Translations under genes and position numbers: made by a program | In this document: positions 1 to 64,000 of the stretch, in pieces | Layout: each line of letters begins with the position of its first letter | Position numbering within the stretch: position 1 is the first letter of the stretch | Assembly (NCBI RefSeq): GCF_018873765.1 | Contig: NC_057922.1 | Location: 14,831,563 to 14,895,562, forward strand | Length of the DNA: 64,000 nt | Reading direction: 5' to 3' | Source: Telopea speciosissima | Lineage: Eukaryota > Streptophyta > Magnoliopsida > Proteales > Proteaceae | The notes under the pieces: generated by a model | The model's input: only the letters and a program-made list of their open reading frames with translations | Told to the model about the DNA's origin: nothing | Databases searched by the model: none

Positions 1-21
1 ACTGATGAGAAATGGGATCGT

Positions 22-195
22 GATCTTCTACGGCGCGTTGCCCGTAGTGGTCTGAGCGGCGCACAAATAAGGCGTGGTGCAATGATGGCCTTATCTCGCT
101 CGGACAAGGCGCTTGAGTAGGGGTAAGGCGGTCATTGCGCTGTACCCTGTATGTGTGCCGCTCAGGCCGCTACGGGCAGCACTCCATAAAAGATC
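22..195. repeat. Fold-back (MITE-like) element
   Basis: The two ends form a long imperfect inverted repeat: the left end starts GATCTTCTACGGCGCGTTGC and the right end, read on the other strand, starts GATCTTTTATGGAGTGCTGC. Both continue into a shared GCCCGTAG(T/C)GG(T/C)CTGAGCGGC block. The element is far more GC-rich than its surroundings and has no coding potential. A non-autonomous DNA element is the simplest reading. No target duplication is clear, so the superfamily is unknown. Confidence 0.6.
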
Positions 196-631
196 TAGAT
201 ATATACTGAGAAATGTTATGTTTCTTTCTTTACTTATTTTTCTGGGGAATTGAAAGTTTTCCTACACCAGGGTCAGGCACCATCCTAGGGTCATTAATGC
301 CTGACCACCTTGGAGACGATTTTTTTTTTTTTTTTTTTTTATGAAACAAAATAAATAAAGATCAAAAGAGATTCCATAGTTCAGAAAGAAATACTTAAGT
401 ATCAATCATAAATATTTTGAGAAAAAAATAAGATCGAGTTTTCCTTCAACCATATTGGTCAACGGAGACCGAAGACTTGGATCAATGTTGAGAGAGTATC
501 TGTGTAATGATGTATCATATATATATATGTGGGACATCATTGCACCACAAAAGAGTTTATATATACTTGAATTCTTGAGTGTTGAATGACTCAATGGGTA
601 TTGTCACTTCCTTTTCTTGAGTGTAGGGCCA

Positions 632-1498
632 TGTTGGGTCCAATCCCATGTGAAGTTTGATAGGTGTTGGGCTATGTTGGGTCCAACTCATGTGAAGGCA
701 AGTGCCATAAGAGTTGGTAAGCACTTTTCTTAGTGAGTTGTAGAAAGCGAAGAGACACTTTAGAAGAAGTGTGTAGTGGATTTTCTCCAAAGAGAGAGAG
801 AGTGACAAGGTTAAAGAAGAGAAATAATTTAGCTTGGTTGAGAAGCTAAGATGAAGGGGTTTTTTTTTTGAGAATTAGTGACAAGGTTAGAGAAGAGAAA
901 TAGTTTAGTTTGATTGAGAAACTTGGAAGAAGGTTTTTTTGTGAGATTTTGGAGAAAAGAAATAGTTTAGTTAGATTTTCTGGAGGAGGTTTACTCTCAT
1001 GCATGGTTAGCCATTCTTGAGGCCGGCCATTTCTGCTATATCTCACAGTCTTGTTCAACCGGATAATTGAAATTGCAACATGTACTTGTTGGTTGGGTTC
1101 TCCAAGATTTGAGAAAAAAAATTTGGTGGATTTTAGAGGTGATTTAGTAGCAGCATCTTGTTGATGTGCAAGGTAACCTTGTAAAGTCTTCAAGTGCTTG
1201 TTTTTTCTCAATTTTCTTATACGTAAATCCCAAGTTTTGGACATAACCATGAGAGGTGTAACATTGTAATCCTTATTATTTGATTTTAGTGGCTTAATCT
1301 CGAAATAGCACTGTGATTTTTCCCTTCACGTTGAAGAGTTTTTCATGTTATATTTAGTGTTTGATTGGCTTGTGTTTTTGCTTGTTCTATTTCTGTTTTC
1401 GTTTCTGTTTGCTTCCTGTGTGTTGCATACAATTTCATGAGCTGCTTCATTTTTTATTCACACAAGTGGAAAATTTTTGCTGCACCTTTTTCCCAACA
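632..1498 (+). mobile_element. Copia-type LTR fossil
   Basis: The segment begins TGTTGGG and ends CCCAACA, the short inverted ends expected of an LTR. Its 3' half has the T-rich, 'TTGTAATCC...TTAGTGG' texture typical of plant Copia LTRs. It is followed within a few bases by TGGTATAGTAAATGAGC, which resembles a tRNA-Met primer-binding site. Inside is an imperfect tandem duplication of about 78 bp (near 802-930). No internal protein-coding part is recognisable next to it, so it looks like a broken, old remnant. It lies upstream of the visible MADS-box exons, probably in a long intron of that gene. Confidence 0.45.
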
Positions 1499-2874
1499 CC
1501 TTATGGTATAGTAAATGAGCACAACAACAACTCTTTTTTTTTTTTTTATCTCAATTGTATTCTTCCTTATATGTGCTGCTTTATTGTTGGGACTATTGGT
1601 TTATCCCAACTCTTGACTGTTAGTGGGAAATTAGGGAATAACCACACTTAGGAAGGTACTCTACGAAGATAAATAGAGGAGAAGAAAGGGGACATTGGCA
1701 CCGGGTGAAGAGGTCCTACAGCAATTTCTGGAGGCAGTTCCATTTGGCTGGCTGAAGAAGAGGAGCGGAGGAAATGCAGTTTTGAGTGAGTGGGTGGTGG
1801 GAGGGAAATACTAGCGTCGAATCCCTATGCGGGGAGTTGTAGAAGGGGGCGGGGAGCATCGTAGGTGGGGGAGGGGGGAGTTGTAGAGGGGGATGTAGAA
1901 AAACAAGATCATAAAATGATGCAGAAAAGAATAGAAATTGCAAACAACAATCACATAACTTATACAAGGATTTACTTTGTTCCGCAAGATTGCCTAGGTC
2001 CATGGTGAGATAAGACCTACTTCACTATCAATGGAGAACAGGTTACAAAGAAAATCATCTCGCTACAAATATATAGGGAAACCCTACATGGGTACATATT
2101 AGCATTACTGGCCATCTTCCTTATTTCATTTTACATAAGTGCAGCCATGACTTCATCCGTTTTAAGGTCTCCTTCCTGTTCAAGTGAGTTGTCATTAGGT
2201 GATCGATCATATGATTCTAGAAGCGACGCTAGCAACAATAGTGTTTTGTCTTCATCTTCAATCGAAACCTCCAGCCTTGCAAGTCTATCCCCATGTGTCT
2301 ATCTCTCTCTTCCTTAAAACAAGGGGGTAGAGCTGTTTTTTCATATGGAGAGGAGAGAGATAGAAACATGGGAGAGTGCATGATGGTGTAGGCCACACTC
2401 CCAGACAGAGTTCTTTTTCTCTACAAACAATTAAAACATCTACTCTTTCAAATAATAAAATAATTACCTACTCGTTATTCTCATGTTGCTTAAATACACG
2501 TAGAATAACTTTACATCTTCTAACCAATTATAACTCCTTACAATTCCTATTAACTAAACCACTAATTCCATGCACATCCTATCTTCTTAGGACTCCCACG
2601 TACTTGCATACATGGCCCCCCTTGGCATTGGTCCCTATAAATGTATGGACTTTCACTTGAGTTAATAATCCCACATCGACTGTGGGTGCTCTAACTATCT
2701 AGTATAAGAGCCACAAGAGGTCACCCCACTTTGAACCAATTGATTTTAAGATGGAAGCCTCATATTCATAAACCAGTTTCCTTGTCTTTAAAATATAAAA
2801 AGAACCACTAGTTCTTAGCATTACAACCTAATATTTAAGACTAGTAATATTTTTTATGATCTATTGTCCATCAG
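1499..2874. other. No gene seen (probable intron of MADS-box gene)
   Basis: There is no credible exon here. The MADS-domain and I-region exons needed by the gene at 2875-5098 were looked for and not found, so they should lie upstream of base 1. Part of a fold-back repeat related to 6153-6308 sits at about 2280-2415, with the words TGTGTCTATCTCTCTC and GTGTAGGCCACACTCCCAGACAGAG. Confidence 0.5.
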
Positions 2875-5098
2875 GAGTTACAAGAAGAAATAAACAATTT
2901 GAAGCAAGAGATTCAGCAACTCCAGAAGGGCCTTGGGTAAGATTCTTATTATAGTTCTATTAAATCATAAACAAATGTTAATTTACTGAAAAATCTATTA
3001 CATTATATTATTTTCTTTCAGGTATATATATGGCCGGAGAAATGAAAATATGACAATGGATGAATTACTTGCTTTAGAGAAACATCTAGAGATTTGGATG
3101 TGTAATATTCGTACAGCAAAGGTCGGAAAATCAATTTTATTCTTTTTTTATAATTTAGTTCTACATGATAATATATATGATCTTTTTGTGTTTTTTTTTA
3201 AATTTATTTGAGATTACTAATAATTATTAAAACTTTTTATTTCACAGATGCAAATAATGTTTCAAGAGATTCAATTGTTGAAGAATAAGGTTTGTCCTAA
3301 ACTTTATTTTACTTACCTAGTAGCTACCACACAATTAATATAGGCATAGGATGTTGTTTATCTATGCCATGGTTCTTATGATAACAGATTGGAGTGTTTA
3401 GTGGTTGACCCTTGGTCTTTTTCATCTTTTATCGAAGCTGAGCTTCCTATGGATGCCCAGTGTAGGCCGAGATATCGGTTTCTTTAGTTAATTTTTTTGG
3501 TAGCAGTGATTGTTTTGCTTGTGTCTTTTAGTCCCTCTTGTTGATGGCCATGCCGAAGGTGGGAGGGTCTGTTTTGGTTTCTGTTTTAGTTCTTGCCCAT
3601 TGTCCTTCTCTTTTTTGTAATTATTTCTTTCTTTAATACAAATCATCCTTTTAACGAAAAAAAAAAAAAAAAAAAAAAAGATTGACCCTTGAAGTTGAAT
3701 TTCCTTCTCTCTCTCTCTCTCTCTCTCCCCTACTCTACTCTACTCTACTCTACTCTTCTCTACTCTCCTCTTCTATGACTAATCTAGGTTTTGTTAGTAG
3801 TAGAAAACAAGCTAAAATGATCCATATAGGACCATACATGTATTTACAGTAAAAACAAAACAAAAGTAGTCTTTGGTATCTTGTTCTTTCTTTTCTTTGT
3901 CTCTGCTATACCAATTGTACTGGATAATGCCTATAAAACAATCCCTTGGTTATTATAGAACCTTGGCTGTGTTGCCTCTTGAGACCCACCCACTATTATA
4001 ATTCAGTTTAACAGCTTTTCATAACTATGTGGATGAAGCTTAATTAGTGGAATATTTCAATTTCCCCATTCTTCTTCTCAATTGATTGAAGCTTGTTAGA
4101 AGTGGCAAAGAGGTGTCCATTAGAAGATTGAGACTATAGCTTGCTGTCCTCCAGGTTTGGAAAGTAAAATATCTCTTAAACTTCTTGTGATCTAGTTGAC
4201 CTAATTCTCTCTCTTATCGTCCTTCTTAATTCTTCTGAAAACCAAGATTTTTCATATGCTCTACCTTTGTTTTGTAGAAGATGATTATGTCATCTACAAA
4301 TTCCAGTTCAGATTATTTTCACCTTCTATGTGACAATCGATAACAAATTAAACCTTTGATAATTAGGACCAAAGACATGACTTAAGAAGAAGCTAATGGA
4401 GATTGTCACAAAAATTTTCTTGTATTAATTAATGTCTAGACTTCTTAATTAAATATTCTTAAAACAAAAAATTTATCTATTGCTTGGTTTTGAAGGAGGG
4501 AATACTGACTGCAGCAAATGGATATCTTCAAGGAAAGGTAATGAAAATATAGTTTGATATTTTGTTGATTCCACTAATTTTTTATTGGACACACATTCTC
4601 TGTCCGGGAGCACAGGCTGCAGCCAGACAATGGGGCAGGACAGGGAAGGGGTTTACGTCATGGGGGGGGGGGGATTGGACATTTCGTCAACCTTCATGTG
4701 TCTGGGCGTACCCTGCACCCCTAGTGCAGAGAACTTTATTCCTTTTTCATTTTCACCTGACTTTATAATATACTGACCTGTATGGTCTTTTCTTGATTCT
4801 ATTTTTTTTGGTTGCAGATATTTGAGCAAACTGGGATAGTTGAAATGCCACCAGCTTTAACAGGACTTTCATATCCACTAACTATTCAAAATGAGGTATT
4901 CCAGACTTAGATGCTTAGGTAACCATTGATGACAACTACACTGGGAGATTGTAGTGTTATGGTGTGTTATGGTGTGTTATGGTTGTATGATTGTGAATGT
5001 GATGATGTTTTAGTCAATGTTGCTATTAATGGATATTTATTATGCTCTCTCTCTCTCTCTCTCTCTTAAAGGTTGGATCTGATAGTTTGGCAGATTGA
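2875..5098 (+). CDS. AGL12: AGL12/XAL1-like MIKC MADS-box protein, 3' exons only
   Basis: Six exons of a type II MADS-box transcription factor: 2875-2936, 3022-3121, 3248-3289, 4496-4537, 4818-4895 and 5072-5098 (TGA). The first four have the sizes usual for MIKC K-box exons (62, 100, 42 and 42 bp), and all junctions are GT-AG and in frame. They encode the K domain, an amphipathic coiled coil for dimer and tetramer formation (ELQEEINNLKQEI, MDELLALEKHLEIW, MQIMFQEIQLLKNKEGIL). The C-terminal tail contains YPLTIQNE, which I recognise from AGL12/XAANTAL1, a regulator of root growth and flowering time in Arabidopsis. The DNA-binding MADS domain is not in this window, so the gene is cut by the left edge or interrupted. 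A LINE fragment lies in one intron and a fold-back element in another. Family call is firm; the AGL12 subgroup is likely. Confidence 0.82.
3415..3681 (+). mobile_element. 5'-truncated LINE insertion with poly(A) and target duplication
   Basis: The 3' end has the look of a plant LINE tail: TTTCTTTAATACAAATCATC, then TTTTAACG and a run of more than 20 A. The 10-bp sequence TTGACCCTTG occurs just before (3405-3414) and just after (3682-3691), as expected for a target-site duplication. Only the last ~265 bp of the element were inserted. It sits in the AGL12-like intron between 3289 and 4496. Confidence 0.7.
4594..4735. repeat. Fold-back element, 'CCAGACACATG' family
   Basis: Inverted ends: ATTCTCTGTCCGGGAGCACAG on the left, and AGTTCTCTGCACTAGGGGTGCAGG when the right end is read on the other strand. 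Both lead into GCAGG/GCTGC then CCAGACA(C)ATG. Similar elements are at 8468-8617 and 19279-19401. It lies in the intron between exons 4537 and 4818 of the AGL12-like gene and has a G-run in the loop. Confidence 0.55.
5046..5068. repeat. (CT)n microsatellite
   Basis: A run of about eleven CT units ends immediately before the acceptor site of the last AGL12-like exon (5072), so it forms the polypyrimidine tract of that intron. Confidence 0.85.
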
Positions 5099-6152
5099 CC
5101 GTAAGGAAAAATATTACTTTTCCACTCCAGTGCATACATGGTTGGCTTGTGAGAACTCATTTTATCATACCTACCAATAACCAGAGGCAGGGTTTTACTA
5201 TAATACCCCAGATTTTGGAAACCCTAATGTGAGTATGTATGTTGGGATGTATATAATTTGGGGTATATGTTATGTGTGATGTTGTGTGTGCAAGATGCAT
5301 GTCAGGTGATGTGCATGCATGATGTGATGTACGTGAGTTTGTGGATTATATTGGATATGAAGTGCATGCATGTGTATGATACACACAGGAGAGGTTGGTT
5401 CAACCATGAACCAATCCAATTTTTGGCCGGTTTCTAAAATAGGTCAGCTTGGTTTATTATTTACCAAGTCCTATATAAAAGAAATCTAATTTAAGAATAA
5501 TTGGACTTAAATCTAAAAATTTTTCTCCATTAGTATATGATCCTCCCCCGACTCCACAGTGGCGGGAGCTTCATGCATTGGGTACACCCTTTTTTTATTT
5601 GGGAAAAGGCTCTTTGAGCCTAAGGTGTACATTGTACCTCCTCACATGGATTAATATATATATATTATTTTTAAGAAGTCTATGTGTCTATCTCTCTCCA
5701 CCCCCTAAGCAAGAGGGCAGGGATGTCTTTTCACATGGTATGATATAGACACATAGGAATCCTGGCATTGGCTATGCTTCTGGACAAAGTTCTTTTTCAT
5801 ATTGGTTTTTTATTTTTTAAGAAAAAAATAGTAATTAAAATAATTAATGTGAGAGTATGTAGAATTCATATTACCAGGAGAGTTAGATCACTTCATCATT
5901 AATCAGATTAATCTGGTTTTCCAAACCCAATATAAGTATTGGATGCCTCTTGAATCAGATTAAGTTGGCAATGTTGACATATAGAACACGAACAGGACAA
6001 GACATATAAGAGGGGGGGGGGGTTCAAGCCCATGTATCCATCCATCAGTGGCCGATCAAGATTAAGCCCATCGAGGTATCTTTCAAGCCCGAGATTTTTA
6101 TTCAGCCCATGATGACCAACAAGCAAAGACGCGTAATATATTTTTTGGATAA
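5099..6152. other. Intergenic, no gene seen
   Basis: No ORF with codon structure or family resemblance. The stretch at 5684-5795 resembles one half of the fold-back element at 6153-6308 (TGTGTCTATCTCTCTCC and AGACACATAGGA). A G-run lies at 6013-6021. Confidence 0.5.
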
Positions 6153-6308
6153 AGTTCTCTATCCAGGAGTGTGGTCTACGTCAACACTCCAATGAGTCTA
6201 TCTCTCTCTCCTCCCCATATGAAAAGACATCTTTGCCCCTTGTTTTGAGAATGAGAGAGATAGACACATGGGAGTGCTGGCGTAGGCCACTCTCTTGGAC
6301 AGAAAACT
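6153..6308. repeat. Fold-back element with TCTATCTCTCTC arms
   Basis: Left arm AGTTCTCTATCCAGGAGTGT, then GGTCTACG and TCTATCTCTCTC. The right arm read in reverse gives AGTTTTCTGTCCAAGAGAGT, then GGCCTACG and TGTCTATCTCTCTC. The arms match over about 58 bp. Partial relatives lie near 2280-2415 and 5684-5795, so this is a small local family. Confidence 0.65.
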
Positions 6309-7251
6309 ATTTGCTATTTTTTTTTTCTTTCCTTACACAAAATCCCATCTTAGTAATGGTAATTAGGTTCAGGTATCTTCATGCATCCCTATGTTTGTCC
6401 ACGCAGACACTACTCCGATCATTTTTGTGCACTCTATTATAGTCTTAAATTTTCAATTCTATGTTTTATCACTTGAAAAACTCTATTTGGGATAACATTT
6501 TACATGTGAGTAGAGAAACTTTGGCTCTATCCACCCTTGAAATTCCATCGGATTCGACATAGCAAATTGGTCACCTTGATAATCTTATTAAGACAAGCAA
6601 TTCTAATGAGCTTTACCCATAAAAATGAAAAAAAAGTTAGCATAAACTAATATATGATTATAGATAAGAAAATGTTATCTTGTTGCATTGCATGGCCCCT
6701 GCACGAGTATGAGACCAATAGAAGTATACTTGCAAGCATCATGAGAATGGAATTTTCGTCTTTTCATGATGATGGGGTAGTCATTTCTTAACCCTTATGT
6801 CTAAGCACAAGGACCACACAACTAAGGTAAAGCTCATCTCTTAATCCTAAAATATTTGCCACGTGGCATAGACCAAATTTTATGGGCTAACAAGGGGGTC
6901 CATGGACATTCATGATGATGACACAAACAAAGTCAAATGCAAATTAAAAACATTTAAAACTTCAAAACCGTTGTTGATACTAATTATTGCAGCCTCGTGG
7001 TCGTCCTGGTGGAGGAAAAGCTTTCCCGACTCCCAAGTCACCTGAATTTATCCGTTTTCACAGCTTCTTCCCTTGAAATTTAAGAATCCCCACTCCACCG
7101 CCCTTCACTCACTCCTTCACGTAGAAACCGTGTCAATCCCTCCCTGACCCTGACTGTCTAGTTAGTGTTAGGAAAGTTTGTTTTTAACTATTAAAAGGCC
7201 CATTGTAATGACACGTGGCATACATGCAGCTCTTGACAACAAGGATGACTG

Positions 7252-7970
7252 TAAGGGTGTCAACCATTTTGATTCTGGTCGGGTTGAATCGGTTAAAAGA
7301 AATTTCGGTTTTAATCGATTTCAAATTCAGTCTGGTTTGAGGAAAAGATCCTCTCCGATGCCTGCATCTGCCAGTGTGGTGTCGGAGCTCAACACCTAAC
7401 AGATACTAAATCTAATTGTGTGGAGTTTATGAAGAAAAAATAAATAAATAAATTGGAGCAATCAAGTTTGATACGGTTGGATATAGCATTTGCCAAATGT
7501 TGAGCTCTGCCAATGCAGGCACCAGATAGGATTTTAATCTCTGATTTGATCATTTTTTTTATTGATTTGTAATCATACTGTTATTTTTTCTTTGTCTACC
7601 CCTACGAGGTAAAGCCAGGAACAATAAATTCACCCCCAAAAAAAAGCCCAAAAACAGATGTACACGCTAGTCATTGCTCGTTAAGGGTGAGCAACTCTAG
7701 CCTTCCTTCGAGTGTGGTCTTGAAGCTAGAGAGTAGATGTATTGGCAAAAGAATCAATTGAGTCCATTTTCAATTTTACATATTTATACATAAAAAGTCA
7801 ATGAGAAAATTCTTTTTTGTTTTTCCTTCTATTTTTTCAATTTTTTATTGAGTTAGTACCGGTCCAATCTTGGTTTTTATTAATTACGGTTGATATAGGG
7901 ATTTGATTCGAGACTGTACCGGTCGGTTTTGATTAATCCGACCGGTTCAGGTGAACTTTTTACACCCTTA
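7252..7970. repeat. Outer 'TAAGGGTGT' fold-back element interrupted by another
   Basis: The ends are TAAGGGTGTCAACC and TTTTTACACCCTTA, a perfect 9-bp terminal inverted repeat. Next to the ends are the GGTTGAATCGGTT and CCGACCGGTTC words typical of the widespread plant '(T)AGGGGTGTCAA' repeats. The middle is taken up partly by a second fold-back element (7343-7535). Confidence 0.55.
7343..7535. repeat. Inner fold-back element nested in 7252-7970
   Basis: Left arm AAAAGATCCTCTCCGATGCC then TGCATCTGCCAG. The right arm read in reverse gives AAAATCCTATCTGGTGCCTG then CATTGGCAGAGCTCAACA. The arms also share GAGCTCAACA. Its place inside the outer element shows it inserted later. Confidence 0.6.
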
Positions 7971-8467
7971 GATTATTGGATCCCACAGTCAAAGTTGAAA
8001 AAGTCAAACGTAATTTACACTTATTTCCAATTTGCAGCCGTTCGCGCGTCCATCCCCCATAAGGTGTCCTCCACTTTATTTAATCAACGCAATATTACAA
8101 CATCGACTTAATAAATGTCTAGGTCAACTTCAACCACCTATTAAGTGGTGGTCATACCATTTGGTTGTGTAGAATATGCTAGTGTTTTCTTGTGTCTAAC
8201 TCTCGTCCTTATGAAATAATATATGCATAAGAGAATGTCAATTGATCGTGCAGTGCCTACACTAGGATGGAGTCAATAAAAATATGAATAAGAGCATTTA
8301 AGTGAATAAAATTTTTTAGTTCATTGGGAGCTAAACGATAATTTCACAATCTCTAGATACAAGACCTATGCGATCAATTGGCGATACCCCTTATTGTGGA
8401 AAGAAAGATAACGTGAAGAGATGCTACATTTATGCAGCAAAAAATTCTAATCCATTAGAATAAGGAA

Positions 8468-8617
8468 AATGTTCTCTACATTGGGGATGGAGGATGTACC
8501 CAGACACATAAGGGTGAGCAAAATGATCGATCCCTAAATGATCAAAATAATTATCACATCCCATCCCATGTGTCTGAGCACACCCTACACCTCGTGCCCT
8601 ACCAAACAGAGAACATT
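8468..8617. repeat. Fold-back element, 'CCAGACACATG' family
   Basis: Ends AATGTTCTCT and AGAGAACATT are perfect inverted repeats of 10 bp. Further in, the arms carry GTACCCAGACACAT and, on the reverse strand, GTGTGCTCAGACACATGGG. Same family as 4594-4735 and 19279-19401. Confidence 0.65.
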
Positions 8618-8928
8618 GTCCCATTGTAATATTACATAATCAAAATTATATGGCCGGTACTGGGTGACTTACAGAATCATTCACAGTGTTCATACATCAC
8701 AGTGAATGGATGAATGACAGAAGCACGTGACAGGACAAATAAATACGGTTGATGGGATTCCAATTGATCTTTTTTGAGATAGAGAAACTTCCCTGAGGAA
8801 ACAGGTATTTGGTGACTGTTACATAATAATGAAACTCTCCTTTTTTACCACTTTGCATACACGCTTTGGTTTTATCCAAAAAAAAAAGGCATACCCGCTT
8901 TGGTGAGGCTTTGCCCATTGGCTAGGGC

Positions 8929-9208
8929 TAGGGGTGTCAATTCGCCGGTTTGATTTGGTTTTGATGAAGTTGAATCTATCCTTGGTGTCAATTGGGACAC
9001 ATTGAAGCCGGACCAATAAGAAAATGATCTATTTTGATTTGGTTTAGTTCGATTTTGAATTTTGTATCAAATTGGATTAATAATGGATTGTTGTCGTTTG
9101 GTTCGATTCATTTCATAAAATATATATAAGAGTCGTTAATTCAAATCGGGAAGAACCAGTCCGTGTCTATCGGTCCGACCAATTTAGACTAAAATTTGAC
9201 ACCCTTCA
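8929..9208. repeat. 'TAGGGGTGTCAA' repeat element
   Basis: Starts TAGGGGTGTCAATTCG and ends AAATTTGACACCCTTCA, giving an inverted terminal word GGTGTCAA(A)TT. The interior is rich in GGTTTGATTTGG/TTCGATTT words. Non-coding, non-autonomous; the type is very common in plant intergenic DNA. Confidence 0.6.
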
Positions 9209-9936
9209 CTATGTATCATATAGGTCATTTTAATTAGCAGTAAGTGCGCATGTGGGTAAAGTAAGTGTTCGTTGCTATCCATTACGGTCATTGGTGGTTT
9301 AATTATTGCTGATTTATTGTCTTTTAATTCTTGTTGTTAACTCCTACTGTAATCACATCTAACATTCTAACCGGCCTCTTGACCAAGTCAATGTTTAGGT
9401 ATACTTAGATCAATGGTAGGAGAAGGTTGTCTGTACGAACACTTTTCTGTTTGTGACTATCATTGGTCATGTCAACTTACTTCTTGTGTTTGAACTCTTG
9501 GGTTTTTTCGTTATGCATTCAATGGGTAAATGTTGACAATATATAGAGTGTCTGTAGAGACCAACCTTACATGGAAATAAAGTAGTTTTTTTTCCCTATT
9601 CAAAGATATTAGAATCAGATCCACACATATGCACAATATTCATAATAAAATCAATAACCCAATTTGAGATCACTTCCTAATATTGGACTTAACAGACTTA
9701 CTCTATCAATGGTCAAAGCTTCACTAATCTGGTTTTATAAAACAAACCAACACAAAAAAAAAAGGGACAAAGTTCCATATAGATTAAGTGATTAGCAAAA
9801 CTAGCCTATTAATTGGCATGATTCAATTGACTAAATTTTTATTTTGAAAAAAAGTTTTCCGAACCAGCGGAGAGGGTACACTAACACCTTTTTATCTCCC
9901 TCTTCAACAGATGAAATAATCTCTACCCCAGAAAAT

Positions 9937-10099
9937 TATCTCCTCCAGTTCCCTGCCTAGCCCTATTCCCTAGTGCCTCTAATAAGGGGGGGGGTCGACT
10001 CCACCCAGACAAACTGTTCGGGCAGGCGTAGGATGGTCATTGCACCCCCCTTGTTAAGGGCACTAGGGAACTGAGCCGATCAAGGAACTGGGGGAGATA
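9937..10099. repeat. Fold-back element, 'CCAGTTCCCTG' family, copy 1
   Basis: Left end TATCTCCTCCAGTTCCCTGC; right end CAAGGAACTGGGGGAGATA. Inside each arm is the block CCCTAGTGCC...AATAAGGGGGG. Copies 2 and 3 are at 10362-10522 and 49464-49630. Confidence 0.7.
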
Positions 10100-10240
10100 A
10101 AGATCCTCTCTACCCCTATGCACAAAACTCTTTCGTCGTTCCTTATTGATGTGCTCCCTATGCCGTTTGCTTATAACCCTTTTTCTTTCATTTTATAACA
10201 AGTAAAAGGGCAAAAGATCATTGCGAGCAGGCTGGCTGAG

Positions 10241-10350
10241 ATTCTCATATGAGAACCATTTTTGTACGAGCTTGAGCCACACAAATGGAATCCATTTGTG
10301 GGACCCACCTATCTTTGATTCCATCTATGTGGCTCAGGCCATATGAGAAC
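10241..10350. repeat. Short fold-back element next to CCAGTTCCCTG copy 2
   Basis: The left end carries TTCTCATATGAGAACC and then GAGCCACACAAATGGAATCC. The right end, reversed, carries GTTCTCATATGGCCTGAGCC and then ACATAGATGGAATC. It ends about 12 bp before the element at 10362. Confidence 0.55.
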
Positions 10351-10361
10351 CTGAGGAAAAT

Positions 10362-10522
10362 TATCTCCTCCAGTTCCCTGCCCGGCCCAGTTCCCCCAGT
10401 GCTCGTAATAAGGGGGTGGACCCCACCCGGGCAAAGTGTTCGAGCAGGAGTAGGGTGGTCATTGCCCCCCCTATTACAGGCACTAGGGGAACTGGGCCGG
10501 ACAGGGAACTGGCGGTGGGGAC
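10362..10522. repeat. Fold-back element, 'CCAGTTCCCTG' family, copy 2
   Basis: Left arm TATCTCCTCCAGTTCCCTGC and right arm CAGGGAACTGGCGGTGGGG. The inner blocks GGGGGTGGACCCCACCCGGGC and GGCACTAGGGGAACTGGGCC match copies 1 and 3. The overlapping reading frames on both strands here are a by-product of the palindrome, not genes. Confidence 0.7.
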
Positions 10523-11058
10523 AAAGATCCCTCGTTCTGTGGCCTCTGATCAACGTGGGCTAATGAGAGTACACACATAGATGGAATTTTTTATTTCATG
10601 CAGGATACACGCCGGACCAGACAGCTTCTTTTTCCAGATGTAAAATCTACCTGTACTTCCGTAATTTAATGTGACCATGGATTCATTATTGATCTTCTCT
10701 ACTCTAACTGATTGAGTAGAAATGAACCGTTGTCCTTCGCCTGCAAAGAATCTCTCAAAATCAAATGCTCTCTACATGCATTAATCACTGTTATACTGTA
10801 AACCCTCTCTAAGGATGGAGAACTGTAACTTTCACAAAACCATGGGAGGCTCCATGGGTAATAATAAAAGCTGAGACAATTACTACTCTGTTAAAAAAAC
10901 AGATGGGCAGAGAAACATTAACTACACCCTCACCTACCGTCCTTCACACGGCTTATTAAACTCACTTCGCAGTTCGCACCCACTTACTCGATCACACTCT
11001 AAGCTCGGTCGCTCCAAACCTTCACTACTCATCCAAGAAACTCTCCCTCATTGCTGCT

Positions 11059-12889
11059 ATGGCTAGCAGAAGCTTCTCCTTCCTGTCCTTTCTTGCCTTT
11101 CTGTTACTGAGTAGTAGTGTTTCAGGCCAAGAAAATGGTGGCACTGATGCTAGAAGAGAACTAGTTCCAGCCATGTTCATATTTGGAGACTCCCTCATAG
11201 ACAATGGCAATAACAACAACCTTCCTTCCTTTGCTAAGGCCAATTACTACCCTTATGGTGTGGACTTTGATGCTGGCCCAACTGGTCGCTTCTCTAACGG
11301 TTACACCATGGTTGACGAAATCGGTAAACCCCATTCAAATTAACCCTTCTTCTCCTCTCTGTCGCTCTCTGTCTCTCTCTCTGATATTGTTATTGTGTTA
11401 CAGCTGAACTGTTGGGTCTTCCACTGATTCCGGCATATTCACAAGCATCTGGTGAGCAAATGCTTCATGGCATTAACTACGCTTCGGCTGCCGCTGGTAT
11501 ACTTGACGTCACAGGGAGAAACTTTGTGAGTTTTTCTTCATTACATCTCTGGGTTACGAGTTAGGTTCATGAAGCATCATCTCATGCATGCTGACCCATA
11601 TTGTGGGATGATCAGGTCCGTCTGATCAGCATTTTATGTTGACCAAAATGCTGAGACTAGATGATGACAGGATCGGATGATATTCACTCATGCATGTTAT
11701 GGAATTACAAAATTACCCTCGCTCAAATGTCCTAAATGCTGTTGTGCCTTATGATCAGGTGGGGCGCATACCATTCAACCAGCAGATACAGAACTTTGAG
11801 AACACACTCGATCAGATAACGGGCAATCTGGGTGCTGATGAAATGGCCAATGCAATCGGACGGTGCATATTTTTTGTTGGCATGGGTAGTAATGACTACC
11901 TCAACAACTACTTGATGCCCAACTATCCAACCAAGAACCAGTACAATCCCCAACAGTTCGCCACTCTATTGACCCAACAATACACTCGCCAACTCACGGT
12001 AATTCCTCCCCCATTTGAAGTTTTCTTCTATATATCCTCTGAAAGTTCCTTCCGATTTAGTAATAATAACTCAGTGAGTCTACTCATTTTGGAATCGGAA
12101 TCTTTCCTGGCCCATCTTGCATGGGCTGTACAATACTAGAATTGGGCCCAGGGAGGACTGGGACCCATTGCATAAAGGGCCTTGGGCTTGGGCTTAACTC
12201 ATTCAGTATTTGATTTTGAATATTTGCCTGTAATGTAGAGCTTATACAACCTTGGAGCTAGAAAATTTGTGATATCAGGGGTCGGACTCCTGGGCTGTGT
12301 ACCGAGCATTCTTGCACAAAGTCCCACCGGCCGGTGCTCCGACACAGTCAATCAGCTCGTTATTCCTTTCAATGCCAATGTGAGGTCGACGGTTGATAAC
12401 CTCAGCGCCAATCTTCCCGGCGCCAAGTTCATATACCTTGATGTCTATCGAATGTTCCAAAACATCCTCAATAAACCTAGTCAATATGGTATGTGTGCTA
12501 TCGCGGGTTGGATCCGACCCGGTCAACCCGTTTCCATCCCCCCTTAACACACACACACACACACTTTATGTTATCAAATGCTCACAAAACCATGATTGGT
12601 AGAAGGGCTAATGAAATGAAAATATGGTATATATTTTTGTTGTGTTTTAGGGTTTAGTGTGATCGATCGCGGGTGTTGCGGCATTGGACGTAACGGTGGG
12701 CAGATCACATGTCTTCCATTTCAGACGCCGTGTTCGAACAGAGATCAATATGTGTTTTGGGATGCTTTCCATCCAACATCAGCTGTGAATATCATAATGG
12801 GAAGGGAGGCCTTCAATGGAAACACCGATGTCGCGTACCCGATGAACATCCAGCAGCTTGCAAATCTTAATCTTCAGCCAAACAACTAG
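11059..12889 (+). CDS. GDSL esterase/lipase, secreted
   Basis: Five exons (11059-11323, 11404-11525, 11759-11998, 12239-12488, 12651-12889) join in frame with GT-AG borders to encode 371 residues. A hydrophobic signal peptide fills about residues 1-23. Block I (FIFGDSLIDNGNNN) puts the nucleophile at Ser45. Block III is GSNDYLNNY (Gly and Asn of the oxyanion hole). Block V, WDAFHPT near the C-terminus, gives the Asp-x-x-His of the triad. Length and exon pattern fit the plant SGNH/GDSL family, which hydrolyses ester bonds of lipids or cell-wall and cutin components outside the cell; the substrate cannot be read from sequence. The ATG was chosen because it starts the signal peptide. It stands tail to tail with a paralogue at 13552-15363. 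Confidence 0.93.
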
Positions 12890-13346
12890 ATTCTTACTTA
12901 TTACTTCTTAAAGAGATTCTAATGTCTCTCATGAATTGAGCTTTTGTAGAATCATATAGAACATGAAATAGGGTATTGCAGTTGTATCACTTCTTGTGTA
13001 CTAGAAGTGTAAGAAATGGTTGGTTGTTGACCCTCACACTTTTTTCTCCAAACACCACTTCTACTTGTGTTTAAGTTGGGCTGGGTACTTTCAAAATGCA
13101 GAACATGTAAGTAAGGCCCATCAATGGCCCATGTAAAACCTTATCTTTTTAGTTCAGTATTTTGTAGATGTGGGTTCAATTTTCTACATTTGTGATTACT
13201 TCCATCTTAGGCCCATTCATTTAGGCCCACGTGAATGTGGCCCAATTGATCAATGTGCTGAATGGGTTTGGAACTTTGGGCCCCCATCCTGATTATAAAT
13301 GGGCTTGCTTCCACCTGTCCAAACCCTAATGAACATGTATGGGTCC

Positions 13347-13408
<62 letters not shown>

Positions 13409-13551
13409 AACTTCAAATGGAAAAACATAAATACCCTAATCATTCACATAGAGGAATATCAAACACACAGCATCAAATCAACAAAGAAGATGTTTGGAGT
13501 TTCTCCCATAATAATACCCTACTACTAGTTAAGAAGGCCATTTGAGTACTC
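12890..13551. other. Shared 3' spacer of two convergent GDSL genes
   Basis: 662 bp between two stop codons. It must hold both 3' ends. It contains the (TA)n(GA)n microsatellite at 13351-13404 and several GGCCCA/TGGGCC words (13213-13282). No exon seen. Confidence 0.6.
13351..13404. repeat. Compound (TA)n-(GA)n microsatellite
   Basis: About twelve TA units pass directly into about fourteen GA units. Expected to be length-variable between individuals. Confidence 0.9.
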
Positions 13552-15363
13552 TTAGAGCATTGCTAGTTGTTGAATATTAAAGGGGTATACATCAGAACAA
13601 TACTTTGAAGCATATGAAATCCTGGCAAGAATGATGTTTGCAGCCTCAGTAGGATGGAATGCATCCCAAAACACATACTTTGTTCTATCAACACAGGGTT
13701 CTTGCATTGGAAGACAAGTGAGTTGGCCATTATTCTTTCCCACTCCACAGCATCCCTTGTCAAGCACTTCAAACCCTGTTTTACTCAAAATGGTCAGGAA
13801 AGAAATTGTAAAATCATACACTATGGCAGTGGTTGGTATGCATTCTAAGTAGATTTCGCATTCTCAAATGATAGAAATAGTTGTTTTTATGCTGAGAATG
13901 CAAAATCGACCTAGAATGCATACCAAACACTGCCTATATATCAATTACTATTAAGAAGAGGAGGTTATGAAACTTTGCAGCTATGTAAGTTACCATAAGT
14001 TGCTGCATTTTTTATAAGACTTTTAGAACTTTCATATAAGTTCACATATACAAATCTCGCTCCCGGAAAATTCCCCTTTTTGTTGAAATGATCGACCAAT
14101 TTTTTAAGGCCCGAATTGAAAAGAACGATCGCGTTGTTGATGTTCTCATCGCAACGGCTACTCTTTCCATTGCCGGTGCTGTTATACCGGGCTAACTCAT
14201 AAGGTATGCAACCAATCTGGCCAACTGCTGATACCACCACCTTGCGTGCCCCCAACTGGTATAGTTCCTGAACAAGAATAAGCAAACATAGATTGTGAAA
14301 TTGAACAAGAACATACAAATCTCATGGGAGCTACTAATTGTCACTGTGCCTAGTGATGTTTAGTGCTTCACAACCTATCATTGTGACAACATTAGATATG
14401 AATAGATACCCATTCTTTAACGGCTAGCTTTTAAGGATGAGTTCTATTAAATGTAATACACTGACCGTTAATTGACGGGAATAGTCTTGAAGAAGCAAAG
14501 CCGCATAATTTTGGGGATTGTAATCTCTACTAGTTGAATAGAGATCCGTCATAAAATAATTGTTGAGGTAATCGTTGCTTCCGAGGCCGGAATAGAAGAT
14601 GCATTTGCTTAGATAACTATACAATCCAGTGTCGTTTCTTCTGAAAAACCTTCTCATCTGTTGAACTGTTGTAGCAAAGTTTGATACTTGTTGGTTCATG
14701 GACATGTGATCTCCCTGCATATTAGAACAACCAAGATTTAAGAAAATAGCCAATTATTGGGTTAGACCGGACCGGCTTAATTAAGAAGTTGTCATGCCTA
14801 AACAAGACTAACTAATTTACCAGATTGTTGCCAGTTTCATCTAGAATACCAGCCGCTCCTGATGCATAATTTACTCCTCTTAGCAATGCCGGACCTCTTG
14901 CTCTTGAATATGGTGGAATAAAATCCGGAAACCCTAGAAGTTGTGCTGAAATGATAAAATCAATTTGTCAAAAAAACAAAAGAGCAGAACTTGTGTGGCC
15001 TATCCGGGTCAGGATGAGTTGGATAACCCATCAACATCAATAGGTTCAACCGAACCGGACTGGTCTGACCCAATGCCACACACATGCAATGGGCAATGAA
15101 TAAAAATACAAACCTAGGACATCTACTGTGGTTCGACCATTGTTGAACCTCCCAGTGACACCCTGAGGGAAGTCAATGCCATAAGGCATGTAGTTAGCCC
15201 TAGCAAGGGTAAGTATGTCATTGTTGTTTCCATTGTCGACCAAGGAGTCTCCAAAGATGAAGAAACATGGAACCCCCTGAAGGTTCTGTGAATTAGCCCT
15301 ACAATTACATAGCCACAGCAGAGCCAAAGTGATCACCACAACCAATTCACTAAACCTCCTCAT
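13552..15363 (-). CDS. GDSL esterase/lipase, secreted (paralogue)
   Basis: Five exons read on the minus strand: 15363-15114, 14945-14821, 14714-14466, 14267-13994 and 13775-13552, joining in frame to 373 residues. Residues 1-24 or so are a signal peptide. Block I is FFIFGDSLVDNGNNN (nucleophile Ser40), block III GSNDYLNNY, and block V WDAFHPTEAAN (Asp and His of the triad). Exon phases equal those of the plus-strand copy at 11059-12889 and most motifs are shared, but the proteins differ widely outside the motifs, so the duplication is old. A MITE (13825-13934) sits in the last intron. A TATA-like word lies about 65 bp upstream of the ATG. Substrate unknown; both catalytic triads look intact. 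Confidence 0.92.
13825..13934. repeat. 110-bp MITE in GDSL intron
   Basis: An almost complete palindrome. The left arm GGCAGTGGTTGGTATGCATT continues CTAAGTAGATTTCGCATTCTCA. The right arm reversed is GGCAGTGTTTGGTATGCATT, continuing CTAGGTCGATTTTGCATTCTCA, with about four mismatches in 42 bp. The flanks carry TAT on both sides, a possible 3-bp target duplication as in PIF/Harbinger elements. The arms are well preserved, so the insertion is fairly recent. Confidence 0.8.
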
Positions 15364-15422
15364 GATGTCTAAAGTCTCTCAAAACCTAGATGTTCTTGCC
15401 AATGGAACCTCCCCTTAGGTCA

Positions 15423-15434
15423 TATTTATATATA
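15423..15434 (-). promoter_or_regulatory. Probable TATA box of minus-strand GDSL gene
   Basis: On the minus strand the sequence reads TATATATAAATA, 60-71 bases upstream of the ATG at 15363. That leaves room for a start site about 30 bp downstream and a short 5' leader. Inference from position and sequence only. Confidence 0.5.
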
Positions 15435-16856
15435 ACCTATATGGTCCTTAGCTTGCTAGCTAGCTTTCCTTAATGGGTTTCCTGTGATGAAGAAAAAGGT
15501 ACCATGAGAGCCCTCAAGAGAGTAATTGGGTTGTTTAGGTTGGGGTCATGTGTCACTCAATTCTTTCCATTTAATGGAATTGTGTGAAAGGTATAGAAGT
15601 AGGTATGCAGCGGTGAAGAGGGTGATGTCTCGTGAGCTATACAGAGGGGAAAGTCAGATGGACCCTCTTAAAGGCCCACCAACCTCATCTTGTAGTGGAC
15701 AAGAACATGTTGTATGGAGTTGTCAATTTTTATTTTATTTTTTTTTTCAATTGTAGAGGATGATATAGCACAAAGAATTAGAATAGAGTGGATGAACTAG
15801 AGGGGGACGTCTGAAGTGTTGTGATCAATGTATTCCTTTAAGATTTAAAAGGAAAAATTTAACGGACAGTTATACAACCACCAATGTTGTATGGAGCTTA
15901 GTGATGGATACTGAAGAATAAAAAATAAACAAACTTAGAATAGCTGAAATGAAGATGTTGAGATGAATGGATAATAAAACAAGAAAAGATCAAAAAATAA
16001 ATAATAAACAAATTAGAGCTAATTTTGGAGTAGCTCTAACTCTGATACACGATAAGTTGCAAAAAAACCATCTCACAAATACTTGTAGAACGATCATCTC
16101 CTATACTCTTACATACTATCTTTTTTTCAAAAGGTAAAACACAAACCATTCAATTCCATGTCCATGAGCCTCTCCTATGACCTACTAAATCATGAAGCAA
16201 AGAGTTATTAAGAAAATATTTAGCTTTAAACGAAGAATCCCCCATAAACTATTAGACTAATTAAAAGCCTCTGCCCTAGTTTAATTAATAAAATTGTATT
16301 ATGAACATAAGCAGACCTCAACCCCAAACCCCTAACAGATTTGGGAGTACAAGCATGGAAGACAAAACTGATAGAATCAACACCAAGTGGCCAGCATGAG
16401 TAAGCAAATTAGCTTTCAACAAATAATCTTCTCTCAACTCGACCAACAATAGAATTCAATCCTCCAACTTTTGATCGAGATTGAAACAAATTAATACTCA
16501 AATAAATAGCATCATAACCTATTTATTTAATACCCAAGAGAGTAGATAAAATGCCTCTTATCTTCAATAGATACATTTCTACTAAAACACACACCACAGT
16601 TAAGTTGTGCTATTGCAACATCAGGTTGCGGGTTCGAAACATGGAAACAGACTCTTCGCAAAGCGCACTACGTACATTTGCCCTTCCTAGACCCTGTAGA
16701 AGCGGGAGCGAGATTCGTATATGTTTCTAATACATGTTTCAAATTGCATAAAAAAATAAACATGTTTCAAATGATCAATCAATTATCATGTGTGCATAAT
16801 ATACAAGTGATCGATATACATGTTCCACCAATATGGTTGGTTTATGTTTAAACATA
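15435..16856. other. Intergenic, no gene seen
   Basis: AT-rich sequence with no exon or family resemblance; short ORFs lack codon structure. Confidence 0.5.
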
Positions 16857-17003
16857 GGACAGAAGATGTGGCCTATGCACAAGCACAAGGGCCAATGAGA
16901 GTGCGCATATGGGCATTAATGGGGGGGGGGTTCATTTTAGAGGGATGGGGCATCATTTTACGGGGTCTGTGTTTGGGCACAACCTACTCAAAACCTAGCA
17001 GGG
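16857..17003. repeat. Degenerate repeat of the 'GCACAAGCACAAGGGCC' type
   Basis: Contains GTGGCCTATGCACAAGCAC and GGGCCAATGAGAGTGCGCAT, an internal G-run, and GTGTTTGGGCACAACC. Similar ordered blocks appear at 21350-21510, 43505-43615 and twice at 61280-61640. The ends are poorly paired, so the borders are approximate. Confidence 0.4.
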
Positions 17004-17279
17004 ATGTTTTTCCCTAACATAATATACCTTTCAATTATAGAAAATTCTTATTGTAACTAAGTCGTGAACTAGTTGTAACCTTGTGTTAAAAAAACAAAAA
17101 CAAAAACTAGTTGTAACGTAAATTTTTTGTTATTTTAAGACAGGGCAAGAAAACGCTAACCAGTCGTGTAAGGGATGAATTGGAGGACAACGCTTCAGTA
17201 GCCTGGAATAATGCTTTGATAGTTTTGGCTTGGCATTCTCAAGGAGAGGTGGAGGTTTCTAAGATGGAGGTATTAGCTG

Positions 17280-17610
17280 TCATGATTGAATGAGTTGGCG
17301 AATCCTCATTCAAACCTTTGCAAATATCTGTAACGTTATTGTAGGATCCATTTTAGGATTGTTTTTTGTATTCTTTCGTAGGATAGTTTCTCCAATTATG
17401 GAGTTGATTATTGTTTTTGAGTTCTTTCCTAGGATAGTTTCTTCAATTATGGAATTGATTACTATTTCTTTATGTATATATCTTCCTTGTTTATTCAATG
17501 AGAAAATCAATGGGATTTCATGGCGTTCCTTGTGAATTACCATCTCTCAATTTAGAGAGTGTTGTTGCACTGTGGTATGAGATCTCGCAAGCTTGGGCCT
17601 CCAATACTAC
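17280..17610 (+). mobile_element. Copia-type LTR retroelement fossil (LTR end)
   Basis: The sequence ends with an LTR-like T-rich tail (TTCCTTGTTTATTCAATGAG), followed by TGTGGTATGAGATCTCGC, which resembles the TGGTATCAGAGC primer-binding site of Copia elements. A ~50-bp unit (TAGGATAGTTTCT(C/T)CAATTATGG) occurs twice in tandem. The next 300 bp may be old gag-like sequence but nothing is firm. Broken and old. Confidence 0.4.
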
Positions 17611-17937
17611 TACAACTCCATCGTTGACCGAACTCCACTATCGACCTCAGCCACCAATGTCGTGAATGTTGGTTGCCAACAGGGTGGTTCAACCATTGGT
17701 GTCGTTACAATGATTCTTCATGGTTGTTCCTTTCAACCCTACCTTTGCATTAAATGATTGCAACTCAATTCAAACAGTTACATATTTAAAAGCTCAATGT
17801 GCGGTCAATGGTACTTACACCACCATATTCTCTCCTACAATGGTTAATGCTCATCAACCCTCTAAAGTTGACCAATGGTTACATGTCTTCAGTTTCATCA
17901 CTTTCAACATCTCTTAGCGGGAATAAGTTTGAATTTA

Positions 17938-18089
17938 GCTCGTCTCTAGGGAGTCCAGCATGCCCAGAGTGCTGCCAGCCGTTGGGTTGTGCCGCACACA
18001 TCCCTAGGCATGCACCGAGATGTGTGCGGTACAGCTCAGCTGTTGGATGCTCCCTGGCAGCACCCTGGGCACTGGGCTCCCTGGAGACA
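17938..18089. repeat. GC-rich double hairpin element, copy 1
   Basis: Outer arms CTCTAGGGAGTCCAGCATGC and, reversed, CTCCAGGGAGCCCAGTGCCC. The inner hairpin is TGCCGCACACATCCC facing AGATGTGTGCGGTACA. A second copy lies at 55493-55646 with the same layout. Strong GC contrast with its flanks; non-coding. Confidence 0.7.
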
Positions 18090-18789
18090 ATCCAGATCCT
18101 ATAAGTTTCCACAATTTCATTTGTTTCATGCACTTAAGGATCATGGTTATGGGGCTCATCAATCCCTACAAGTAAGAAGTGGTTACACTTCCGTTACAGG
18201 TGGCAATCAGTTTCCTAATGACAATGAGTTTCTTCAATCGGTTATGAATTATAGTAAGTAGCCTTCAATTTCTCAATAATCAAGCAACACTAACCTAAAC
18301 TCCATATGATGACATATTAGTAATTTACTAAAAATTTGAATTAGGGTTTGAGAAGCCTTACTTGTTTACTTTGGATTACAATTAGACCATTGAGATGTAT
18401 GTAGGGTCCTCTACCACATGGACTAACCCTTGTAATGTGAAATGAAAAATAATAAAACGTTGTGCTTCACTAGGTATACTAATTAATAACGCTTAGAAGG
18501 ACCCATACAAAATATAGCTTTTAATGAGTATCTCACTAGAGAATTAAGATTACGCAATATCTTTATGGGATCAAATTAGGAAGTCAAGAACCATTAAAGG
18601 GAACCATTTATTATTTTGGAGAAGTTTTTAATGGCATTAATACCTTCTAAGTTTACAAAGCGCATATCTCTAGTGGATCGCTTTAATACGTTTTGAAAGT
18701 TTTATAGCTCTTATTATAAAGCTCAAAGCAAAGACTAGCTCGATCGTTAGAAGTTCTTGCATTTGGTTTTCTGTAGTGAAGATCGAGAA

Positions 18790-19722
18790 ATGGAATATCG
18801 CAAGCTTTTGCTTTTCACTTGTCTTCTTACTTTTGTTCTCTTCTCTGCGGCCTTGGGTAAGTAGTACTTCCTCTTAATTCTGATTCATTTCAGAACTTTT
18901 TTTTGTTCCCCTTCCTGTTAACACGGTTTAGTTTCTTTCTAGATTCTTAAATTAAAGATATACATGCATATTTTTTTTAAAGGACATAGAACGCAACCCA
19001 GTCGTGTGCCTTGCCTGGCGACCACGTCCAGACACAGAACCACCTTGGGGTGTCTGGAAAATCCACCTTTACATGGTAGTAAGGCGGTTCTATGTCTAGG
19101 CGTGGTTGCCACGGATAGCGTTCTTTTTTTTTCTTATCATATGAGTTTTCATATCTTTCATATCTATCACACTGACTAGGATAATTGATTAATTCTTTCC
19201 TATCTAACAATATAATCATAGGAGACAATTAGTCACTAATTTGGGGTGATTGACCCTTGTAATTTCTATATGGGGTGCTGTTCTCTGTGCCGCAGCGCAG
19301 GTTGTGTCCAGACACATGGGGATGGGTGTAATAACCACCCTACCCCCTGAGTGGCAGGCCCATGTGCCTGAGCACAGCCTGCTTTGCGGCACAGAAAATA
19401 TTCTCCATTTCTGTATATATATTTCCTTCCTTACATCAATAAAAGATACACATTCACATTCAATCCAAGTTCTCTCGGGTGTTGGTTTTTTTTTTTTTTC
19501 TTATAATTGTTGTATGTTTTTGTTCCAGTTGATCCAATAACAGGTGGGAAGACACAAGAAATAAGCAATGTGGTTAAGAAGGATGGTGTTGAACTTGAAC
19601 AAGTATGTACTGAACGTTGCACCGACAAACGCGCTTGCCACGAGCATTGTGTTCAAATGGGACATGGAAGAGGTCTATGTGAAATCAGTCCCCCACGCTA
19701 TCTCGTCTGTTGTTGCCTTTGA
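18790..19722 (+). CDS. Secreted cysteine-rich defensin-like peptide
   Basis: Two exons (18790-18856 and 19529-19722) give an 86-residue precursor. Exon 1 is almost wholly a signal peptide (MEYRKLLLFTCLLTFVLFSA). The phase-1 intron right after it is the usual gene structure of plant defensin-like peptides. The mature part has an acidic/lysine-rich spacer, then eight cysteines in the last 40 residues, spaced C-x3-C-x5-C-x3-C-x9-C-x9-C-C-C. The CHEHC (C-x3-C), GLC (G-x-C) and final C-x-C fit the cysteine-stabilised alpha-beta scheme, but the CCC ending is odd. Such peptides act outside the cell in defence or signalling; the role here is unknown. A TATTATAAAG word lies about 75 bp upstream of the ATG. 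The intron holds two fold-back elements. Confidence 0.8.
18988..19124. repeat. Fold-back element, 'AGAAYGC' family, in DEFL intron
   Basis: The arms are AGAACGCAACCCAGTCGTG and, reversed, AGAACGCTATCCGTGGCAACC. Both lead into CCACG(T)CCAGACA(C)AGAACC. It is related to the element at 21523-21689. Confidence 0.65.
19279..19401. repeat. Fold-back element, 'CCAGACACATG' family, in DEFL intron
   Basis: Left arm TTCTCTGTGCCGCAGCGCAG then GTTGTGTCCAGACACATGGG. Right arm reversed TTTTCTGTGCCGCAAAGCAG then GCTGTGCTCAGGCACATGGG. This is the best-preserved member of its family in the window. Confidence 0.75.
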
Positions 19723-20264
19723 CTTCTGAGTTCAATAGTTCATGGAAGAAAATAAATGGATGTAATATTAATCCTTCATTTGCTTTCCTTAAATAAATAT
19801 AATCCATGATTGTGCAATCTATTCTTTGAGTACTTCTATTTTTTTTAAAAAAATTTGAATTAATAAGGTAAGTTTTTTTTTGCTTTCTTTCTTTGGCTTG
19901 CAAGTTGAGTGCATGCCTTAGGAGTTCACCGGGTCCACTCTTTTATTTCATATGTGGGATTTTCCATGGTTATACATCTACGTCTATGGTTTAACAAATA
20001 TCCTTACCCCTTTCAAATTATTGATGCTCTCTATATTTTTAGTTGGGGCTCATCTTATGGTTGGTTAGCTTTGGAATACCTAGTAGCTCCCATCTTGTGG
20101 CTTCCTTTTTAATTTCATCCTCTACACTAAATATATTTCTCTGGCCTGGTACTGTTGTGGTGCTTTACGTACGTTGTCACCTATGCTAAAAAATACGTCT
20201 TTATTTCAGCAAAATTACTAGTTTGGACAATGAAGAGAAGGAAGTGATTTCACTTCGCTCCATC
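19723..20264. other. Intergenic, no gene seen
   Basis: Holds the 3' end of the defensin-like gene (AATAAATGG at about 19751 could serve as a polyadenylation signal). Otherwise featureless AT-rich DNA. Confidence 0.4.
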
Positions 20265-21130
20265 TTCACACTTGGAGAGTTGGCATTTTCTTTGGAAACT
20301 CAATTTACATCCTAAATTTAAACTTTTCCTTTGGTTTGTTTTACATACAGGAATTCCAGTTAAAGTGATGCTTTTGAAATAGATCTCGATTGAGCCGTAC
20401 TGTGTTTTATTGTGGCTCTTTTGCTGAATCAATCTAGTATCTATTCCTCTCATATGAATGGTCTAAGCGTTTATGGGCTGCAAGTCCTCTAGGATTGAGA
20501 ACCGAGTTTCTCTCCAATGAAAAGCTTTACATTTCTATTATCACTAATAGAACTCTTGATAGGTTTTCTCTTAAATGTTTTTTTTTTTTTTATTTTCATT
20601 ATCACATGTTACTTTATTTGGGATCTCACAAACCAGGTGTTAAGGGGCCTGGCTAGCTAAACCTGATCCCGATCTAGTGCTTCAGAATCTTCTTCGCTGG
20701 CTCTCCGATCATACTATTCATCCTCCCTCCCTCCCTCCCTTGCACCCTTTCTTGCTTTTTCTGATCAAGATTGTTGTAGTTGCTCCCCAATCATGTTTAT
20801 GGTCCTATCCCCGTTCTAAATTATCTTTTTTTAATTGCACAAGAATTTCGAACCCATTCCTAAACATCTTTGGTTGGGTTTATTATATTTTGTTAGAAGG
20901 ACAATTTATTTTGGTAGTTGTGGGATTTTTGGCTACAAATCATTTTTTTAGAGGCCGAAGTTCAGGGAATTGTTTTGGATGTTGAGCATTCTAATTTCTT
21001 GAGATGCAAAATCAAAGAAGTTTGGAGTAGTAACAAAGGGCTCAGTAACATCAAAGAAGTTTGTAGTGAGAGCTTGGCCTTGGCATCTCCTTCCATAGTT
21101 TCTAAAGATTTCTCTCTCTCTCTCTCTCAA
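20265..21130 (+). mobile_element. Decayed LINE fragment (zf-RVT and RNase H-like part)
   Basis: One frame reads FFWKLNLHPKFKLFLWFVLH and then TGIPVKVML, matching the zinc-finger/reverse-transcriptase tail of plant LINEs ('W..l.PK.k.FlWr......P'). A shifted frame then reads TVFYCGSFAESI and WSKRLWAASPLGL, its usual continuation (C..C....E...H..C...W). Around 20950-21060 a piece resembling the RNase H start (AEVQGIVLDVEHS) is seen. Several frameshifts and stops make it non-functional. Borders are approximate; no poly(A) or target duplication was found. Confidence 0.5.
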
Positions 21131-21349
21131 AAGTTTGGTTAATTCATCATTTAATGAAGAGATAAAAAGAGGGTTTTTTCAAAAAGTGAAAATCATTTAA
21201 TGTAACATTAATATAATATTAAATACAAATCTTATTTGAAAACCTTTTTTTACCATGCATTAAATTATTTTTGGGAATAAAGTAAAGGGCAAAAAATAAA
21301 ATTACAATATTGTTGTAACCAACTTAGTTACAACAAGATTTTCCCCACA

Positions 21350-21510
21350 TATTTAGGTCTCGGTGGCATGGCCCTTGCACCAGCATAGGGGCCACTGAGA
21401 ATGCACGTATGGGCATCAATATGGATAGAATTTTTTATTTCACCAGAGGCAAGGTGATAATTTCGTGCGCTCTTATGTTTGGGCGTAGAGGCCACGCAAT
21501 CAGACAATAT
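21350..21510. repeat. Degenerate repeat related to 16857-17003
   Basis: Blocks in order: GGCATGGCCCTTGCACCAGC, GGGGCCACTGAGAATGCACG, TATGGGCATCAAT, TTTTATTTCACCAGAGGCAAGG, and TTTGGGCGTAGAGGCCACGC. Ends at the start of the element at 21523. Confidence 0.5.
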
Positions 21511-21522
21511 TCTTTTTCCTAG

Positions 21523-21689
21523 AGAATGCCACCCGGTCTCGCAACGCACACTGTCCCTACATCCTAACACGCAAAATGATTGTCGCACCCCCTGGAACCA
21601 CGAAAATGACTAGGGGTGCGATGGTCATTTCAGGTGCCCTTGTGTCAGGGCGTAGAGGCGACGTGTCTGGCACGACCGGGTGGTATTCT
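21523..21689. repeat. Fold-back element, 'AGAAYGC' family
   Basis: Perfectly spaced ends AGAATGCCACCCGGTC and GACCGGGTGGTATTCT (one mismatch in 16). The loop side carries GGGGTGCGATGGTCATTT, a word also seen in the CCAGTTCCCTG family (GGGTGGTCATTGC). Confidence 0.75.
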
Positions 21690-22227
21690 TTCTTGCATAT
21701 ATTATATACATAAAATATATGTATTTTTTCTTTTGTTTCTTAAACCTTGTAGGCAATTTTTTTTTGGGTAAACTTGTAGGCAATTAATGTACTGGGATAA
21801 TAGTGTTAAACTCCAACCCCCCCCCCCCCCCCCCCGCGGCACAAAAAAAAAAGTAGTGGGATGGTGTGTTTAAGGCAATAATTTGTTATTTATTGGATTA
21901 AAGAGAAAGTAAGCTTTTGATATATTTTTTTTTTTATATTTTGAAGTCAACAGAGCATATCTAAGGTTGATCTGTAATTTTTTAAACTAGATCAACTTAG
22001 TGGTTGAACCAAAAAATGGAAACTGCTTTCTTTAAGGAGAAAGTTTTCCTTAACCTAGTGGTCAAGGAATCATACAATCATCAACCATAAATATCTGCCC
22101 TATATTCTCCAATACCCTATGGACACCATCATTTTTCACCATATCAATATTTGATCATTGGTTTCCAAAGCAGCACAAGCACAATAAAGTTTTGACCATC
22201 GGACCAACCAAAAATATTGGTATGAAG
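21690..22227. other. Intergenic, no gene seen
   Basis: AT-rich, with a C-run of about 18 at 21819-21836. No exon. Confidence 0.5.
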
Positions 22228-23054
22228 TATGAACACCATCTGTTTGGTTCGGCTCGTCTCTCTCTCAAAAGATAAAATTTCCGATCCAAGCTCCTATGAC
22301 CGATTGGTTTAAAGTCTGGGATCCCTTGTTTTATGCTGATAAGAAGATGGCCCAAGATCTTTTTTCTCAAGCTTCATTCATATTATGGTTTATCTGGAGG
22401 TTATTCAGATGGTAGAGAAAGCTTTCACTGAATTCCAGTAAGCAAATAACCCATCTTACTCTTCTTCTCATGTTATGGATTCTCCTCGCAATTCGGATTC
22501 TAGTCATGCTCACAGCTGGATTCCCCCCTCGCCTTCTTGGGTTAAATTGAATGTCGGCGCAGCTTGGATCAAAGGCTCTAAGAAATGTGGCATTGGAAAT
22601 ATTATAAGGGATCACTCTGGTCTCCCTCTCTCGGCTTATTCAGTTGGTGTTCATTGTGATTCAGCTTTCCTTGCCGAAGCTCTTGCCATTCGCTCGGGCC
22701 TTCTTCTCGCAGCTAGAGGTGGCTTCAGGAAGGTTTTGGTGGAATCGGATTGCTACTCATTAATCAAGCAATTATCCTCTTCTGAACCTGAGCTTGCCAT
22801 TGAGAGTATTCATCACGATATTGTTCTTCTTCAGAAATCTTTTGATGATTACTCTTTTTCTTTTGTTCCAAGGTCTGCCAATACAGTGGCTGATTCCTTG
22901 GCCAGGTCGGCCCTTTCGATTGAGTCTCCGATTGTTTGGCCTCTTACCTCTCCTTGGATTCTTCATCTTTGTGAGAATGAAGTCAGTGTTTGTAATGACT
23001 CTTTAGTTCAATGAATTTTCTTCTTACCAAAAAAAAGAAATATGAACACCATCT
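22228..23054 (+). mobile_element. 5'-truncated LINE with RNase H domain and 14-bp target duplication
   Basis: TATGAACACCATCT occurs at 22228-22241 and again at 23041-23054, enclosing a 5'-truncated element. The body starts in the zf-RVT tail (TDWFKVWDPLFYADKK, ASFILWFIWR). An open frame of 179 codons (22475-23014) then carries an RNase H domain of the RVT_3 type, with WVKLNVGAAW, CGIGNIIRD, AEALAIRSG, VLVESDCYS and FVPRSANTVADSLARSAL. A short A-rich tail precedes the second target copy. One in-frame stop separates the two parts. It is dead for transposition but the RNase H frame is still open, so the insertion is not ancient. Confidence 0.85.
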
Positions 23055-23123
23055 AAATCCATCAACAAAAAGAGAAAGAGAAGGAAACTTCAGTTCCTTC
23101 TTTACAGTTTAATAAATAATTTT

Positions 23124-24278
23124 GAGAAAATTACTTGGACACCTCTTAGACTATGACCATTTTGTTTACAATTCTCCTTTTTATAAACAATTATTTGAAC
23201 ACCCCCTGCATTTTACCATTTCTTTCAAGTAGGTCATGTCCATTAGTTTAGTGATGATGTCATTGGTTAAATTTTTTGTAATGCCTAAACAACCCTTAAA
23301 GGGTACTGAAGTGAATATTAAAGGCCAGTGCAGTGGTGGACCAAAGACCAACCACATGTAAACCCATCAGTATTACACGATTTCATGCCCCAAACCACAC
23401 AGAAAAGCCAGCCTCTAATTTACAAGCTGAAATTGAAACTTAAAAGGAATAAACTTATAGAGCCGGAAACAGGAAAGTGAAAACAACAAAAGAAACCATT
23501 AGAAGAAATTGACAAATGACAACCGTTCACTGCAAGGGGCAAATACATTTACAAGCTGAAATAGAAACTTGAAACCCACACCCAATAATGGGGAGCTCCT
23601 CCTTTTTACACATTCTCTCCTCCAAAAGCCGCAATGGTAATCTCTCAACAACCTCACCACCAGAGCCTGTGATCCCATCCCGCATTTTCAGAATTCTTCC
23701 ACGAGCTGAGTCAGGGAGAGCTTCGAGCCCCATGAGCCGAGCAATGACGCTAGGCGAACGAAGCTGCTTCTCGTTATCCTCCGTTGTGGGTTGCAGCATG
23801 AAGAAGAAGAAGGGTAAGTTGATCATTTGACTTTCTATTGTTTAGTTCTAATTGCAATTTCAAAATATCTTTTCAATCGATACTTGAAGGGAAAGGTATT
23901 CATACACGGGAGATTCTCCCATCAAGTCCATCAAATAAGGGGTCTAAGGGTTTTTATGATATTTCAGATGGGCATAAATGTCAATCCAACTACATTTAAT
24001 GCAGGTTGTGTATATACACGACCGTGCCGTGCATGAAAACTTTTTCCATACTTGAAATACTATGATTTTCAAGAAGAAGAAGAAGAAGAAGGGCAAGTTG
24101 GTCAATTAACTTCATAAGTTTCAGTTGAATAACTCATAAGGGTAAAATGGATATTTTCATTTAAACACTAACAGCTGATTAACATCGACAGGCTTAGGGG
24201 GTGTCAAGTAATTGTTTGAAAAGTTGGGTATTATAACCAAAATGGTCATAGTTGAGGTGGTGTCCAAGTAATTTTCTC
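23124..24278. mobile_element. Pack-MULE (Mutator-like, non-autonomous, with captured gene piece)
   Basis: The left end reads GAGAAAATTACTTGGACACC and the right end, reversed, reads the same 20 bases. The inverted repeat continues with about 80% identity for some 85 bp (CTATGACCATTTTG, AACAATTA, TTGA-CACCCCCT). The 9-bp AATAATTTT stands directly outside both ends (23115-23123 and 24279-24287). Long terminal repeats beginning GAGA plus a 9-bp duplication define Mutator-like elements. There is no transposase. The interior holds a fragment of a host gene (23545-23810, minus strand), which makes this a Pack-MULE. It lies about 600 bp upstream of the RABA2 start codon. Confidence 0.85.
23545..23810 (-). 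pseudogene. Captured fragment of a TRM/LONGIFOLIA-like (DUF3741/DUF4378) gene
   Basis: Read on the minus strand, the segment encodes RSPSVIARLMGLEALPDSAR followed by about 50 residues without a stop. The S-P-S-V-I-A-R-L-M-G-L-E motif is the hallmark N-terminal motif of the plant TRM/LONGIFOLIA-type proteins (TON1-recruiting, microtubule-linked, cell shape). Only some 85 codons are present out of a normal protein of several hundred or more, so this is a piece carried by the Pack-MULE around it, not a gene. An internal direct repeat (TTTACAAGCTGAAAT at about 23420 and 23550) borders its 3' side. Whether it is transcribed is unknown. Confidence 0.7.
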
Positions 24279-24287
24279 AATAATTTT

Positions 24288-30816
<6,529 letters not shown>

Positions 30817-33800
30817 AGGTGATTTCTATTTTTGTTTTCTTTGGGGGTATTATTCTGGAAAAGTCTAGTTTCAGACTGTCTGTTGTGTCTACTGCATGGA
30901 TTGTTCTTCTAGGAGTGTTTGCATGAGGTATTTTGCAATTTTTATTTTATTTTTTTGGATTTTAGTGTATTTTTGTTCATGATCTCAGAGAAGATGGAGG
31001 AATTCAGATTTTAGTAAATGAGCAAAATAGTAGTTGTAAACTTAGTGGTGAATTGACAAACGAGCTAAGTGTCAACATATTCTTTTAAAGGCATTACTGT
31101 ACTAATTTTCTACAGAACTACTTCCCTCTATATCAATGACAATGGCTCACTTTATTTGTGTGTACAAATAGGAATGAATCAGCCACCCATGAAGTCCATC
31201 AAAAGATGGCATATTGTTTATGCTTCCAAGATGATCTCATCTTTTGGTATTGCTAATAGTTTGGCAACTCATTTCTGATTTCTTTCCTGCAATTGCCAAG
31301 CTGTGAAGTAGTCAATGGTAGGTGATCAATGTAGTTGATCTTTCAACAGATTTTGTCTTTTCATTTACACTTCAACAACTCTGAATATTTTAATGGTGGC
31401 TAGGTTGTAATACTGAACTTGATGAATTTTTATGCTCCAATTTGTCTGCATGGAACGTTGTGAGAATGCTGAAGAAATTTCACCTATGATTGAAGATTTC
31501 AGAACGATCTTCAGTCATACACCCCCACCCTCTTCATGTATTGCCATGTTCCTTTCTATTTCAAATGTCCATTTGTTTTCAACTGTTCTTCTAAAAGACT
31601 GGTTTTTTAATTGTTTTTACAGCCTGATTTTTTGCTACATATTCAAACCCAGTAGGCTTGAAATTTTGCATGTGAACAAGGGACTTGGGTGCTACTTGAC
31701 CTTCTATATTTACAATTATTAGGACCATAAAAGAACGGCTTTCCATGCAGCAAAATAAGCCCTATTATGAATTTTCTGCAAGTCCTTAGTTTGATGAAAA
31801 TATGAAAGCTCCTGTCAGGGTAACCATCAAAAACTTTAATATCAGAGTTCCATGTGGGTTGGTCATCTGCCTAATCCAAGATCCCCGCTTATTCATTACA
31901 GCCTCATGTAACAGGTTACCCAAGGGGAAATAATTAGGTTTTAGCGCAGAGGCCCAGACACTACTAGGGTTAATTAGCAACCTCCAAGCTCACTTGGTCA
32001 AAAGCAGTGACATAGTAGACCTTAAACCAAGGCACCAAGCCCCCATTTTTTTTTCATTTTGGGACACAACTTTTCCTAAGTAATCAATTCAGCCATACCA
32101 GATTATTGAGTCTAATTTTCATGATACTCAATGGAAACCTGAAACAAGACATCCAAAATGAATGCATTTTTTAGATAAAACAGATTAAATCAAATCAGTT
32201 CTGCCAGGCAGATAAAGTTCAAAGGTGAAATGTATGAACTTTTTTCCATCTAACTTTTCCTTTAAGACAGACATGGAGCTTTTCTGAAAAGAATGGATGG
32301 CTAAAAATATGAAGGATTATTGCTTGAGAAGGGGTATATGGTTGAATCCGAGCATGAAATTTGCCTTTCTAAAATTAAGTTCGATTGGAACTTAAAGATG
32401 AATAGATGATGCTATAGTACTGTATTCAAAACAGCTTTCAGCTTCTTGTCTAGTAGAATCAATCTTATTCCAACCTCTCTTCAGATTTGTTATTTGATTT
32501 ACCCTGCCGAAATTTTAAAATTGAGATCGGATTAGTTGATACGTATCAAAATCGATTGAGGATGATCCCAATTCTAGCTGATCCCATTTTCAATATCTAG
32601 GGTTAGGGAAAATTTGTTCAAACTCTGATCAATTCGACATGGATCCTAATAGAATTGGTTAGGACCATAGTTAGTTAAAACAGGAACAACAAAAAAACGA
32701 AATCTTACGGTACAGGTTTTAAACGGTAAAAAAGTACAAATGGATAGTTAAATAAAACGGTCAAAAAAATAGAAAATGGTTAAAAAAAAAGGGGAAACAA
32801 AAAAACGGCACTATTCTCATATAAATTAAAGAATTTTTATTTGAAATACATGCTTCTAATTTTGGTGTCCGTGCATTGACCTTGAGCTAAAGGTGATATC
32901 ATGAAAAATGTAACCCTTTGAGTCATATTTACGTCAATTAAAGAATTAGGTCGATCAGAGAGAGAGAGAGAGAGAGAGAAAAAGATGGTCAATTAAGTAA
33001 GTCATTGTTCAACAAATCCAAAATCTTAAAAAGCATCAAAAAAATGGGAAGGTGTTTTAAATGTGTTTAAAACGAGAATACTTGCTGTTAGCCCTTTTCC
33101 CCGTATGTTTGGGAAATATACGGTCAAATGTATTTAAAACAGTAAAAAACAGGAACGCATTTAAAACAGATTTTTAAATGCATTTTGGCTATTAGAGGTC
33201 AGGACCGATCCGGATCTCGAATACAATTATATGAACCCTGATCTTTACTCTACAACACAGACCCTAGCTCCTCCATTTGTCACAGGAAGATGAAGCTCTT
33301 TTGCAATTCTCCTTGCACTACCTTGAAAAAAGTAAACGCTTTCTTTGGAAACCACTACGTTTCAGAGGGGGAAAAAATTGTAAGTGTGGCATCAGAAATC
33401 TCTATCGATTCCAATTTGAATCCCCACAGGAATCAAGGTCGGTTGATTTCGATTTTAGTTTCCTGATTCCTCTGATCCCCTAATTCAATTTTAAAAATCT
33501 TGTATTAGACTCCCGCTACTAGAATCGAATCAGTTGAGTAGGCCAGATCAGAATTCAGCCGCAACCGATCCCAATTGTCCATCACTCAAAACAGCATCAG
33601 GTGAATCGGTTCGGAATCGACGACCCAAATCCAAATCTACCGATCTAGCCAATTTGTTTAAAATTATAGTGGACACATGGTGATTATGTGTCGGGCTCTA
33701 CCAATTAAATAAAATTGTCTAAAACCATTTGAAAGTGGTTTGTAGAGAGGGAGGGGTAGCTGGAGCAGGAGGCAAAACAGCCCATGGGATATGGCTTTAG

Positions 33801-34686
33801 ATCTCTGGTGGTGTTCGCAGTCAGTAGACAAGGCAGTAAGAATGAGGGTAAAGAAGGGCACATGGGGCCGGGTGACTAACGAATCAGTGGGGTGGGCATA
33901 TGGGTTGAGATTTGTAGGGGGTGTTCAGCAGGAAGAGGGAGGCCAGGTGGGGCAGGGCGATGTGACTCTCATTGGCCCCACGCCCACGCTGGTGCAGGAG
34001 CTACACTACCGGTTAGCACTCTCTTGCCCAAAAATAAATCAAACAAATAAGAAGTACCTGAGAAGCAGCATGCTAATGAGGGCATAAACGAGCCGTGCAG
34101 GTTTGAACTTCAATATGCCCATGTAGTGTAAAGGCATAAACTGCTTACACTTTTGAGTGAAGCTGAAACCACAAAAGAGAGAAACGACCATGCTCTTACT
34201 GTAGAAGGCATTCGCCTTACAAGCATGTTAGCCAACGTAAAGAATATAACAGAAAGTCAGTCCCAATGAAACATAAAGAATAAAAAATTCCTCTGAAATC
34301 ATAAAAAATGAAAATTTCCACACGTAAATTCTTACACAGTTCTTCCACATATATGGTTAACATATCCAACTCCAGATTGACAAAATTTTGCCCTAGTGGT
34401 GTATGGCAATGTTCCCATTGAGCCAATTTTTACCAGCCGATCTCACAGAGAAGATGACATTTGAAGAAACATCTGTCTACCTGCAGTAGTTTTCACTTAA
34501 ATGCTTTCTAAACAAGGCCAAGCATGCTTGAAAGATTATCAAACTCCAGTATTTACATAGAAGAGTTAAGGTTGACAATATTCAGTTTTAAGTTGTTTTG
34601 GATCCAAACAAGGTACCAAATGTTCAAATATTTACCAAAGATCAGAGTTTAGCTTCACGACGAAATTGTAAATACAACAACAATTG
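30817..34686. other. Spacer between two convergent Rab genes
   Basis: Holds both 3' ends. It contains unassigned repeat-like DNA rich in AAAACGGTAAAAA/TTAAAACAG words (32640-33190), an (AG)n run at 32958-32978, and GATC-rich 'CCGATCC' repeats (33200-33640). A G-rich low-copy-looking stretch lies at 33740-34010. No gene seen. Confidence 0.5.
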
Positions 34687-37600
34687 TTAACCACAGCAGT
34701 TGCTCTTCTGCTGAATTGGTTGCCCCTTCATTTGAACAGTGTTTGCTGGTTTCTTGTTGGCACTGGGTTGGTTTCCAACTCTACAAGAAAATAAGAACAG
34801 AACATAATGAAATTCTAATTTCAAGTTCAACAAAATTTTTAAGGTGACAAAGTAAACTAGAATAATTGAAAGAACACTCATATCTTCCAAAGATTCCAGT
34901 GGCACTGGTGGACACTCATCAAATGTAAAGGATTCTTATTTGTTTAAAGTACAGAATCCTGCTGTTTAAGGTTAATATATTTGGATAGAACAATGTCAAT
35001 TCATCTAATACATAAGATGAATGCTTGTAACCCAGCACTCTATGAACAATTCAGAAAAATATAGCAACACATACAATTTTATAAATACTCTTGCAGCCAA
35101 ATACAACTCTTAAGGAGTCTCCTAAGTAACAATATAATGGTGGGGATATCACCTTTATGTCACTTTAGTCCTCCAATCACTCACCGAGACCAAATCTTGC
35201 ATGACACCTGTTCACAGTTGTCAAGGCGTCGCCTAGGCGTCTGTCCAGGCGCCTTGGTCGCCTGCTGGGCGTCACCTTGATTTTGGACCCTCTCTAATGC
35301 CTAGGGTCTCCTAAACGCCGTGACAACTATGCACCTGTTTGAGTATGATACTACCAGAGCACAAATACATATGCTGTCTAACCACTGGTTATCACTTTCT
35401 TCTCTCATCTATTTAGGCTCCTGGGAACCCAAACATTTTTTCACAGCAAAATTTGTTGAGATGGGTATACCATGATGGGACAAGAACTTTTGAAATTAAT
35501 ATTCAAATTGATCATATGGTACCTCTCTGTTGGCTACTCACAGACGTTCTCATATCATACAGAATCTACTGGGAAGTGTCATGTTGGATTTGCAGATTTA
35601 GTTGAATATTCATGGAGAGACATGTCGTCTTAGCTTCATCCCCTTCTGCTATTCGAACTTGGTAATACCCCGAGCATAAGTCCAGCTTCGAGAAATAAAT
35701 CACTCCCCAATTGATTGAAAAGATCTGCAACAAGGTGAATGGGGTACTTGTTCTTCACAGAATTTCCTGCCTGAATTGTTGACCATCACCTGACCCAACC
35801 TCACACGATCCTCTTGAAAGAGGCGTGCCACAGGTAGTGCATGACTGTCGTCAACTCATGCCATGCATTTTGACCTAAATTTATTCACTCTTTGATACTG
35901 TTAGCAGCCCTTAGAACTGAATGCTTGAGTGATCAGAATCGATCACCCAGCCCCTTTATTTATAATAATTAGAATTACAACTTACTCCTAATGAAAGTAG
36001 GAATGCCCCCCTTGCCTATTCCTACTAGGAATTCCCATTCCAACTAAGAATCCCAAATAGAGATCGGCTAAGGGGGAGAAATACAGAAAAAGAAATAAAA
36101 AACTAAAAGATAAAAACAATAAACTAAAGGATTAAATTACCCCTATCGGGTAAAGTAGCCTATCTCAACAAATACTCAATCAAATCCTCTTTTTTGACGA
36201 TTGAATGCACCTCTATGGTCCCAGATTTCGTAATTCCCGAACTATTTCTTTAATATCGGGGGTCATCAAAATATGCAAGCCTTGGTCATTGCTGGAAAAT
36301 AAGGCTTGGTGTAACACGTCAATGCTTCTCCTCCTCTCTTATCCTTCCATGGGCTTTCTCCTCACACGAGGTCCCCTTCCTTTCCATCCCAGTCGATTTG
36401 GGGTTACATTCCTTAAGGATCCTCATGGAAAGCCAGATCCCTAAAGCAGAATGGCTCAGGATAAGATATGAGTAATTGAACCTTATTGATAAAAAAAAAA
36501 AAAAAGAATACGAGCTGTAGACCATACTAATAAATATCAACTCAGGGTAGCTAGCATAGATCGAAATCTCGGCAAAATTTCGAATATTTCGGCAGTTTCG
36601 ACATGTCCGAGATGAAACAACATGCAAAATGGAATAAGCACTGTTTCGCCAAAATTTCGATCATTTCGTTTCAGTATTTTGCTCATTTCGGTCTTAAAAA
36701 ATGCACTGTTTCGTCGAAATTTTGGTCATTTCGTTTCAATATCTCAATCATTTTGGCCGTTTGCCCCCCAAAAAGGCAAGTGCAACTGGTAAAAAATGCA
36801 TGTTTCGGCGAAATATCAGTGTTTCGTTGGTTTAACGAAACAGCAAAACAATACGTGTTTTCGAACCTTGGTACCTATAGCATTTAACAAAAAGGTTCAC
36901 CCTCGACAGCTGCAAGTTGGAGACCTAGGGCTGAAAGAACAGAGGGCACCCCTGGAGAGTGGGAAACTCCAGACCTCAAGCCAAAGAGGAAGTCTGGCAC
37001 CCGAAGTGGAAGAATGCTAGGGTGTAGGTTCATCCAATCCATGCAAAAGAGGACTCCAACCAATTAGAATGCCTTCCAGCCTGTAGGTAGGTAGGGGCGA
37101 ATAACAACAACAATACTGCTACATTTTGGCTTTTCCCTCCATGAGATGAGCCTGGTGCATTGGACTGATGGATAAGAGAACTCAGCTGGCCCAAAAGGTG
37201 CCCGGGGAAGCTTGTCAGCCGAAAGGAAAGCTGAATCAAAAGGAACTAGAGGAAAGAAAAGTTCGTAGAAATTCAATCTTTGGCCAAAGAGAAGTCCGCA
37301 GAAGTGGCAACAAAGGAAAAAGAGTGGAAGATCCTTCTGAAGATTGCTTGCTGTCAAGCATCTCTATCCTTCGTCTTCTTTCCTAGGGTACCCTGCTTAC
37401 ACGATTTGAAAGCCAGTTCCCAAGAGGAAGCCTTCTTTGTCACCTGTGACGTAAGTCACAAAATCAGAGTAGAAGAGTGGCCCGCTCCTTTGACCTTTGC
37501 CTATCAAATTCCCAAAACAAGCAAGAAGATGAAACAACTCACAATTTGATCCATAAGTTGACCAAGCCCAAGCTCGTTCCATCCCTTCCTGCTAGTGCCA

Positions 37601-40600
37601 CTCCCGTTCCACAAGAGTGGACTCAAGGTTACAAAGTCACTTTCTATCATCAATCACCACCTCTGACTTTTTGCCAGGTACCTAGGAGAATAATCTTGGG
37701 AATTCTCTCAATCTCTTTATTCAGTCATAACGTAATAAACAAGGAGAGGTGAAACCTAATATTTACCTGCAATTCTTGACTTCTCAAGCTCAACTTCAAA
37801 AACAATATAACTTTGAAAACAATTTAAAATGCTCGCTCCTTGGGTTGGAAATATTTTCCTAGTTGATTTTAAAAATAGGATTGTTATCTATAAGTTAACG
37901 ATATGATTACTCACATTAAAAAAACTAAAAAAGTAGCTTCAGTGACTTACTTTTTCTCCACATCCTACCAAGGGCATATTCAGGAGAGCTTAAAAACTAA
38001 AAAAGTAGCTTCAGTGACTTACTTTTTCTCCATATCCTACCAAGGGCATATTCAGGAGAGCTTCTTGGGCTCATAATGTGCGAGATGCATAAGCTGAGAG
38101 GAGGCCCTCCTCTGCTTCCGAAGATTTCCAGATTATGAATTAACAACTCCAAATGAAATAACGGAAAGGGTCCCCCTCACACTGTGTGTATGCGGAACCC
38201 TACAGAGTGCAGAACCCTTTGCATACCCCAACACAAAACCCTGTAGCAATCCCACTCTCTTTCTCTCTCTCTGTCTCTCTCTCTCCTAACCCCCCTCCCC
38301 AATTTGAAGATTCAAAAGCGGGCTTCCTCCTTCGCCGAATTAGTATACAGGCATCAGAGGAAACCCTTGCCCATGAAATAATTATATTTTCACACATGAT
38401 TTTAGTTGGAGAAGCTGGATTACGGAGAATCCCATAAGCAGAAGCTGGAGAAGTTCCCAAAAACATGCTCTAAAGACATCACTCACACTGCCGAATGGAA
38501 AAAGAGAAACAATTTCATGTTGCCTTTTTCTTTCAAGGGCCACAAGACATCATCCCTGGGAATTTCATCGTTAACAAAGTTGCATGCCTTCATCCATTTT
38601 CAAGTAAGTCCACCACAGACATTATCATAGCCTTTTCTAATTCCTAATCTTATATGGCTTTTCTCAGTACGACTGTTGTGTCCTCTCATAACTCACCTAG
38701 AAAACTCAAAACAGAATCAAGGACTGAGATTTGTTCCACAGACTACCAAAGATATCACTCAAACTACTGAATAAGAAGGGAAAAAAATTCATCACTTTGT
38801 CCTAGTTCTTGCTAAAGCCAAAGATATCTCTTGGAAGTTCATTTGTAGTGAAGGAATTACATCCCTAAATCCAGTTTCTGTAAAGTCCCAGAGACATTAT
38901 CATAGGCTTTACTCAAACACAATTATAAATTGTCTTTTCCAACAAGACTGTTGCGCCCTCTGCACTCATTGGCCACAATGATACCATCATCAAATTGTCT
39001 TTTTCCCACAAAGGCATCCTCAAGAACTTGCCTTTTATTTTAACTGAAACTTGTTTGAGGGGCATTTCATCATAAATACTCCCACCCACCAAAAAATATC
39101 AAAAATTAATTGCCCGGGCATATTAAGGGTAAGGAATTGTAAAACTAATAACCACTTCTACATGGGAAGAATAACAGAACTCAAACAACAATTATATTCA
39201 ATGAACAGCAAATTCAGTGAATGTGAAAGACATGGAGCACTCATAATAAGGAGTAAGTAAGAAAAAGTTTGTCTACAATTTACCTTTTCTTAATCTCGGC
39301 AGCCATGGTCAAGAAAGCCTGCTCCACATTAATTGCATCTTTGGCACTAGTCTCAAGGAAAGGGATCCCAAGTTCATCTGCAAATGCCTGCAGTTCATTT
39401 GGTACAGTCAGAATCAAATCAGTCAAAAAGCATAAAAGTAATATTGAGCAACTGGAAGAAAATAAGACACCATCCAGCATAGAGTCCAGATCTTCTTTAA
39501 CCACCCAAAGCTAGTAGCTACTTGATTAAATCTCAGTCACCTGATGCAAAATTTTCAATCATAAATGATGAAGGGATCAATAACAAACTTGCTATTCTCA
39601 AAAGCAGCCTACCTAACATCAAAAGGTACACATAGATGAAGATATGTTTGTATTTACTTAGAGACATACAGTAAACATCTAACATTCACCTCACTCCTCA
39701 GAGACATTATCCTGCGAAATTCTTCATAGGTTTATGCAAATGGGAACTATAATTCATAAAAAAATGTAGAAGAATAAGAACTTGGATTACTGGTATGCAT
39801 GAAATTCATTTTTTAACTATGTATGCATGTATTACTGGTCTGCATGAAATTCTCGGCAGCCATGGTCAATGTTTTGGCCACCGAGGAACTGCAAATATTT
39901 TGTCAAAATATGTAAACATACATGGAGAAATTGTAAAAATACGGAAATAATTGAACCATTCGGAATACTATGGAAAATCTAAAAGAAACTTTTTGAATGA
40001 TAGAATCATAGAAAAGCCATTAAAAAACATTTAGGAGCCAGTATACTGTGAGCATGAGTAAACAGTCAATTCCAATACCTTAAAGAGACCAGCACTCGGT
40101 GAATATCGCCGTGTGCTGCTGCTCAAGTTTGGTAGTAACATCTACTTATCAATAATAGTAATTCTACTGCCATTTTTATGAAGATTTGTAAGAAAGTATA
40201 ATGGAATTTAGAATGTGCACTTCCTTGTGATTTTCGACAATCTACTGTATTCATTTTGGTGACAGCACCATAGGAATCCAGGCCTAGCATGGATTAAGGT
40301 GCTTTCCAGGATCATAATGGATCCTTTATCCTTCCTTGTTCATGGGGAAGGATTCTGCTATAGTTATTGGCTGCTAATTGTCAGCACACCCAGGCCATGG
40401 AAATATTCCCTCATTAGGAGGTCAAGGTACACATGCATTGAAGAATAATCATTTCAATGGATGCTTACATCAGGAAGCTCAATAGGACAGGATGGCAAGA
40501 GACAATGTGTATGAAGAGTGACTGTTGGTTGGGCCATTTATCAGAAGGTTCTGTTTTGAGAGGGTCTTGATTGCTTGCAGTTTTAAGGTAGGATTGGCTC

Positions 40601-41503
40601 CTTCATATAACTTCTTGCTTCTGGTGTTGTTTTATATTATGTAATGAAATTTTCTTCTTTGTAACCCTTTCACTATTTCAAATGAAATATTTCATTTGTT
40701 TCTTTGAAAAAAAAAAAAAAGGCACCAAGAAATGATGAATGTCGATTTCAGTTGGATTCTTACAAGTATAGATTCTGATGTAAACAGAATAAATTCAGCC
40801 TTTCCATAGCTGTAAGTTCATAAGAAATTACCTTTGCAGTTTCTGTATCCACAACCTTTTCGTCAACCAAATCACATTTGTTTCCAACTAGAAGCTTGCA
40901 TACACTATCATTTGCATATCTGTCTATCTCATTTAACCACTGCTTGACATTGTTGAAACTCTCCATCTCAGTAACATCATAGACAATCTGTTGAAGTGCA
41001 AAAACCAGTGAAAATCTATGAACATATTTTGAAGTTGAACACAACCAAAACAATAAGAAAAACCACCCCTGTTCTTCTAACTTTCAAAATACGGAGCTAT
41101 TACCATCACCAAATGCTTGCAGAGTTCGAAAAGGACCACAAACCAGCTTACTCACAAACCCTTATAAGTGTAACGTTCAACCATCAATCAAATTCAACGG
41201 TCTTCTTGAGTCAAAAAACAAATTCTAAGAATTACTGGGAAAGTAAAAAAGGGACCAGTGGTCCAGTATACAATTAAGGGCTAAAGTATTTTGATTTATT
41301 TGTAAATTAAGTCTCACCATAATCCTGTAAACATTTTTAAAAGATTTTTGAGAGAAGTAAAAGAAAAAGTTATTAGGTATATAATTATATAGCTATTGAG
41401 GAACAAGTACTATCCACTGAAATACAGAAGTCATTTGTGAGGGACCCTCTACTCATACCCTCCCCATCCCCCAGCCCCAATGGAAAAGAAAAGAGGAACA
41501 ATG

Positions 41504-41536
<33 letters not shown>

Positions 41537-44500
41537 CAATCATAACAGCAAGGTAAAAAAGGTTGTTAAAAGCATAGGCTCCTGTTTTAAAAAAAAGAAA
41601 AAAAATTCTGCGCCTAGTAATTTAGAATCTGTAACCACTTTTCATCCCAAACAATATGTTTAAAGACCACATGCATTATACAGATTAATAAAGCAAGATT
41701 CCAACTTCAAAAATATATACAGATATACAGGGGATTTTCTTATTCACACCCCCTAGGTGTCAAAAAAAAAATTGTAACTTTTACTTTTTTGCTCTTTTAG
41801 AACATACTTTTTTTTCAACGAGGGCAAATATTGTCATTTCGCATAAAATGCATAGCTGCATTAAAATGACTTTCAATTTTTTGAAAACCATTTTTTACCC
41901 TTGCATTAAATAACTTTTGGGAATGAGACAAGGGGAAATTAAAAGGTGTCAAGTTCTAAACACACCTATAGAGGCGTCATTCAGACAATAACATAGTGAT
42001 GTAAATGGCCCCATGTAATGCTATTATTTAATAGTATGGGAGTCGGCCTTGGGGATCTTAATTTGGGATACTCATCAAGGCCCACAGTGTACATGAAACT
42101 CCATGCATATGCTCATGCCTTTTCAGTTTACAAACACCAACACATACATAGAGTTAGCACATACATAAAGATGAGGCAGCAGAAAATTATAAATGTAATT
42201 AATTTGATGAAAAATCAACAAGATCACCTGAAGTCAATCAATTAACTAAGCAAATAATTTGCAAACAAAACTAACTGGGAAGAATTTCATACAATGATTC
42301 CATGTGCGCCTCGGTAATAACTGCTGGTTATAGTCCTGAATCGCTCCTGTCCTGCAGTATCCCACTACAAAAACAACCAAAAGACGAACTTTAAAGGTTA
42401 CATGGGAACATGATCAAGATGATATAATGTTAATTCCAATCAGACTCAGTTCTCTCTCACCGGAAAAAAAAAACGAAATTAACATGAGAATATAACACAG
42501 GTTCGATCTTAGACCAGGAAAATAAACCAGTGGGAGATCAATTGCAACAGGATAGAATATATAAGAATGAACAAAAATCAATAACATAATTTATTTCCTT
42601 TTTTTTTGTTACATATGAAAGCAAATAAAAGGATATGACTTAGGCATCCCACCTAAGCCTCAGTCAGCATCCCACCAACCATGCAAGGCATATCGTCTTG
42701 CAACTGTCTCTCACAGCAAGCCTGGAATACGAATACTAAAGCCTATCTCTTCATTCTTTCTTCTTCTTGTACATTGTCTTGAAGGGATTCATGTATGTAT
42801 AGGCTAACCCAACATTAAATACAATCAACCATACTCACCTCACATTCATAACATAAAATAAGTGAATGCTAGCACTCTCCACTAACATAAAATAAATAAA
42901 TAAATCCACTCACGTAAACCAAACATTCACTTAATAAAATTACACCCACTCACATACACCAAACATCTACCTAACACCCACTCCAATTCTGCATCAGAAT
43001 ATGGAAGTGGTACACCTTTCTTGAAAAATCACTATGGTGACCAATTCTCTCCTCTGAATGAGGAGGTTACCAAGTACTACTAGCAAATTTTTGTTTATCT
43101 TTTATTTTCACGCTACTAACAGTAGGCTAGTAAACACCTCCCTTTTGAGTGAATAACTTGAACTACTAAACTAAATTTAGGACAGACGTTGATTGAGTTG
43201 ACCACACCATAGTACTGCTATGGATCACTGCTAGAAGGAAGCCACATCAGGATTTAAGGTCTAAGGATCAGTATTGGAGGGCAGGTCATTCCTGATCAAT
43301 GATGATCTGAATAATTCACTATTGGAAAACCCAAACAAGTGAGAAATTCTAAAAGTACAACCTGATCAACCTATCCACTAGATATGACAGATAGATCAGT
43401 CCCCTTCGTCACTCACATCAGATGATGCAACGAAAACAATACAAATCTTTATAACCTTGAAGATACATCCTTGTTAATATTAAAAATATGGGAAGTGTTT
43501 CCTGTGGGGGAGCATGGCCCTTGCGCACGCACGGGGAGCATCGGAGCACAAACGGATGCATCAAATGAGGGGTGGGGCGGACATTTTGCCTCTCCTGTGT
43601 CTGGGTGCAGGCACCATTACTTTTGTTCCTTCAGTTTTTAAGACATTATGCATGTCATAGCATAGTAGCCAAAAAAAAAACACACACACAATGTTACAAT
43701 CTTCAGGCAATCTACCATAGAAGACGTAAAACTGCACAAAATGACTGGTCCAGAAAGCAGTACTTTACCATTACTGTGAAGTGGTCAGTACACATCAAAT
43801 TTGCCCGAATCCCCAAGTTTTGAGAAAGAGGCATTTAATAGGAGCTGAAAGTCATTTCTTTCAATCACAAGTTCTGAAAACACGAACCCCAATAGATTCT
43901 AAAAAATATTTGAGGAGATAAAAAGCAGCCATGGCAGGCCAGCATTAGGAAAATTTGTTTCTTAGGCTATCATTTGAATCTCAGAATCTCCATTGACATT
44001 ATGAAAAGTTAGAAGCACTAGACATTGCAGCTACAGTTTATGTGTTAGGTGTTATAATTTACTTTAGGATAATGTCTTTGCGTTTTGAAATGGACTTTTT
44101 TTTTTTTTTGGCTTCACAATTCGCTGTGCCAGATCCATATTTCAGTTCAGTAGGGTGATTTTCTGAGCCTTGAAAAATGGAACCTTTGCTAGGATTCTGA
44201 TAATAAATCGTAGAAGAGAAAAAAAAAATTTAACATATAAAACATCAGATAAAACTTTGTTTCATAATTAACCACACCAACAGACGAAACCGCTAATGCA
44301 ACTATTGAATAATAAAAAGCCCAGTTTTCTAACGCAAATGATAACTGGAAAGTCAAATCACTCACAATTTGCAGCTTGATAGTCTTTCCATCTTGTTCCA
44401 CCGTCCTAATTTTCTGCAGCAAGAAGCCAAAAAGAAAATTTCTCCAAACATTAACCTCATTATATAGTCATCGATATTTTAAAAAAAAAAAATGGATAAG

Positions 44501-44876
44501 AAAAGTAAAACTCACAAAATCAACTCCAATTGTACTGATGTAACTGTCAACATATGAATCATCCTAAAATACAAGAAAATAATCATTTCAAAGGTGGTTA
44601 GAAGCCCTCAAAGTCAAACCCAATACTATTTCTATATCTACAAGATCTACAGAGGAAGCTCTTCGTACTGGGAATTCTAGAACACAACTTACTGCGAATC
44701 TTAGAAGAAGACATGATTTTCCAACAGAAGAGTCTCCGATTAACAGAAGCTTGAATAGATAATCGCTGCCCACAACGAAATATCAAACAGTGGAGCTCAA
44801 AAATTAAACAACAGAAAAAAGAGACAAAAGATGGAAACGGAAGAGAGATCGAAGAATCTTACTATTCAGTGCCCAT
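34687..44876 (-). CDS. RABD1: RABD1-type small GTPase (Rab1 class)
   Basis: Eight exons on the minus strand: 44876-44863, 44765-44693, 44563-44516, 44413-44366, 42364-42293, 40987-40832, 39387-39284 and 34780-34687. All splice in frame (GT-AG) to a 202-residue Rab1 protein. Motifs: [20 protein letters not shown] (P-loop GDSSVGKS, 15-22), [15 protein letters not shown] (switch I), WDTAGQE (62-68), GNKCD (120-124), ETSAK (149-153), and the prenylation end SNCCG. The GDSSVGKS P-loop, [17 protein letters not shown] and [10 protein letters not shown] point to RABD1 rather than RABD2. RABD proteins drive ER-to-Golgi transport. The first exon has only 14 bp, so the ATG must be spliced to find the frame. 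The gene is stretched over 10.2 kb by four introns above 1.3 kb. No defect seen. Confidence 0.94.
35213..35331. repeat. 'CATAGTTGTCA' fold-back element, copy 1
   Basis: Ends CACAGTTGTCAAGGCG and CGCCGTGACAACTATG, with GCCTAGGCG repeats inside. A second copy is at 51591-51718. It lies in the last intron of the RABD1-like gene. Confidence 0.7.
35590..35850 (-). mobile_element. Gypsy (Ty3) retroelement fossil, reverse transcriptase part
   Basis: Read on the minus strand, the segment shows [20 protein letters not shown] followed by GDEAKTTC, the core of a Ty3/Gypsy reverse transcriptase, and upstream [17 protein letters not shown]. It is a short, broken piece of an old element inside the last RABD1 intron. 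The T/A-rich stretch at 35880-36200 may be part of its LTR. No intact ends found. Confidence 0.65.
36880..37020 (+). mobile_element. Gypsy-type retroelement fossil, integrase tail
   Basis: The plus-strand reading [18 protein letters not shown] and nearby residues recall the end of Ty3/Gypsy integrase ('R.f.vGDlVLk...GKL'). Orientation is opposite to the fragment at 35590-35850, so at least two events or a rearrangement are involved. Broken and short; following sequence to about 37700 is not assigned. Confidence 0.4.
37920..38063. repeat. Tandem duplication, 2 x 72 bp
   Basis: Two adjacent 72-bp units starting AAAAACTAAAAAAGTAGCTT and ending GGCATATTCAGGAGAGCTT differ at a single base (CACATCC versus CATATCC). 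The near identity shows a recent duplication within the RABD1 intron. Confidence 0.9.
38455..38960. repeat. Diverged tandem repeat, units of roughly 250 bp
   Basis: The blocks AAAGACATCACTCACACTGC, TTTCATC.TTA..AAAG and AGACATTATCATAG(C/G)C are followed by CGACTGTTG(T)GTCCTCT. They recur in the same order from about 38750 (AAAGATATCACTCAAACTAC, AGACATTATCATAGGC, AGACTGTTGCGCCCTCT). The origin is unknown; a decayed gene piece is possible but no family could be fixed. Confidence 0.45.
41509..41535. repeat. (TA)n microsatellite
   Basis: About thirteen TA units in a RABD1 intron. Confidence 0.85.
43505..43615. repeat. Degenerate repeat related to 16857-17003
   Basis: Carries GAGCATGGCCCTTGCGCACG, CATCAAATGAGGGGTGGGGCGG and CCTGTGTCTGGGTGCAGGC, in the same order as the copy at 21350-21510. 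It lies in a RABD1 intron. Confidence 0.5.
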
Positions 44877-46569
44877 GGTTAGAAGATTTCGATCAGAAAA
44901 AATGCAGAGAGAGGTTCCTTCTTCCTTAGGGTTTGGTTCGGTTTGGTTTAGTTTTGAAGGAAGAAGAAAAGAAGCTTTCCTTCACCTGTTAAGTGTTAAC
45001 AGCTCTCCCACCTCGCTCTCCCACCTCTTATGTTAATTTTCATTATTTAAATAAGGTAGGATGAGATGACAAGGAAAAAAAAGAAGTCTTTTGCTCTACC
45101 CGCGAGATGAAATTACTATTTTGCCATAAATGTTTAGTCAATAAATTTGTAACGGATTCTTAATAAAATTCGGTAAATCGAAGATAAGTTGGTAACTTTA
45201 TCGGGTCGGGTTGTGTTTGTACCACAACTGGTTGAGGTCAGAACCATCTCTTTTGGTATGATTTTTATTTCAATTTCATGAAATCACAAATTGAAATTAT
45301 GGTATTTGGTAAGAAATTCAAATCAATTTCATCTAAAGTAATTGACTACCTATTTCAATATTGAAATTGAAATCAATTTCAAGTTTATTCTACGTTTCAT
45401 TTTAACGAGTCTGAGTTAATAACAGAAGTAAATATATCATTTGACATGTTTAAGAAGAAAATAACGCAAATCACTCTATTTTGATGCGGCCATCGCCATC
45501 ACCATCACCATTGCCGCCGTCGACCATGAATATCAAACATTTCATAATTTTTTAATTTTTTATATATACTTTTTTTCCATCTTAACACTAAAATATATAT
45601 AATATTAAAACAACATAATCTAACCCAAAACAACATTTAATAACAAGCATAGTGTCCCTGCGTTTCGCAAATCTAGCTCTATTAATCAATCGATAAGCTA
45701 CAAAAATCCAAGATCTTTCTCTCTTAATAATAATTACGAAACCAAAAGAGGGAATGAAAGTATTAATATCAAATGGATTAGTAAAACAATTCCTATGGCC
45801 ATTGAAAGGCCTTGCATTGGTCTAACCAATTAACCCAATTTGTTATAGTTTATTTTTGTCAAATTAAAAATGTGGAATGACGTGGATGATATCGTTCTCT
45901 ACAGTGCCATTAGTGTGGCGTGCAACTTCCTCTCAATGATAGCATCATGGAGAACTATCTCCTTAAATTTTCATGTGAAAGTAAATCAATACATACAATG
46001 TAATTTTCATAGTTTTGCTGATGAGTGAGCCCTCCAAAAAAAATTCAAATCCTGATTTGTTCTTTATTAATTGTAATAATGCAAATCCTGATTTGACATG
46101 TGGAAAGGATCTGAGGATTCAACACCTCAATAGTTCATTCCAATAATGCCCATCACATATCCCTCCAGCTACCTCCTTTGAGAACATTTTCTTTTCTACC
46201 CAGTAGATCTTGGAATCTCCCTTTGATTCAAATGATTTGGCCTCGTTAATAGTGTAATTTATCATCCAAATCATACCCTTAATTTCATTTTATCTCACAT
46301 ATGGGTGAAGTTGTGCGGTGCCACATTGTATGTCTTTCCAAGCACATTTTTTTTTGGTGGTAACAGTGATTTTATAATTAGAGGTTTTATATTGTCGGAT
46401 CCTCTCACTCTAAGGAGGGGACCCACATGCTATTCAAAGTTGGTGAGAAGAGTTCATACCCTCTCACGTCTTTGAATATCTCCTATTTTGTTTCTTTTTG
46501 GTAGTATGCTCTTGATATCCGTATTCTTTGTGCTAATAAAATATTTATCTATATATGTTATATTATATC
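44877..46569. other. RABD1 upstream region and intergenic DNA
   Basis: Immediately upstream of the ATG the minus-strand leader is rich in C/T and A/G tracts (44900-44980). Further away there is AATTTCAATTT-rich low-complexity DNA (45240-45400). No gene seen. Confidence 0.45.
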
Positions 46570-46724
46570 ATGGGAAAAAGATCTCTACTTGGTGCTATTT
46601 CGTATGCCCTCTCAAAACACGTGAGATGATGCCTCTGCCTCTGGGTAGATACCTAGGATTGCTCACCCATTGGCCCAGATGTTTGTATAAATACCATGCG
46701 ACTAAGTAGAGATCTCTTGCCCAT
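46570..46724. repeat. Fold-back element with partial tandem second copy
   Basis: Ends ATGGGAAAAAGATCTCTACTT and AAGTAGAGATCTCTTGCCCAT are inverted repeats with two mismatches in 21. The right half (TGCTCACCCATTGGCCCAGA through ATCTCTTGCCCATT) is repeated directly at about 46748-46815 with a few changes, about 88 bp on. Confidence 0.65.
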
Positions 46725-46815
46725 TCATTATGTGTGATACCCAAGCGTGCTCACTCATTGGCCCAGATACTTGTATAAATACCATGCGATTAAGTGAAGA
46801 TCTCTTGCCCATTAT

Positions 46816-47733
46816 GCAATATGATTCCATTCTTTTTTCGGCCCATAGAAAATGATTGGTCCGAGTTTAATTGCAAGTCAATTAAGGGAACACAGAGTAA
46901 TTACCGGATTACAAAGTATCCATTTGTAGGTATTCAAATTTGATCTCCTTCCATACCTCAGAGGTAGCAACTAGTTCATAATCAATGGCTTTATAAGGTC
47001 TTTGACTCTATTGTAGTGGAGTGTTTTTCATGTGCAGGAGAGCAACTGTCAAGCCTTCATTCTTCTCACTTGTATATAAAGGGAAAGAGAGTTATAGGCT
47101 AAGTACGAAGCAACTTTTTTTTCCTTCTCTTTTCCTATGGAGGGAAGAAGAAAAGAGATGTAGGAGAAGATGTTTTCTCTTGTGTTCCTCGTAAATGGGC
47201 TGCGGTGTGATGACGTTCTCTTTGTTAATAGAGGAAATTAATGGTTTTCTGCTTTTCCAATACTTGCGTTTAGTTTTGAAGTGAGAGTGTTGTAATCTTA
47301 TGATTCTACCTTTTTTTGTTGAATTGCTTTATAATACAAGTGGATTTTTCCTCTTAATGTTTGGTAGCTTCTAGCATTGACTAGAGTAGAGAGTAGATAT
47401 TGTAATCTCATTACTGATAATAGTGGAAGTTTTTACTTAATGTCTCATAGTTTTAACCTTTCACCTTAAAAATGTTTTTCACATTAATATTGATGTGTGC
47501 TTTTGTAATTGACTTGATTTGTTTTAGTAGTATTATTTTTTGTACATTTGTTTATCATTGAGTATCTCCATTAATTTGCACATAGGTGAAAAATGATATG
47601 TTGTTTTCCAATATATATGTGGAATTGCGCATGCTTTCATGCCCATATATTTTTTTACAATAATTGGGATTGTGAAATTGTATATTTATTTAGTTTTAAT
47701 AAAATAAGTGTTTCTCATATTACTGATGAATCA
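46816..47733. other. Intergenic, possible old LTR remnant
   Basis: The stretch around 47050-47450 (GTATATAAAGGG, TTGTAATCTCATTACTGATA, ATAGTGGAAG) has the texture of a plant LTR but lacks clear ends or coding parts. No gene seen. Confidence 0.3.
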
Positions 47734-47807
47734 GCTCCCGTAGCTCAGTTGGTTAGAGCGTTGGTCTTATGAGCCGAAGGTCGCGAGTTCGAGCCTCGCC
47801 GGGAGCA
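47734..47807 (+). tRNA. tRNA gene, anticodon UAU by folding (tRNA-Ile)
   Basis: 74 bases fold into a complete cloverleaf: acceptor GCTCCCG/CGGGAGC, D stem GCTC/GAGC, anticodon stem TTGGT/GCCGA (with two G-T pairs), T stem GCGAG/CTCGC, discriminator A and no encoded CCA. The seven-base loop CTTATGA places UAU at 34-36, so the gene should read AUA (isoleucine). Base 37 is G where A is usual for such tRNAs. Internal A and B boxes are present (TAGCTCAGTTGG, AGTTCGAGCCT). A run of five T two bases after the gene is a Pol III terminator. No intron. All stems pair, so it looks functional. Confidence 0.9.
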
Positions 47808-47808
47808 C

Positions 47809-47813
47809 TTTTT
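47809..47813 (+). terminator. Pol III T-run terminator of the tRNA
   Basis: TTTTT begins two bases after the discriminator base; a second T-run follows. Confidence 0.7.
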
Positions 47814-47933
47814 ATTTTTTAATAAATTATTTTTTTTCTTACTAAATTTTAATCTTATTCTAAATATTTCCATTCACACGAATTAATTATGTGATTATTA
47901 TCTTTCCTTTCTCTCATCATCATCGTGGAGCTA

Positions 47934-50900
47934 ATGGAAGTGAACATTATTCAAGAGCTGAAGATCCATTGGTTGAAATCTACGGTTTTTCGTGTTCCTG
48001 CAAACCCTACCACTTATCCTCGCAGGTCTTCAATCTCATTCTGTGAATTTACTGTTCTATTTGTATAGTCTGTTTCTTCCCCGAGCTCTCAACTTTCTCA
48101 TTTGAATTCTCAGGCATCAGCTTTAGCTCGAGATTTTGTTTTATTAATTATGCAGATTGTACTTCAAATTGTTGGAACATAAAAGCAAATCTTTTACTGA
48201 GCGTTTTCGAGGACTTGCAGAGGTATACCATTTATTCCTTTGTCTTAAAAAGCCTTGTTTATTTTTTTTGTTCAAACCTTCATTTGAACTGAGAACATCC
48301 ATGTTTGTTCAAATAGTCTGTAGATTCATAGTTTACTTGAGATGCTAACTGAACTTATGCTTATCCATGGCTACAGAGATGGAAACTTCATGTAAGAAAG
48401 CTTTCAAAGGGTCAAGATTCTGCCAAGCAGTTCTTAATTCATGTCGTCAAAGAGTAATGCATTATGTTATTTTTTTTAATCTCTATATTGGGTACCCACT
48501 ACCCTAGCGGTACTTGTACCCTCGTAGTGAAGATTGAAAATTTTGGATGACATTGACAGGGGGGAAACTTTGACATCAATTTCAAGAACATATGGGATAC
48601 CGATACAGGAAATTGCCGAAGTTAATGCAACAACTCTTGTTGTTGACCTTATTTTCGAAGGACAGTGCCTTAACATTCCTTTCCCTGTATGCAAAGAGAG
48701 TCTAATGGTAGGCTTTCTTTCGATGTATGTTTTAATTTGGTTTATCTTCTTCTTTCATATTTATTGTTTAAGTAAGAATTCAAGTGTTTGTTCACAAAAG
48801 AGGTCTGCATATTGAATTTCAGATTGTCTTGCAGCTCTTTATTGATTTATGATAGTGAGGAAGTTTTGTGAATCTAGATTTTTTTCACTGGTAAATTAGA
48901 AGGATCGATTGGCCCTTTGTTGAAAGAAATTGTGTATATGCTCTACTAAAACTCATTTGATATTTCTAACCAACAAAAAAAAGGAAAAAATCTTTTGCAG
49001 TGGAAATCTTTGAATTCCTTACACTCATAGGGCTATAAGGCTATAATTACCATTTTTTCTTCAGTATGATGTATGTAGTATGGCGATTGGACTGGTGTGG
49101 GGAGGATGAGCTAGGGTGGCTAGGGCCATATGCTGGCCTGAACCCACTTTATTATTGAAGGGACAGGAAGTAGGCACGCCTTTGTCTAGCCCATTCAAAA
49201 TTGTGTAGTTTGTTTGGTTCTCATGAAAATTTAAGATTAATAAGTGATAAACATATTAATTTATAAATGATAGGAGGGCAATCAGGTGGAGTTGCGGTAG
49301 GTTGGGAGAGGGTTATAACACTACCCGACCAGGTCAGGATCCCATGCCCCATTTGCTTACTGGGCTAGAAGACCAAACCAATAACAGCCCTTCTAGTATT
49401 CAGGATGGGTTCAAGCAAGCTAGTCATTGGTCAGGATGGGTTTGGGCAGGCTAGTCGGAATCGTTATCGTCTACGGTTCCCTGACCAGTGCGGTTCCCTA
49501 GTGCCTCTCACAAGAGGGGGGTGGGACCCACCCGGGGCACCTGACCGAACACTCTGCCCAGGTGGGGTCCACCGTCCTCTTGTGAGAGGCACTAGGGAAC
49601 CGCACCGGTCAAGGAACCGCATACGATAAAAATTCAACTAGTCATCGGGTTAAGAATTGATACCTCGGATTTTCTGTACAAATTTCAGTTATATGATTAT
49701 GCTGCCACTTTTATGTTTGTAGTTCTTAAATGTTGTGAGCTTTACAAATTATTTTTATTGAGGAAATCTATGTACCTCATACTTTAATCCCGAGACCAGC
49801 TTACCCACCTGTTCCGACACTTGTCTTCTACCTCTAGCGTTCCCCTTTAGCTAAATATTAACCTGATTGATTGGTTGTATTAATCTAATTTATATTGTCC
49901 ATTTGAATGATAATTCAGGGGGAAAAAAAAAGAAAACCATCATACAGGAAATCCTCCTGAGTAGAAGCCAATGAATAGTACTGGTAATCTGATTACTTCG
50001 AGACTTCCATGGTTAGCCTAAGGCTCTATTGATTGTCTAGAGAATGTGGGAGAGTGTTTGGAAGTGTCAGTAAAGTGCACCTTTTCCCATCTTTCTTGAA
50101 TAGCCAAGTGTTTAATTGTTCAGATAATTTGTGTCTAGTGATTTGCACCTCAAGTAGGCTTGTTACAAAATCACACTAAAATTGGCTGGAATTTGTGAGA
50201 GTATATGAAAGTCAAGAAGTTTGGGCCTATCCCATCCACCCTTTTTTTTCCCACCTTCTTATACTTTCTCAGTTAAAACAAATATTAAAACTGGGATATG
50301 TCTCATTTTCTTCCTTTCTTTTTTTTTTTAATAGGATTTTTCTTATTCACTTCATTTCACTTGTCTTTACTATTCCACATTGTCCAACATTGCACTTGCA
50401 TACACTCTCTTACATTCTTGTGGCATCCAAATACAGCCTAAAAGAATTGAGTGGTGAATCCTCCTTTGGCTTCTGCAAGTCTGTGATTTGTGTGGGTGCT
50501 GGGAACTGTACTCACTCTTTAAGCAATAGAATCTTTAGATACCCTCTTTCATCAAGGATCATTTGGTCCCAGAGTCCCATCCATTTGACCTTGAAAAGGG
50601 CAGCATGTGAAGGCTGAAAGGTTTTGGTGATGCATATTCTCTTATTTTCCTGCAGTTAGTGAACATTATAATGCACTAGGATCTTTGTTTCTGCCAAAGT
50701 TAGATATGCATCACGGAATAAACATTAGTGTTTTTATAAGTCAATATGGAAATGTACTGTTCATCTCCCATTTAATGCTCCCCTTCTCTTCCCTGAAAGA
50801 AGCCTGATTTTCTGATGGTTTAGATTGCTTCAGCTTCTAATAAAGCCACCTTTTGTATTCTTCCCAGGGTTGCACTTGGAAAGGTTGGATACCTAGCTGT

Positions 50901-53900
50901 AAGACTCAGGAGAGATGTCAAAGTGCTCTGAATTTCTTTGGCAGACATGAGGACTACAAGATCTTCACCATGTTATCCTCCAATCAGTTACTCCTTGTAA
51001 GCATGATGTTGCAGTGTAGGAGGTTTTTTTTATTTATTATTTTTTTATTTTTTAAGTTTATACTGTAATCATTAGAGGTTGAGTAATATTTTTTTTTTTC
51101 TCAGTATAATTAAAATGTGCGTCCTCAACAGGCTTGTTTATTTTATATATCAGGTTAAACGGACTGGTTATTTTGTAGTTCTGCTTCCTCTTATAGCATT
51201 TTGCATCAGATGCATTATGGGGGCCTTTCACCTTAGAGTTGACAAAAATTTAAAACATCAAGCTGTTAGTGAATCAGAGGCATATTGCCATGGAACCAGA
51301 ACCATGCGCTGGAAATCTGCATTAAGTGAAATTACTGAACCAGATCCCTTGCATGCTGATTCAAGACAGGATTCTGTTGTAAGTACTCAATGGTTTTTCC
51401 TGCTATCATGTTTTACAACAAAAAATGTGGTATGTCATTATGTATGCTGAAATTCATTAATCTATTAATGTGATTCTTGCTGGTCCGGTCCTAGTATTGA
51501 TTTTGGTATTTTGCTTCTGGATTACACACTCTATAAGATGTTAAAAACCTCCTAGTAGAATCCTGGTTTCCTAAAAAATGGCCTATCAAGCATAGTTGTC
51601 AAGGGATGCCTAGGTGTTGCCTAGGCATCCAGGCGCCCTTTTCTGGAAGGTAGGCTCCTTGTTGGTGTTGCCTTAATTTTTTCCCCTCTTCCAGTGCCTA
51701 GACGCCATGACAACTATGATATCAAGTGCTTCGGTTAAATGTATTTGTATTTAGTTTGATCAATAGAGATAACTTGAGAAACTTCAATGCTATAGAATTT
51801 TTGTAGAGTTTGGTATATGGGTATTTTGCCTCTCCAGTTGTTGTTTCTAGGATCTTAGCTCTAATTTTTGGCAGAAGCACATGGCATCAAGTAAATCAAA
51901 AATTTCAAAATAAAGGGATCTAAATTTGTCCTACCTGTACACCCGTACTAATAACTATGTTAAACCCTGTTTCTTGGAATAGATAAATTATATGGTCATA
52001 TCATGATAGTAGTAAGAAAACTAAGTGTTTGTTTATTGTATTTGATCACTAATATGACCTTCAACTGTATATAGAAAATGTATCACTAATACATCATGCC
52101 ACCAAGCATTTTATATTTAAATGGGCAGTTTTGACCTTTATGAGTTTGAGATTGAGATAGCTGATTCAATTGAGAATAAATGTTATTTTTATGTCACATT
52201 CGATTTTATTAAGGCAGCTACAGTAACACATATGGAGTCCTTCTCAGGTTCCTGCTTGTGCTGGATGATATATAACTTATTAGTGCTTTTAGCATTCACG
52301 GGTAGATTTTATGGAAAATTGTTTATTTGCTATTTGTCGGATGACCTGGAAATGAGGGAGTCTATTTGATGGAAAGTTCTTTTGGTTGGAGAAAGTGGTT
52401 GGCAAAATCAAATTAGTACTATTCTTTTGTTTTGATTTTTGATAGAGTTCAAAGGATTAAACATTTTTTACTTCAAGGTGGAGGGCTATAGCTTTTTGAT
52501 CCAACTTGAATCCCAATACCAATTCTTACATCTTGAGTCTTGACTCTGTATTGGTCTTGTATATGTTTGTACAGGACTCTTTGAGTCATAGTGTGTAATG
52601 CCTAGTGGTATAACTTTAATTGTCATGTGGCTGGCAGTAAGTTCTAATTGCCCAGGACCATATTCTTTCAAACTTATTCCTCTTTACAGTATATTGAGGT
52701 GCATTTGGAAGGGTGGAACTAAACCAATGAATATTGGAAACTCAAATATCTAGAAATTTGTCCGCTCTTGGCAGTTTTGGCTGCCTATTATATTAGAGTT
52801 CAATGGAATTTTGAATGAATGTTTTCAAAGAGACTGGAGATGAATCATATTTTATCACAATTCACAAATGACTTCATTTTGTAGAGACAAAATAAAATCT
52901 TCTGCATTGGGGTGTTGGTATGAGTTCCTGAATTGCATGAAATTTTTGGGCTTTTAGTACTAAGAAAACACTCTCAAACCCTTTTTCATGTTGGAGTTGG
53001 TTTGATGTGTCTTTTAATCTGTAGATTTTTTTCATCCAGTTCATATTTATCTCATAGAGGTTAGAGGCGGCATTTTAATGCGGCTTGGGCAGCATTTTAG
53101 TGCGGCACCCTATGAAGGCACCAGTCGAGTAGTAAGTTAGTAACCACTTTGGGAGCAGGACTTCTCCCCAAATCAGCCTTTTATTTGTCCGCCAGAATGG
53201 ACTGACCAAACCTGTGTCATCATCAACCAAAAACGGTGAGGGCACAGTTGGCCCAACTCACTTAGCTCTTGAAGCAAGGTTCAGAACTTTTGGCAGGTTT
53301 TGACCCTGTCTCCACCACTAATGCGATTGGTTAGTCTGTTTGGTGAACCTAAGTATTGCTAATTGCCAATTTTGGTGCAACTTTTTTCCTGGTTTTGTTA
53401 CGGATTTCCAGTCCTGGCCTACAAATTTTCTGATCATTTGTAACATGTAGGATCCCATTTGAGTAGTGGACAGTGCTTGCTATTCAGCTGTGGACTTCTT
53501 GTTTCTTGCCTGAGTTGCCTCTTTCAGTTGTGAAAGTTGCTTGGAGTTAATGGTGTGCCATTTGGAAGTATTCCAGTTCCATTACCAAGTACCAACAGAG
53601 ATCATTGGTCTGCATCGGTGGACTTTTCCTGTTTAACTGACGAGTTTGGTCCAGGATTTGAGATAGAATATTCCTTTAACTTTCTTGATCACTTTTTTTT
53701 CTTTTTTCTTTTTTTTGTTGTTGTTGTTGTTGTAATATATATATTCTTAAGGTATACAAAAGCTATTATTGAACAAATGTTATGTTTCTCTAGAAATTTA
53801 AAATAGGATTGTATACCATTTAGAAGTTAAAATCTTCCTTTTTGATTAGAATGGCCATCATATATAAAAGATTAGAGGACTACCTCCATATTCTGATGTT

Positions 53901-54350
53901 TTTGGGTTGGTTTATCTTGTCATCTGAGAAATTCTTTTTGCTTGGCTGGTGATTAGTGCAATATGAAAAGATAAGAAAGTGCATAGTACTTGTTGGTTAG
54001 TTGGGGCCTGAAAGCAGAATTGGGACTGAGGTCAATGAACATAGTATGTGAAGTAGTTCGAATGTTTGAAATTTTTCTTCTTGTCTTGAGATCATATGTT
54101 GCAAATGGGTATTTCTAGAGAGAGCATTGGTGTTTACACTCTGAAACTTGAAAATTCACATTCTTTGTTTTCTGACTGAATAAAATCGCACTTTCCAATA
54201 TTTGTGTAGAAACATCCAGAAGATCAATCTCAAGTTCCTTTTGAAGATCTCTCTCATGCCTATAGTAAGCTCGAACCCACCTATCAGAAGTTCTTATCAG
54301 AATGTGGAATGGACAAATTCGGGTATTGGCGTGGAGGTTCCCCAGAGTAA
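47934..54350 (+). CDS. LysM-domain protein with one membrane span
   Basis: Seven exons (47934-48025, 48156-48222, 48377-48453, 48533-48707, 50868-50996, 51154-51378, 54210-54350) join in frame to 301 residues. No signal peptide is seen at the N-terminus (MEVNIIQELKIHWLKSTVFR). Exon 4 encodes a LysM domain (about 80-130): DRGETLTSISRTYGIPIQEI, then AEVNATTLVVDLIFEGQCLN and IPF. Four cysteines follow (VCKE, GCTW, SCKT, RCQS). A hydrophobic span, GYFVVLLPLIAFCIRCI, lies at about 184-200. The tail ends in HAYSKLEPTYQKFLSECGMD and KFGYWRGGSPE, which I remember as conserved in plant LysM proteins of unknown role. LysM usually binds N-acetylglucosamine polymers, but the protein has no kinase and no obvious GPI signal, so it is not a standard chitin receptor. 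Starts 126 bp after the tRNA. Confidence 0.88.
49464..49630. repeat. Fold-back element, 'CCAGTTCCCTG' family, copy 3
   Basis: Ends TTATCGTCTACGGTTCCCTG and, reversed, TTATCGTATGCGGTTCCTTG. Inside are CCCTAGTGCCTCTCACAAGA and its reverse partner TCTTGTGAGAGGCACTAGGG, a perfect 20-bp pair. Better preserved than copies 1 and 2. In the intron between exons 4 and 5 of the LysM gene. Confidence 0.8.
51379..54209. other. 2.8-kb intron of LysM gene
   Basis: Apart from the fold-back element at 51591-51718, ordinary T-rich intron. A (TTG)n run at 53717-53731. No additional exon recognised. Confidence 0.5.
51591..51718. repeat. 'CATAGTTGTCA' fold-back element, copy 2
   Basis: Starts CATAGTTGTCAAGG and ends CATGACAACTATG, with TGCCTAGG and CGCC blocks as in copy 1. 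Located in the intron between exons 6 and 7 of the LysM gene. Confidence 0.75.
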
Positions 54351-54786
54351 AAGCATGTTCTGTCTCACAACTGGTTATGCCCAAGGCTATGAAAAAATTT
54401 GGAATGTCAGAATCATTTACTACTGGGCAAAGCTGATCTTCGTCCGTGGAATTGACTACCATAGTGTGCTAAGTGTAGTTTACTGATTCTTAAGAAGGAA
54501 TTTTTGTACGTGAGGCATTTTGTTTAGGTTTTCATTTTTGCATTTATATATGTACATAATTATAAATTATTTTTATGCCAGGGTTTTGATTTAAATTCCA
54601 ATTCTTGAGCAAATAATGGAAACCGTTCTCCATGATGATTACCTTTTCATACTAAGTGTTCACTGGTTTGCCTTGGATGGTTAGGTTCAATTGCAACTCA
54701 AAACACAGACTAACAAAGCCTAGTCCAGGGCTAGGAGATTATTCGTCTCATTTTGGACCTTAGATATCATTGGACTAGACTAGATT

Positions 54787-55050
54787 TAGGGGTGTAAATG
54801 AATAATCAAAATCCATTTTCGTATTTGTTTGGTACTATCCGAATCCGTCCGAAAGTTAAACGGATGCGAATACAAATAAGCTATAGCTATCCGAAAAGCT
54901 ATATTTACATGTAAACGGATAAAATATCCGATCCATATCTGTGTCCATATCCATTTAGCATTATCCGAATCCGTTCGATAACTAATCGGATGCGGATGCG
55001 GATGCAGATATAGCATTATCCGAGCCGAATCCGATCCGTTTACAGCCATA
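54787..55050. repeat. 'TAGGGGTGTAAATG' repeat with ATCCG words
   Basis: Starts TAGGGGTGTAAATG and ends CCGTTTACAGCCATA, an imperfect inverted pair. The interior is made of many ATCCGAATCCG / CGGATGCGGAT words on both strands. Common plant repeat type; non-coding. Confidence 0.65.
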
Positions 55051-55492
55051 ACTAGATTGCCAAGCCGTAGTAATTTACTTCTCACTGATCAAATTTCAAA
55101 TTTGAAAGGACAGAAGAAACAATTTTAGAAATGAATGGAACAAATACTTGGCACATTATATGCCACACGATATTCACAAAGTTGGGAATTGTTCTCTTGC
55201 ATGGCACATCCACTATGAAAATCTATGAAATAACCAATAATCTGGAAAGCTTCAGATTAATAAGTTATGGTTGATTTTGAAATTTTCCAAGGAAAAATGC
55301 CGAAGATAGAAGTGAGTTAAAATCCTGATCTCCAGTGCATAGGGAGGTCAGATGGCTTGTCAGATTGAATGGATAAAGTGAGATGTGAAGGTTAGGAGAA
55401 AGTTGAATGCAGTGCTTGTCTGATACAACCTGCAAAGACAAAGAGGGAACCACAATATCTATAATTGATTCAACACTTTTGACATGGATTGA
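55051..55492. other. Intergenic, no gene seen
   Basis: AT-rich sequence without exon or repeat recognised. Confidence 0.4.
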
Positions 55493-55646
55493 GCTCCTCT
55501 CCAGGAAGCCCAGCATGCCCAGGGGCATCCAGCCATTGGGCTGTGCCACACACATCTCCAGGTGTGCACCGAGATGTGTGCGGCACAGCACAACCCTTGG
55601 ATGCCCCCTGGGCACTCCCTGGACGCTGAGCTCCCTGGAGAGGAGC
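55493..55646. repeat. GC-rich double hairpin element, copy 2
   Basis: Outer arms GCTCCTCTCCAGGAAGCCCA and, reversed, GCTCCTCTCCAGGGAGCTCA. Inner hairpin GTGCCACACACATCTC facing GAGATGTGTGCGGCAC. Same layout and about 80% identical to 17938-18089. The inner stem shows only one mismatch. Confidence 0.75.
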
Positions 55647-56005
55647 CAGATCCGATCGACACCCAAGAGTTTCTTAGCTCAACTGCAGCTTGACCTCTGC
55701 TGCTCAGAGGGAAGTGATAATTTCATTCTTGAGTTGACTTCAGTAGAATTCCCTGAGAATGCGGATCTATTATGATCCCAAGTTATTGAAATTTAATTAA
55801 ATAATTAGACAATAGGTGTGTAATAGCCTAATAGGTAACTGATAAGATAATATGGCAGATAAGTGAGACAAAGTAATTAAAATCTTCCATTGCTTGATAA
55901 AACACAAAACACAAAACACAGAATGAGTTTAATAAGCTCAAAACTGAAAATGAATAGAACTTGGGGGTCACATATTTGTTTTGGTTGGGTGGGAAAAAAT
56001 TTTTC

Positions 56006-59000
56006 TCAACGAACACGACGCACTTTCTCTTCTTGTCCTAACCCAAGTGATTTCTGGGCATTTGAGATGCCTTCAGGATCTGAAACAAGGAGAAAAGAGG
56101 AAATAAGAAAGAAAGTTGCCTACATTAATTATGCTTCAGAGAAAAGGATGACAAATGAAAATAATTTAGTTAACAGTCAAAAGTATTTATGTTATTATAG
56201 TAGTTAATCTCTCATTCATTCAAGTTGAAACATGGATACTGAACGGTAAGAATAACAAAAAAGAAAGCTCAATCGTGCAGTCGAATTCCTTGGCATATTG
56301 TACAGAAACCATGAGGTCAAGGTCGAATCCCAGCTATACCCCCCCCCCCCCACCCCCCAAAAAAAATGATAAATACATTTTTGAGAGGTGCTCCCAAATG
56401 TAGGAAAATATGCAAGCCACCACGATGAGCCATTGGATCTTTCTATTGGAAGCACAACCACCTTTATGGTTGGCTATAACTTTATCTTCAATATGTCATA
56501 TCAAATAGATATGGGATGTAAAGTTCCTCTTAAGTAAGTAATTTCCATATAAGCATGAGCACAATGGGCATTGTTTAAGGCTAACCACCCACCCCACCCC
56601 CCCCAAAAAAAAAAAAAAAACTTCTTAAATAAAGGCCTCTTGTTGCTGGGGAGCTCCCTATGTTGTAAGTGCAAGGGGGATTCACGGCTACAAAGGAGTT
56701 CCATCAAGCTACCACCAGTGCTTCAAATACTTTTTTAAGAGTATAGATGATCAAAATTCTTCTTTTCCATTGGACCGAATTCCCTTTCCGATTTTCTTTG
56801 AACTAAATTATTATGATCTATGATCTTGTGGACCATTTGCCGTCCATTACGAAAGAGAAGTAAAGTGAATGATCATGGTTATGTATATCAACTCTGCAAA
56901 TACAATATATTCAAGCATATTGAAGAATCTGACCCCCGACGTGATGGAAACCAAATGTACATTCTATAGACTATTTCAGGCCTGTTTGGCACATCCTGAG
57001 GACTTTGCATAACGCTTCTGTGCAGAATACACACACACACACACACACACACACTTAATGACCAAAAAATTGTCACAAGCTCCTAAATGACCACAAAAGA
57101 AGAGCACAAAGATATAAGCAATCCCCATGGACTACAAAACTGAAATTCTTAAATTTCACAGAATGCTAAATACAACAAACTCACCAAAAAACTGAGTGAA
57201 AATGCGAGTGAAAAAGCTGAGGTTGCGGGAAACATTATATGCCATTGCAGGAGGAAGAGGCTTCACAACAGTGTCGATGCTAAAAACTCGTTGAAGAAAC
57301 TGTATATTCAAGAAATAATGACATTATATTTCATTAATACCTAATGCAGAATCATCTAAGATATAAGAAATAAGAGGATGGGCAGTTGAATGGGGGTAAC
57401 ATGGTGAATCAAGTAGAAGAACGAAAATAGTATCCTACTTATAATTTCAAGAAGCACCATTGCAAATGGAATCATATTAGATGCTGATAAAATTTGAGTT
57501 TATCGGATACAATAACACAAGATTCCTGAAATTATCTGAAAAGGCTACAAAGAAGCAACAGATAGATACTGTTGAAAGACAAGAATACATAACTTTTCAA
57601 TCAAGATCTTCAAAGGCAACCAAGTTTACATAAGAATGGAGAAAATGAAAACAACAAAGAATAAGAAGACTTCTTTCCAATGCTACAGAGAGAAAGCTAG
57701 CAACCTCAATATCTGATACTAATCCCAACAACCGACCAAAAAAAAAAAACTATGAAGATATGGATGATAAGTGAAATTACAAAGACGTGTCAAACAATAT
57801 GAAATATGTACCAGCAACAGAAAATCTGTCATTTTCATTAAGTACCAGGATGGAATCAGCAAGCCATGAATTTCATGAAACAAAAACCTCGTTGGCTTCT
57901 AGTCATGCAGCAAGTTTAATCCCAAACACATAGAGACAAGGAAATAAATAGAGTTTTGCAAAAAATAGATGGATTGTTGAAAATGCAAGTGAAAAGGTTC
58001 AATATGTGCTGTGCCATATGGCTAATGGAAAATTCACACATGGCCGATATAGATCATATCCTATCTATCCAACCATCAGAGCAGCCAAATCAGCCACCAT
58101 GTCACAGAAAATCAAGGCCTATGGACAGAAGCCGTGTACATGAACAGAAAGATAGCTCAGAAACTGTTGTGTGTGTGTGTGTGGGGGGGGGGGGAGGGGA
58201 TAAAGTTACAGATGGCAGATTCCGTGTGATCAGTCTGTAACCTGAGGTTTACAAAATGCCAAAGCTCATCTTGCAGTGATTTTGTGTCATATCTGCACAC
58301 AACACCTGGACAACAGATCTAAGAATAATTAAATCTCATGGGGTCAGAAAGGAGATGCTAGATCGGTAGAAAAGGGAGTAGAGGAAATGGTAATCAACCA
58401 ATCATAAATACCAGCTCAATAAAGCACTGGAAAGCCCTTGAAACCGTGAGGCACAGTGCAGACTCATTGGCCACAACACTGGTTGCTCAACAGCAGTACA
58501 ATTTGTAGAGATTTCTATAAAGGATGTTAAGATATTTTGGAGACAATCCAGCTTCATGGAACAGTACATTGTATAGGTTCAGAACAGAATCAGTTTTCAA
58601 TTAAACTTTCTCAATCCTTCCATTATCCCTCCCTCAACTTCTCCTCCTTGAGTATATAAATTTCTCTTGATTCTTGTTATAAATGATCTGAAATCTTGAG
58701 AACCATGGATTGATATCCAAAGGACCAAAAAGCTCCCTTATTCTCTTTATTTGAGGTGTATTCCTTTTCTTCCACAACAGCCAGCCTCTTTCTCCCTTCG
58801 TCTCGGGGAGTGCCAAAATGACCAAACAGCTATTGTTAGATTAATGATACATTAAGCAAAATTTAGACATGTCTATTGTAAATTTTTTTTTTTTGGAGGG
58901 GTTTTGGGGGATGGAAATTTCGCATTCGTCAATGATATTGAAAATTAATAATTTGATACTCCAAATTAGTGGAGAACATGAAATGGGTTGACAAGAAAAA

Positions 59001-59539
59001 CCAAACAGACGTTTTTTCATCTCGAAACCACTGCATTCTGCTTAATTGGGGGGGGGGGGGGGGAGGAATTTGTCCAGGTCAAACAAACAATCCACTCTAT
59101 CATGAATAGGTTTCAGCTAAATTACTCACTTTCTCTAATCGACCTAACATATTGAGGTTCATCAACTCTTAGTAAAAATACGAATCAGGCTTGGGTTAAA
59201 GAGACAACAAAGAAATGTTAATGAATTTAAGTTTAAATCAAAGCACCGTCATATTGGAGAGAGGAGGGGGGGAATCAAGTTTTTGGAAAAATTCAAGTTT
59301 TGGGGAACAATGAAGACCTGAAAGTTCCTCTGGAAGCTGTATCTGAGTTCAGGATCGAGTTCGGTGAGTGATTCATCGTCTTCGGTGGTGGAAGAATTTG
59401 AAGAGCCTGATTTCTTGCGAGGAACGTACATCGTAGGAGTCGTTCCGGGCTGGTTAGTAGCTTTAAGCTTAGCGTCTCGGAATTTTTCTGGTTTCTCTAC
59501 GTCCCTCCATGGGGCAGAAGCGAGAAGCTCCTTTTTCAT
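56006..59539 (-). CDS. Small protein of unknown function, 136 residues
   Basis: Three minus-strand exons, 59539-59318, 57299-57185 and 56079-56006, splice in frame with GT-AG borders. The protein begins MKKELLASAPWRD, has a basic then Ser/Thr/acid-rich middle (RKKSGSSNSSTTEDDESLTE), then LDPELRYSFQRNFQ and a moderately hydrophobic segment (AMAYNVSRNLSFFTRIFTQF), and ends QEEKVRRVR. I have no family name for it. The clean splicing and regular composition argue for a real gene. An in-frame GTG codon two codons upstream is not the start; the ATG at 59539 is. A (GA)n run lies in the leader just upstream (about 59553-59570). The promoter is cut by a transposon whose near end is 212 bp from the ATG. 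Confidence 0.78.
57029..57053. repeat. (AC)n microsatellite
   Basis: About twelve AC units in the second intron of the minus-strand gene. Confidence 0.85.
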
Positions 59540-60161
59540 CTTCACCAGCTATAGAGAGAGAGAGAGAGAGATGTGAAGATAACTAGTGGGAGACTCGACT
59601 CGAAGGTTTTCTCAATTCTGTTCTTATCTATTTCCTTCTATACTTCACCAGCTCGTGAAGTTTGTATCCTACACCACCCGCCATGTGTTGACACGTAAGA
59701 GGGCCTTTGCAATAGCAGGTCCACGGATTCGAATTCAAGGATAAAAAAAAGGGTAATTTCCACGGACCTCCCCTGAAGAATGGCCAAATACTAGGCACCT
59801 CCCCTGGTGCTTGAATTTGGACTCCGGCACCCCCTACTATTAACGGTGTCAAATAAAAAAAATTAAAATGATCATATTACCCTTGTACATAAAATAAAAG
59901 AGAATACATTCTCTTCTGTTAACGAAAAGAACTTGTTAGCAGAGAAAGCTCGAGTGAAGAAACCTTGGAGTAAAAATCCAAAAATCTAACTGGTAAACTG
60001 TTTCAAGCTAATCAAAGCATTTCTTTTCCAAATAAACAAAGACCTTGGTTTGCTTATGTGAAAAACAGGAATCAAAGAATCAAAGCTAATCAAAGCATTT
60101 CTTTCCTTCACCTGAGAGTTCTGCAAATCCTTAACGTGGTCGATTCGTTCCCAATTTGAAG

Positions 60162-60709
60162 ATGGAAACCACCACAATTCAACGAAAACCACTCTCTTAT
60201 TGGCTGTCGGACCACCCATCGATCGTGGGGTTTTGATGGAGTCACTCCCAATCGTGGGGTTCCACATGGTCCTTCCTATTCTCCTCCATAGCCGCCTACA
60301 TCACCCTCTCCGTCTTCCTTCACCTCTTCTTGGCTCTCTTCCGCCGCAGCCACAGTCCGGTGCCTCTTGGCCCCATCCCTGCAATCCATAGCGTTGCCAT
60401 GTTCCTTCTCTCCGTCGTCATCTTCGTCGGGATCCTCCTCTCCACCACCTCCGAGATACGTGACACCCGTTGTTTCTGGCGGCGTTCCAAAACCCCTTTC
60501 CAGTGGCTCCTCTGCTTCCCCTTGGGACTCGCCCCAGCGGCCGTGTCTTCTTCTGGTCTTACGTCTTCTACCTCTCACGTTTCCTCCACTTGCTTCGCAC
60601 CTTCTCTGTCGCTGTAAGCTCACATTCTTTCAACTCTTCAACCAATCCATTCTCCTCTGCATGTCCTTCCTGTGGCTTGAGTTCTCGCAATCGTTCCAGG
60701 TCTTGGTAA
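60162..60709 (+). pseudogene. Captured, broken ELO-family (HOS3-like) fatty-acid elongase gene
   Basis: From ATG at 60162 the frame reads METTTIQRKPLSYWLSDHPS then IVGF, a stop (TGA, where family members have Arg CGA), then WSHSQSWGSTWSFLF, PVPLGPIPAIHS and TSEIRDTRCFWRRSKTPFQW. A frame change leads to GTRPSGRVFFWSYVFYLSRF then LHLLRTF, and a second to FFQLFNQSILLCMSFLWLEF then SQSFQVL. I recognise this as the GNS1/SUR4 (ELO) family, closest to Arabidopsis HOS3-like proteins, which extend very long fatty acids in the ER. The C-terminal third is missing. One stop and two frameshifts are visible, so no elongase is made. The 5' part includes leader-like sequence, so the capture took a gene's beginning. 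Confidence 0.82.
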
Positions 60710-60932
60710 GTCAATGGGAAGAACTTTACCGGTTTGAATTTAAATTATAACTTCTGTTTCCATCAACTAGTCCCAAATTGAAGGACACAATGCTTCACAC
60801 GTTAAAAAGAATGATTTTCTTCGAACACTGAGACCCAAATAGAAGAATCCAGTCCAATTACAAGTTTAATTTTACTCACCGGCGAATACGGTGGCCTTTG
60901 ATTTCTGTTCTTTTTTACAAATTCTTTATCCA

Positions 60933-61070
60933 GTGAATGAGCTCGTCCGTCGTCGGCATGCACAGTTGCAAGTTTCTGTGCGTGCCCAGTTGCAGGTTTC
61001 TGCTTCGGTGATGGTGAATGAGCTCGTCCGTCGTCGGCATGTACAGTTGCAGATTTCTGCTTCGATGATC
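60933..61070. repeat. 81-bp tandem repeat inside the Pack-TIR element
   Basis: GTGAATGAGCTCGTCCGTCG followed by TCGGCATG(C/T)ACAGTTGCA occurs at 60933 and 61014. On the minus strand it encodes two copies of KxATVHADDGRAHS in an open frame (60802-61125). It may be a piece of a second captured gene, not identified. Confidence 0.6.
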
Positions 61071-61279
61071 TATTAAAACACTTTGTTTCGTCTATTAAGT
61101 TGCTTATGTCATCATTTAATATCATTATAATAACAGCGTGGTGTTAGAGGTTTGACACCGTTAATAGTAGGGGGTGCAGGAGTCCAAATTCAAGCGCCAG
61201 GGGAGGTGCCTGGCGTTTGGCCATTCTTCAGGGGAGGTCCGTGGAAATTACCCCCAAAAAAAAGGAAAAGAGGAGGTGA

Positions 61280-61640
61280 CGTGGCTCGCGTGGCCCATGT
61301 GGTGAGCGCGGCTCTGCACCTAGACATAGAAGCACATAAAAGTATCACATTGCCCTCATGGAAAGACGAAATCCGACGGGTGATTTTTGCGTGTGTGCTC
61401 CCATTGGCCAATGCATAAATGCAGGTTCTAAAGACCTATGCAGCATTCTCTTGCCAAAAAATAAAAAATAAACATAAGTCCACGGATTCCATTTGGAATG
61501 TGGAAAGGTGGCATGACCAACATGGCTCTTGCATCTAGACACAGGAGTGCGCAAAAGTACCGCACTACCCCATGGAAAGGCAGAAATCCCACCTAAGATG
61601 ATGCTTGTATGCATGCTTCATTGGCCAACACACACTTGCA
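61280..61640. repeat. Two tandem copies of the 16857-type degenerate repeat
   Basis: The unit contains a CATGTGGT/CAACATGG block, GGCTCT(G/T)(C)AC/ATCTAGACA(T/C)A, GCACATAAAAGTA or GCGCAAAAGTACCGCA, CATGGAAAG(A/G)C and CATTGGCCAA. It is followed by GCCC/GACC T and occurs at about 61280-61440 and 61505-61660. Related blocks, mostly reversed, are at 16857, 21350 and 43505. Confidence 0.5.
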
Positions 61641-61989
61641 TGCCCTAGAGGCCCAAACAGCGATTTTTTCCTTTTTACGGGGGAGGGGGGGGGGTGTAAA
61701 GCCAATTAGAAATTTCCAACTTGAAGCAAAACAGAGCACAGAAATGTTAAAATTGGAAAAAGTTAGCTCACATAGGTACATGACATTTCATATGTTACAA
61801 AACTAAGAAAATTGGCAAAAACATGTGGATTCATGTGATAAATGATCTCACATTCAGATGTCAAATTTCAACCCAAAGGAAGTTCTGAATTTTCTTTTTA
61901 AATTAAATTTATAAAATCATAAAATTACAGAAATGCCACCAGATTCTTTCATGTAAAGAACAAGAGAAGTCCAACCTATCTGATAAAAC

Positions 61990-63850
61990 TGGCATCAGCA
62001 TCAGTGACAACAATAAGGTGATGACTGATGAGCCATAGGCAAGTCCAGACACTCAGGAAATGATAGGGAAGAAGACGGCAAAGGAGAGCTTGGAAGGGAA
62101 AAAGAAGGGTTGTGAGATAAGTAAAGATAAGAAGTCCAACGAGAGATATTTTGCAAAACAGAGATGGGTTTAGGAGTGGACTGAGTGAACATAACTTGAT
62201 TTCTAAAGAGTCCAGATAAAGCGCACAGTGATAGCTATAATACTAGAAATCCACTTAAGATCAAACATAGACATAGTTTTGTCATGGTTATTAGAATATG
62301 CAGACTAGATATATAAACCAGAATGTTAAAAGAGAGGGAGGATGGAAAAGCTAATTTTGCTTGAAGTGAATGAGAATCTGAGTTCAATGAAGCTGTTCTG
62401 AGCTGGATATCTAAGAAAATTTCCTTCTACAAATGTTCTTATTATTGAAGTTCTGTATTTGGTTAGCCAATTAGAATTTGCATTCACCCCAATTTCCAGT
62501 CTCCTTTGATCCATTTGATCTTTTGAATGCCAGTTTCAAGTTTCAGTAAGGGGTATGACATGATGTATTGGTCAAACTGTTTCGCCGACAATTCAAACCT
62601 ATCAGATCTGTAAAAAATGATTCATAAAACTTTGAAATGCCCATCTCCTTAAGTAGGATTCTGGGATTGCATACGCCTCTGCATGCTCTGCACTCCACAG
62701 AAGTGTTAACATTTCCTAATCCTTAAAATTTTGGATCTCATGAGAGAGACACTTGAAGTCTCACAGATGATAATGTCACTAGTTGCCTGCCTCTATATGC
62801 TTATAAGTTGACTGAAACATCATCAAGGTTGAGTTGTGACATTGTCAGTTGATGGCATCAGGTGTAGCGTATTATTCGCTATCTTTAATCTTCAGCTCAA
62901 AGATCAATTTTAAAGGCCAAATAGAAGAAGAAAAGTAACTCCCATGACACATTAAAGCAAATATGGGGACATTGGGTCACCCTTATCTATGCTGCAGGAG
63001 AGAGAGAGAGAGAGAGAGAGCTGCCTGGACATGGGGATCCATTAAGCAAAATGGACAGAGTACGAGTTGAGATTCAAATCTTATCATTTCCACCCACTTA
63101 GGATATATCCATAAGCAGTGAGTACTTGCTGAATAAAACTCCATTCCAATTGATCATATGCACTTGCCATGTCAATCTTAAGAGCCATGAGACCCAATCT
63201 TCCTCTTCTTTTCTTGTGAATAGTATGAAAGGTTTCATGAGCAAGGAGAATGTTTCCTTGAATTAACCTATTGACTACATAGGCGAAATGGTTGGGAGAT
63301 CTGATTTTTTTTCGAGCAGAGGCATCACCATAAACAAGCAACTTAACTATGATCTTGTAAATGAAGTTGGATAGACCAATTGGGCTGAACTTAACAACTG
63401 AATCAGCCTGTTCCGATTTAGCAATCAGACAAACAAAGGTGTAATTCATCCACTTAGAAAAACAACCTGTTTGGAAAAATTGCCTCAACTCTCCCCAACA
63501 GAGGGCCAGCAAGCTCTACAGAATACCCTGAAAATACATCAGGGCAAGGAGTAGAATTTAGGTTAAGTTGTTACATAATATGAAATATTTCGTGAGCAGA
63601 AGGTGATGCCAATAAGCAATCATTATCTTCTTGCGTAACCTTGTAGTGAATTCCTTCAAGAAAACCATCCAAGGATTATACGGATCAATCAACTCATCTA
63701 CCACTACATGACATGTGTTGAAGCAAAAAATGCTTCACCAGCTTGATAGACTGTACAATCATTCATCTTCAGTATTTGGTATTTTTGGCCGTTAATAAGG
63801 GTTTTTTGGTCATTAGAATATGCTAAAGCGTTTTTCATGGATCAATCAGT
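61990..63850 (-). mobile_element. Decayed LINE (L1-like), reverse transcriptase and beginning of RNase H
   Basis: On the minus strand, 63512-63084 reads KFSPIGLSNFIYKIIVKLL (family 'FRPISLCNVIYKIISK'), NHFAYVVNRLIQGNILLAHE and LGLMALKIDMASAYDQLEW, the N-terminal and central blocks of a LINE reverse transcriptase. Downstream frames give SILLNGSPCPGS, DKGDPMSPYLL (family RQGDPLSPYLF) and a weak SDIIIC replacing the catalytic FADD region. Near 62010 TDADASFIR recalls the start of RNase H. Upstream, at about 63560-63640, LASPSAHEIFHIM and CPDVFSGY fit the preceding region. Multiple frameshifts and stops; inactive. The right part may run past the window end. No poly(A) or target duplication found. 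Confidence 0.7.
63000..63020. repeat. (GA)n microsatellite within the LINE remnant
   Basis: About ten GA units interrupt the LINE between its LLNG and DKGDP blocks, showing expansion after insertion. Confidence 0.8.
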
Positions 63851-64000
63851 CTGGGTGGCTGGGCACCTCTTGTGACCGAAAAGAATGAAGACTATGATGG
63901 CAAGAGTTAAAGACTACCTAAATATCAACCAAAATGATGAAAGAGAGGAGGATAGGGACTAGGGAGCTTTCATTTGAACAGAATGAGAATCTTTCACTGA

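Follow-up and report, generated by a model that had tools for sequence, protein, structure and literature searches.

An element at positions 59751 to 61253 of the window (the whole stretch of 64,000 nucleotides that was analysed, C7:14831563-14895562) is a non-autonomous Mutator-like element (MULE) of the Pack-MULE kind, an ordinary plant element and no new class, and its sequence preserves, with unusual clarity, the traces of what look like two gene captures, one after the other. We are highly confident in the explanation as a whole, that a Pack-MULE would have taken up first part of the nuclear gene encoding plastid L15 and then the front of an ELO gene, with later spread and pseudogene drift. 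In a sequence-only reading of this DNA, the element had been described as young, bounded by inverted repeats and carrying the captured front of an ELO (HOS3-like) gene; Pfam assigns the family as ELO (GNS1/SUR4), and our analysis adds the Mutator class, a multicopy family, a second captured gene and transposase-bearing relatives. The features of the element and its edges, in window positions, are as follows.

59743-59750, no strand: candidate target duplication in the left flank, AAAAAAAA, 8 bp, ambiguous poly-A
59751-61253, plus strand: whole Pack-MULE, 1503 bp
59751-59853, plus strand: left terminal inverted repeat (TIR), 103 bp, of which 98 are the same as in the right arm
59751-59961, plus strand: the element's own left end, common to the L15-carrying and the transposase-bearing relatives
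59962-60101, plus strand: left filler; a genome search gave six matches, namely the five ELO copies and one 48-bp match
59992-60039, plus strand: MLO-like 48 bp, 96% identical to C4:23329609-23329656, upstream of an MLO-family gene
60005-60026, plus strand: 22-bp direct repeat, copy 1, within the MLO-like piece
60083-60104, plus strand: 22-bp direct repeat, copy 2, extending to the ELO start
60102-60706, plus strand: captured ELO fragment, 605 bp, equivalent to 616 bp of the donor-type gene
60162-60164, plus strand: captured ATG, start of METTTIQRK...
60234-60236, plus strand: TGA at donor codon 25 (CGA), also in the C2 copy
60707-60889, plus strand: right filler, with CTTG/GTAAGT formed at the ELO junction
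60890-60933, plus strand: 44-bp stub of the nuclear gene for plastid L15, with its right breakpoint as in the element at C10:45.09 Mb
60934-61253, plus strand: the element's own right end, with an internal direct repeat (60933-60978 and 61014-61059)
61151-61253, minus strand: right TIR, 103 bp
61256-61263, no strand: candidate target duplication in the right flank, AAAAAAAA, matching 59743-59750 at 8/8 positions, with the arm end 2 bases off

The TIRs, given as 103 bp and about 95% identical in the sequence-only reading, agreed at 98/103 positions when measured; by comparison, 200 random places in the window paired at a mean of 43/103 and a maximum of 52/103. MULEs have long TIRs, target duplications of 8-11 bp and a DDE transposase that often comes with a zinc finger (PMC6446971, PMC3310237), and the TIRs of Pack-MULEs are typically 100-500 bp (PMC3310237). 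We assign the element to the MULEs because the family combines long TIRs, 9-bp duplications and, between the same TIRs, MULE transposase domains; as a short element with pieces of genes and without a transposase, it is a Pack-MULE. Eleven frames of ≥70 codons overlap the element, three of which (59628-59876, 61134-61418 and 61190-61435) run through its ends; a Pfam scan of the other eight yielded two ELO matches below the cut-off, six frames with no family at the thresholds applied and no transposase gene.

We searched the 823-Mb genome, whose gene families and elements suggest a flowering plant, for further copies. Only the best candidates were scored in each search (e.g., 40 of 568 or 150 of 551), which makes every copy number a minimum. 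The query with the left end gave 17 matches, and that with the ELO part gave 13, consisting of five Pack-MULE copies, two intact genes, five members of a second repeat family and one match at C7:5.24 Mb. The five copies have the same build and lie on five contigs (the window copy on C7, and copies at C10:61.10, C2:53.33, C1:63.94 and C4:1.40 Mb); their flanks are unrelated, and homology stops no more than ~12 bases from the arm ends. A search for other copies of the TIR, as the sequence-only reading had proposed, found 134 places genome-wide within three mismatches of the 23-base TIR end, against one for the control. Variant TIR ends such as GGGTAATTTACACGTACCTCCCC occur at several of the 134 places, and some of the places are in opposite orientation, 3-20 kb apart.

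Perfect 9-bp target duplications flank the C2 copy (TAATTTTAT) and the C4 copy (TTTTAAAAA). The C1 copy, in which the right arm is without its middle part, has a duplication of 8/9 by eye if its last bases are a mutated end. Runs of eight A flank the window copy with a two-base offset, which is ambiguous as a duplication, and the flanks of the C10:61.10 Mb copy, whose last bases are altered, contain no recognisable duplication. The five dispersed copies imply past movement of the ELO Pack-MULE. When we searched for an empty site with the joined flanks of the window copy, none of the 40 scored matches (of 75 candidates) ran across the junction; two were the locus itself, and 38 were parts of the right flank only. 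Within that flank, part of 61254-61420 matches a diverged repeat (38 scored places, 72-89% identity).

Two long elements have ends of the same kind. The element at C5:28972125-28999928 (27.8 kb) has 9-bp direct repeats AAAGAAAAA outside its ends, identified by eye, and a 296-codon open frame within it matches DBD_Tnp_Mut (7.3e-16) and MULE (6.5e-9), both above the cut-off. The element at C3:49904351-49923439 (19.1 kb) has 10-bp direct repeats TTTTTTTTAA outside, likewise found by eye; one of its frames matches SWIM above the cut-off (1.5e-6), and two further frames match DBD_Tnp_Mut under its cut-off (0.0012 and 0.046). The open frames of the C3 element are 87-90% identical to those of the C5 element. 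Among the best 150 of 551 candidates for the C3 transposase piece, only C3 itself and C5 (87%) exceeded 58% identity, and a genome search with the SWIM piece gave 90% for C5 and ≤53% for all other scored places. The frames of the C3 element are split, and the SWIM stretch of the C5 element is interrupted by a stop; both elements are apparently broken and have probably been enlarged by other insertions. The transposase that moved the ELO Pack-MULE would have come in trans from long relatives such as these.

A search for the parental ELO gene and its alignment, also suggested by the sequence-only reading, identified an intact gene of the donor type at C4:15547149-15548078, with a single open frame of 309 codons and a Pfam ELO (GNS1/SUR4) match at 2.3e-40. 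Positions 60102-60706 of the window align to this gene with 92.7% identity over 616 columns, which, together with the matching arms, upholds the original view that a TIR element took up the 5' part of an ELO gene. The captured span includes 60 bp before the ATG and 556 bp of coding sequence, into codon 186 of 309, and its open stretch at 60237-60617 matches Pfam ELO slightly below the cut-off (1e-5; 25.7 bits against 27). With gaps excluded, identity to the C4 gene is 94-95% for the ELO parts of all five copies. G+C content is 0.536 in the captured stretch, 0.524 in the left arm and 0.378 in the window; a preference for GC-rich sequence is described for Pack-MULEs of rice and maize (PMC3310237).

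An ELO paralogue is located at C5:10.16 Mb, and the comparison of the C4 and C5 genes (dN 0.059, dS 0.664 over 306 codons) indicates that both are under purifying selection. Twelve fixed substitutions separate the C4 gene from all five copies, and 9/12 are at third positions (one-sided p 0.004), suggesting that the majority probably date from a time when the sequence still encoded protein, on the line of the C4 gene or in a close sister of it. The actual donor may therefore have been an allele or a paralogue rather than the C4 gene itself. The remaining ELO match, at C7:5239137-5239195, is a 60-base match with 85% identity to the ELO part and possibly belongs to another ELO gene.

At C10:45.09 Mb, a sister Pack-MULE (positions 1543-2984 of the extracted locus L011) carries part of the nuclear gene encoding plastid L15 between the same two ends. 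Within its interior, 625 bases match a gene at C6:42.15 Mb with 89.4% identity. The element's frame has matches to the chloroplast uL15c chain (2.6e-39) and to NCBIfam rplO (1e-17), the latter below a cut-off that the frame of the C6 gene passes; Pfam identified nothing on the L15 frame of the element. An intron-like stretch (GTAAG...CAG) of the L15 gene is retained in the element, indicating that the template was DNA rather than mRNA. The 44-base L15 stub is present in all five ELO copies (88.6% identical in the window copy), with its end at the very base where the L15 piece of the sister element ends, and is absent from the C3 and C5 elements; of 1000 random 45-mers drawn from the window, none had a match to the L15 locus as good as that of the stub. 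A shared stub with the same breakpoint suggests that L15 was probably captured first and then mostly overwritten by ELO, and this probable order depends on one 44-bp stub.

The fillers on either side of the ELO piece contain further traces. The C4 counterpart of the MLO-like 48 bp in the left filler lies ~370 bases upstream of an MLO-family start codon, and this DNA is a possible third source of internal sequence. The second copy of the 22-base repeat in the left filler reaches the beginning of the ELO piece. There, CTTTTCC is common to the ELO gene and the C10:61.10 and C2 copies, by eye, with one T fewer in the window copy; junction marks of this type are expected under template switching (PMC8277862). 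A genome search with the right filler gave no match outside the family. At 60703-60711, CTTG/GTAAGT at the right ELO junction resembles a splice donor and is present in 5/5 copies. In the mechanism that we propose, template switching in the course of repairing breaks or gaps would have exchanged internal sequence at the DNA level. The first insert would have been part of the plastid-L15 gene; later, most of it would have been lost and replaced by pieces from elsewhere, including the front of the ELO gene, and the finished element would then have spread and drifted as a pseudogene fragment.

Aligned to the C4 gene, the window copy shows a single stop (CGA to TGA at codon 25) and two frame-changing deletions of 1 nt and 10 nt, the same counts as the one stop and two frame changes noted from the sequence. 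The 1-base deletion, at CDS position 362, occurs in 5/5 copies, the TGA in the window copy and C2, and the 10-base deletion only in the window copy. Only part of the decay is therefore specific to the window copy. That TGA had been explained by decay of methylated C; the substitution is of the CpG-transition kind, and 27 of the 74 copy-private changes are likewise CpG transitions (a raw share; 63 are transitions of any kind), consistent with such decay. Further indels occur in C1, C2 and C4 and other stops in C1 and C4, so that stops in the parental frame are found in 4/5 copies, with none in the C10:61.10 Mb copy.

The description of the element as young is not supported. Arm identity in the four ELO copies measured was 98, 90, 98 and 87 of 103, and K2P distances among copies ranged from 0.056 to 0.082 in the ELO part and from 0.057 to 0.103 elsewhere. 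Distances from the copies to the C4 gene were similar (0.053-0.067), which suggests that capture and spread were close in time. Of the private changes, 63/74 fell in coding sequence; two with a differing parental base or an incomplete codon were left out, and 61 were counted (39 nonsynonymous and 22 synonymous). The synonymous fraction was 0.361, versus 0.361 ± 0.057 expected without selection, so the private changes of the five copies contain no sign of selection on protein in the captured ELO piece. The piece covers 185/309 codons and has neither the open full-length frame nor the purifying selection of a functional ELO gene. The element most likely yields no useful protein; a coding function of the captured piece was tested and is unsupported, as the private changes look neutral.

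Three other accounts of the element's structure were weighed. The sequence-only reading had itself raised the possibility of two independent MITEs flanking a resident ELO pseudogene. The TIR is indeed repetitive, with its 134 places, but arms, fillers and ELO piece follow one order at five loci with unrelated flanks, 9-bp duplications lie exactly at the arm ends in two copies, and homology ends within ~12 bases of the arm ends; the arms are therefore not two independent MITEs, and we rejected this account as having a negligible chance of being correct. The other counter-case raised there, ELO homology running beyond the TIRs in other copies, fails as well, since homology past the captured piece was found only in the two intact genes. 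That the ELO piece is a retrocopy or segmental duplicate engulfed by the element is very improbable. The donor-type gene is a single open frame, which is compatible with a retrocopy and makes the missing introns uninformative; however, the piece begins before the ATG and stops mid-gene without a 3' end, and the intron-like stretch in the sister L15 piece shows that the family takes DNA. Moreover, no free-standing retrocopy was recognised among 12 of the 13 ELO matches (all but that at C7:5.24 Mb), and this account was rejected on the mid-gene breakpoints and the intron-like stretch. Membership of another TIR superfamily (hAT, CACTA or PIF/Harbinger) could draw on the ambiguous 8-bp duplication of the window copy, yet it is scarcely credible given the 9-bp duplications of its siblings and the MULE transposase domains between the same TIRs.

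Capture of L15 before ELO has a stronger competitor, in which ELO and L15 elements swapped right ends by recombination or conversion after separate captures. The stub is short, and the ELO right end is no closer to the L15 element (73.8% over 367 columns) than to C3 (76.0% over 283 columns), although the stretches compared are not the same: the right end at 60934-61253 is common to the C10:45.09 Mb element throughout, and to C3 and C5 from 60980 on. This lack of closer similarity makes a later end exchange a live rival. Set against it are the stub with the same breakpoint in every ELO copy and the ELO left end, which is nearer to the L15 element (90.5% over 211 columns) than to C3 and C5 (84-85% over element bases 47-211); we consider the exchange unlikely and favor the order L15 then ELO. 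A separate proposal, that ELO Pack-MULEs act on the donor gene via antisense or small RNAs, would accord with the statement that Pack-MULEs have the potential to regulate parental genes (PMC3310237) and with the similarity of the ELO parts to the C4 gene, but the private changes look neutral, which speaks against coding function and is hardly a test of RNA function. Such regulation seems quite improbable.

Five further loci (L026-L030, at C4:9.77, C9:47.33, C1:75.45, C3:44.67 and C4:9.80 Mb) belong to a different dispersed repeat with an ELO piece of 233-252 bp from the same stretch as in the Pack-MULE. One end of this repeat had 568 candidate places at first look, of which the best 40 were scored, and a search of the five loci for terminal inverted repeats found no convincing pair. 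The five loci share the Pack-MULE base at two sites where the ELO genes agree and at a third where the genes differ. Their ELO piece groups with the five Pack-MULE copies in the tree (support 90/93); an alternative tree with the five Pack-MULE copies as one clade without this piece was not rejected (p-AU 0.22). The source of the piece may thus be either a Pack-MULE or the same donor. We regard as possible, though less likely than not, a chain in which a MULE took plastid-L15 and overwrote it with ELO, and an unrelated repeat then took ~246 bp of ELO from the Pack-MULE and spread it again; if so, Pack-MULE copies would themselves be donors for other mobile DNA.

The ELO element resembles described Pack-MULEs of rice, maize, Arabidopsis and tomato (PM-ZIBP) in being non-autonomous, with long TIRs and a gene fragment, and amplified after capture (PMC3310237). 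Pack-MULE target duplications are given there as 9-11 bp, and perfect 9-bp duplications occur here in 2/5 copies. As described, PM-ZIBP has 13 copies with tandem TIRs and one with single TIRs (PMC3310237), whereas the ELO Pack-MULE has another donor gene, another TIR family, single TIRs and a stub of another captured gene. An interior from more than one gene is also reported for MULE-derived putative genes of Oryza, 5-10% of which have at least two parental genes (PMC4858842); unlike in those cases as reported, an order of capture can be proposed here, as the piece of the other gene survives in a sister element. The fillers, if joined by template switching, would fit the gap-filling and FoSTeST models for Pack-TIRs, which come from work on animals that calls the plant Pack-MULE question worth exploring (PMC8277862).

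Our literature search of open-licence papers found no Pack-MULE with an elongase and no Pack-MULE "sequential acquisition." To our knowledge, gene acquisition by Pack-MULEs has so far been more modelled than observed. In this genome, three stages are present side by side: a transposase-bearing MULE, an L15-carrying derivative and an ELO-carrying derivative with an L15 stub. With breakpoints available base by base, these stages offer a compact system for testing models of gap filling and template switching, and they suggest that, in a single lineage of elements, one captured gene can take the place of another.

Two open frames lie near the element. The frame at 59249-59548 (minus strand), which starts MKKELLASAPWRDVEKPEKFRDAK... 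~210 bp from the element, looks by eye like a first exon; a Pfam scan gave no match, and the Pack-MULE would sit upstream of this frame. The frame at 63084-63515 (minus strand) resembles, by eye, a fragment of a LINE reverse transcriptase.
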